Source: an uncultured Bacteroidales bacterium
GTDB lineage: Bacteria > Bacteroidota > Bacteroidia > Bacteroidales > UBA932
Length of the DNA stretch: 40,619 nucleotides
Direction: 5' to 3'
Assembly: GCA_900318445.1 (NCBI GenBank)
Contig: ONKO01000016.1
Coordinates: 1-40,619 of the forward strand
Each line of letters opens with the position of its first letter. Position 1 is the stretch's first letter. Positions 1 through 40,619 of the stretch are shown piece by piece. The translations under genes and the position numbers were made by a program. The notes beneath the pieces were generated by a model that was not told where the DNA came from, did no database searches, and saw nothing but the letters and a program-made list of their open reading frames with translations.

Positions 1-1
1 A

Positions 2-85
2 TCTTTCCTGCCGGCCTTGAACGGTATTATTGATTGGGCTTTGACAAACAGAGATGCTCTGGCTCCGCATGGCCGCCGCGAATAA
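2..85 (+). CDS. 3' end of an unidentified gene (partial)
   Basis: A reading frame is open from the window edge and stops at TAA (83-85). It encodes 27 residues ending in ALAPHGRRE. The composition is that of an ordinary soluble protein tail. The frame is followed by a hairpin and a non-coding gap, which fits a real gene end. The fragment is too short to assign a family. The only support is the open frame and its position opposite a convergent gene, so this call is tentative. Confidence 0.4.
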   Translation, partial: SFLPALNGIIDWALTNRDALAPHGRRE

Positions 86-380
86 CATCAAATAAATTCG
101 GATTTATCGGTGTAATCTCTTGCCCGGGTGTTCTGTGATGATTGCCCGGGCATTGTCATAATGGGGGAGAGGGGCGTTGTGCAAATTTATGCTAAATTGC
201 TCACCTATGATTGATTATCAATTAGTTAGGTGGTATATTCTACTTCCCGATGCATTAAGTAAGACTAATCGAATATCAATTAGTTACAACTCTTTGGTTC
301 ATATACGGTCCAGTTTCTCCCTAACTTCCTCCGCAGGAGAGGGGAACCCAGCCTTGATGGCGCCTGCAAAAGCCGCGGTA
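86..380. other. intergenic gap between convergent genes
   Basis: These 295 bases hold no convincing gene. Visible structure: a hairpin at 121-152 (TGCCCGGG paired with CCCGGGCA), an imperfect AT-rich palindrome near 181-200, and the 13-mer TATCAATTAGTTA twice in direct orientation at 216-228 and 274-286. A short ATAAATTCGGATT string near 92-104 also occurs next to the repeat at 8.86 kb. An open frame crosses this gap and the start of the phosphatase on the other strand, but it looks like a shadow. Confidence 0.5.
121..152. terminator. possible bidirectional hairpin terminator
   Basis: TGCCCGGG (121-128) can pair with CCCGGGCA (145-152) over a 16-base loop. The hairpin lies 35 bases after the stop of the partial gene on the plus strand and downstream of the convergent phosphatase gene. 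No strong T run follows, so it could be a weak or Rho-assisted terminator or a processing structure rather than a classical one. Confidence 0.35.
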
Positions 381-1781
381 TCAATAACCGGCTACTTTGG
401 CAATCAGGGGAGCGATCTCGGCATTGTCTTTCACGGCCGTGAAAGCTTCGCTTCCCGCGCCCGTGACGTAGAGGCCCACCGGAGAACCGGAGTGGGATCC
501 GAAACTGAAGCGGAATCCGGCGGCGTTGTCAACGATGCGGATGGCCTCATCCACGAGTTTGGCGTTCACGGAATACAGGTTGGCTTTCCCGAGGTGACGG
601 TTGCCGTTCTCTCCGAAGGTCTGGATGTAGACTTCCCGGAGGGAAGCCTCTGCTTCGGCCGGTACGTCCACATGCTCCCATAGGCCCAGATGCTGGGCGA
701 AAAATGCCTTTACAGCCTCCCAGGTAGGAGCTTTGTAGGCTTTCTCGTCGGGGAAGAAGGCGTCGCGGAAAAGGTCGGTCAGGACGGTGGCCGATCCATC
801 CTGCCACGCGAGCCGCTCCGGGTTCATCTTGTACTCGCCGGCGCCCAGCATCAGACCGCCGGTCTCGTGGTCGGCCGTCACCAGGATCAGGGTCTCCCCG
901 GGATGACGCTCCAGGAAGGAGAGGGCGAGGTCCACGGATTCAGCCATGTCCGTCACCTCCTGAAAACAGGCGGCGGCGTCGTTCCCGTGACCGCCATAAT
1001 CAATCTTTCCGCCCTCGATCATGAAGAAGAAGCCTTCTTCGCAGAAATGCGTCTCCAGGTAGCCGATGCCGGCTTTCACAAAATCTGACAGGGCCGTGTC
1101 GCCTTCCTTGCGGTCGATGGCGTACGGGAGGTCGTTCTGCGGCGTGCCGCTCAGGCACAGGACGCGGCCGTCGGTCGCGGAAACGCCCGTGAAACCGGGT
1201 CCCCGGAACAGGGAAATGCCCGCGCGGACCGCCTCCTGCTCATAGAACGCGGCGTCGTGGCCCGAACTGCGGCGTGTGATGAAGCCGCCGCCGGCGAGGA
1301 AATCGACAGGGGCCTTGATCTGCTGCAGGGCGATGTCGTCATAATTGCCCCGGCGCGCGGTGTGCGCAGAAAACGCCGCCGGCGTGGCGTGGTTCACGCC
1401 CACGGTAGTGGCGATGCCCGTCCCACGGCCGGCCGCATGGGCCCACTCGGTGACCGACGTGACCGGCTTTCCGTCGGGATCAACGCCCACGGCGTCATTG
1501 TAGGTCTTCACGCCCGTGGCGAGGGCCGTTCCCGCGGCGGCGGAATCCGTCACCAGGGAATTGTCCGACACGGTGGTGATAAACACCCGCACGGGGAAGT
1601 GGTTGAAGTTGATCTCGGCCGGGCCTTTCCCGGTGGCCCGGTTGTACTGCTCGGTGCCGATGACCTGGTTCACGCCCATGCCGTCGCCGATGAAGTAGAA
1701 GACGTATTTCGCCTGGGGCTGGGCCAGGAGGGAGACCGTAAGAAAAGCGGTGAGAAGGAGGAGTGCGGTTCGTTTAAGCAT
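381..1781 (-). CDS. alkaline phosphatase (PhoA family)
   Basis: This is a 466-residue secreted phosphomonoesterase that should release inorganic phosphate from organic phosphates in the periplasm. An N-terminal signal peptide runs to about residue 20 (LLLLTAFLTVSLLAQ). The metal ligand Asp33 lies in IGDGMG. The nucleophile Ser80 lies in TDSAAAGTALATG, the alkaline phosphatase signature. Later metal-site motifs are KIDYGGHGND, TADHETGG and the C-terminal GSHSG. Length and order fit a full PhoA-type enzyme. The ATG lies 1 base after the stop of the LytTR regulator gene, so the gene is the last member of a kinase-regulator-phosphatase operon. Physiological substrate is not visible from sequence, and other phosphoester or sulfate substrates are conceivable. 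Confidence 0.93.
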   Translation of the reverse strand: MLKRTALLLLTAFLTVSLLAQPQAKYVFYFIGDGMGVNQVIGTEQYNRATGKGPAEINFNHFPVRVFITTVSDNSLVTDSAAAGTALATGVKTYNDAVGVDPDGKPVTSVTEWAHAAGRGTGIATTVGVNHATPAAFSAHTARRGNYDDIALQQIKAPVDFLAGGGFITRRSSGHDAAFYEQEAVRAGISLFRGPGFTGVSATDGRVLCLSGTPQNDLPYAIDRKEGDTALSDFVKAGIGYLETHFCEEGFFFMIEGGKIDYGGHGNDAAACFQEVTDMAESVDLALSFLERHPGETLILVTADHETGGLMLGAGEYKMNPERLAWQDGSATVLTDLFRDAFFPDEKAYKAPTWEAVKAFFAQHLGLWEHVDVPAEAEASLREVYIQTFGENGNRHLGKANLYSVNAKLVDEAIRIVDNAAGFRFSFGSHSGSPVGLYVTGAGSEAFTAVKDNAEIAPLIAKVAGY

Positions 1782-1782
1782 G

Positions 1783-2541
1783 TTATGATATCCAATCTAA
1801 AAAGGCTTTCACGCGCTGGCGGGATACCTGGAGGGGCTCTCCGGTGGAAGGCTCGACCTGGATGTCCAGCCTCCCGTCCGGACGTTTCTCGATACCCCGG
1901 ATGCTGTGAAAGGAAATGTAATAATTGCGGGAAATACGGAAGAACAGGTCTTCGTCCAGTTCGGCCATCAACTCTTCGATGGGCTCGTCGAATATGTAGC
2001 GGGAGCCACTGTCCATGACGATGTAGTGCGTCTTCCCTTCAGCAAAGAAATAGGCGATCTCGCTGATTGTGACGGGGATGATCTGGCGGCCCAGGCGCAC
2101 GATGACCCGTTTCCGGTACTGGTTTGACTGGCACTTGGCGAGGATGCGCATGGCCATGCGGATGGAGGCGAGGTTCATCTCCTGGGAAGACGCCCGGCAG
2201 CGGCTGACAGCCCGGACGAGAGCCTGGTCTTCGTAGGGCTTGAGGAGATAGTCTACGCTGCCGGCCTCGAAAGCCTTCAGGGCATATTTGTCAAAGGCCG
2301 TGGTCATGATGACCTTGGCCGTCACCTTCGTCTGGCGGAAGATTTCGAAACTGCTGCCGTCTTCGAGTTCCACGTCCATGAAGATGAGGTCCACCTCATG
2401 GCCGGGTGTTTCCAGCCAGGATACGCTTTCCCGTACCGACCCCACGGCGGCGATAACCTGGACGTCCGGGCAGGTCCTCTTCAGCGCGCGGAGGAGTACC
2501 TCCCGGGCCGGCTTTTCGTCTTCTATGATCAGCGCATTCAT
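1783..2541 (-). CDS. LytTR-type response regulator
   Basis: This is a 252-residue two-component regulator. Residues 1-120 form a receiver domain with acidic residues EDE (7-9), the phosphoacceptor Asp56 in FMDVEL, Thr80/Thr81 and the conserved Lys101 in LLKPYED. Residues about 145-250 form a LytTR DNA-binding domain, with the typical stretch from VRLGRQIIPV to RISRNYYISF. It should bind paired direct repeats in target promoters once phosphorylated by the adjacent kinase. Its ATG follows the kinase stop codon directly, with no gap, so the two are co-translated. The phosphatase gene follows after 1 base and is a likely co-regulated output. The inducing signal cannot be read from sequence. Confidence 0.93.
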   Translation of the reverse strand: MNALIIEDEKPAREVLLRALKRTCPDVQVIAAVGSVRESVSWLETPGHEVDLIFMDVELEDGSSFEIFRQTKVTAKVIMTTAFDKYALKAFEAGSVDYLLKPYEDQALVRAVSRCRASSQEMNLASIRMAMRILAKCQSNQYRKRVIVRLGRQIIPVTISEIAYFFAEGKTHYIVMDSGSRYIFDEPIEELMAELDEDLFFRISRNYYISFHSIRGIEKRPDGRLDIQVEPSTGEPLQVSRQRVKAFLDWIS

Positions 2542-3702
2542 CTAGAGCAAAGGGAGTTTTACCGTATAACGTTCCGGTGTTTCTTGAATGATCACATCTG
2601 TCCCCACGGCGTCGCGGTACCGGTTCCGGATGTATTTGAGCCCGTTTCCGGTGGAAGGCTGTGATGTGATTTTGGGATTGCGGTTGTTGGATACGACCAG
2701 GTAGCCGTCTTCTGTTGAGATTTCAAGGACCAGGGGGTTTTCGGTCGAGACGGCGTTGTGCTTCATGGCGTTCTCCACCAGCAACTGGAGCGAGCAGGGA
2801 ACTACATAGCGGGCATGGTCCCCGTCGGCGACGTTTACCTTGACGATCAGACCTTCCGGGAATCGGTTCCGCATGAGTGCGATGTACTGCTTGACGAAGT
2901 CCATTTCATCGGACAGGTACACGACCGGTTCGTCTTCATTCTCCAACAGATAGCGGTATATGGAGGAGAGGTCGTGGATGAATCGCATCGCCTCCGACTT
3001 GTTCCCGGAGTCGACGATGCACCCGAGGGTGTTCAGGCTGTTGAACAGGAAGTGCGGCTCAATCTGCTGTTTGAGCCGGTCGTAGCTGTACTGGGCTTTG
3101 TGGCGTTTGCTTTTTTCCCGGATGACATCGCGGCGCGCCCGGTTTACATAGTAGGCCATCCACACGATCACCGCCATGCTGCAGGCGAAGATGAGGGTGA
3201 CGTTCAGGATGGCGTTCCCCTTGAAAAAGGACGAGGACGAATGCAGGACCATCACCATCCGGACGATGAGAACGGCCGAAAAGGCGAGGATCAGCGGCAG
3301 GGGATTGTCCTGGAAACGGGCGGGTTGCCCGTGCCGGATGCGGTCCACCAGCCTGGCGCAGGCGACCTGGATGAAGCCGACGATGAGGGTCGTCAGGAAA
3401 GTGGAAAGCGGACCGGCGATGTAATGCCGGTGCGGGATGGTGGCCGTAATGATGTAGCGGCGAACCTGGACACCTATCCATTGCCCGATCCACAAACCCA
3501 GGAAGTTGATGGCGATCAGGGCCACCACCATGAAGACCATCCCCGACTGCTGCCGCATGGACAGGAAGACGGACATGAGCATGGTGAGCATCGTCAGGAT
3601 CAGGAGGGCGTTGAAATTGAAGACGAGGGCCAGCAGGGACGCAGTCGCATGCAGGAAGGCGAACAGCAGGATAGTCAAATATGTATCAGCCCTCTTACTC
3701 AT
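2542..3702 (-). CDS. LytS/YehU-type sensor histidine kinase
   Basis: This 386-residue membrane kinase has several hydrophobic segments in residues about 10-185, a short linker, and a His_kinase domain. The phosphorylated histidine is His217 in QQIEPHFLFNSLNTLG. A C-terminal HATPase_c-like region follows (LLVENAMKHNAV as N box, STGNGLKYIRNRY as G box). There is no large extracellular sensor domain, so the signal is probably sensed within the membrane. A perfect TATCTTTG -7 element sits at 3707-3714, only 4 bases before the ATG. Either the mRNA is nearly leaderless or translation starts further in. It is the first gene of the kinase-regulator-phosphatase operon. Confidence 0.92.
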   Translation of the reverse strand: MSKRADTYLTILLFAFLHATASLLALVFNFNALLILTMLTMLMSVFLSMRQQSGMVFMVVALIAINFLGLWIGQWIGVQVRRYIITATIPHRHYIAGPLSTFLTTLIVGFIQVACARLVDRIRHGQPARFQDNPLPLILAFSAVLIVRMVMVLHSSSSFFKGNAILNVTLIFACSMAVIVWMAYYVNRARRDVIREKSKRHKAQYSYDRLKQQIEPHFLFNSLNTLGCIVDSGNKSEAMRFIHDLSSIYRYLLENEDEPVVYLSDEMDFVKQYIALMRNRFPEGLIVKVNVADGDHARYVVPCSLQLLVENAMKHNAVSTENPLVLEISTEDGYLVVSNNRNPKITSQPSTGNGLKYIRNRYRDAVGTDVIIQETPERYTVKLPLL

Positions 3703-3722
3703 ACTGCAAAGATAAGAAAAAT

Positions 3723-3749
3723 GCCCCGGATGCGAAAGGGGTCCGGGGC
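3723..3749 (-). terminator. Rho-independent terminator after susD
   Basis: GCCCCGGA (3723-3730) pairs with TCCGGGGC (3742-3749) across an 11-base loop. On the minus strand the stem is followed by ATTTTTCTT. It lies just after the susD stop and before the kinase gene, separating the SusCD transcript from the two-component operon. Confidence 0.85.
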
Positions 3750-3758
3750 GTTTCGCAA

Positions 3759-5498
3759 TTATTCGTAGTCGGGGTTCTGCTTGATATTGGGATTGTAGCG
3801 AACGTCATCCTGCGGGATGGGGAAGACATTGTACTTGTCATCGACGTCCTTCCCGTTGACATCGCCCGTGGAATTGGGCATGTAACCTTTGAAATCCCAG
3901 TTGTAGCCTTTCGTGTAGCAGCCGAAGCGAACGAGGTCGGAGCGGCGCCAGTTTTCGGTCCACAGCTCGCGGGCGCGCTCATCCAGCAGCCAGGCGTAGG
4001 TCAGCTCGGCCTGGCTGATCCGGCCGTCGGTGTCGTTCTTGCCTGCCTGCTGGTACTTTCCATGGCAATAGGCGCGGTCGCGTACTTCATTGACATAGCC
4101 CAGGGCTTCCGCATTGGCCGTGCCGTTGTTGGCCCTGAGGATTGCTTCTGCGGCCATCAGGTACACGTCGGCGAGGCGCATCACGGGGAAACCTACGTTG
4201 GAGTACTTGGTCGGGGCTTTCACCACGCGGTCTTTGGTGACGTTCCTCCACTTGGTGTACAACGCGCCGTAAGGGGCTTTCCCTTCTACTTTGGCTGCCG
4301 TGGGGTCGTCACCTTTGTAGAGCTCTTTGACCAGGGCCTTGTTGGAACCGTCCAGCTTGCCGGCGGTCTCGGGGCCCATGAACAGGAGGGCGCGGTGGTC
4401 CTTCTTGCGGTCGCCCCAGCTGTCGTCATAGTGGAAGTCGCGGTCGGCTTCGTCGAACTTCTCCACGAACTTCTGGCGGAGGCAGTGGTTTCCGCCCCAC
4501 TGTTCGGTGATGCCGAAGTCCAGCCCCGTTCCTTCGGCGATCATGGATGCGTGCAGATTGGCCTTGATCAGGTAGTTGGTGCTTCCGGAACCGTTTACGT
4601 GGTCGGTCTGCGTCGCGAGACCCCAGATGATCTCCCGGGAGGAGCTGTTGTCTGCGAGGAAGTTCTCGATGTAGTTGGGCGAGAGCTCGAAAGCGTTGCT
4701 CTCCAGGATCTTCTTGCAGTAGGTGAGTGCCTTGCCATAATCATCCTTGGAACCGGCGTACACATGGCATCCGAGGCAGGTGCGGGCCAGGAGGAACCAG
4801 GCCGAGGCCTGGTTGGCGCGTCCCCAGATGCGCTGTCCGGCGGGAATCAGTTCGTCCTGGATGTCCTCCAGCTCGGAGACGATGAACTCGTAGATCTCCC
4901 TGCGGGGCTTTTGCACGGGATAGGTCCCATTGGGAACGCTGTCGTCTACGAAGCCCACGTCACCGAAACTGTCCATGAGGATGTAGTACATATAGGCCCG
5001 GATGAAGCGCGCTTCAGCACGCCAGTATGCCACATCGGCCTTGCAGTCATCGTACACTCCGTTTTCCTTGAGGACGCTTTCTTCGGTGCGACGCAGCAGG
5101 TCGTTCGTGTAGGTGATGATCAGGTAGCAGCGGTAATACAGCCAGGCGGGGAACTGCGTTCCGGGTTCCCAGTTCAGGGCCGTGGCGTTCCGCAGGCCGT
5201 AACCGGAGCCGGAACGGTTGTACATTTCATCGGAAGTGGCTTCCTGCGACCAGTACAGGGCGCGGAGGAAGGTGGAACGGCCGGCATCCCAGCCGGAGAG
5301 ATCATCTCCGCCATGGCCGCTGCCCTGGCTTTCGCACACCATGGCCAGATAACATTTCAGGAAAAAGCCGTGATAGCCTTCGTAGGTGGAGAACACCTCA
5401 TTTTCGGAGAGGGCCGCTTCGGACTGGGGGAACAGGTCCAGTTTCTCGCAGGAAGCACCCAGGATAAGGGCCGCAAGGATATATATGATCTTTTTCAT
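3759..5498 (-). CDS. SusD/RagB-family outer-membrane lipoprotein
   Basis: This is a 579-residue surface lipoprotein that acts with the SusC-like transporter as a lid capturing nutrients, usually glycans or peptides. The start is set at MKKIIYILAALILGASC, which gives a lipoprotein signal peptide with the lipid-bearing Cys at residue 17. An upstream in-frame ATG at 5510 would spoil the signal peptide. The body has the usual pattern: an early EKLDLFPQSEAALSENEVF segment, the RYTN-like TYTNDLLRR, RAEARFIRAYMYYIL, RLADVYLMAAEAILRAN, and the C-terminal LLDERARELWTENWRRSDLVRF. Length is normal for the family. The gene follows susC closely and ends at a strong terminator. No glycosidase, sulfatase or peptidase lies beside it, so the substrate is open. 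Confidence 0.95.
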   Translation of the reverse strand: MKKIIYILAALILGASCEKLDLFPQSEAALSENEVFSTYEGYHGFFLKCYLAMVCESQGSGHGGDDLSGWDAGRSTFLRALYWSQEATSDEMYNRSGSGYGLRNATALNWEPGTQFPAWLYYRCYLIITYTNDLLRRTEESVLKENGVYDDCKADVAYWRAEARFIRAYMYYILMDSFGDVGFVDDSVPNGTYPVQKPRREIYEFIVSELEDIQDELIPAGQRIWGRANQASAWFLLARTCLGCHVYAGSKDDYGKALTYCKKILESNAFELSPNYIENFLADNSSSREIIWGLATQTDHVNGSGSTNYLIKANLHASMIAEGTGLDFGITEQWGGNHCLRQKFVEKFDEADRDFHYDDSWGDRKKDHRALLFMGPETAGKLDGSNKALVKELYKGDDPTAAKVEGKAPYGALYTKWRNVTKDRVVKAPTKYSNVGFPVMRLADVYLMAAEAILRANNGTANAEALGYVNEVRDRAYCHGKYQQAGKNDTDGRISQAELTYAWLLDERARELWTENWRRSDLVRFGCYTKGYNWDFKGYMPNSTGDVNGKDVDDKYNVFPIPQDDVRYNPNIKQNPDYE

Positions 5499-5510
5499 AA
5501 GGCTGTACAA

Positions 5511-8500
5511 TTAAAACTCTGCGCTGACGGAAAGCATGACCATGCGCGGACGCGGGGTGCTGGAGGAATCCATGCCTCCGTACACTTCCGGATCCAGGCC
5601 GGGGTACTTGGTGATGGTAAAGACATTCTGCAGGCCCAGGGCCAGGCGCAGGCTGCGGAAGACGCGGGTCTTGTCAAAGGTGTAGCCGACGACGATATTG
5701 TCCATCTTGAAGTAGTCTCCCTTGAAGAGCCAGTAGTCCGATTCGTAGTGTTCGTTCTTCCAGTCCGGAACAATGCCCTTCACCGTGTTGGTGGGGTAGT
5801 TGTTGTACTGGCTGTAGAAGGAGTTGTCGCACCCGCCGTACAGGGTCTGCCAGAAAACATACTGGCCGAAGCCGTAGTGGGCGTTCAGTCCCAGGTCCCA
5901 GTTCTTGTAGCGGAACGAGGAACTCAGGCCGCCGTAGAACGGCACCAGGCCGCTGCGGTCTTCGCCCTTCATCCAGCGCGAGGAATCGGACGGGGTGTCG
6001 TCCACGAATTCGGGAGACTCCGGATCCTCGGGGTTGTAAGAGGGGTTGTACCACTTCTCGAGCGGTTTTCCGTTCTCGTCATACACCTGCTTCGCAAGGT
6101 AGAAGGTGTATGGCTTGTGACCCACCTGGTGCACGCGCATATAACGGCTGGAATTGCCGATGGTGATGTATGCGTCGGGATCCTCGTAGGAGGTGAGGGA
6201 TTCGATGCGGGCGGTGTTCCAGGCGAAGTTTGCGCCGATGATCCAGTAGGCGTTCTTCGTATTGACGGGGACGACGCTCAGCGACACCTCGACACCCTTG
6301 GAGGACATCTGGCCGATATTCTGGTCCAGGGAGTTGGAGAAGTTGGAGCCCGCGGGAATCATGACCGAGTTCATCAGGAGGTTGTCGGTCCAGCGATCGT
6401 AGTATTCCACGCTGCCGCTGAGGCGGTTCCCGAAGAACCCGAAGTCCAGGCCGATGTTCTTGGTGGTGGTCACCTCCCACTGGATGGTGCGGTCAAAAGC
6501 GGTGGGGCGGTAGGCCGGATACCAGGTGCCGCCGTCCAGATAGGAGTGGTTCTCGTCGGAGATGTAGTAGCTGGCCTGGTAGGCGTAGCGGGTGCCGATA
6601 TCCTGCTGGCCGGTCTTTCCGTAGCTGGCGCGAAGCTTGAATTCATCTACGAAACCCAGGTTCCGGATGAAGGGCTCGCGGTCCAGTTTCCAGGCGATGG
6701 CCGCGGAGGGGAAGAAGCCCCAGCGGGTCTCGGGCGCGAAACGGGAAGAGGCGTCGGCGCGGGCTGTGAAGGTGAGCATGTAACGGTCCAGGAGGACGTA
6801 GTTCACGCGGCCGAACCAGGAGGACAGGCGCAGCTGGGACTGGCTCTCGGATTCCAGGGAATTCTCTACCGGGGTACCGTCGTTGTAGCTGGAGGCCGAT
6901 TGGTAAGACTTGCCGAAATCGTCTTCGTAGGAGTGGCCCAGGGTGAGGTCCAGGGCGTGTTTCCCGGCGAAGGTATGCTTGTAATTGAGGTAATAATCAA
7001 TGTTGTAGTGGTAGCTGCTGGAAGTGTTGTAGGACTGCTTCCCCTGGCCACCCTTCCCGAGGGCCACCATCGAGGCCGACCAGGTCGCGGGGGTATTGTC
7101 CCGGCCCAGGTTGTCGGATCTGGATGTGTAGTAGTGGCCGTTGAAGGAGATGGTGGCGGACAGGTCCTCGAGGCCGTGAAACTTGTAGATGGTCTGGACA
7201 TTGGCCGACACCCGGTTGTTCTTGCTGGATCCGAGGCCCGGGAACAGGGCGTCGGCGACTTCGTTGTCCGTGGAGATCGGGCTGCCGCCGGTTGCATCGG
7301 CCCCGAACATGTTGAACCCGAAGGCCTTCTTGTCATAGTTCACGCCATTGACGGTGGCGTGACCGTAGTCGGTGTAGATGGGACGGGTGGGGTCCGTCAT
7401 GGCGGCGTCGGAGATGGAACCGCCGTATTCGGGGGTGTGCTTGTAGGTCTCCCGGAGGCCGATATTCAGCAGCAGGTGCTTGTCCAGCAGGACGGGATTG
7501 AGTTTGAGGGAGGCGGTGAACATGTCCTGCTTGTTGCCCTTGACAGCGCCCTTGCTGTCCTGGAAGCCCAGGGAAACGCGATAGGGGAGATGAGGGAGGG
7601 CTCCCTTGAGGGACACGGTGTGCCGGTGGTTGAAGGCTGTCTGGGTGATGGCTTTCTGCCAGTCGCTGTTGGCGTCACCCAGCAGGGCGGCGTCCCATCC
7701 GCGGCGGATGTATTCCTCCCGGAATTCATCGGCCCCATAGACCTCTAGTTTCTGGTAGTCGTAGTTCAGGGAGTAGTCACCGCGGTATTCGACGCGGGGC
7801 GCAACGGCCTTGTTGCCCTGGGGGCCGCTCTTGGTGGTGACAATGATGACGCCGTTGGCACCCCGGGCTCCGTAGATGGCCGCCGAGGACGCGTCCTTGA
7901 GCACGCTGATGGACTCGATGTCGTCGGCATTCACGGAATGGAGGCTTTCGCCCACCATACCGTCAATGACGATGAGGGGTTCGTTGGAGGCGTTCAGGGA
8001 GGCCCCCTGGCGGATGCGGATGGTGCCAGTGGAACCGGCCGATCCCGAGCCCTGCGTTATTTGCAGTCCGGCGATTTTGCCCAGCAGGAGGTCCTCCGGG
8101 GTGTTGGCCTTGACGCGGTTGAGCTCGCTGGGTTTCATAGCGACGACCGAACCGGTGAGGTCGCTCTTGCGCACCTCGCCGTAGCCGATGACCACGACTT
8201 CGTCCAGGTACTCGTTGTCCGGGGTGAGGTTGACGATCTGCGGCAGGAGCGATGCCTTGCTGATGACGGTGGTGTAACCGATGCAGCTCACTTCCACAAG
8301 GGCGTCAGCGCTGCCCACCGCGATTGTGAATGCACCGTCCGCTGCAGTGGAAACGCCGTTGGAGGTTCCCTGTTCGACGACGGTGGCTCCGGCTACCGGA
8401 CCCTCGGCGTCAACCACGACCCCCTTCACCTGATATCCGCGCTGGGCGGATACGGCCATGGTTACCATGCCCAGCAGCAAGGCGACCACGAGTTTCTTCA

Positions 8501-8513
8501 GGGTAGTTTTCAT
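5511..8513 (-). CDS. SusC/RagA-family TonB-dependent receptor
   Basis: This is a 1000-residue outer-membrane barrel that imports nutrients with TonB energy. A signal peptide covers residues 1-23 (ending VSAQ). A CarboxypepD_reg-like domain covers about 28-105. The TonB-box region DEVVVIGYGEVRKSDLTGSV and a plug domain with the family signature near SVLKDASSAAIYGARGANG follow, then a long beta-barrel ending in an aromatic-rich strand (MLSVSAEF). It pairs with the SusD gene downstream. Upstream on the minus strand the sequence TACCTTGC near 8557-8564 resembles a degenerate -7 box. No extracytoplasmic sigma/anti-sigma or HTCS regulator lies next to it, although the LytTR system is downstream. 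Confidence 0.96.
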   Translation of the reverse strand: MKTTLKKLVVALLLGMVTMAVSAQRGYQVKGVVVDAEGPVAGATVVEQGTSNGVSTAADGAFTIAVGSADALVEVSCIGYTTVISKASLLPQIVNLTPDNEYLDEVVVIGYGEVRKSDLTGSVVAMKPSELNRVKANTPEDLLLGKIAGLQITQGSGSAGSTGTIRIRQGASLNASNEPLIVIDGMVGESLHSVNADDIESISVLKDASSAAIYGARGANGVIIVTTKSGPQGNKAVAPRVEYRGDYSLNYDYQKLEVYGADEFREEYIRRGWDAALLGDANSDWQKAITQTAFNHRHTVSLKGALPHLPYRVSLGFQDSKGAVKGNKQDMFTASLKLNPVLLDKHLLLNIGLRETYKHTPEYGGSISDAAMTDPTRPIYTDYGHATVNGVNYDKKAFGFNMFGADATGGSPISTDNEVADALFPGLGSSKNNRVSANVQTIYKFHGLEDLSATISFNGHYYTSRSDNLGRDNTPATWSASMVALGKGGQGKQSYNTSSSYHYNIDYYLNYKHTFAGKHALDLTLGHSYEDDFGKSYQSASSYNDGTPVENSLESESQSQLRLSSWFGRVNYVLLDRYMLTFTARADASSRFAPETRWGFFPSAAIAWKLDREPFIRNLGFVDEFKLRASYGKTGQQDIGTRYAYQASYYISDENHSYLDGGTWYPAYRPTAFDRTIQWEVTTTKNIGLDFGFFGNRLSGSVEYYDRWTDNLLMNSVMIPAGSNFSNSLDQNIGQMSSKGVEVSLSVVPVNTKNAYWIIGANFAWNTARIESLTSYEDPDAYITIGNSSRYMRVHQVGHKPYTFYLAKQVYDENGKPLEKWYNPSYNPEDPESPEFVDDTPSDSSRWMKGEDRSGLVPFYGGLSSSFRYKNWDLGLNAHYGFGQYVFWQTLYGGCDNSFYSQYNNYPTNTVKGIVPDWKNEHYESDYWLFKGDYFKMDNIVVGYTFDKTRVFRSLRLALGLQNVFTITKYPGLDPEVYGGMDSSSTPRPRMVMLSVSAEF

Positions 8514-8729
8514 AAATGTACAGTTTGACTGGATTGGTTATTGTTTGGTCGCAAGGTAGGAAGTCTCGTGTGCCCATGAAAGCTTGTAGCAGAACGAAGG
8601 GAGCCAACGGTCGGTTTTGGAGAGTGGATGGCGGAAATCCGTCGGATCGGTGGTGCAAGTCTGATCTTGATGCGCTTAATATTCCGCAAATGACTATATC
8701 TGCAAAAAAATGAGGAATTTTTTTCCCAT

Positions 8730-8751
8730 GTCGCAGGTCAGAGTCCTTTCC
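8730..8751 (+). repeat. 22-bp half-unit leading the 8.75 kb two-hairpin element
   Basis: The unit begins GTCGCAGGTC and ends just where the first hairpin of the element repeats the same GTCGCAGGTC string, 22 bases on. This matches the single 22-bp unit beside the element at 19.5 kb and the 21-bp units beside the elements at 21.9 and 23.8 kb. Confidence 0.6.
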
Positions 8752-8846
8752 GTCGCAGGTCTGTGTTTTTGGGCCGAACTGCGACGGAAATCGTTGACTC
8801 AGAGCATATAGCGTCGCAGGTCAGGTTATTTTTGCAGACCTGCGAC
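8752..8846 (+). repeat. two-hairpin palindromic element, GTCGCAG subfamily
   Basis: Hairpin 1 spans 8752-8785 (GTCGCAG with CTGCGAC, extended by C-G pairs at 8750-8751 and 8786-8787; loop contains TTTTTGGGCCGAA). Hairpin 2 spans 8813-8846, with a perfect GTCGCAGGTC/GACCTGCGAC stem over a loop of about 14 bases containing ATTTTT. A 27-bp spacer separates them, so the plan is 34-27-34. The three elements at 19.5-23.9 kb are 35-28-35. The GGGCCGAA string in the hairpin-1 loop is shared with the copy at 23784. This is the same architecture with a changed stem, so it is a subfamily or paralogous repeat. It sits immediately downstream of the AAA_14 gene. Confidence 0.75.
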
Positions 8847-8874
8847 GTTTATGCGACCGACCGATAAATTCGGA
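8829..8874 (-). repeat. 46-bp dispersed repeat, copy A
   Basis: Read on the minus strand this segment matches 40472-40517 at 43 of 46 positions. It comprises the outer half of hairpin 2 (GTCGCAGGTC, TGCAAAAA) plus a 20-bp flank containing ATCGGTCGGTCGCA. The copies are inverted relative to each other. The shared flank shows that the repeated unit extends beyond the hairpin. Confidence 0.8.
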
Positions 8875-8884
8875 TTAACAAGCA

Positions 8885-10315
8885 TTACTGCAAAATCTCC
8901 CTGGCTAGAGCGTTGACGGCATCAACGTCGATTGGTTCGAGGACGATTTCTTCCGGCTCCAGATCCAGGAGGAACTGCATATAGTTGGGGAGTGTGAGCA
9001 ACTGGCCTTCCCGGCCGACATTGTAGTCGCCGAATTTGATGGCGTGAAATATGTGGTAATTATCCGGATGCTTCAGGGCTGTAGAGAGGCTTTTAGCCTT
9101 TGCTGTTTTAGCTTTAACTTCCACAGGAACACATTCACCTTTGTAGCTAATAAGGAAATCCAGCTCCATCCCCGATTCTTTACGATAGTAATAAAGACTA
9201 TGTCCCTTTTTGTGCAGTGTGTCTGCCATCAAATTCTCATATATAGCCCCTTTGAAACCGCCTAGATTTCCTTGTAGTATATCGCTTCTTGTGGATCCTC
9301 CAAGCATAGTGACGAGAAGGCCGATATCCGTCATATAAACCTTAAATACAGACTCAATGGCATTTCCTTCAATCGGTAAACCTGTTGCCGCTGTATTATA
9401 GCACCGTCGTATCATCCCTGCATCTTCAAGCCATTGCAGGGAACCGACATACTCTTCGGCGCGGCCGTCCTTTTTAATTAGGTTATACTGGAATTTTTTG
9501 TAGTCCTTGGCAAGCTGTTTCGTAATAGAATCAAAACAACCACGAATATATGGCTTATCATCATCTCTGGCATACTTCACCATATCATCCTTATATTCCT
9601 TAAGAATCTTGCGCAGAACCGCGTTAACTTTGCTCAGGTTTTTTGTCTCAAGCAATTTGTTAACGGCAGCTGGGAGTCCACCGACTGCAACATATCTGTT
9701 CAGAAGATCTTTCAGTGCCACATGGATTCCAAGTGAAACAGGAGATTCTTTCTTCAAGCAATCTTTCAAGTAATCGATAACTTGTTCCGACAGTCCATTG
9801 GCCCAAAGGAACTCTTCGAAATCCAGTGGATACATCTCCACAATATCCTCATATCCTACTGGGACCGAATTCTTTCCGAGCTTCAAGCCGTCCTGCTGAA
9901 TGTGCTTTTCTTTCTTCTTTTCTTCACCGTACCCGAGAACACCAAGGAGAGATCCGGTAGAGATTACGTCAAAGCGACCATCTTCCTTGAAAAACTTCAA
10001 GGATGTTCGCGCATCCGGACAATCCTGGATCTCATCAAAGATAAAGCATGTTTCTCCCGGAACGAAATTCGAGCCATGGATTTGAGTTGAGAGTTCCATC
10101 AAAATGTTGTCAACTTCCTTAGAGCCTAGAAACGCCGCTATGCGCTTTGGCTGCTTAATGAAGTTAAGATAATAAACGTATTTGTAGTTCTCCTCAGCAA
10201 ACTTGCGTGCGATGAAAGTTTTCCCACATTGACGGAGCCCCATAATTACGAGAGGATTATGGTCTGGAGTGTCCTTCCACTTTATAAGATAGTCTTCTAT
10301 TTTTCGCCTTAACAT
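8885..10315 (-). CDS. AAA_14 ATPase with DUF4143 domain
   Basis: This is a 476-residue protein of the ATP-binding family common in many copies in Bacteroidetes and archaea. The N-terminal P-loop is GLRQCGKT, followed by a Walker-B-like FIFDEIQDCP and the sensor-like ISTGSLLG. The C-terminal DUF4143 region ends in a PD-(D/E)XK-like pattern (MELDFLI then VPVEVKA), suggesting a nuclease-derived fold. The biological role of the family is not established. The start MLRRKIEDYL is chosen because a TTG-N20-TATTTTTG promoter lies just upstream, and the longer frame would start above that promoter. The gene is visibly AT-richer than its neighbours, with unlike codon use, which points to transfer. A palindromic repeat touches its 3' side. 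Confidence 0.88.
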   Translation of the reverse strand: MLRRKIEDYLIKWKDTPDHNPLVIMGLRQCGKTFIARKFAEENYKYVYYLNFIKQPKRIAAFLGSKEVDNILMELSTQIHGSNFVPGETCFIFDEIQDCPDARTSLKFFKEDGRFDVISTGSLLGVLGYGEEKKKEKHIQQDGLKLGKNSVPVGYEDIVEMYPLDFEEFLWANGLSEQVIDYLKDCLKKESPVSLGIHVALKDLLNRYVAVGGLPAAVNKLLETKNLSKVNAVLRKILKEYKDDMVKYARDDDKPYIRGCFDSITKQLAKDYKKFQYNLIKKDGRAEEYVGSLQWLEDAGMIRRCYNTAATGLPIEGNAIESVFKVYMTDIGLLVTMLGGSTRSDILQGNLGGFKGAIYENLMADTLHKKGHSLYYYRKESGMELDFLISYKGECVPVEVKAKTAKAKSLSTALKHPDNYHIFHAIKFGDYNVGREGQLLTLPNYMQFLLDLEPEEIVLEPIDVDAVNALAREILQ

Positions 10316-10335
10316 ATAAACATATCGTTTTGATG

Positions 10336-10366
10336 CAAAAATACGTTTTTCTGGGCGAAAAATCAA
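10336..10366 (-). promoter_or_regulatory. promoter of the AAA_14 gene
   Basis: On the minus strand TTG (10366-10364) is followed after 20 bases by TATTTTTG (10343-10336), a good match to the Bacteroidetes TTG / TAnnTTTG consensus. Transcription would start about 14 bases before the ATG at 10315. Confidence 0.6.
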
Positions 10367-10475
10367 GGGTTTCCACGTTTTTCCGAACGAAAATTATGCG
10401 AATCACACCGTTATTCTGAACGAATAATTTACTTTTATTATCTTATTATCAGCTTATTACGCAAAAGTTAGCAAA

Positions 10476-11825
10476 TTACTTTCCGATGCAATGCTTCGCA
10501 AATATATTCTGCAGAATAGTCTCGGGGTCCAGGAGGTCGGTGCCGAGGATGGCATTGACGGAGGAGAGGGCGCGGCGGAGGTCTTCGGCCACGAGGTCGG
10601 AGGGGATGCCGCGGGTGAGGGCGCCGATGCAGTCGGCGAGGGCCGATGACGCATTGCGCAGGGCCTCGAAGTGGCGGAGGTTTGTGACGAAGGTGGAGTC
10701 TTCGCTGGGGATGAGGTCTTTTTCGGCCGCGAGGAGCCCTTCCTTCAGCGCTTCGATCCCCTGGCCGTACTTTGCGGATATAACAAAAACGTTATCGATA
10801 TTAACATTTTTGTTACACTCCAATAAGTCAGCCTTATTATAGATTAGGAAGACCTTTTTGTCCTTCAGGCGTTCGTCTGCCAGATTGAAGGCCTCCTTCT
10901 TTGTGGCATCCTGCATCACCAGCACAATCTCGGCCTGGGAAATGGCGCGGAAACTGCGCTCGATGCCCATCTTTTCTACGGTGTCCTCAGACTCGCGGAT
11001 GCCGGCGGTGTCAATGAAGCGGAAGAGGATGCCGCCCAAGTTCAGGGTCTCTTCGAGGGTGTCCCGCGTGGTGCCCGGAATGTCCGTCACAATGGCGCGT
11101 TCTTCTCCCACCAGGGCGTTGAGGAGGGTGCTTTTACCAGCATTGGCCGGGCCGACGATGGCGACCGGCACGCCGTTTTTGATCATGTTGCCCTGCCGGA
11201 AAGAAGCCGCCAGGGTGTCCACATGGGCCTTGCCTTCTTCCAGAAGTTTCAGAAGTTTCCTTCGATCGGCGAACTCCACGTCTTCCTCGGAGAAGTCCAG
11301 TTCCAACTCCATGAGGGAAGCCATTTCCAGCAGCTGCTCCCGCAGGCGTTCGAGCTGGGCCGAGAACCCGCCCTTCAGCTGGTTCATGGCTACGCGGTGC
11401 GACGCAGCGGTGGTGGAGGCGATGACATCGGCCACAGCCTCGGCCTGCGCCAGGTCCATCTTTCCGTTAAGGAAAGCGCGCCGCGTAAACTCGCCGGGCT
11501 GGGCAAAGCGTGCGCCCGCTTCCAGAAGGAGCCGCACCAGCTCCTCTACGATGTAGGCCGATGCATGTGTGGAAATCTCCACCGAATCTTCTCCTGTGTA
11601 GCTGTGCGGGGTGCGGAACACGGACACCATCACCTGGTCCAGGCCGGGCACTTCTCCGTAGTGAAGCGTATAGCCTGCGGCCTCGGAAACCGTCCCGGAG
11701 GCCAGCCGTACTACGGCGTCCGTGATGCGGAAAGATTCCGGCCCGCTGATGCGGACAATGGAAATTGCTCCGGTACCTGGAGTGGTAGCCGGAGCAACGA
11801 TGGTGTCTGTGTATAGATTCTTCAC
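10476..11825 (-). CDS. mnmE: tRNA modification GTPase MnmE
   Basis: This is a 449-residue cytoplasmic GTPase that, with MnmG, installs the cmnm5/mnm5 group on U34 of certain tRNAs using methylene-tetrahydrofolate. The N-terminal formyl-THF-binding domain begins DTIVAPATTPGTGAI. The inserted G domain has G1 GPANAGKS (225-232), G2 DIPGTTRD (248-255), G3 DTAG (272-275) and G4 NKAD (330-333). The essential C-terminal CIGK box is intact. The start codon is GTG and overlaps the rho stop by one base (TAGTG), so translation is coupled to rho. Length is normal. The 150-base gap downstream is AT-rich and holds the AAA_14 promoter. Confidence 0.97.
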   Translation of the reverse strand: MKNLYTDTIVAPATTPGTGAISIVRISGPESFRITDAVVRLASGTVSEAAGYTLHYGEVPGLDQVMVSVFRTPHSYTGEDSVEISTHASAYIVEELVRLLLEAGARFAQPGEFTRRAFLNGKMDLAQAEAVADVIASTTAASHRVAMNQLKGGFSAQLERLREQLLEMASLMELELDFSEEDVEFADRRKLLKLLEEGKAHVDTLAASFRQGNMIKNGVPVAIVGPANAGKSTLLNALVGEERAIVTDIPGTTRDTLEETLNLGGILFRFIDTAGIRESEDTVEKMGIERSFRAISQAEIVLVMQDATKKEAFNLADERLKDKKVFLIYNKADLLECNKNVNIDNVFVISAKYGQGIEALKEGLLAAEKDLIPSEDSTFVTNLRHFEALRNASSALADCIGALTRGIPSDLVAEDLRRALSSVNAILGTDLLDPETILQNIFAKHCIGK

Positions 11826-13588
11826 TAGTCGTAACGTCCAAACTTGGACATGTTGTCAATGAGGTCCTTGTTGGTCTTGAACTCGTCCATGTGCTGCTGC
11901 ATCCAGGTCATGGCCTCTACGGGGTTCATGTCCGAGAGAAGTTTCCGGAGAATCCAGATGCGGTTGTTGGTGTACGGGTCGTAGAGGAGGTCGTCTCGGC
12001 GGGTGCTGGAGAGTACCAGGTTCACGGCCGGGAAGATGCGCTTGTTGGACAGGTTGCGGTCCAGCTGCAGCTCCATGTTGCCGGTACCCTTGAATTCCTC
12101 GAAGATAACGTCGTCCATCTTGGAACCGGTCTCGGTGAGGGCCGTGGCCAGGATGGTGAGGGAACCGCCGCCTTCAATGTTACGGGCGGCGCCGAAGAAG
12201 CGCTTGGGCTTCTGGAGGGCGTTGGCGTCCACACCACCGGTGAGCACCTTGCCGGAAGCCGGCTGTACGGTGTTGTAGGCACGGGCGAGACGAGTGATGG
12301 AGTCCAGGAGGATGACGACGTCGTGGCCGCATTCCACCAGGCGGCGGGCCTTGTCCAGGACCATGTTGGCCACCTTGACGTGACGCTCGGCGGGCTCGTC
12401 GAAGGTAGAGGCCACGACCTCGGCCTTGACGCTGCGCTGCATGTCGGTCACTTCCTCCGGACGCTCGTCGATGAGGAGGACAATCTCATATACCTCCGGG
12501 TGGTTGTCGGCGATGGCGTTGGCGATGGCCTTGAGGAGCATGGTCTTACCCGTCTTGGGCTGTGCCACGATGAGGCCGCGCTGGCCCTTGCCGATGGGCG
12601 TGAACATATCCACTACACGGATGCTCTGGTCTTTCTCATGGCCGTGTCCGAGGAGGTTGAATTTCTCCGTGGGGAACAGGGGAGTGAGGAAGTCGAAGGG
12701 CACGCGGTCGCGTACGAATTCCGGGGTGCGTCCGTTGATGAATTTGATTTTGACCAGCGGGAAGTACTTGTCTCCCTCCCTGGGAGGACGGATTTCACCG
12801 GTGACGGTGTCTCCGTTCTTGAGGGCGTTCTGCTTGATCTGCTGTTGGGAAACGTAGATGTCGTCCGGGCTGTTGAGGTAGTTGTAGTCGCTGGAGCGAA
12901 GGAAACCGTAACCGTCGGGCATGATTTCCAGGACGCCGGTGGCTTCTACGGAACCCTCGAACTCGATGCGGGGCTGCTTGGCCGGTTTCTCCGGCTTTTC
13001 GGGCTTCTCCTGCTTCTCGGGCTGGGCCTGGGCCTGCTGCCCCTGCTGCTGGCCCTTATTCTTCTTTTTACTTTTCTTCAGCTCCTGAATCTCTTCCTGC
13101 TGGGCTTCGTCGTCCTTGAGGTCGTCAAACAGGTTGTGGATGAACTGCTTGCTGTCCACTTCGCCGGCCTTTGGGGCCTCGGCGGGAGCTTCTGCCACAG
13201 CGGCCTCTGCGGGGGCTTCGGCGGCGGCAGCAGCAGGAGCGGCGGGTGCCGCATCTTCGGCCGGCGCAGCCTTGGGCTTGCGGCCGCGCTTCTTGGGCTG
13301 CGGCTGGGCAGCATCGGCCTGCTGCTTCTCCTGAGCGGCGGGAGCGGCCTCCTTGGGCTCCTTCGTCTCCTTGGGCGCTTTATCCTCTTTCTTCGGGCGG
13401 CCACGTTTTTTGGCAGCCGGCTTGGGCTCGGAGGGCTTCTGGGACTCGATCACGGCTTCCTGGTCCAGGATGGCAAATCCCAGGGCGGCGCGGTCCATTT
13501 TCTTGGCGCCCTTGATTTCCAGGGATTCGGCAATGCTTCTGAGCTGTTCTTCGCTCATCGCATTCAATTCTAATAAGCTATGAGGCAT
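11825..13588 (-). CDS. rho: transcription termination factor Rho
   Basis: This is a 587-residue hexameric RNA helicase that terminates transcription. The start is [11 protein letters not shown] at 13588, 3' of a strong promoter; an alternative start is the ATG at 13558. A Rho_N-like segment ([19 protein letters not shown]) comes first. A disordered, Ala/Pro/Lys/Glu/Gln-rich insertion of roughly 170 residues follows. Then comes a cold-shock-type RNA-binding domain ([20 protein letters not shown]) and the RecA-like motor with P-loop [27 protein letters not shown] and the Q/R-loop region [10 protein letters not shown]. The insertion is typical of Bacteroidetes Rho and may alter RNA binding or phase behaviour. 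mnmE is translationally coupled downstream. Confidence 0.97.
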
Positions 13589-13623
13589 TTTAAAAATATA
13601 TTTTCCGGTAAATGCGGCTTCCA

Positions 13624-13636
13624 GAGCTGAAAGCTC
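13624..13636 (-). promoter_or_regulatory. small hairpin at the start of the rho transcript
   Basis: GAGCT (13624-13628) can pair with AGCTC (13632-13636) over three bases, at about the predicted transcription start of rho. It could stabilise the 5' end or mark an autoregulatory site. The stem is short and the assignment is weak. Confidence 0.25.
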
Positions 13637-13640
13637 GCTG

Positions 13641-13670
13641 CAAAGATACAAATAATTGTTGAAATAACAA
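13641..13670 (-). promoter_or_regulatory. promoter of rho-mnmE
   Basis: TTG (13670-13668) is followed after 19 bases by TATCTTTG (13648-13641) on the minus strand. The -33 box lies directly after the lptD stop. A small inverted repeat TTGTT/AACAA overlaps the -33 region and could be an operator. The predicted leader is about 45 bases. Confidence 0.75.
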
Positions 13671-16577
13671 CTACTTGAGCATATTATCCATGTAGCTGTC
13701 GCTCTTTTTGAAGCGCAGGAGGTCTGCAAGGGCCGACGCATTGGCGGCAATTCTGAAGCTGTAGCTCTTCCACTGTCCCATAGGCACCCAGCTCACGGCA
13801 ATGTTGAAGCAGTGGAGGTCATAGGTGGCGCTGAACTGCGTTGTCGTCAGCTTCATAGCCATGATGTCGAAGCCGGATGTGGCCTGGATGCTCATGCGGG
13901 GCGTGAGCTTGATGTTGGCGCTGAGGTTGATGGTCTGGGTGAAGCGGTTGTTGGTGATGAGCTCCTTGGTGGCCGACTGGTACGTATAGCTCTTGGAGTA
14001 ATTGAAAGAGTAGCTGGCGTTGATGGACCACGGAGCATTGGTGTTCATATAGTACACATAGCCGCCGGGGATGTATTCTCCGGTGACGGGATGGTAGTAT
14101 ATGCGCTGGTAGGAGTTGGCGTTGGAGTCTCCGCCGCCCCTCTTGCCGTCGTTGCCGTCGGTAGCACCCTTTCCGTTGAAGGAGACGGAGGCCGACAGCG
14201 ACGCGTTGGTCAGCCGCGCGAGGAGACCGTTCTGCGTAACCTGGAACTTATTGATGCGCTGGCCCCTCTCGTTGATGGCATACGGGTCGAAGTTGAGGTT
14301 TCCGCTGATATTGATTTTGTTCAGGAGGTTGGTGGAGGCCGATATGCCGATGTTCTGCATGCGCAGGGAGTCGGCCAGGAAGTTGTAGCTGGTGTTGATG
14401 TTGAGCTGGTCCAGGATCTTGACCTTCTTGGTGCCGGTTCCCGTGGTGTCGCGGATGTCCCGCACCTTGGCCTCGAGGTTGTTGCCGATGGACAGGGACA
14501 TGGTAGCGCTCTTTCCTCTTGACGGCGGAGATGCTGTATTGTGGTTGCCGCTGAGACTGTATATATTATACATGGACTCGGCGTGGTAGCCGCCCCGCTT
14601 GTCGTAGTAGGCGTCCAGCGTGCGCCAGCCGTTGAAGGCCGTTCCTTTCTCCGGGGAAAGGCTCACGGAAACGGACGGCGAAATCACGTGGCGGATGGCC
14701 TGCACCTTGCGGTGCTTGCCAAAGTTGAACATGCCGTAGATACGCGTGGACATGGAGAAGCTGCCGGAGTACGTATGCGTGGCTCCGAAGCCGTTGAAGG
14801 CCGTTCCGGGGTCGGTCTCTACCCGCTGGGCGATGACCTCGTTGCCCTCACGGTCGGTGACCAGGACGGGATTCCCATTCTCGTCCACCTCCGGCACCAG
14901 CGTCTGGCTGCCCTTGGAGAACATCCAGTTTTGCCCGTAGCTCACGCTGGGCGTCACGTTGATGTATTTGAAGAGGGTGAAGTTGGGAAGGCCAATCTGG
15001 AAGGAGTGCGTCATGCCGTTGGTCATGCGCTGTAGCGCCTTGGTGGCCAGGGAGTCTCCGAACTCCTTGACGCGGATGACGTTCCCGGCGGCGTCGGTGT
15101 CGGTGACAAAATTTCCGTTTGCGTCCATCACATAGTCCTGCAAGTCCCTGACCTTGAAGTTGATCCGGTTCTGGAACGATGTATTGTAACCGAAGGAAAT
15201 CTTCTCGTAGAACTTTTCCTTTCCCACGCGGTTCTTCTGCTTGAAAGGATAGAACCTCGTTACGGAGAACGTAATGTTGGGAAGCGTGATGGAGTAGCTG
15301 GAGTCGCGGGAGTTCTGGTTGTGCAGGGCGTTCACGCTCAGGTTCATCTTTCCGTTCCAGTTGTGGGAATAGGAGATGGAGGAGGAAATCTGGTTTTGCT
15401 GGGCTTCCTGCACCGAGCGCGAGTTGTAGCGGCTGTTGGACGGGCTGGAGAAGTTCACGGATGCGCTGAACGTGGTTCCGGGGTGGGCTTTGGAGTCCTG
15501 CGAGTGCGACCAGCGCAGGCCGAAGTTCTTGCTCTGGACAAAGTCCGTGCTTCCTTTTTCGCCGGCCTGGTCGTTGGAATAGCTGAAAGAGAGCGTTCCG
15601 TTGAACTTGTAATTGACTTTGTACCGTGAGTTGACATCTACCGACCACGACCCCAGGGTAAAGTAGGAACCGGTGATGGAAATGTCAAAGTAGTCTCCGA
15701 GCACGAAGTACATGCCGGCGTCGCGGATATAGAAACCGCGCGCCTGCTCCTCACCAAAGGTGGGCATGAGGAGGCCGGTGGCGCGCTGGGGTTTCTTGGG
15801 TACAAAACCAAAGGGCAGGAAGAGGGGAACGGGCACGCCGGCCACCACGGGCCAGGCCGGGCCGAACACCGTCTTCTGGGAAGGCTGGGTGATGACTTTG
15901 GCGAGACTCAGTTTGAGGTAGTAGTGAGGCTCCTCCAGGTCACAGACGGTATAGACGCCGCTGGTGAGGTTGACGGATTTGTCGGGCATCATCTTGATGT
16001 CCTTTCCCTGCAGGAGGCCTTCGTTCTCCTTGGTGATCATGTTGGTGATGCGGGCCTTGCGCGTGTCAAAATTGTAGCGGAGCTCGTCCATCTTGTAGGA
16101 TTGGCCGCCCTGGGTCATCTCCGGCAGGCCTTCCATCTCTCCGGTGGCGATATTCTTGCGGCCGGTAGCATAGACCGTATTGGTCTTCATGTCATACTCG
16201 ATGTAGTCGGCCGTGAGTTTCATGTCCTGGTAGTTCACGGTGGCGCCGCCGTAGTAGTAGATCTTGCGGTTTCCGCCAGAGAAGTCCGTGATGATGGAAT
16301 CTTTTGCGGTGGAGAAGGCCGGCTGCTCCAGCGAGCTCTTCCCGAGGAGGTCCAGGGAATCTCTCCGGGCCGATGTCGTGGAATCGGGCCGGGCCAGGGA
16401 ATCCAGCCGTGCCAGGGAATCCGGCCTCGCGGGGAGGACGAGGGAATCGGGCAGCTGGCGCAGCGCACGCGCAGACGCCTGCGGGCCGATAGGGGTGGCG
16501 GCCGCAAGTGAAAGCGCTACGGAGAGATATTGCAAAAACTTCCTCAAGTTTGGATATTTTTTGCTAAATTTGTGCAA
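13671..16577 (-). CDS. lptD: putative LPS assembly protein LptD (OstA-like)
   Basis: This is a 968-residue outer-membrane protein that should insert lipopolysaccharide into the outer leaflet. A signal peptide-like segment ([20 protein letters not shown]) comes first. A short run of repeats built on DSLAR/PDS follows at residues about 42-75. An OstA/LptA-like jellyroll segment comes next ([18 protein letters not shown]), then a long barrel rich in alternating aromatic strands ending YMDNMLK. This matches the large Bacteroidetes LptD form. No ATG fits the frame, and the best start is TTG at 16577, 12 bases from a good -7 box, so the mRNA would have a very short leader. rho follows after an 82-bp gap with its own promoter. 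Confidence 0.88.
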
Positions 16578-16588
16578 AATATAAGATG

Positions 16589-16619
16589 CAAATTTAAGCC
16601 TAATTCCACAATTTTCAAA
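16589..16619 (-). promoter_or_regulatory. promoter of lptD
   Basis: On the minus strand TTTG (16619-16616) is followed after 19 bases by TAAATTTG (16596-16589). The predicted start of transcription lies about 5 bases from the TTG start codon. A second TAAATTTG on the plus strand (16565-16572) faces the amidase gene but lacks a well-spaced -33 box. Confidence 0.6.
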
Positions 16620-16630
16620 ACTGCATTGCC

Positions 16631-17773
16631 ATGAAGCTGCTTTCCCCCCTTTCGCTCATGCTCATTGCTGCCGCCTTTCTTGCAATCCCCGTGCCTGCGG
16701 CTTCGCAGGGCCCGATCAAGCTCAAAACAGTAGTCATTGATCCGGGGCATGGCGGCAAGGACGCCGGATGTGTAAGCAGGGACAAGAAGACCTTTGAGAA
16801 GAACATTGCATTGGACATTGCTTTGAGGCTTAACCGCAAGATTGCATCGGCCTTCCCCGATGTTGACGTCAAGATGACCCGTTCCGACGACCACTTTGTG
16901 GAACTGGAGCAGCGGGCCGTATTTGCCAATAAGGCCAACGCGAACCTCTTCATCTCTGTCCATGTGAATTCGGTAGAACGCGGGACATCGGCCAACGGAT
17001 TTTCCGTCCACGTACTGGGGCAGTCCCAGCGGAAGGGGAACGACCTCTATTCGAAGAACCTGGACCTGGTGAAGCGGGAAAACTCCGTGATTATGCTGGA
17101 AGACAATTTTGAGACGCGGTATCAGGGCTTTGACCCCAACGACCCGCAGTCTTCCATCATTTTCTCGCTCATGCAGAACGCGCATCTTTCGGCCAGTCTG
17201 GCCTTTGCCGAGGACGTGGCGGGCGCCATGGCGGGCGGTCCCATCCGCCATTCGCGCGGCGTGTCGCAGGATCCTTTCTGGGTGCTGTGGAGAACGGCCA
17301 TGCCCTCCGTCCTTATTGAGGTAGGCTTCATGAGCAATCCCGACGACCTCGCCGTCATGCGCTCGGAAGCGGGCCGGCAGGGGATTGCCGATAATATCTT
17401 TAAGGCTTTCTGCGTGTTCAAGACGCGCTATGACGGATCGGCCTCCATTCCACCGGTGGAGGATGTGAAGCCGGTGGTGACCCCTTCCGGTGAGCCGGCG
17501 GTCCCGGCAGAGCCTCAGCATCGCAACGGCCCTAAGGATGGCGTGCTGTACGGTATCCAGGTGCTGGCCATCGGCAAGAAGATGGACCCGAAGGATCCTT
17601 TCTTCCAGGGATACGAGCCCATGGAACTCAAGGTGGGGAAACTTTATAAATATATCATCTGCCCCGACACCTATCTTTCGCAGGCCAAGAAATCCTATAC
17701 CAAAGTGGTCACCATTTTTAAAGATTCTTATTTGGTAAAAGTAGAGAACGGAGCCTCCTGTCCAGTTCGGTAA
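16631..17773 (+). CDS. N-acetylmuramoyl-L-alanine amidase (Amidase_3)
   Basis: This is a 380-residue periplasmic zinc amidase that cuts the bond between muramic acid and the stem peptide during cell separation or wall turnover. A signal peptide covers residues 1-25 (ending PAASQ). The Amidase_3 domain shows VIDPGHGGKDAGC with the first zinc His, KMTRSDD, NLFISVHVNS with another zinc His, and IEVGFMSNPDD with the catalytic Glu. The C-terminal 75 residues, after a Pro-rich linker, resemble a SPOR-like peptidoglycan-binding module (GVLYGIQVLAIGKKM to the end). The gene is divergent from lptD and shares a compact 53-bp intergenic region with it. dnaA follows 289 bases downstream on the same strand. 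Confidence 0.93.
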   Translation: MKLLSPLSLMLIAAAFLAIPVPAASQGPIKLKTVVIDPGHGGKDAGCVSRDKKTFEKNIALDIALRLNRKIASAFPDVDVKMTRSDDHFVELEQRAVFANKANANLFISVHVNSVERGTSANGFSVHVLGQSQRKGNDLYSKNLDLVKRENSVIMLEDNFETRYQGFDPNDPQSSIIFSLMQNAHLSASLAFAEDVAGAMAGGPIRHSRGVSQDPFWVLWRTAMPSVLIEVGFMSNPDDLAVMRSEAGRQGIADNIFKAFCVFKTRYDGSASIPPVEDVKPVVTPSGEPAVPAEPQHRNGPKDGVLYGIQVLAIGKKMDPKDPFFQGYEPMELKVGKLYKYIICPDTYLSQAKKSYTKVVTIFKDSYLVKVENGASCPVR

Positions 17774-18062
17774 AAATCCTTAAATTCAGTAAGTTTAGGA
17801 GCCGATTATCTTGCAATTCATTATTTGGAATAATTCTAAATAACGTTGTCGGCCCGTGACCCTTAGAGTGCATGTTTTGCTTTGTAAGGTGCTTATTTTC
17901 AGCTTGTTTGAAAAAGTGTGGTTTTAGTCTTTTGCTACTTAAATTATAGCGATTAATTTTTTATAAAACAATAGTCAAATCGTTTTTTTATGAAAAATTT
18001 TTCCGCCATTTTTGCATTAGATTTAACGCAAAAACAGCACGAGTATTCTTACAGATTCCGGC
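17774..18062. other. AT-rich region upstream of dnaA
   Basis: This 289-base gap is clearly AT-richer than the genes around it. It contains a 23-bp palindrome (17821-17843), poly-T/A runs, and TAGATTTA (18018-18025), one base off the -7 consensus, 38 bases before the dnaA ATG. I see no canonical TTATCCACA DnaA box; the closest is TGTGGTTTT near 17915. It is the natural place for dnaA control sites. Whether it is part of the replication origin cannot be decided from this sequence. Confidence 0.45.
17821..17843. repeat. 23-bp palindrome upstream of dnaA
   Basis: TTATTTGGAAT and its near-exact inverse meet at a central A, with arms mismatched at one symmetric position. It lies 48 bases after the amidase stop and about 220 bases before dnaA. 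It could be an operator for a dimeric regulator or an AT-rich hairpin ending the amidase transcript. Confidence 0.5.
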
Positions 18063-19490
18063 ATGACAGACCAGGAAAGACATATCGCGGTATGGCAGAA
18101 TTGTTTGCAGATCATCGAAAGCAACGTTGATCCGCAGCAGTTCAATACCTGGTTCAAGCCCATCCGGCCCATATCGCTGGTAGAGGCCAAGCTCACCGTG
18201 GAGGTCCCTTCGGATTTCTTCCGGGAGTACATTGAGGGAGCCTACAAGGATCTTCTCCGCCTCACCATCCGCCGCGCCATCGGGGCCGATGCTCAGCTGT
18301 TTTATCTGGTTCGCCCCGTGCAGTACCGCGAAGGCATGGTCCTTCCCTCTGCCAAGAGCGCCACTCCTACCAACAATCCGGTTTCGGTTCCCACTTACCA
18401 GCCTTCGGGCAGCCCCAGTCCTTTTGTATTCCCGGGCACTACGCGCGTGAGGATTAACCCGCGCCTCAATCCGGTGTACTGCTTTGGAAACCTGGTGGAG
18501 GGTGAGTGCAACAAACTGGGTATCAATGCCGGCGAGAGCATCTCGCACGCCCCTGGAAAAACGCCTTTCAATCCGCTTTTCCTCTTCGGCGGCCCCGGTC
18601 TCGGCAAAACACACATCGCCCAGGCCATCGGCATCGATATCAAGGAACGTTTCCAGGACAAGGTGGTGCTCTACGTGACCGGCAACGAGTTCAAGACGCA
18701 GTACATGGACGCCGTCAAAGGCAACCGAATTGTGGATTTCATCGCTTTCTATCAGAGAATTGACGTTCTCATCGTGGACGATATCCAGGACCTGGTGGGT
18801 CAGGCTTCCCAGAACACCTTCTTCAATGTGTTCAATCACCTGCACCAGAACGGCAAGCAGCTCATCTTCACCAGCGACCGCGCTCCCGTGGACCTGCAGA
18901 ACTTCGAGGAAAGGCTGCTCTCCCGCTTCAAGTGGGGCCTGTCTGTGGAACTGTCCCGCCCGGATTACAACACCCGCCTGGAGATGCTCCGCGGCCGTGC
19001 CCAGCGGGAAGGCGTCACCCTGTCGGAAGACGTTCTCTCCTTCCTGGCTTCCCGCATCAAGACCAATTTCCGTGAGCTGGAAGGCACCTTCACCTCCCTT
19101 GTGGCCTATGCCACGCTGGGTCACCGCAACATTGACGTAGACCTGGCCCAGAACATTACCGGCAAGATTGTCGGTGAGGAGGAGACCGAAGTGAGCATGG
19201 AAACCATCATCTCCACCGTCTGCGAGTACTTCAACATCACCCGCGAGCAAATGCTCTCCAGAAGCCGTGTGCGCCAGATCGTCCAGGCCCGTCAGATTGC
19301 CATGTACGAGTGCCGCAACCTCATCCAGAACTGCTCCCTCTCCACCATCGGTGCAGAACTGGGCGGCAAGGACCACGCCACCGTCCTCCACGCCTGCACC
19401 ACCGTCCACGACCTCATGTCCACCGACAAACTCTTCCGCCAGTGGGTAGAGGACATCGAAGGCATGATTGTGGTTCCCGTAGAGCAGTAG
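18063..19490 (+). CDS. dnaA: chromosomal replication initiator DnaA
   Basis: This is a 475-residue AAA+ initiator that binds origin DnaA boxes and opens the duplex. Domain I covers about residues 1-85, followed by a Pro/Ser linker (about 90-125). The ATPase has Walker A GGPGLGKTH (176-184), Walker B VLIVDDIQD (235-243) and a sensor-type SDRAPVDLQNF segment. Domain IV (about 385-470) carries the DNA-binding helix-turn-helix and the signature near IGAELGGKDHATVLHA. Length is normal for Bacteroidetes. It is preceded by an AT-rich non-coding region and followed directly by the inverted copy of the two-hairpin repeat, which lies between its 3' end and convergent rpe. Confidence 0.98.
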   Translation: MTDQERHIAVWQNCLQIIESNVDPQQFNTWFKPIRPISLVEAKLTVEVPSDFFREYIEGAYKDLLRLTIRRAIGADAQLFYLVRPVQYREGMVLPSAKSATPTNNPVSVPTYQPSGSPSPFVFPGTTRVRINPRLNPVYCFGNLVEGECNKLGINAGESISHAPGKTPFNPLFLFGGPGLGKTHIAQAIGIDIKERFQDKVVLYVTGNEFKTQYMDAVKGNRIVDFIAFYQRIDVLIVDDIQDLVGQASQNTFFNVFNHLHQNGKQLIFTSDRAPVDLQNFEERLLSRFKWGLSVELSRPDYNTRLEMLRGRAQREGVTLSEDVLSFLASRIKTNFRELEGTFTSLVAYATLGHRNIDVDLAQNITGKIVGEEETEVSMETIISTVCEYFNITREQMLSRSRVRQIVQARQIAMYECRNLIQNCSLSTIGAELGGKDHATVLHACTTVHDLMSTDKLFRQWVEDIEGMIVVPVEQ

Positions 19491-19513
19491 GGCAGCGCAG
19501 GCTTCTTCTTTTT

Positions 19514-19611
19514 GGCGCAGGTTCCAAAACAGCGTCTGAACCTGCACCGCATTTTAGCCTCTCACCCCCTTCCAGTGGCGCCGGTTTCGCTTATAAAATG
19601 GAACCTGCGCC
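19514..19611 (-). repeat. 98-bp two-hairpin element, copy 1 (inverted)
   Basis: Read on the minus strand: hairpin 1 (19611-19577, starting GGCGCAGGTTCCATTTTA), a 28-bp spacer starting ACTGGAAG, and hairpin 2 (19548-19514, GGTGCAGGTTC ... GAACCTGCGCC). The lengths 35-28-35 are identical to the copies at 21899 and 23784. Hairpin 1 has one stem mismatch (A opposite G). It lies between the convergent 3' ends of dnaA and rpe and could also serve as a transcription stop. Confidence 0.88.
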
Positions 19612-19633
19612 ATCCACCCTTGGAACCTGCGCC
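19612..19633 (-). repeat. single 22-bp unit beside copy 1
   Basis: On the minus strand this unit starts GGCGCAGGTTCCAAGGG and ends GGAT, directly before hairpin 1. It repeats the hairpin arm sequence and corresponds to the 21-bp units found beside the other copies. Confidence 0.7.
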
Positions 19634-19664
19634 ATCCACCCTCGGCCCGCTGACATATATGGCG

Positions 19665-20312
19665 TTACCCCCGCATGGCACGGATGGCGGCGGCGGGGTT
19701 ATCGGCCTTAAAGACGGAACTGCCGGCGACGAGCATGGTGGCACCGGCTTCTTTTACGGCGGCGGCGTTGGCTGGGCCGATACCGCCGTCTATCTCGATG
19801 GGGACGTCGGGGCGGCCGATGGCGTCGAGCTGCTTACGGACGGCGCGGACACGGTCAATGGACTCCGGGATGAACTTCTGGCCGCCAAAGCCGGCGAACA
19901 CGCTCATGATGAGCACAAAATCCACTTTGGGCAGCAGCGGAAAAATTTTTTCTACGGGGCAGTCGGGGTTGATGACGATTCCGGCCTTTACGCCCAGTGC
20001 CTGGATTTGCTGCAGGATATCGGCCGATGCCTCACCGGCGGCCTCATAGTGGAAGCTGATGTAGGCGGCTCCGGCTTTGGCGAAACGCTCTACGTATTTT
20101 TCCGGATGCACGATCATCAGGTGCACGTCCAGGGGCTTGCGGGCTTTGCGGGCAATGGCCTCCACCACGGGGAAACCGTAGGAGATGTTGGGCACGAAGG
20201 TGCCATCCATGATGTCCAGATGGAAAAGGTCTGCAAACTCGTTCACCAGTTCCACATCTTTTTCGAGGTGCAGGAAGTCGGCGGCGAGCATGGAGGGTGC
20301 TATCTGTACCAT
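19665..20312 (-). CDS. rpe: ribulose-phosphate 3-epimerase
   Basis: This is a 215-residue TIM-barrel enzyme that interconverts ribulose 5-phosphate and xylulose 5-phosphate in the pentose phosphate pathway. Motifs seen are APSMLAADFLHLE, the metal-binding HLDIMDGTFVPN, LDVHLMI, IEIDGGIG and the phosphate-binding VAGSSVF. The loop usually written MSVNPGFGGQ reads MSVFAGFGGQ here, replacing Asn-Pro by Phe-Ala while keeping GFGGQ. Length is normal. The gene starts 1 base after the pepD stop, so the two form an operon. Its 3' end faces dnaA across copy 1 of the two-hairpin repeat. Confidence 0.95.
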   Translation of the reverse strand: MVQIAPSMLAADFLHLEKDVELVNEFADLFHLDIMDGTFVPNISYGFPVVEAIARKARKPLDVHLMIVHPEKYVERFAKAGAAYISFHYEAAGEASADILQQIQALGVKAGIVINPDCPVEKIFPLLPKVDFVLIMSVFAGFGGQKFIPESIDRVRAVRKQLDAIGRPDVPIEIDGGIGPANAAAVKEAGATMLVAGSSVFKADNPAAAIRAMRG

Positions 20313-20313
20313 A

Positions 20314-21741
20314 TTATCTGAAGTTTAGGACGACGTCGTTCAGGTGGGCTACAAACTTGTCCAGTGAAGCCAGCTCCAGTTTTTCTCCGGGGGCGTGTAC
20401 GCCGCGGAGGGTGGGGCCGAAGGAAATCATGTCCAGATCCGGGAACTTCTCCAGGAAGAGACCGCATTCCAGACCGGCGTGGATGGCTTTGACTTCGGGT
20501 TCGTGGCCGAAGAGCTTGACGTAGGATTCGCGGGAGACCTCCAGCACGTGGGATTTGAGGTTGGGCTTCCAGCCGGGATATTCGCCGTGGTGTTCTACGT
20601 CGAAGGAGCCCAGGAAGAAGGCGGCTTCCACTTTTTCGGCCATGGCGTGGAGCTCGGAAACGACGGAGCTGCGCTGGCTGGTGATAACCTTGAGCACGTC
20701 TCCCTCGATGTGTACGGCAGCCAGGTTGGTGGAGGTTTCTACCAGGCCGGGGATGTCGGAGGAGACTTTCTCCACGCCGTGCGGGCAGGCAAGGAGCGTG
20801 GCGATGAGGTTGGCGGCGTCTCCCTCGGCGATGGGCTTGTCCTTGCACTCGCAGGGGGTGCAGTCGGCCCGGACATCGGGATCCGAAGCGGCGTACTCGG
20901 CGGCGAGGAGGTCGCTGAAGGCTTTGACATCGGCCTGCATTTCCTCGGCTTCGTCGGCGGGAACGGCGATGATGGCCACGGCCTCGCGGCAGATGGCGTT
21001 GGGCTTGTTGCCGCCGTCCAGGCCGATGAGCTGGAAGTCGTACTGAAGCTCCGTGAACAGGAAGCGGACGAGTTCCTTGAGGGCGTTGGCGCGGTTCTTG
21101 TTGATGTCGTCTCCGCTGTGGCCTCCCTGTGCGCCAAAGACCCTGACCTTCAGTGTCTTGTATCCTTTCCGGAGCGGTTCCCGGGTGAACTCGAAGGTGG
21201 CGGTTGTGTCCAGGCCGCCGGCGCAGCCCACGAAGAGCTGGCCCTCGTCCTCGGAGTCCAGGTTGATGAGCGTCTTGCCCGTAAAGAAGCCCGGCTCCAG
21301 TGCAAAGGCACCGTCCATGCCGGTCTCTTCCGAGATGGTGAACAGGCACTCCAGCTTGCCCATGGGCAGGTCGCTGTCCAGCAGAGCCAGGCAGGCGGCT
21401 ATGCCGATGCCGTCGTCGGCGCCCAGCGTGGTGTTCTCGGCTACCATCCAGCCGTCTTTGATGACATAGGGGATGGGCTGCGAGTGGAAGTCGAAATCGA
21501 AGCCCGCATTTTTTTCACACACCATGTCCTGATGGGCCTGCAGCACCAGCGTGGGTACATTCTCTTTTCCCTTGGATGCTTCCTTGGTGATGACGACGTT
21601 GCCGGTGGAGTCTGTCTTGCAGGCCAGCGTGCGCTTAGCGGCGAACTGCTGCAGGTACTCGGTCATTTTTTCTTCGTGGCCCGACTCGCGGGGGACACAG
21701 GTAATTTCCTGGAAAAACTTGAGGACAGATGCGGAATCCAT
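20314..21741 (-). CDS. pepD: aminoacyl-histidine dipeptidase (PepD, M20 family)
   Basis: This is a 475-residue zinc exopeptidase that cleaves dipeptides such as Xaa-His (carnosine). The start MDSASVLKFFQEITCVPRES is chosen; a longer open frame upstream runs through the repeat array at 21.8-22.0 kb and is not coding. Metal and catalytic motifs are TLVLQAHQDMVCEKN, TLGADDGIGIAACLA, SEETGMDGAF and NLDSEDEGQLFVGCAGG, with a lid domain between and a C-terminal half carrying HAGLECGLF. The gene is the first of a pepD-rpe pair. The region just upstream is packed with 21-bp repeat units, so its promoter must lie within or beside them. Confidence 0.95.
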   Translation of the reverse strand: MDSASVLKFFQEITCVPRESGHEEKMTEYLQQFAAKRTLACKTDSTGNVVITKEASKGKENVPTLVLQAHQDMVCEKNAGFDFDFHSQPIPYVIKDGWMVAENTTLGADDGIGIAACLALLDSDLPMGKLECLFTISEETGMDGAFALEPGFFTGKTLINLDSEDEGQLFVGCAGGLDTTATFEFTREPLRKGYKTLKVRVFGAQGGHSGDDINKNRANALKELVRFLFTELQYDFQLIGLDGGNKPNAICREAVAIIAVPADEAEEMQADVKAFSDLLAAEYAASDPDVRADCTPCECKDKPIAEGDAANLIATLLACPHGVEKVSSDIPGLVETSTNLAAVHIEGDVLKVITSQRSSVVSELHAMAEKVEAAFFLGSFDVEHHGEYPGWKPNLKSHVLEVSRESYVKLFGHEPEVKAIHAGLECGLFLEKFPDLDMISFGPTLRGVHAPGEKLELASLDKFVAHLNDVVLNFR

Positions 21742-21793
21742 AATATTCTTGGTTTTTCTCACCAAAGATACACATTTTTCAGTGGAATTGCAA

Positions 21794-21898
21794 CTGCAGG
21801 TTGCGGGCTTTGCTGGCGCAGGTCCCGGGTTTGGCGGCGCAGGTCCCGGGCTGTGCGGCGCAGGTCGCTGGCTCGCTGGCGCAGGTTCCGGGCTAAAT
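21794..21898 (+). repeat. tandem array of five 21-bp units leading copy 2
   Basis: Units start at 21794 (degenerate), 21815, 21836, 21857 and 21878. Most begin GGCGCAGGT followed by a variable 12-base part such as CCCGGGTTTGGC. The sixth step of the same 21-bp rhythm is the start of hairpin 1 at 21899. All units point the same way, towards the element. Confidence 0.85.
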
Positions 21899-21996
21899 GG
21901 AGCAAGTCCCATTTTATGGTCGGAACTTGCTCCACTGGAAGTACCTGGAAGGCCGAAATGCGGTGCAGGTTTCGGCCTTGTTTTGGAACCTGCACC
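21899..21996 (+). repeat. 98-bp two-hairpin element, copy 2
   Basis: Hairpin 1 is 21899-21933, with stem GGAGCAAGT/ACTTGCTCC and the conserved CATTTTA in the loop. The spacer is 21934-21961. Hairpin 2 is 21962-21996, with stem GGTGCAGGTT/AACCTGCACC. Compared with the copy at 23784, hairpin 1 has changed bases on both sides of the stem so that pairing is kept. The element ends one base before the transposase stop codon (21998-22000), so it abuts the 3' end of that gene. Confidence 0.9.
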
Positions 21997-21997
21997 A

Positions 21998-22966
21998 CTA
22001 TCGGCCCTCATCCCCACTATCGGCCCTTCTCTCCGCATTTCCCCTTCTTGGTTTCTGCGTCAGCCTCTCCACATCTTCCCGTTTCATTCTCATGCAGCGG
22101 GCGAGCTGTGGCACTGAGGTCCTGTAACAGCGGTAAATGTAGGGAACCAGGCGGATTTTCTGTTCCGGAGTGAGCTCTGCCGGCGTTTTCTGGAACCATC
22201 GGCCTGCAAGGTCGTTCACGGTGAGGAGAAACTCGGCATCGGGACGCCAGGCCCGCAGGTTAGTGATGAGTTTTTGCTTCATTTCATCGGGATTGACCGA
22301 GCCGATGGTTTTCAGAAAAAACGCCTGATCGTGGTTGAAAGCGGCCTCCAGGTATTCCCAGTTGCTGCAAGTGGCGGGTACCAGATGCCCGTTGCGGTCC
22401 AGCATCCAGGGGACCTTGCTCAGATCGGCATGGGTGTGCATCAGATCTTCCTTCTCTCTTCGTGAGAGGGCGGCTACGGCCTTGTACCCATCGGCACTTT
22501 TCCCGCCCGCGAACATGGCCCGGTAACTGCACCATGGGTAATCTTCTATCCGGCATCCGATATCGGCGACGTTCCGGGGAATGTATGCCAGGACACTGCG
22601 GACGTACCAGTTGTTGTCCAGCATCTGTACGTCCACGGACGTTCCCAGCAGCACATTGTTTTCGCCATACTTTCGGGAGATATACATGGAACAGCGCCTT
22701 TTCAGCTCATTGGCTGCACGCCGGGCGGCCTCCAGGCTGGTAGCCAGCACACTCACATGCGCATGGTTGGACATGACTACGTGGATGATTACGTCGACAC
22801 CACATTCCAGCGCCGATATGAAAATGTATTTTTCCACAACGTCATAGTCTTCATCGTCCCTGCACAGCAGATTGCTCTCCAGACCCTCCAGGCTGATATG
22901 GAATGGAAAAAACCTGGCCGATAATCCGTTCGGAAGTGTCCGGGTTACAACTCGCTCGAATCCCAT
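21998..22966 (-). CDS. IS200-like/REP-associated tyrosine transposase (Y1_Tnp)
   Basis: This 322-residue protein belongs to the HUH single-strand DNA nuclease superfamily that cuts and joins at hairpins. The HUH motif is His68-Ala-His70 in HVVMSNHAHVSV. The likely catalytic tyrosine is Tyr128 in VLAYIPRNVADIG, equivalent to the YIxxNPVRAG motif of RAYT proteins. The C-terminal half (from about residue 190) is extra compared with short IS200 transposases. The ATG has an excellent ribosome site (AGGAGGAGG) and lies inside the 3' end of the HRDC gene, so translation is coupled. The gene has no IS-type terminal repeats of its own but is flanked by two-hairpin elements on both sides, as expected for a domesticated RAYT that acts on dispersed REP sequences. 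Confidence 0.88.
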   Translation of the reverse strand: MGFERVVTRTLPNGLSARFFPFHISLEGLESNLLCRDDEDYDVVEKYIFISALECGVDVIIHVVMSNHAHVSVLATSLEAARRAANELKRRCSMYISRKYGENNVLLGTSVDVQMLDNNWYVRSVLAYIPRNVADIGCRIEDYPWCSYRAMFAGGKSADGYKAVAALSRREKEDLMHTHADLSKVPWMLDRNGHLVPATCSNWEYLEAAFNHDQAFFLKTIGSVNPDEMKQKLITNLRAWRPDAEFLLTVNDLAGRWFQKTPAELTPEQKIRLVPYIYRCYRTSVPQLARCMRMKREDVERLTQKPRRGNAERRADSGDEGR

Positions 22967-23352
22967 GGAGCTTCCTCCTCCTCTCTATATTCTTCCGGAT
23001 TATTCTTCCTGTATTGGAGCACGATGTCCAGAATCTCATTGCCGAAGCGATCCAACTGATTGAACCCGAATCCCTTGATGCTCATCAGATCTTCCTCGGT
23101 GACCGGCGACAGGTTGGATATGGCAAGCAATACCTTGTTAGTGAGGATGATATAGGCCGATAAATCCAGCTCCCGCGCTTTCTCCCTTCGCCACTTCCGC
23201 AGAATCGAGGAGAGCTCCGGATGCAAGTTGACCGGAACGTTGTTCTCCAGCATTGTGAAGAAGTCCGGACTGTTGACCGTGATCTGGAAGATGTCGCTTT
23301 TGGCCTGGATGATACCATTGTCATCCTGCGTGATAAGAAGTAGTGTTTTCAT
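22945..23352 (-). CDS. HRDC-domain protein
   Basis: This is a 135-residue protein. Residues about 48-118 match an HRDC domain, the small helical nucleic-acid-binding module of RecQ helicases and RNase D (LRKWRREKARELDLSAYIIL, then LSPVTEEDLMSIKGFGFNQL). The first 45 residues form a separate small region (MKTLLLITQDDNGIIQAKSD). The tail is acidic. The start at 23352 is preferred over an upstream in-frame ATG that lacks homology. It overlaps the transposase gene by 22 bases. There is no helicase or nuclease domain, so it may be a DNA-binding accessory protein. A role with the transposase is an inference from context. Confidence 0.85.
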   Translation of the reverse strand: MKTLLLITQDDNGIIQAKSDIFQITVNSPDFFTMLENNVPVNLHPELSSILRKWRREKARELDLSAYIILTNKVLLAISNLSPVTEEDLMSIKGFGFNQLDRFGNEILDIVLQYRKNNPEEYREEEEAPWDSSEL

Positions 23353-23434
23353 AAACTTTTGGTTTTTAGGTGTTATGATTTGTTTTAGGTTGCGCGCATG
23401 TACCGTGCTGCGCTTTTGACAAAGGAAAGAAGAA

Positions 23435-23599
23435 TTATCCGTTTCACATGAATATGAAACGTTTAACTTTATTTTCGGCCTTTGAAGGCCCTGCAAGGCC
23501 GATTTTTCTGCCGACCGAAACGGATAAATGCAGCATTTTCATTTCCGGAAAGGCCAAAAACAGCCTCTGGCGTATGTCTATGGCCGATTATCCGTTTCA
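23435..23599. repeat. three copies of TTATCCGTTTC upstream of the HRDC gene
   Basis: The motif occurs at 23435-23445 (+), 23517-23527 (-) and 23588-23598 (+). The first is the left arm of a larger inverted repeat, CGTTTCA (23440-23446) with TGAAACG (23455-23461). The sites lie 80-250 bases upstream of the HRDC-transposase operon and could be operators. Confidence 0.5.
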
Positions 23600-23741
23600 A
23601 CTTTTGCCCTATTTTTCCGTCATGTTTTTTCGAAATGGCTATGGCGAGGCCCGCGGAGGGGTGTGATGAGGGCCGCGGAGGGGTATGGCAAGGTCGGCCG
23701 ATGGATCTGGGCGGCGGGTATGGGCGATGAGTATGGCCGAT

Positions 23742-23783
23742 GGCGCAGGTTCAGACTCGGATGGTTCAGGTTCCGACACGGAT
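23742..23783 (+). repeat. two 21-bp units leading copy 3
   Basis: Units at 23742-23762 (GGCGCAGGTTCAGACTCGG...) and 23763-23783 (GGTTCAGGTTCCGACACGG...) run into hairpin 1 at 23784 in the same 21-bp rhythm. A more degenerate unit ending GGCCGAT precedes them at 23721-23741. Confidence 0.8.
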
Positions 23784-23881
23784 GGCGCAGGTTCCATTTT
23801 AGGGCCGAAACCTGCGCCACCAGACTAGGGTGGAAGGCCGAAAAGCGGTGCAGGTTCCGACCTTGTTTTGGAACCTGCGCC
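23784..23881 (+). repeat. 98-bp two-hairpin element, copy 3
   Basis: Hairpin 1 is 23784-23818, with a perfect 10-bp stem GGCGCAGGTT/AACCTGCGCC and a loop containing ATTTTAGGGCCGA. The spacer is 23819-23846. Hairpin 2 is 23847-23881, a 12-bp stem GGTGCAGGTTCC/GGAACCTGCGCC with one G-T wobble and the loop GACCTTGTTTT. Hairpin 2 is close to the reverse complement of hairpin 1, so the element is a pair of inverted REP-like units. Confidence 0.9.
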
Positions 23882-24016
23882 GCTCAGGCTGGAACCTGCG
23901 CCGTTCACACCGGAACCTGCGCCGCTCGGGCTGGAACCTGCGCCGTTCACACCGGAACCTGCACCGCTCGGGCTGGAACCTGCGCCGTTCACACCGGAAC
24001 CTGCACCGCCCGCCGC
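23870..24016 (-). repeat. tandem array of seven 21-bp units trailing copy 3
   Basis: Units begin at 23870, 23891, 23912, 23933, 23954, 23975 and 23996. Each starts GGAACCTGC(G/A)CC. The 9-base remainder alternates between GTTCACACC and GCTC(A/G)GGCT, giving a 42-bp higher-order period. The first unit is the right arm of hairpin 2. The polarity is opposite to the leading units, so the arrays are mirror images around the element. Confidence 0.92.
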
Positions 24017-24099
24017 CCGCTCGCCGCCCCGCCGCCGCCGCTGCCCCTGCTGCCAAAATGGCAGGAAAATGGCGGGCGGACGGGGGAAGGGCGGCGGGC

Positions 24100-24130
24100 T
24101 TGGGAATGGCTTTATTTTTGTTTATATTTG
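24100..24130 (+). promoter_or_regulatory. promoter of rsfS-ftsH-cdsA-psd
   Basis: TTG (24100-24102) is followed after exactly 20 bases by TATATTTG (24123-24130), a full match to the Bacteroidetes consensus. A second -7-like TATTTTTG is at 24113-24120. The predicted leader is about 17 bases. Confidence 0.8.
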
Positions 24131-24153
24131 TAAGAATTATAAACACCATTTAT

Positions 24154-24534
24154 ATGATTACACACGATCTTCGGCTGATTGCCGATGCTATCATCGATAA
24201 GAAAGGAGAGAATGTGGTTTCGCTGGACCTTCGGGAAATGGGCGGGGCCATCACGGATTTTTTCGTGGTGTGTGACGGCTCCAACACAACGCAGGTGGGC
24301 GCAATCGCAGGCAACATTGCAGAGAAGATGAAGGAGGAAGGCCATACCCTGTACCGCAGCCAGGGAGAGGGCAACAACTTCTGGATCATCCAGGACTACG
24401 GCAACATTGTCGTGCACATCTTCCTCAAGGAGTACCGGGACTTCTATCGGCTCGAGGACCTCTGGGCCGATGTCCCCCGCAAAGAGTATAAAGAACGGAA
24501 GTCCTCCGCAAAAGCAAAAAAACAACAAGACTAA
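24154..24534 (+). CDS. rsfS: ribosome silencing factor RsfS
   Basis: This 126-residue protein binds ribosomal protein uL14 and blocks joining of the 30S and 50S subunits, lowering translation in slow growth. The RsfS (Iojap/DUF143) domain fills the protein: LIADAIIDKKGENVVSLDL, then ITDFFVVCDGSNTTQVGAIA, then WIIQDYGNIVVHIFLKEYRDFYRLEDLW. The C-terminus is a Lys-rich tail. The start is set at MITHDLRL just after the promoter; a longer in-frame extension through the repeat array is rejected. The stop is followed directly by the ftsH ATG with no gap, so the genes are coupled. Confidence 0.95.
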   Translation: MITHDLRLIADAIIDKKGENVVSLDLREMGGAITDFFVVCDGSNTTQVGAIAGNIAEKMKEEGHTLYRSQGEGNNFWIIQDYGNIVVHIFLKEYRDFYRLEDLWADVPRKEYKERKSSAKAKKQQD

Positions 24535-26493
24535 ATGGCTCAAGACAAGAAAGACCCCAAGGGTCGCAAGATATTCAGCGTCAGCTTCAACTTTTCATGG
24601 GTATATTTCCTGATTCTTCTCGGAATCGGCTACCTGATGTTCAACAACAGGCAGAGCAGTGCCCCGGAAAAGGTGGAATGGACGGAAGTTCAGCAGATGA
24701 TCGGCCAGGGAGACGTGGCCGAGATTACCTTCGTGCGCAATGACTTCAGGGGCGAAGTGAAACTTCGGCCCGAGCGCATTGCCAAATACACCGACAAGTT
24801 CCGCGGAGGCATCCCCCCGAAGCGTGCGCCGCAGTTCTATTTCCTGGTCTCCACCAAGTTTGACCCCGAGCAGAGCTTTGCCGCCCTCAATGCGGAGCTC
24901 AGCCCCGTGGAACAGTTCAAGGTAGTGATCAAGAACGAGGAACGCGTGTGGATGGACATTCTTCAGATGACCCTTCCGCTTCTCATCCTCATTGTGTTCT
25001 GGGTGCTCATGTTCCGTGGCATGAACCGCGGCGCAGGCGGCCCCGGCGGCGGCATCAACCCCTTCAATACGGGAAAATCCACCGCCCGTGAAACCGAGAA
25101 AGGCGAGGTCAATGTTACCTTCAAGGACGTAGCCGGCCTCTACGGCGCCAAGGACGAAGTGATGGAAATCGTGGACTTCCTCCGCAATCCCCAGAAATAC
25201 ACCGCCCTGGGTGGTAAAATCCCCAAGGGCGCCCTCCTCGTGGGCCCTCCCGGAACCGGTAAGACCCTCCTCGCAAAAGCCGTGGCAGGGGAGGCCAACG
25301 TGCCCTTCTTCTCCATCTCCGGCTCGGACTTCGTGGAGATGTTCGTGGGCGTAGGCGCTTCCCGCGTCAGGGATCTCTTCCGCCAGGCCAAAGAGAAAGC
25401 CCCGTGCATCGTGTTCATCGACGAGATTGACGCCGTGGGCCGCGCCCGTGCCAAGAATGGCGGCTTCACCTCCAACGACGAGCGCGAGAACACCCTCAAC
25501 CAGCTCCTCACGGAGATGGATGGCTTCGGAACCAACAGCGGCGTCATCGTCCTCGCCGCCACCAACCGGGCCGATATCCTGGACCAGGCCCTCATGCGTG
25601 CCGGCCGCTTTGACCGTCAGATCCATGTAGAATTGCCTGAACTCAAGGAACGCGAGGAAATTTTCCAGGTACACCTGAAAGATATCAAGCTGGGAGACGA
25701 CTTCGACGTCGCCTTCATGGCCAAGCATACGCCCGGATTCTCCGGAGCCGATATCGCCAACGTCTGCAACGAGGCCGCCCTCACCGCCGCCCGCCGGGGC
25801 CACGAGAAAGTGATGCAGCAGGACTTCCTGGATGCCGTAGACCGCATCATCGGCGGCCTGGAGAGAAAGTCCAACACCATCATGACCCCCGCCGAGAAGC
25901 GCACCACCGCCTACCACGAGGCCGGTCACGCCCTGGTGGGATGGCTCCTCCCTTACGCAGACCCCGTCTTCAAGGTAAGCATTATCCCCAGAGGCAAGGC
26001 CCTCGGCCTCACCTGGAGCCTGCCCGAAGAAAGGAAGAACTGGTCCAAATCTGTCATGATGGACCAGATGAGCATGCTCATTGGCGGCCGTGTGGCAGAG
26101 GAAGTACTCAACGGAGAACCCTCCACTGGCGCCCTCAACGACCTCGAACGCATGACCGGCATGGCCTACGCCATGGTCCAGTACTACGGCATGAGCGACA
26201 AAGTGGGAACCCTCAGCTTCTATGACTCCTCAGGCGCCAAGGGCTACAACCTCGTGAAACCCTACTCGGAAAAAACCGCCGAGCTCATGGACCAGGAAGT
26301 GAAAGCCATCGTGAAGGAAGTTCACGACCGCACGCTCCGTATCATCGACACCCACAAGGATGCCTTTATGAAACTGGGCGCTCTCCTTTTGGAAAAAGAA
26401 GTTATCTTTGCAGAAGATATCGAGAGCATCCTGGGCCCCAAGGTTAAACCTGCGCCCGATGATCAGTTTGTAACCGATACCGTCAGCGCATGA
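24535..26493 (+). CDS. ftsH: ATP-dependent zinc metalloprotease FtsH
   Basis: This is a 652-residue membrane-bound AAA+ protease that degrades misfolded membrane proteins and regulatory proteins. Transmembrane segments are at about residues 20-37 ([17 protein letters not shown]) and 143-160 ([15 protein letters not shown]), with an extracytoplasmic domain between. The AAA module has the P-loop GPPGTGKT near residue 237, Walker [12 protein letters not shown] and the second region of homology near [20 protein letters not shown]. The zinc site is HEAGH near residue 460. All key residues are intact. The last four bases overlap cdsA (ATGA). Confidence 0.98.
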
Positions 26494-27326
26494 ACACAAC
26501 CGTAAAACGCTCCCTATCCGGAACCGTCTTCCTGGCAGTGATGCTGGGAGGACTTCTGCTTGGTAGATGGCCCTTCACCATCCTGTTCGCGTTCATTACC
26601 GCCACCATGATGGAAGAGTTCTACCGCATGACCATGGGCAAGTCCTACCGGCGCCTGCAAAGCCTGGCCGTCAGCCTTGCCATCGGCCTGTTTGTCGTTG
26701 TCAATTTCGAGCTCTCCGACGGCGAATCGGGTATAACCGCCCTCTCCTGCGGCTTCATCTTCGTCATCGCCCTCATGGTCGCCTCCCTTTTCGAGAAAGA
26801 CCATACCGATTTTATGAAAACCGGCTTCCTCTATGCCGGCATGCTGTACATCGGCCTTCCGCTGGCCCTCTCCAACTTTGTGGTATTCCAGGAAGGAGGT
26901 ACGTTCAGCGGCATTCTGATGATTGCCTTCTTCTCCATTATCTGGGCCTCGGATGTAGGCGCCTACTGCTTTGGCCTTCTCCTGGGGCAGAAAATCTGGC
27001 CCGCCAAACTGTGCCCCACCATTTCTCCCAAGAAGTCCTGGGCCGGTTACGTCGGCGGTCTTGCCACCTCCGTCCTTGCCGGCGCCATCCTCAGTTGGAC
27101 GGGCCTCGTGAGTTTCCCCATGGTCCACTGCCTGGTGATGGCCGCCCTCATGCATGTGGCGGGCGTATTCGGAGACCTCTTCGAGTCCATGTGGAAGCGC
27201 GCCGCCGGCATCAAGGATTCCGGCAACATCATTCCCGGACACGGCGGCCTCATGGATCGCTTCGACAGCGCCCTTTTCGCTATCCCCACCGGCTATTTTT
27301 ACCTTATGTTATTTGATTTAGTGTAG
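26490..27326 (+). CDS. cdsA: phosphatidate cytidylyltransferase
   Basis: This 278-residue integral membrane enzyme makes CDP-diacylglycerol from CTP and phosphatidic acid, the entry step for phospholipid head groups. About eight hydrophobic segments are visible from residue 8 on. The CDP-alcohol/CdsA signature sits near the C-terminus: KRAAGIKDSGNIIPGHGG followed by LMDRFDS. It overlaps ftsH by four bases and is followed after 3 bases by psd, so the two phospholipid steps are made together. Confidence 0.95.
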   Translation: MNTTVKRSLSGTVFLAVMLGGLLLGRWPFTILFAFITATMMEEFYRMTMGKSYRRLQSLAVSLAIGLFVVVNFELSDGESGITALSCGFIFVIALMVASLFEKDHTDFMKTGFLYAGMLYIGLPLALSNFVVFQEGGTFSGILMIAFFSIIWASDVGAYCFGLLLGQKIWPAKLCPTISPKKSWAGYVGGLATSVLAGAILSWTGLVSFPMVHCLVMAALMHVAGVFGDLFESMWKRAAGIKDSGNIIPGHGGLMDRFDSALFAIPTGYFYLMLFDLV

Positions 27327-27329
27327 TAT

Positions 27330-28007
27330 ATGAAATGGATCAAAATTGACAACGACTCCTACGGAACCATCCTCACAAGCTGGTGCGTCTGCGCCGTCCT
27401 TATCTTCCTGGTAGCTCGTTTTGTCCCCATCCTCTGGCTCAGCATCCCGCTCTGCGCCATGATGATCCTGTTTATGATTTTCATCACCTGGTTCTTCCGC
27501 GTCCCCAACCGCGAGACTCCCTTCCAGGACAACGACCGTCTGGTAACGTCGGTGGCCGACGGAAAAGTGGTCATCGTGGACAAGGTCTACGAAAAGGAAT
27601 ACCTCAAGAAGGACTGCATCCAGATTTCTGTGTACATGGATTTCTTTGACGTGCACTGCAACTTCTGGCCCATCTCCGGCAAGGTGGAGTACTATAAGTA
27701 TCATCCCGGCAAGTACCTGCTGGCCTTCCATCCCAAGAGCTCCGAGCTCAACGAGCATTCCTCCAGCTGCATGTGTAACGACTACGGCCAGGTCTTTTTC
27801 AAGCAGATTGCCGGCACCTTCGCCCGCCGCATCGTATGCTACTCCGAGCCCGGCAAGATCGAATACCGCGGAGACCAGTGCGGAGTCATCAAATTCGGCT
27901 CCCGCATAGACCTTTTCGTCCCGCTGGAAGCCGATGTCAAAGTAAAGGTGGGAGACAAAGTCCGCGCCGTGGAAACCGTCCTGGCTATTCTGCCCGATCG
28001 GCAGTAA
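27330..28007 (+). CDS. psd: phosphatidylserine decarboxylase
   Basis: This 225-residue protein is the compact proenzyme form that converts phosphatidylserine to phosphatidylethanolamine. It should self-cleave at the Gly-Ser of IKFGSRIDLFVP, making the pyruvoyl group on the small alpha chain. Two hydrophobic segments at the N-terminus (about 12-50) anchor it. YMDFFDVHCNFWPISGKVEYYKYHPGK is the conserved His-containing core, given here in two parts: YMDFFDVHCNFWPI and SGKVEYYKYHPGK. No phosphatidylserine synthase gene is in the window. Its last 23 bases overlap the convergent ispG gene. Confidence 0.93.
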   Translation: MKWIKIDNDSYGTILTSWCVCAVLIFLVARFVPILWLSIPLCAMMILFMIFITWFFRVPNRETPFQDNDRLVTSVADGKVVIVDKVYEKEYLKKDCIQISVYMDFFDVHCNFWPISGKVEYYKYHPGKYLLAFHPKSSELNEHSSSCMCNDYGQVFFKQIAGTFARRIVCYSEPGKIEYRGDQCGVIKFGSRIDLFVPLEADVKVKVGDKVRAVETVLAILPDRQ

Positions 28008-29229
28008 TGAGCTCCACCAGTTTTTCTACAGCCTCGTCCTCGGGTATATGCCTCAGGACGGGGTCTTTTTTTCGGTACAGGGTTACCTTGCCGAAGCCTT
28101 CGCCCACGTACCCGTAGTCGGCATCGGCCATCTCTCCCGGCCCGTTCACGATGCAGCCCATCACCGCGATGACCACGTCCTTGAACTGGCCCGTCGCGGC
28201 CTTTACCTTGTTGAAGGTATTCTCCAGGTCATAGAGCGTGCGGCCGCAGCCCGGGCAGGCAATGTACTCCGGCTTGTAGAAACGCCGGCGGCAGGCCTGC
28301 AGGATTTCGTCCTTGAGGTACTCATCGCCGATGGGAATGTCATCCACCTCATGGTTGAGAAGGGGAGCGCCCCAGTCGCAGGCCGCCTTGAGGATGGCCT
28401 CTTCGCGCGCCGGGAGAATGGCCGGCTTAGCCCCCACTCCGTATCGGCCCGCCAGATACTGCGCCACCGGTATCTCGTTCTCCGGGGGTTCCGTGAGGGA
28501 GACGCGGATGGTGTTGCCGATGCCTTCGGAAAGGAGCGTGGAGATGGCTACGCAGCTCTTGATGCGGCCGCTGTCTCCGTTGCCGGCTTCGGTGACGCCC
28601 ACGTGCAGGGGAAACATTTCCCCCTTTTCCTGCATGAGGCGGGCGAGCTCGCGGTAGGCCTGGACCATGACAACGGTGTTGGATGCCTTGAGGGAAACCA
28701 CCACATTATAGAAGTGGGCGTCCAGGCACATCTGGACCCATTCCATGGCCGCGAGGGCCATCGCCTGCGGCGTGTTGCCGTACTGCTCGACGATATACTT
28801 TCCGAGGGACCCGTGATTGAGGCCGATGCGGATGGCCCGGTCATATTTCTTGCATTCCTCCAGGAATTTTCCGAAGAGCTCGCGGGCCTTTTCGTGATTG
28901 GGATGGAAGTTCCCCGGGTTGATGCGGATCTTCTCCACCACCGGCACGACCGCCATGGCGACCTCCGCGCTGAAGTGAATGTCTGCCACCAGAGGGACAT
29001 CGGCCTGCACCCTGCGGCGGATTTCCTTCAGCGGAGCCACGTCCGAGAGGGAAGGCACCGTGATGCGGATGAGCTGCGCGCCGGCCTTGATGAGCCGCTC
29101 GCACTGGGCGACGGTTGCGTCGACGTCAGAGGTATGGGTGTTGCACATGGTCTGGACCACGATGGGATGGTCGCTGCCGAGAAGGACGTTCCCTACATGG
29201 ACCGTCCGGGTTTTTATTGCTTTATTCAT
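27985..29229 (-). CDS. ispG: 4-hydroxy-3-methylbut-2-en-1-yl diphosphate synthase IspG, compact form
   Basis: This is a 414-residue iron-sulfur enzyme of the non-mevalonate isoprenoid pathway. The TIM-barrel starts at VHVGNVLLGSDHPIVVQTMC and includes PLVADIHFS and RIGLNHGSLG. The C-terminal [4Fe-4S] ligands are in ACPGCGRTL (two Cys) and VMGCIVNGPGEMADADYG. Bacteroidetes enzymes are usually near 600 residues because of an inserted domain. Here that insertion is reduced to about 60 residues between EPPENEIPVAQYL and YIACPGCG. The start is ATG at 29229, overlapping the upstream gene's stop by 8 bases. The longer upstream frame is rejected. Confidence 0.93.
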   Translation of the reverse strand: MNKAIKTRTVHVGNVLLGSDHPIVVQTMCNTHTSDVDATVAQCERLIKAGAQLIRITVPSLSDVAPLKEIRRRVQADVPLVADIHFSAEVAMAVVPVVEKIRINPGNFHPNHEKARELFGKFLEECKKYDRAIRIGLNHGSLGKYIVEQYGNTPQAMALAAMEWVQMCLDAHFYNVVVSLKASNTVVMVQAYRELARLMQEKGEMFPLHVGVTEAGNGDSGRIKSCVAISTLLSEGIGNTIRVSLTEPPENEIPVAQYLAGRYGVGAKPAILPAREEAILKAACDWGAPLLNHEVDDIPIGDEYLKDEILQACRRRFYKPEYIACPGCGRTLYDLENTFNKVKAATGQFKDVVIAVMGCIVNGPGEMADADYGYVGEGFGKVTLYRKKDPVLRHIPEDEAVEKLVELITADRAE

Positions 29230-30082
29230 GATGCTGCGATTCTTCCTCGACCATCTTGCGGGCCAGTTTCTTGAGCTGGCCGCGCGTATGTCCGTGCCGG
29301 GGTGAAAGTTGATAATAGATGCCGAAAGATACCACGCCGTCCAGCGGGTAGGCATAGCGGTAGTAGTACGGACTGGCGTAGTCGGGGCGCCAGAAGCTTT
29401 CCCAGCCCCACTTGACCTGCGCGTTCACGTGAAACTCGAAGGGCGCAATCATTACGCCAAGGCCCAGGCCGCCCTGCAGTCCGTACGAGAGGCGGCGGTC
29501 GTAGTCCTGGAACGAGTACTGGTGCTCCTTGTATACGTCATAGGTCTCGTAGTCGGGGTCCAGGGTGCGCTCGATGCTCATGCGGTAACCGCCGTAGAGA
29601 CCCACCTTGGCCATGATCTTGAAATACTCGCCTATGTCAATGTGGAAATGCGAGAGGAGATAGGCCTCGGGCACTTTCATCACCACCTTGTAGGCGCCGC
29701 TCTCGGTGGCGCGGGCCCCGGTCTCGGGGTTTGTCTTGAACTGGTAGCCCTCGTAATTGAGCTGCCCGCCAAACTCCAGGCCCATGTTGGGGAACAGCCC
29801 GAACATGGTGAAGTGGCGCATGATCGAAAAGCCCACCACCGGGCCGGCCCACTGCGTGGTGGTGTTGCGGGCGGGGTTGAAGAAACCCATCTGGAGGGAA
29901 GCTCCGCCGTACGCACCCACAAGCCAGTAGTTGTTGGGCGGTGCAATCTTGACGTCCACGCTGTCCAGGTAGGAGGTGGTGATGCTGTCGGGGAGGGAGA
30001 AGAATTCCTTGTCCAGGTCTACCTGGGCCCGGGCCGTGAAGGCGGCCGCAAGAAGGGCCGCGAGAAGGAGGATCTTTTTCAT
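29222..30082 (-). CDS. outer-membrane beta-barrel protein of unknown function
   Basis: This 286-residue protein has a signal peptide (MKKILLLAALLAAAFTARAQ) and then alternating aromatic and glycine-rich strands (NYWLVGAYGGASLQMGFF, FGLFPNMGLEFGGQLNYEGY, YKVVMKVPEAYLLSHFHIDI) of the kind seen in PorT-like barrels. I do not recognise a specific family. The C-terminus is charged (KKLARKMVEEESQHHE), which is unusual for a barrel that normally ends on an aromatic strand. The start overlaps the lipoprotein gene by ATGA, and the stop overlaps the ispG start. It is therefore locked into the rel-lipoprotein-ispG cluster. Confidence 0.75.
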   Translation of the reverse strand: MKKILLLAALLAAAFTARAQVDLDKEFFSLPDSITTSYLDSVDVKIAPPNNYWLVGAYGGASLQMGFFNPARNTTTQWAGPVVGFSIMRHFTMFGLFPNMGLEFGGQLNYEGYQFKTNPETGARATESGAYKVVMKVPEAYLLSHFHIDIGEYFKIMAKVGLYGGYRMSIERTLDPDYETYDVYKEHQYSFQDYDRRLSYGLQGGLGLGVMIAPFEFHVNAQVKWGWESFWRPDYASPYYYRYAYPLDGVVSFGIYYQLSPRHGHTRGQLKKLARKMVEEESQHHE

Positions 30083-31878
30083 CGGAACAGTTCCTCCATG
30101 TCTACGTTCCATACCATCTCGGCCTTCTCCAGCACCTTGATCAGAAACTTGTCATTCACTTTATAGAAGCGCACTTTCTCCGGCTGCTTATGCTCCAGGA
30201 GGTTGCCGGTGTCCACAATGTTGTTCCCGTTGATATCCTCCGTCATGCGGATGCAGTAAGAGCCCGCCTTGAGGTAGGGGAAGATCACCGGGCCGTCCCC
30301 GTTCACGATGAAGCTGCGGATCACTTTGTCCCGCTTTTCGTTGAGGAGCTCGATGATGTATTTGTTATGCACGCCGCTGAGCTCCAGCGTGATGTTACTG
30401 AGTTTTTCGTCGGTGGGAAGCATCACCTTGAGCTCCGTGGAGTCGTTGTAGAAGCCGTTGATGTCCCGGAAACCCCGGTGGGGAATCTTGAGGAAGTACT
30501 CGTAACCCACCTGGAAAGGCTCTGTGGGCATGACGCGGAAGTGGCGCAGGTTGGTGGAGTCTTTGATAAGCTTGACTTTTCCCATGGTCTCCTGCTGGCG
30601 CGGGTTGCGGATGCGCAGCTTCAGGGAATCCCAGGCGGCTTCGATGAGCGGGTACTGGAATTCGATGTCAAAGCCATACTGCTCGATGGTGGTGGGGTCG
30701 GCCTGGGTTGTCATGACCGCCAGGGTGTCCTCGTGCCTGCGGTTACGGGTGTCGCGCTGCTTTTTCTGGAGCTCGGCCTTGTATTCCTTGGTATAGGCCA
30801 GCTTGACGGTTTCGTCCATCGGCCTGAGTTTTCCCGTGGTATCGGTCTTGTCGTAGCGGATGACAAGCTGCAGGGTGTCGGGCATTCTGCGCTGGTCGTT
30901 CACCCACAGCTCCAGGGAGTCCTTCTGGGGATTGAACTGGGAGATGATCTTATCCCGGTGAAGTCCCTTGATGCGCATGTCGCGGATGCGGGTGTCGGGC
31001 GCCATGAAGGTGAGGTAGGCGGTGCGTTCGCCCACGCGCTCCTTCTTCACGATCATCTGCTTGTGGGGCTTCTCGCGGAAGAGGTTGAGCTCCAGCTGGG
31101 CCTTGCGGGCCAGGCACAGGGCCGTGTCCTTCATGTCAAACTTCTTGAACTCGTACAGGGAGTCGCTGTAGATGATGGACGGGCGGAACAGCGAGTCCAG
31201 GAAGGCGATGCGCTCGCTCTCGGGGTCGTATTTGTTGTTGTTGTTCTCGTCGCGGATAGCATACACGCGGTATACGGTATCCTGGATGTTGCGGATGGAG
31301 AAGAATCCCCAGTCGTCGGTCTTGGCCGCGGCGACGGGGCGCCGGAGGAAGACGGCGGAGTCGGCCTGGTCCTTGTACAGCAAGACCGTTGCGCCTTTCA
31401 CGGGCATGAGGGTGTTGCAGTCCTGCACCACGCCCGTTACGCACATGGAGTCTATCTGCTCGCCCGTTGCAAAGACCAGCGTATAGCCCGGGAAGAGGTT
31501 TCCCTCGTTGTTGTCGGCGATGGCGCCGGTGAGGTCCAGGGTATAGGTGGCGCTGCTGTCCAGCGGGTTCTCGAACGTAACCACCAGCGATTTGCCGCTG
31601 ATGACGGCCTTGGGCTTTTTCTCCTGCGGGGGAGACAGGTACACGCCGTTCGCGTCCTTGATCTTGACGTATTCGTTGAAGGTGAACACCAGTTTGACCT
31701 TGCCGGGGTCTACGCGGGTGGATCCCGGGAAGGGCGTCACCTTGGTGATGACGGGCGGAATGGTATCCTTGGGCCCTCCGGTGGGGGCCTGCGTGGTGTT
31801 GGCGCAGCCTCCCGGAATGAAGAGACTGGCCAGAATGAGCGATGCGGGTATGAGGGGGAGGAGTTTTGTCAGCTTCAT
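30079..31878 (-). CDS. Ig-like domain lipoprotein of unknown function
   Basis: This 599-residue protein starts MKLTKLLPLIPASLILASL and has a lipoprotein-type Cys in FIPGGC. The next part, TGGPKDTIPPVITKVTPFPG, begins a bacterial Ig-like (Big_5/SbsA-type) domain with FTFNEYVKIKD and LVVTFENPLDSSATYTLDL. A middle region resembles a carboxypeptidase-regulatory-like fold (GVVQDCNTLMPVKGATVLLY). The rest is beta-rich and ends with a segment describing a helical tail. Proteins of this type are widespread in Bacteroidetes, but a function is not established. It overlaps the rel stop by four bases and the next gene start by four bases. A much longer upstream frame is a shadow of rel. Confidence 0.82.
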   Translation of the reverse strand: MKLTKLLPLIPASLILASLFIPGGCANTTQAPTGGPKDTIPPVITKVTPFPGSTRVDPGKVKLVFTFNEYVKIKDANGVYLSPPQEKKPKAVISGKSLVVTFENPLDSSATYTLDLTGAIADNNEGNLFPGYTLVFATGEQIDSMCVTGVVQDCNTLMPVKGATVLLYKDQADSAVFLRRPVAAAKTDDWGFFSIRNIQDTVYRVYAIRDENNNNKYDPESERIAFLDSLFRPSIIYSDSLYEFKKFDMKDTALCLARKAQLELNLFREKPHKQMIVKKERVGERTAYLTFMAPDTRIRDMRIKGLHRDKIISQFNPQKDSLELWVNDQRRMPDTLQLVIRYDKTDTTGKLRPMDETVKLAYTKEYKAELQKKQRDTRNRRHEDTLAVMTTQADPTTIEQYGFDIEFQYPLIEAAWDSLKLRIRNPRQQETMGKVKLIKDSTNLRHFRVMPTEPFQVGYEYFLKIPHRGFRDINGFYNDSTELKVMLPTDEKLSNITLELSGVHNKYIIELLNEKRDKVIRSFIVNGDGPVIFPYLKAGSYCIRMTEDINGNNIVDTGNLLEHKQPEKVRFYKVNDKFLIKVLEKAEMVWNVDMEELFR

Positions 31879-34133
31879 AGTTCGCTGCGGGTAACGTTGT
31901 CGATTCCTTCGATGGAAGAGAGTTTCTTGATGAGTTTGTCCAGGATGTCGCGGGAGTTTACATAGAGGTCTATATAGCCCTCGAACAGACCGCTCTCGGC
32001 CTGCAGGGAAAGCCGGCGCATGTTCACGCCCATCACCAGGGAGAGGTAGCGCGTGATGTCGTTGAGCATGCCCACGCGGTCGATGCCCTTCAGGGAAATG
32101 CGCACGAGGAAGGAGGCGTCCTCGGCCTGCTCCAGCCACTTGGGGACCACCACCCAGTCTCCGTGCGTGGCGGCGATGGTCTCGGCCACCTTGCAGGATT
32201 TCTTGTGGATGGTGACGGTGCCGTCGGGGGCTTTGAAGCCGACGACCGGGTCTCCGGGGATGGGGTTGCAGCACGTTGCAATGTGGAAGTGGGGGGCGTC
32301 GGGATCCGAGCTGCCGATGATGATGGTCTCACCCGCGGGTGCCTCGCTCTTTTCGGGGTGCTGGGCGTCGAGGCGCAGCACGCGGCGGATCCAGGACATG
32401 CGCGTTCCGCTGGAACGCTTGATGATGTCCTCGAAATTGTCGAGGGAGATGGTGCCGATGCCGATACCGTAGTAGAGCTCGTCCCGGGATTCCACGTTGT
32501 AGGCGGCTTCCAGGCGCTGGAGAAGACGTTCGTCCAGTTCCAGGCCGATAGATTCCGTCGCCTGCTCCAGCGACTTGCGGCCGAACTCGACCGTCTGCTT
32601 GCGCTGCGCCTTGAAATAGTCGGTGACGAGCGTCCTCGCGCGATGGGTGATGAGAAACTTGAGCCACTCCGGCTGGGGACGGGCGTCCTCGGCCGTGATA
32701 ATCTCCACTTTGTCGCCGGTCTTGAGGACGTGGTCCAGCTTGACCAGTTTCTGGTTTACCTTGGCGGCGATGGACTTGTGGCCTACCTCGGAGTGGATGA
32801 GGTACGCGAAGTCCAGCGCGGTGGCGCCTTTCTGGATGCTGCGTTGTTCCCCGCGCGGGGTGAAGACGTAGATCTCGGTGGCGGTGAGGTCGTTGTGGAT
32901 GATGTCGAGGAGCTCCAGCGCATTGATGTCCGGGTTTACCAGGATATCCTTGATGCGGTTGAGCCAGTTGTCCATCTCGTAGTCTCCCTCTCCCATCATG
33001 CCGTGCTGCTTGTACACCCAGTGGGCGGCGATGCCTTTCTCGGCGATGTCGTCCATGCGGCGGGTGCGGATCTGGACTTCCACCCAGATGCCCGAGTCGC
33101 TCAGGAGGGTGCAGTGCAGGGCTTCGTAGCCGTTGGACTTGGGGTGCTTCACCCAGTCCCGCAGGCGCTCCGGCATGTAGCGGTATATGCCTGTGATGAT
33201 GGAGAAGATGTGGTAGCACTGGTCTCGCTCGCTTTCCTTGGAATTAGGGTCTGTGTCAAAGATGATGCGGATGGCGTAGAGGTCGTAGACCTCGTCGAAG
33301 GACACGCCCTTGGACTGCATCTTGCGCCAGACCGAGTACGGGGTTTTGATGCGCTTTTTGAGCTCGTAGTGGAACCCGGCGGCATCGAGGGCCCGGGTGA
33401 TGGGCTGGATGAACGCCGTCATCTCCGCTCCCTTGCCGGCCACCTCGCGGTCAATGCGGGCCTTGATGTCCTCATAGGCCTCGGGCTCCTTGTAGCGCAG
33501 CCAGATGTTCTCCAGCTCGCTCTTGATGCTGTACAGGCCCAGGCGGTGCGCCAGCGGGATAAAGATGAACATGGTCTCGGAGAGGATCTTGTCCCGCTTG
33601 TGCTCCGGCATGTGCTCGATGGTGCGGCAGTTGTGGAGGCGGTCGGCCAGCTTGATGAGCACCACCCGCACGTCGTCGTTCATGGTGAGGAGGATGCGCT
33701 TGAAGTTCTCGGCCTGCAGGCTCTGCTGGGAGAGGTCGGTTCCGTGCGTCTTCTGCTCGGTGTCCAGGACGTTCTTGATTTTGGTGAGACCGTCCACCAG
33801 ACTGGCGATCTTGTCGCCAAAGTGCTCCCGAATGTCCTCTACGGTATAGTCGGTGTCCTCCACTACGTCGTGCAGGAGGGCAGCCGATATGGATTTGTAA
33901 CCCAGGCCGATGTCATCCACCACAATCTGTGCGACGGCGATGGGATGCAGCATGTAGGGCTCACCGCTGCGGCGGCGCACGTTCTTGTGTGCCTCGTTGG
34001 CAAACTCGAAGGCCCGTTGGACCACTTCCAGCTCTGCTTCGTTGGCACAGCGTTTGACCGCCGACTCATGCAGTTTGGCGTAGTCGCGGTTGATGACTTC
34101 GTAGTCCTGGGATGTGAACTGTGAAAAACTCAT
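31875..34133 (-). CDS. bifunctional (p)ppGpp synthetase/hydrolase (Rel/SpoT)
   Basis: This is a 752-residue stringent-response enzyme. An HD hydrolase domain is seen at ALLHDVVEDTDYTVEDI and LADRLHNCRTI. The synthetase domain has YAIRIIFDTDP, HPKSNGYEALHCTLL and VEVQIRTRRMDDIAEKGIAA. A TGS domain (YVFTPRGEQRSIQKGATALD), a CC/zinc-finger region (HIATCCNPIPGDPVVGF) and a C-terminal ACT domain follow. The key HD and synthetase motifs are present, so both activities are expected. Start and stop both overlap neighbours by four bases (ATGA). Coupling to an outer-membrane protein and a lipoprotein is notable. Confidence 0.96.
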   Translation of the reverse strand: MSFSQFTSQDYEVINRDYAKLHESAVKRCANEAELEVVQRAFEFANEAHKNVRRRSGEPYMLHPIAVAQIVVDDIGLGYKSISAALLHDVVEDTDYTVEDIREHFGDKIASLVDGLTKIKNVLDTEQKTHGTDLSQQSLQAENFKRILLTMNDDVRVVLIKLADRLHNCRTIEHMPEHKRDKILSETMFIFIPLAHRLGLYSIKSELENIWLRYKEPEAYEDIKARIDREVAGKGAEMTAFIQPITRALDAAGFHYELKKRIKTPYSVWRKMQSKGVSFDEVYDLYAIRIIFDTDPNSKESERDQCYHIFSIITGIYRYMPERLRDWVKHPKSNGYEALHCTLLSDSGIWVEVQIRTRRMDDIAEKGIAAHWVYKQHGMMGEGDYEMDNWLNRIKDILVNPDINALELLDIIHNDLTATEIYVFTPRGEQRSIQKGATALDFAYLIHSEVGHKSIAAKVNQKLVKLDHVLKTGDKVEIITAEDARPQPEWLKFLITHRARTLVTDYFKAQRKQTVEFGRKSLEQATESIGLELDERLLQRLEAAYNVESRDELYYGIGIGTISLDNFEDIIKRSSGTRMSWIRRVLRLDAQHPEKSEAPAGETIIIGSSDPDAPHFHIATCCNPIPGDPVVGFKAPDGTVTIHKKSCKVAETIAATHGDWVVVPKWLEQAEDASFLVRISLKGIDRVGMLNDITRYLSLVMGVNMRRLSLQAESGLFEGYIDLYVNSRDILDKLIKKLSSIEGIDNVTRSEL

Positions 34134-35164
34134 AGTGACAGGTTCTTTTGGAAGCGCTTCCTGCGGGTGCGCACCGCTTCCTCGTTCAGTTTATCGATAG
34201 TTTCGACGGTTACCCGGTGACGCTCCACGTTCTGGAAGGCGAACGAGAGTTCCGCTCCGTACAGGATGATGGTCCATGCGAGGTTCATCCAGACCATGAA
34301 CAGCGGAATGGCAGCCATGACACCGTAAACGGCGCTCTGCTTGGCCACCATCACCTGGGTTTCCAAGTATAGGTATTGTACTCCGGCAAAACAGAGGCCG
34401 GATATGATTGCAGCTTTAAAGGCATATCGGTAAAGCACCTTGGTGCCGGGGATGTACTTGTACATAACGGCCAGGATGAGGATGATCAGCCCGGCAAACG
34501 TGGCCCAGGAAAGGAGCGACTTGAGGTGCTCGGTAAAAAATTCCTTGGTGGGGAAGATGAGGTCCAGTACGTGCGAGTACACCACCGACCCGGAGAAAAG
34601 GATGATGACCACAAACGGCGCCAGGATGGTTATGCCGATGATAACCCCAATCATCTTGAGGAAGTTACTTTCCCGTTCTACCTTCCATACATTGTTGAAC
34701 ACCTGTCGCACGGAGATCATCAGGGACAGCACAATCCAGACGAAGGAGGCCATGGAGATAAAGCCGAACAGGCCGCTCTCGGCCGTCCTCACAATGTTGT
34801 CCGCCGCTCCCAGCAGCACGTCCGTGAGATGCTGTTCTCCCAGATTGGCATACAGCACTTCGGCAAACTTGTCCCTCAGGCCCAGGCCGTCGGTAAGGTA
34901 AATGCCGATGGCAATCGCCGGCACCACCGCCATCATGCTCTTGAACGCCAGCGCCGTAATCTGGAACCCGATCTTCTGGTCCGAGAACGTGTTCATCATG
35001 AGGACCACAATCTTGAGATCCTTCACCCCCCTCGCCGTCCACCTCGAGAAATCCTTCTCATTCAGCAGCCACAAATCATGCATCAGAAAGCGCACAATCC
35101 GTGTTATCCAGATGGACACCCACCGGACAATCACCTCAATCTTATGCACTAACTTCCTGAACAT
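34130..35164 (-). CDS. YihY/BrkB-family membrane protein
   Basis: This is a 344-residue inner-membrane protein of the YihY/virulence factor BrkB family, once called ribonuclease BN. Six hydrophobic segments are visible, including ITALAFKSMMAVVPAIAIGI (the conserved N-terminal motif), FISMASFVWIVLSLMISV, IIGITILAPFVVIILFSG and YGVMAAIPLFMVWMNLAW followed by TIILYGAEL. The C-terminal tail is basic. The role of the family is not settled; transport has been suggested. The ATG lies 48 bases after the ligA stop, across a phased A-tract. Its stop overlaps the rel start by four bases. Confidence 0.88.
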   Translation of the reverse strand: MFRKLVHKIEVIVRWVSIWITRIVRFLMHDLWLLNEKDFSRWTARGVKDLKIVVLMMNTFSDQKIGFQITALAFKSMMAVVPAIAIGIYLTDGLGLRDKFAEVLYANLGEQHLTDVLLGAADNIVRTAESGLFGFISMASFVWIVLSLMISVRQVFNNVWKVERESNFLKMIGVIIGITILAPFVVIILFSGSVVYSHVLDLIFPTKEFFTEHLKSLLSWATFAGLIILILAVMYKYIPGTKVLYRYAFKAAIISGLCFAGVQYLYLETQVMVAKQSAVYGVMAAIPLFMVWMNLAWTIILYGAELSFAFQNVERHRVTVETIDKLNEEAVRTRRKRFQKNLSL

Positions 35165-35176
35165 TTATAGAGATAT

Positions 35177-35207
35177 GGAAAAATATAGAAAAATATAGAA
35201 AAAATAT
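35177..35207. repeat. phased A-tract repeat, GAAAAATATA x3
   Basis: GAAAAATATA-like units start at 35178, 35188 and 35198, a 10-bp period that puts A-tracts on one face of the helix. Such DNA is expected to curve. It lies between ligA and the YihY-like gene. Confidence 0.6.
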
Positions 35208-35211
35208 ATAA

Positions 35212-37326
<2,115 letters not shown>

Positions 37327-37356
37327 TCACGTGCGCGCATATGCGTGCATAGAATA

Positions 37357-37364
37357 CAAAGATA
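37357..37364 (-). promoter_or_regulatory. -7 box of ligA
   Basis: TATCTTTG on the minus strand, 34 bases before the ATG. No well-spaced TTG -33 box is seen. The leader contains an 18-bp near-palindrome. Confidence 0.5.
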
Positions 37365-37460
37365 CAAAAAAATTGGGGAAAGGAAAAATGTGGGCGCGCT
37401 CCCTCTTTCGAGGCGGGGCTTCGGCCCCTTTGGGGGGCTTTCGTCTCTTTGGGTTGCTGT

Positions 37461-37563
37461 GGCGCTTAACCAGCTTATTATCAACGTGTTAGTACAACTG
37501 ACGGGTGCGTTTTTCATACCCGTAAGTTGTGCTAATACGTTGAATTACAGCTACTTAAGTGCC
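37461..37563. repeat. 103-bp imperfect palindrome (MITE- or REP-like hairpin)
   Basis: Two arms of 46 bases flank an 11-base loop (37507-37517, GCGTTTTTCAT). The inner 24 bases of the arms (37483-37506 with 37518-37541) pair at 21 positions, two of the rest being G-U wobbles in RNA. The outer part is complementary at GGC-CTTAA and AGCT blocks. It lies between divergent genes, so it is not an end-of-gene terminator. No match to the REP elements at 19-24 kb is seen. Confidence 0.85.
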
Positions 37564-37595
37564 ACGGAAAAATGCGCGAACCAGCCGCGGGTGCA

Positions 37596-37661
37596 GACCT
37601 GCGACGCATTTCCGCCCGACCTGCGACGTTCCGCCACCCGACCTGCGACGTTTCCTGCCGG
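37596..37661 (-). repeat. three 22-bp units of the GTCGCAG subfamily
   Basis: GACCTGCGACG occurs at 37596, 37618 and 37640, an exact 22-bp period with variable 11-base remainders. The first unit is preceded by TGCA, as in the right arm of hairpin 2 at 8834-8847. No left half is found, so this looks like a trailing array left after loss of the hairpin element. Confidence 0.75.
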
Positions 37662-37730
37662 AGGGTAGAACATTTCGGGAAAATTTTGTATCTTCGTCGA
37701 CGACAACAATGTTTCGTAAAAAATTAATTC

Positions 37731-38510
37731 ATGAAAAAACTATTTATTCTGCTTACTTTGGCCCTTGGGGCTGTTCCTGCATTTGCCCAGGACCTTATCA
37801 CCAAAAAAGACGGCACCGACATTCAGGCCAAGGTTCTGGAAGTTACTGTCCGGGACGTCCGTTACAAGGCATGGGACAACCTGGAAGGTCCTGAGTTTGT
37901 TCTTCCTGCCTATGACATTCTCATCATCCGTTTTGAAAACGGAACCAACCATGTGTTCAATGTCGTTTCCCCGGGCTATGGACAGAACAGCGGTTTCTAT
38001 ACCTCGGACCTCTCCATGCTGGGAGAGTCTGGCCTTCGTTACAAGAACTTGAAAAATTACTATGACAGAGCGGATTACGCATTCTTGCAGCATCCCCGTT
38101 ATGGCCTTGGCATGCCCTGGCTCAACCTCATTTTCCCGGGCCTCAGCCAGTACTGCATGGACGAGCCTGGCCTGGGTACCCGCTATCTGCTCATTTCGCT
38201 GGGGTGTACGCTCGCTTCCAGTCTGGCTGCGTCCTCTTACGTCACTTACAGAGACGGTAATTATGTGCGCATAAGCATGCCTCCGGCAGCTCAGGTTGTC
38301 GCTGTCCTGGCATCGGCCGGCCTCATTGCCAATGGGGTCTGTTCCATCGTGAACGCATACCGCGTGGCCAAGGTCAAGAGCCTCTACACCGAAGACCTTT
38401 CCCAGTATCGCCGTGCCTATTCCATGTCACTTTCGCCGTCCATGAACTATGCGTTTACGCCCACCGGCGTGCGTCTGGCTCCGGGTGTTGGCATTAAGGT
38501 TACGTTCTAA
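37731..38510 (+). CDS. secreted/membrane protein of unknown function
   Basis: This is a 259-residue protein with a signal peptide (MKKLFILLTLALGAVPAFAQ). Residues about 21-75 resemble a short beta-rich module common at the N-terminus of Bacteroidetes envelope proteins (LITKKDGTDIQAKVLEVTVR, then VRYKAWDNLEGPEF, IIRFENGTNHVF). Two hydrophobic helices follow at about 150-175 (YLLISLGCTLASSLAASSYV) and 185-210 (AQVVAVLASAGLIANGVCSI). The C-terminus (MNYAFTPTGVRLAPGVGIKV) looks like a beta-strand. I do not recognise a defined family. It is monocistronic and ends at a strong hairpin near 38568. Confidence 0.8.
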   Translation: MKKLFILLTLALGAVPAFAQDLITKKDGTDIQAKVLEVTVRDVRYKAWDNLEGPEFVLPAYDILIIRFENGTNHVFNVVSPGYGQNSGFYTSDLSMLGESGLRYKNLKNYYDRADYAFLQHPRYGLGMPWLNLIFPGLSQYCMDEPGLGTRYLLISLGCTLASSLAASSYVTYRDGNYVRISMPPAAQVVAVLASAGLIANGVCSIVNAYRVAKVKSLYTEDLSQYRRAYSMSLSPSMNYAFTPTGVRLAPGVGIKVTF

Positions 38511-38546
38511 GGCTGGGGGCATCGGCCTTGCCCGTCAGCATCTCTG

Positions 38547-38638
38547 GATGCGCATTTTCCTGTATTTTTGCGCATCGCGGCGTGCTCCAGCACGTGGCGA
38601 TGCGCAATTTTGTGGGATTTTGCGCATCGCGGGGTGCT
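38547..38638. repeat. four alternating inverted TGCGCATC half-sites
   Basis: Half-sites lie at about 38548 (GATGCGCA), 38569 (TGCGCATC), 38598 (GATGCGCA) and 38621 (TGCGCATC), alternating in orientation every 21-29 bases. The second and fourth extend to TTGCGCATCGCGG(C/G)GTGCT. This is a third palindromic repeat type in the window. Confidence 0.7.
38568..38607 (+). terminator. strong hairpin terminator after the 37.7 kb gene
   Basis: A 19-base arm starting TTGCGCATCGC (38568-38586) pairs at 17 positions with 38589-38607 over a 2-base loop, and is followed by TTTTGTGGGATTTT on the plus strand. It lies 58 bases after the stop. It may also slow the convergent GNAT transcript. Confidence 0.6.
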
Positions 38639-38699
38639 GTGAGATAGGCGCAAAGGCCTCGTTTACGCTCCCGCCCCACTCCTACCGGGCGTTCCGGTA

Positions 38700-39329
38700 T
38701 TAGAGCACTTTCTTTACACTCCAGCTGCCCATGGTGGCACCACCGTATTCGATGGTGCGGTAGTCAAAGACTTCGAAGCCGCGTTTTTGGTAGAAGGCGA
38801 TGTTCTTCTCGGAGTTGGTGAAAAAGACCAGCTCTCGGCCACCGTTTTCGCGGATGTACTCTTCCCAGAACGCAATGAAGCGGGAGCCTACGCCCGTGCC
38901 CTGCACGCTTGGTTCTACCGTGAGCGAACTGGCATACCAGATGCCCGGACCGGTTTTCTGGTATTCGTGGCAGGGAATACCGGCATCGGCATCCATCTTG
39001 AGCCAACTGTCTATGGTGGCGCGGTCTCCTTCCCGGTATACCTTGAGCCAGCCGTTCAGGATGTACCGGAGGTCTGACGGCTTCTTGTACGCGGACGGGT
39101 TTAGCTGCGCTACGCATACGATTTTTCCGTCCTGCTTGCCCACCAGATAACGCGAAGCCCTGAAGTTGGTCTTGAACTCCCTCCACAAAATGGCAAACGT
39201 AACGCGAAGGCGCTCGTCGGGGTCCGGAAACCAGTTGGTAAAGTATTCGTAGCTGTGGAAGGCACGGGCGGCTACCTGCGCCGCTTCCCGGATCTCGCTA
39301 CGCTGCATGGGGGTAAAAACGGTGTTCAT
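38700..39329 (-). CDS. GNAT-family N-acetyltransferase
   Basis: This is a 209-residue acetyl-CoA-dependent acyltransferase of unknown substrate. The conserved acetyl-CoA loop is in LTVEPSVQGTGVGSRFIAFW (V-x-x-x-Q-x-x-G-x-G/A pattern). A downstream strand-helix NSEKNIAFYQKRGFEVFDYR is typical of GNAT motif B. The N-terminal half is longer than in minimal GNATs. It overlaps the YkvA-like gene by four bases (ATGA) and ends the flavin reductase-YkvA-GNAT operon. Confidence 0.9.
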   Translation of the reverse strand: MNTVFTPMQRSEIREAAQVAARAFHSYEYFTNWFPDPDERLRVTFAILWREFKTNFRASRYLVGKQDGKIVCVAQLNPSAYKKPSDLRYILNGWLKVYREGDRATIDSWLKMDADAGIPCHEYQKTGPGIWYASSLTVEPSVQGTGVGSRFIAFWEEYIRENGGRELVFFTNSEKNIAFYQKRGFEVFDYRTIEYGGATMGSWSVKKVL

Positions 39330-39685
39330 GGCTTAAAGAGCGACCGGGTCTTTTCGAGGGCTTTTTCCTTGATTTCCGGAGTAATGGAAGAAACGACATG
39401 GTAAAGGGCCGTAGCCAGTGCTGCCCAGTCGTCTACCAGGCCCGCAAAGGGCAGAAAGTCCGGGATAAAGTCCATAGGCAGGATGAGATACCCCAGCGCT
39501 CCGGCAATGATGGCCTTGTACTGGACGGGAGTAGCCGGATCCATGAGCGTATAGAACAGCACCAGGGCGTAGTAGACCAGCTTGGATCCAGCTTTGGACG
39601 CCACACGCCTGAGCTTTGCCCAGAAATCCTTTTCTGAGTAATTGCCCTCGTACTTGGGCAGGTCTTCGGGGGATAAGGTTTGCAT
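39326..39685 (-). CDS. YkvA/DUF1232-family membrane protein
   Basis: This is a 119-residue small membrane protein. The DUF1232 signature is clear: a hydrophobic segment, AGALGYLILPMDFIPDFLPF, then AGLVDDWAAL. The family has no agreed function. The N-terminus is charged. It starts 3 bases after the flavin reductase-like gene and overlaps the GNAT gene by four, so it is co-translated with them. Confidence 0.9.
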   Translation of the reverse strand: MQTLSPEDLPKYEGNYSEKDFWAKLRRVASKAGSKLVYYALVLFYTLMDPATPVQYKAIIAGALGYLILPMDFIPDFLPFAGLVDDWAALATALYHVVSSITPEIKEKALEKTRSLFKP

Positions 39686-39688
39686 GGG

Positions 39689-40267
39689 TTACATAAACTT
39701 CTTTCCGGCATTCCAGGCACCGCCGACGCTGTTGCCAATGGAACGGTAACACATGCCGGCGGCGTCGAAGACGATGGGCTGGAGTTTGGAAAGGTCAACT
39801 TTGCCGTCTGTGAGGATGCGTTCATCGGCACTCTGATTTACGACCTCGCCCACAAGGATGCCGCCCTGCCAGCTGATGACCTTGCACTCCAGGGTGAGGG
39901 GATACTCGTTGATGATGGGGGCGTCTACGTTGGGGCTGGGGCTTATGCTGAAGCCCACGCGGGCTACTTTGTCGGGCACTTTGTTGCCGCTTACGATGCC
40001 CAGGTAGTCAGACTCCGCTATGGTGTGGATATCGGCAAAACTGACGGTGAAGGCACCGGTGAGTTCCAGGTTCTCCGTGGTCTTGTGCTTGGACATGGAA
40101 ACGACAATCTGGTTGTGGTCGTACTGGCCGGCCCAGGCAGCCATCATGACGTCCGGGTTGTGGTCTTTGTCCCACGTTGCAATCATAACACAGGGCTGAG
40201 GCGTAGTCATCAGCGCCTGTTTGGGGCCGAAGTTCTTGCGGCCGGATACTTCTTTGAAGGATTCCAT
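39689..40267 (-). CDS. flavin reductase-like (FMN-binding) protein
   Basis: This is a 192-residue protein of the flavoredoxin/flavin reductase-like fold, a cytoplasmic FMN-binding electron carrier or reductase. Recognisable parts are PQPCVMIATWDKDHNPDVMM, AWAGQYDHNQIVVSM, TTENLELTGAFTVSFAD and LTLECKVISWQGGILVGEV. Length fits the family. The partner is not visible. A TTTG-N19-TATATTTG promoter lies 190-230 bases upstream, leaving a long leader with a possible small ORF that ends 2 bases before this start. Confidence 0.92.
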   Translation of the reverse strand: MESFKEVSGRKNFGPKQALMTTPQPCVMIATWDKDHNPDVMMAAWAGQYDHNQIVVSMSKHKTTENLELTGAFTVSFADIHTIAESDYLGIVSGNKVPDKVARVGFSISPSPNVDAPIINEYPLTLECKVISWQGGILVGEVVNQSADERILTDGKVDLSKLQPIVFDAAGMCYRSIGNSVGGAWNAGKKFM

Positions 40268-40269
40268 AC

Positions 40270-40410
40270 TTATGCTAATTCTTGTTGAATGATCGGAAGT
40301 AAGCTAAGGTCGGCGGGGAGCCATTGTACCGTGCCGAGGTCGCGGGCCGATTTTTTTGTCCCCGCAGTGTCCCCATAATGAGTTCGGGTACATTTTTTTG
40401 TCGAGTCCAT
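40270..40410 (-). CDS. possible small ORF in the leader of the flavin reductase operon
   Basis: This 46-residue frame (MDSTKKCTRTHYGDTAGTKK... ending IIQQELA) stops 2 bases before the flavin reductase ATG and lies downstream of a good promoter, so it would be the first cistron. I do not recognise the protein. It could be a small protein, a leader peptide, or an eroded gene remnant. Support is positional only. Confidence 0.3.
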   Translation of the reverse strand: MDSTKKCTRTHYGDTAGTKKSARDLGTVQWLPADLSLLPIIQQELA

Positions 40411-40465
40411 CAGTGAGCGAAAAAAAGTAGTTTTCAAGTGAGGTTGGGTATCTACCCTTAATATG

Positions 40466-40496
40466 CAAATATACGAATTTATCGGTCGGTCGCAAA
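40466..40496 (-). promoter_or_regulatory. promoter of the flavin reductase operon
   Basis: On the minus strand TTTG (40496-40493) is followed after 19 bases by TATATTTG (40473-40466), a full consensus match. The -33 box is inside the dispersed 46-bp repeat, and the -7 box starts at its edge. Confidence 0.7.
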
Positions 40497-40517
40497 ATCG
40501 TCGCAGGTCTGCAAAAA
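40472..40517 (+). repeat. 46-bp dispersed repeat, copy B
   Basis: Matches the minus strand of 8829-8874 at 43 of 46 positions. It carries the left arm of a GTCGCAG-type hairpin (CGTCGCAGGTCTGCA) but no right arm follows, so it is a truncated element. Read on the minus strand it supplies the TTTG -33 box of the neighbouring promoter. Confidence 0.8.
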
Positions 40518-40619
40518 AAAGAGGCCACTGAAAAAGGTATCTATTATACGAGCCTTCGAGAATCGACATTGCACAACAATCCTCCTGAGTTTTCGTATTC
40601 TGATGAACGTTCGACTCTC

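Follow-up and report, generated by a model that had tools for sequence, protein, structure and literature searches.

The 40,619-nt stretch of DNA analyzed here (contig ONKO01000016.1 of an uncultured rumen Bacteroidales bacterium; hereafter the window) carries a gene for a RAYT-like transposase, an HRDC-domain gene overlapping it, and three copies of a 98-bp element with short repeated words beside them:

19514..19611, minus strand: copy 1, inverted relative to the other two; 98-bp doublet core with a 28-bp spacer between two 35-bp hairpins
19612..19633, minus strand: single array unit next to copy 1 toward rpe, at 22 bp from the arm of the core
21793..21898, plus strand: five-unit array directed at copy 2, step 21-22 bp
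21899..21996, plus strand: copy 2, 98-bp doublet core, ending one base before the RAYT stop codon
21998..22966, minus strand: RAYT-like HUH/Y1 transposase, 322 aa, with SNHAH (HUH) and AYIPRN (Tyr128) motifs and a helical C-terminal extension
22945..23352, minus strand: HRDC-domain accessory gene, overlapping the RAYT start
23742..23783, plus strand: two array units pointing toward copy 3
23784..23881, plus strand: copy 3, 98-bp doublet core
23882..24007, minus strand: six inward-pointing 21-bp array units beyond copy 3, with two alternating spacer types

The original prediction of three copies with a 35-28-35 plan was confirmed at these coordinates, as was the placement of copies 2 and 3 on either side of the RAYT and HRDC genes and of copy 1 beyond pepD and rpe. 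Copy 1 is inverted as described: its complementarity is 82% with copy 3 (102 nt) and 76% with copy 2 (101 nt). The second hairpin was also proposed to be nearly the reverse complement of the first; this holds at 77% in copy 3, mostly as a consequence of each hairpin being palindromic on its own. Folding of the 98 nt as single-stranded DNA gave z-scores of -5.7 for copy 3 and -4.4 for copy 2 (0 of 200 shuffles as good in each case) and -2.8 for copy 1 (2 of 200). In copies 3 and 1 the predicted fold pairs the outer arms across the full element; that of copy 2 consists of hairpin 1 and a stem joining the spacer and hairpin 2. No Rfam family reached its gathering threshold in the window, and in five related loci only tRNAs did. 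New relative to the original prediction are the arrays beside the cores: inward-pointing words of the GGCGCAGGTTCC type, repeated every 21-22 bp. A second, weak unit accompanies copy 1 on the side facing dnaA, at a distance of about 20 bp.

The three elements are more than a chance resemblance, because the genome contains 22 full copies of the family, with the plan present in all 22. The arms are 12 bp long, with an AT-rich loop. In 21 of the 22, the core is lengthened by further inward-pointing copies of the 12-bp arm word, almost always at a step of 21-22 bp; the remaining copy (L022) has no arrays, but keeps the doublet. A GTAG tag lies within 8 nt of only 3 of the 88 hairpin feet, GTGG of one, and CGTC of none. 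Hairpin covariation within the family is weak. The copies are intergenic as far as could be judged. There are three apparent gene overlaps: those of L016 and L019 are, in our reading, with ORFs antisense to known genes, and that of L005 is with a weak call.

The assignment of the gene at 21998..22966 to the RAYT-type transposases is supported by its predicted fold, for which the top match by both Foldseek and VIA is 4er8, the E. coli RAYT with a REP hairpin. At the sequence level, the RAYT profile had no PDB match under E 0.8, and the window protein is below the cut-off for Pfam Y1_Tnp, which 30 of 61 clade members match at E ≤ 0.01. These 61 make up alignment A3: of 76 RAYT stretches, seven were left out for a stop or frame fault, and 60 of the remaining 69 were aligned with the window protein. 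H68, H70, and Y128 are invariant. The class 2 signature Y---NP is absent; in its place is YIPRN (in some YVPRN or YIPKN), followed by A, V, or T (12 sequences). The C-terminal end is helical, and T283, Q287, and R290 are conserved in a stretch that we read as a helix-turn-helix-like (HTH-like) end to the extension. Near-identical gene copies of the IS200/IS605 kind were not seen, the two other clade copies in the same genome (G000) sharing 50% and 45% identity with the window protein. Many clade loci have a small accessory gene upstream of the RAYT, in the window the HRDC gene; another such family, uncharacterized and named FLEV here for its MKKFLEV start, matched no Pfam family at cut-off (three members) and nothing in Foldseek at E ≤ 0.001.

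All three RAYTs of the genome are flanked by REP-like repeats with copies elsewhere in it, and RAYTs in other genomes have such flanks as well. Within the genus, 83 of 300 genomes have a RAYT of the window clade, possibly a low count as up to seven candidates were scored per genome; in an order-wide sample (n = 295) the clade was matched only in the source genome and one congener. At 45 of 83 clade loci the same doublet plan is found, with a locus-specific arm word that is almost the same on the upstream and downstream sides of the RAYT; at the other 38 the threshold of the doublet detector was reached on neither side. Matching doublets on both sides occur at 28 of the 83, of which 25 were kept for word tests; of 73 element sides scoring at least 32, eight were left out for want of an AGGT in the four-arm consensus. 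On the negative side, of 11 RAYT pairs at a protein distance below 0.25, 6 have fully identical words over the columns compared. The 33 loci that had both an arm word and a protein row without breaks in A3 entered a Mantel test; these include related loci, which are not independent, and the permutations ignore kinship. Overall, these sequence comparisons support a coupling of RAYT and element word across relatives, if an imperfect one.

Window-family elements were detected at E ≤ 1e-8 in four of the 300 genus genomes, all four with a clade RAYT (two candidates were scored per genome in the element surveys, and counts may be low). In the three positive relatives, the RAYTs found are paired with other words or represent a different paralogue; G044 and G093 have full-length elements and no matching RAYT was found in them, and G149 has partial matches only. 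As the original prediction recognized, an element equally common in relatives lacking a RAYT would speak against a joint system. Elements of a second family, GTCGCAGGTC, are enriched with RAYT but not exclusive to it, with 12 of 83 RAYT-positive and 8 of 217 RAYT-negative genomes carrying them (Fisher p 0.0017, or 0.0038 without the source genome); 8 of the 20 carriers thus have no clade RAYT at E ≤ 1e-70. Some RAYTs of element-bearing genomes may have escaped detection because the assemblies are drafts.

If the RAYT were a chance neighbor, the elements could be bidirectional terminators or mRNA 3′ stabilizers maintained by selection, as the location of 14 of the 22 copies between convergent genes and the strong predicted hairpins would allow. 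Terminators have no need of an arm word that follows the RAYT from locus to locus, however, and a terminator scan found none at the elements (a weak negative, because the scan allows loops of 3-8 only); this explanation seems quite improbable. The elements could also be passive repeats, copied by recombination or along with a second repeat family. Core pairs share a mean of 79.6 of 98 positions, but the closest reach 97 of 98 (L003/L005). Most of these closest pairs have a second inverted repeat next to them, so something other than the RAYT may have copied them. That repeat adjoins 10 of the 22 copies, several copies share sequence past the arrays, and one (L025) is a chimera of two element families. 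On the other side, 12 copies have no such neighbor, two (L021 and L022) lie between their own conserved genes at loci where relatives lack the element, and passive copying leaves the matching doublets on both sides of RAYTs unexplained; such copying is a very unlikely explanation. At a further locus, L014, the site is not cleanly element-free in G044, which has another repeat there.

The 98-bp elements are probably best explained as REPIN-like non-autonomous doublets cognate to the adjacent RAYT, spread with its help and diverging along with it. The doublet is predicted to fold into hairpins in single-stranded DNA; by analogy with the family, the RAYT would recognize its own arm word, cut the single strand with its HUH/tyrosine center, and help the doublet spread to intergenic sites. 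Joint divergence of RAYT and word would then yield several RAYT-element pairs per genome. Outward on the element sides, the arm word recurs in arrays at a step of two helical turns; they may provide extra sites for the RAYT C-terminal domain or an accessory protein, or be slippage products.

Under a rival explanation, the phased word is an iteron-like double-stranded operator or anchor for the RAYT C-terminal domain or an accessory protein, serving autoregulation or chromosome organization and spread by occasional recombination. The 21-22 bp step of two helical turns, the half-palindromic window word (GGnnCnnGnnCC, by eye), the conserved residues of the helical C-terminal end, and the presence of arrays on 43 of 65 RAYT-flanking elements are consistent with this. 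The other 22 of the 65 have the doublet without arrays, however, as does L022, so that the constant part is the doublet plan, and this explanation is unlikely. A combination is tentatively conceivable, with the catalytic domain handling the single-stranded doublet, and the arrays bound as double strands by the RAYT C-terminal domain or an HRDC or FLEV partner. If so, the arrays would form a docking platform open to amplification, and their sequence would have diversified alongside the transposase, yielding many separate specificities in a single rumen genus.

Our best reading of the locus is as a REPIN/RAYT-like system without a GTAG guide and with phased arrays. The original proposal of a REP/BIME-RAYT system in Bacteroidales is supported by the predicted fold, the multicopy intergenic element, and the apparent RAYT-word coupling, and the element family has the REPIN plan of two inverted REP units and a spacer forming a long hairpin. 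As described in excerpts of PMC3116915, the REPINs of Pseudomonas fluorescens SBW25 are extragenic, in three families each near its own RAYT, and are likewise inverted doublets of palindromic units folding as a hairpin. They number in the hundreds, rather than the tens found here; SBW25 also has tandem REP arrays, but with 72/112 bp spacing instead of inward-pointing words at 21-22 bp; and here there is no GTAG foot, and the arms are 12 bp with an AT-rich loop. The E. coli BIME/REP system with TnpA-REP (PDB 4er8) has the catalytic-domain fold and inverted palindrome pairs in common with this one, but its GTAG guide is essential, according to the portion of PMC8266576 available.

Among the TnpA-REP subclasses of Quentin et al. 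(2018; PMC6006769, in excerpt), 2.6 is found in Bacteroidetes, with flanking "atypical secondary structures" that have copies elsewhere, as here. However, its motifs are NH[LIV]H and YIH[QN]NP and its median length is 179 aa, vs. NHxH (x variable), YIPRN, and about 300-320 aa here, placing the window RAYT outside it. Subclass 2.1 (TIRYT) shares a C-terminal HTH-like extension, but has YIELNP and Y[IV]HLNP as Y motifs, and the excerpt reports that no REP-like sequences were found there, as opposed to the multicopy doublets here. HRDC is unmentioned in the part of that text examined, and none of the literature matches listed concerned a RAYT of Bacteroidales accompanied by HRDC or phased arrays. 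The departures from a textbook REP are the missing GTAG foot, the phased arrays, the long helical C-terminus, and the accessory genes. With relatives that have the same plan and different matching sequences, the system appears to be a new branch of the known REP/RAYT partnership, and one that is diversifying. RAYT recognition of REPs has been studied in a few proteobacterial, GTAG-guided systems (PMC8266576, same portion); a single genus with many RAYTs, diverged but matched arm words, one architecture, and no GTAG could serve as a natural set for a recognition code. The accessory genes (HRDC, FLEV) could bear on the upkeep of domesticated transposases.

Inversion of pepD-rpe by recombination between the inverted copies 1 and 2 was first proposed because eight relatives are colinear, and then dropped. 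Among 29 relatives, pepD follows dnaA in the same direction in 19, six have no test gene in the available flank, and four (G310, G287, G204, and G131) share the inverted order of the window, with no element seen by eye at the junctions (pepD-rsfS stretch inspected in full for G287, and over its first 600 bases for the others); the element is therefore not credited with this inversion. A second inversion, at contig C27 relative to G245 and G044 (order worked out by hand), is associated with elements L017 and L004, whose cores are identical at 93 of 98 positions.

The 98-bp element of the window and the RAYT (an HUH/Y1 transposase-like protein) encoded beside it probably work like a REPIN/RAYT system. 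The original prediction of three copies, each a 35-bp hairpin, a 28-bp spacer and a second 35-bp hairpin, was confirmed on the window sequence:

19514-19611, element copy 1, inverted
21899-21996, element copy 2
21998-22966, minus strand, RAYT gene
22945-23352, minus strand, HRDC accessory gene
23784-23881, element copy 3

In the whole genome (2.31 Mb in 32 contigs, 88% complete), 22 full cores were found. Their spacing is 23/63/23 in 20 copies and 23/62/23 in two, and AAGGCCGA is kept in the spacer of 17. All three window copies are lengthened by arrays of the 12-bp hairpin-arm word GGCGCAGGTTCC; the full order is inward words, hairpin 1, spacer, hairpin 2, inward words, with arm words restricted to one side in some individual copies. 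Under loose rules (a match at 8 of 12 bases, only steps of 20-23), one or more array units accompany 21 of the 22, and the step is 21 or 22 bp in 84 of 86 cases. One locus (L025, contig C7:65736-65915) is chimeric, with a GGAC family at left, a GGAACCTGCGCC family at right and the junction near a TAAAAT loop.

A simple gene caller places 13 of the 22 copies between convergent genes, to which copy 1 (dnaA/rpe) adds a fourteenth; one copy adjoins a tRNA-Gly gene. The site of L022 has no element in the close relative G044, nor has that of L021 in G044 (which has a different short palindrome there) and G245. Ten copies (L002, L003, L005-L008, L011, L012, L015, L018) have within 420 bp another repeat, GTGGCGCTTAA...TTAAGCGCCAC, which has a long CAACTGACGGG hairpin; nine of the ten also have TGTACGTACA. 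Some core pairs beside it are nearly identical; this favors other copying routes for those pairs, and slightly lowers confidence in the REPIN/RAYT-like reading. On contig C27, near-identical copies (L017 and L004) bound a 5-kb segment that is inverted relative to G245 (order derived by hand), with an inverted duplicate, about 90 bp, of a neighboring gene.

The 322-aa RAYT scores below the Pfam Y1_Tnp cut-off. Its AlphaFold model (61-sequence alignment; pLDDT 88.1, pTM 0.82) has as best structural match the E. coli RAYT in complex with a REP hairpin, and H68, H70 and Y128 are invariant in the RAYT alignment. Residues about 197-303 form a helical extension whose end, as read from the alignment and the model, resembles a helix-turn-helix; stray HTH Pfam matches occur in single clade members. 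The predicted fold is that of a RAYT but the signature of published class 2 is absent, and the repeats are not GTAG-type. In a REPIN/RAYT-like system the protein would recognize, cut and spread the doublets, and the arrays may also have a role.

The plan recurs with different words at other RAYT loci. A sequence-blind detector, scoring nothing but a word followed by its reverse word twice in succession, was run on 83 loci: three from this genome and the 80 that ranked best among 143 named relatives. Scores of at least 32 (best of 60 shuffles, 30) were obtained on both sides of 28 loci, one side of 17 and neither side of 38; similar hairpins are visible by eye at several sub-threshold loci. Words vary by locus (GGCGCAGGTTCC, GTCGCAGGTC, GGACCAGGTCC, GGGCAAGGTC, GCACAAGGTC and others), with AGGT in the four-arm consensus of 65 of 73 element sides. 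Upstream and downstream words at one RAYT differ by 0.019, vs. 0.215 between loci (25 loci), and word distance tracks protein distance (rho 0.579, 33 loci). Arrays accompany 43 of 65 RAYT-flanking elements, with 151 of 157 steps at 21-22 bp; within 250 bp, 228 words point inward and 18 outward, and random positions had a word within reach in 52 of 2600 trials. The three clade RAYTs of this genome have three words, with 11 BLAST matches (not copies) to element family 2 and 18 to family 3. Five more distant RAYT-like genes (L062-L066) are also present: repeats of other types flank L063-L066 (in L064, for example, GCCGCGTTGACAC...GTCAACGCGGC), and no flanking repeat was recognized by eye at L062.

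Within the genus, 83 of 300 genomes have a clade RAYT (E<=1e-70), as do 39 of the 118 that are of good quality. An order-wide profile search (E<=1e-15; 295 genomes, 183 genera) gave two matches, this genome and a congener that reached only 2e-33. Among the best 80 of 143 named loci, almost all are labeled Bacteroidales or Bacteroidia, many from ruminant stomachs; one is labeled Fibrobacter and one Lachnospiraceae.

The expected co-occurrence of element and RAYT in relatives held in part: all four of the 300 genomes with window-family elements have a clade RAYT, but the cognate match is incomplete. G044 has two full copies, and its best RAYT (L164) has detector values identical to those of L079, whose word is GCTGCAGGTGG; G093 has two full-length matches, one good and the other weak, and G149 and G245 only partial matches. 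In G093 and G149 the RAYTs observed are related to the paralogue on contig C21 (73% and 60%). No match (E<=1e-4) was found in G053, G157, G164 or G156. Family 2 elements occur in 12 of 83 RAYT-positive and 8 of 217 RAYT-negative genomes. Given this distribution, either elements survive the loss of their RAYT or escape it, or draft genomes lack the gene.

In all eight relatives fetched (G044, G245, G149, G093, G157, G164, G156, G005), dnaA-pepD-rpe-rsfS-ftsH is colinear, with no RAYT match between dnaA and ftsH; G287 has the gene order of the window, with short junctions and no island. In the window (region 18063-21741) the pepD-rpe pair beside dnaA is inverted, as it also is in four of 29 relatives (L196, L203, L205, L201), with no element seen at the junctions in those four; the locus either flipped more than once or carries an old polymorphism.

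A small gene lies upstream of the RAYT at 56 of the 80 named loci (best 80 of 143): 47 of a family starting MKKFLEV or similar (modeled as a beta hairpin and three helices), six HRDC as in the window and three both; the search used found neither at 24. The most over-represented 7-mers of the window, GGCCGAT and GCCGATG (55-56 occurrences counting both strands, vs. 7.3 predicted by base composition), are possibly a genome-wide word; GGCCGAT does not exceed higher-order Markov expectation there. Upstream of the HRDC operon, the palindrome CGTTTCACATGAATATGAAACG (23440-23461) is a possible operator, and a similar sequence precedes the operon in L073, L075, L081 and L082.
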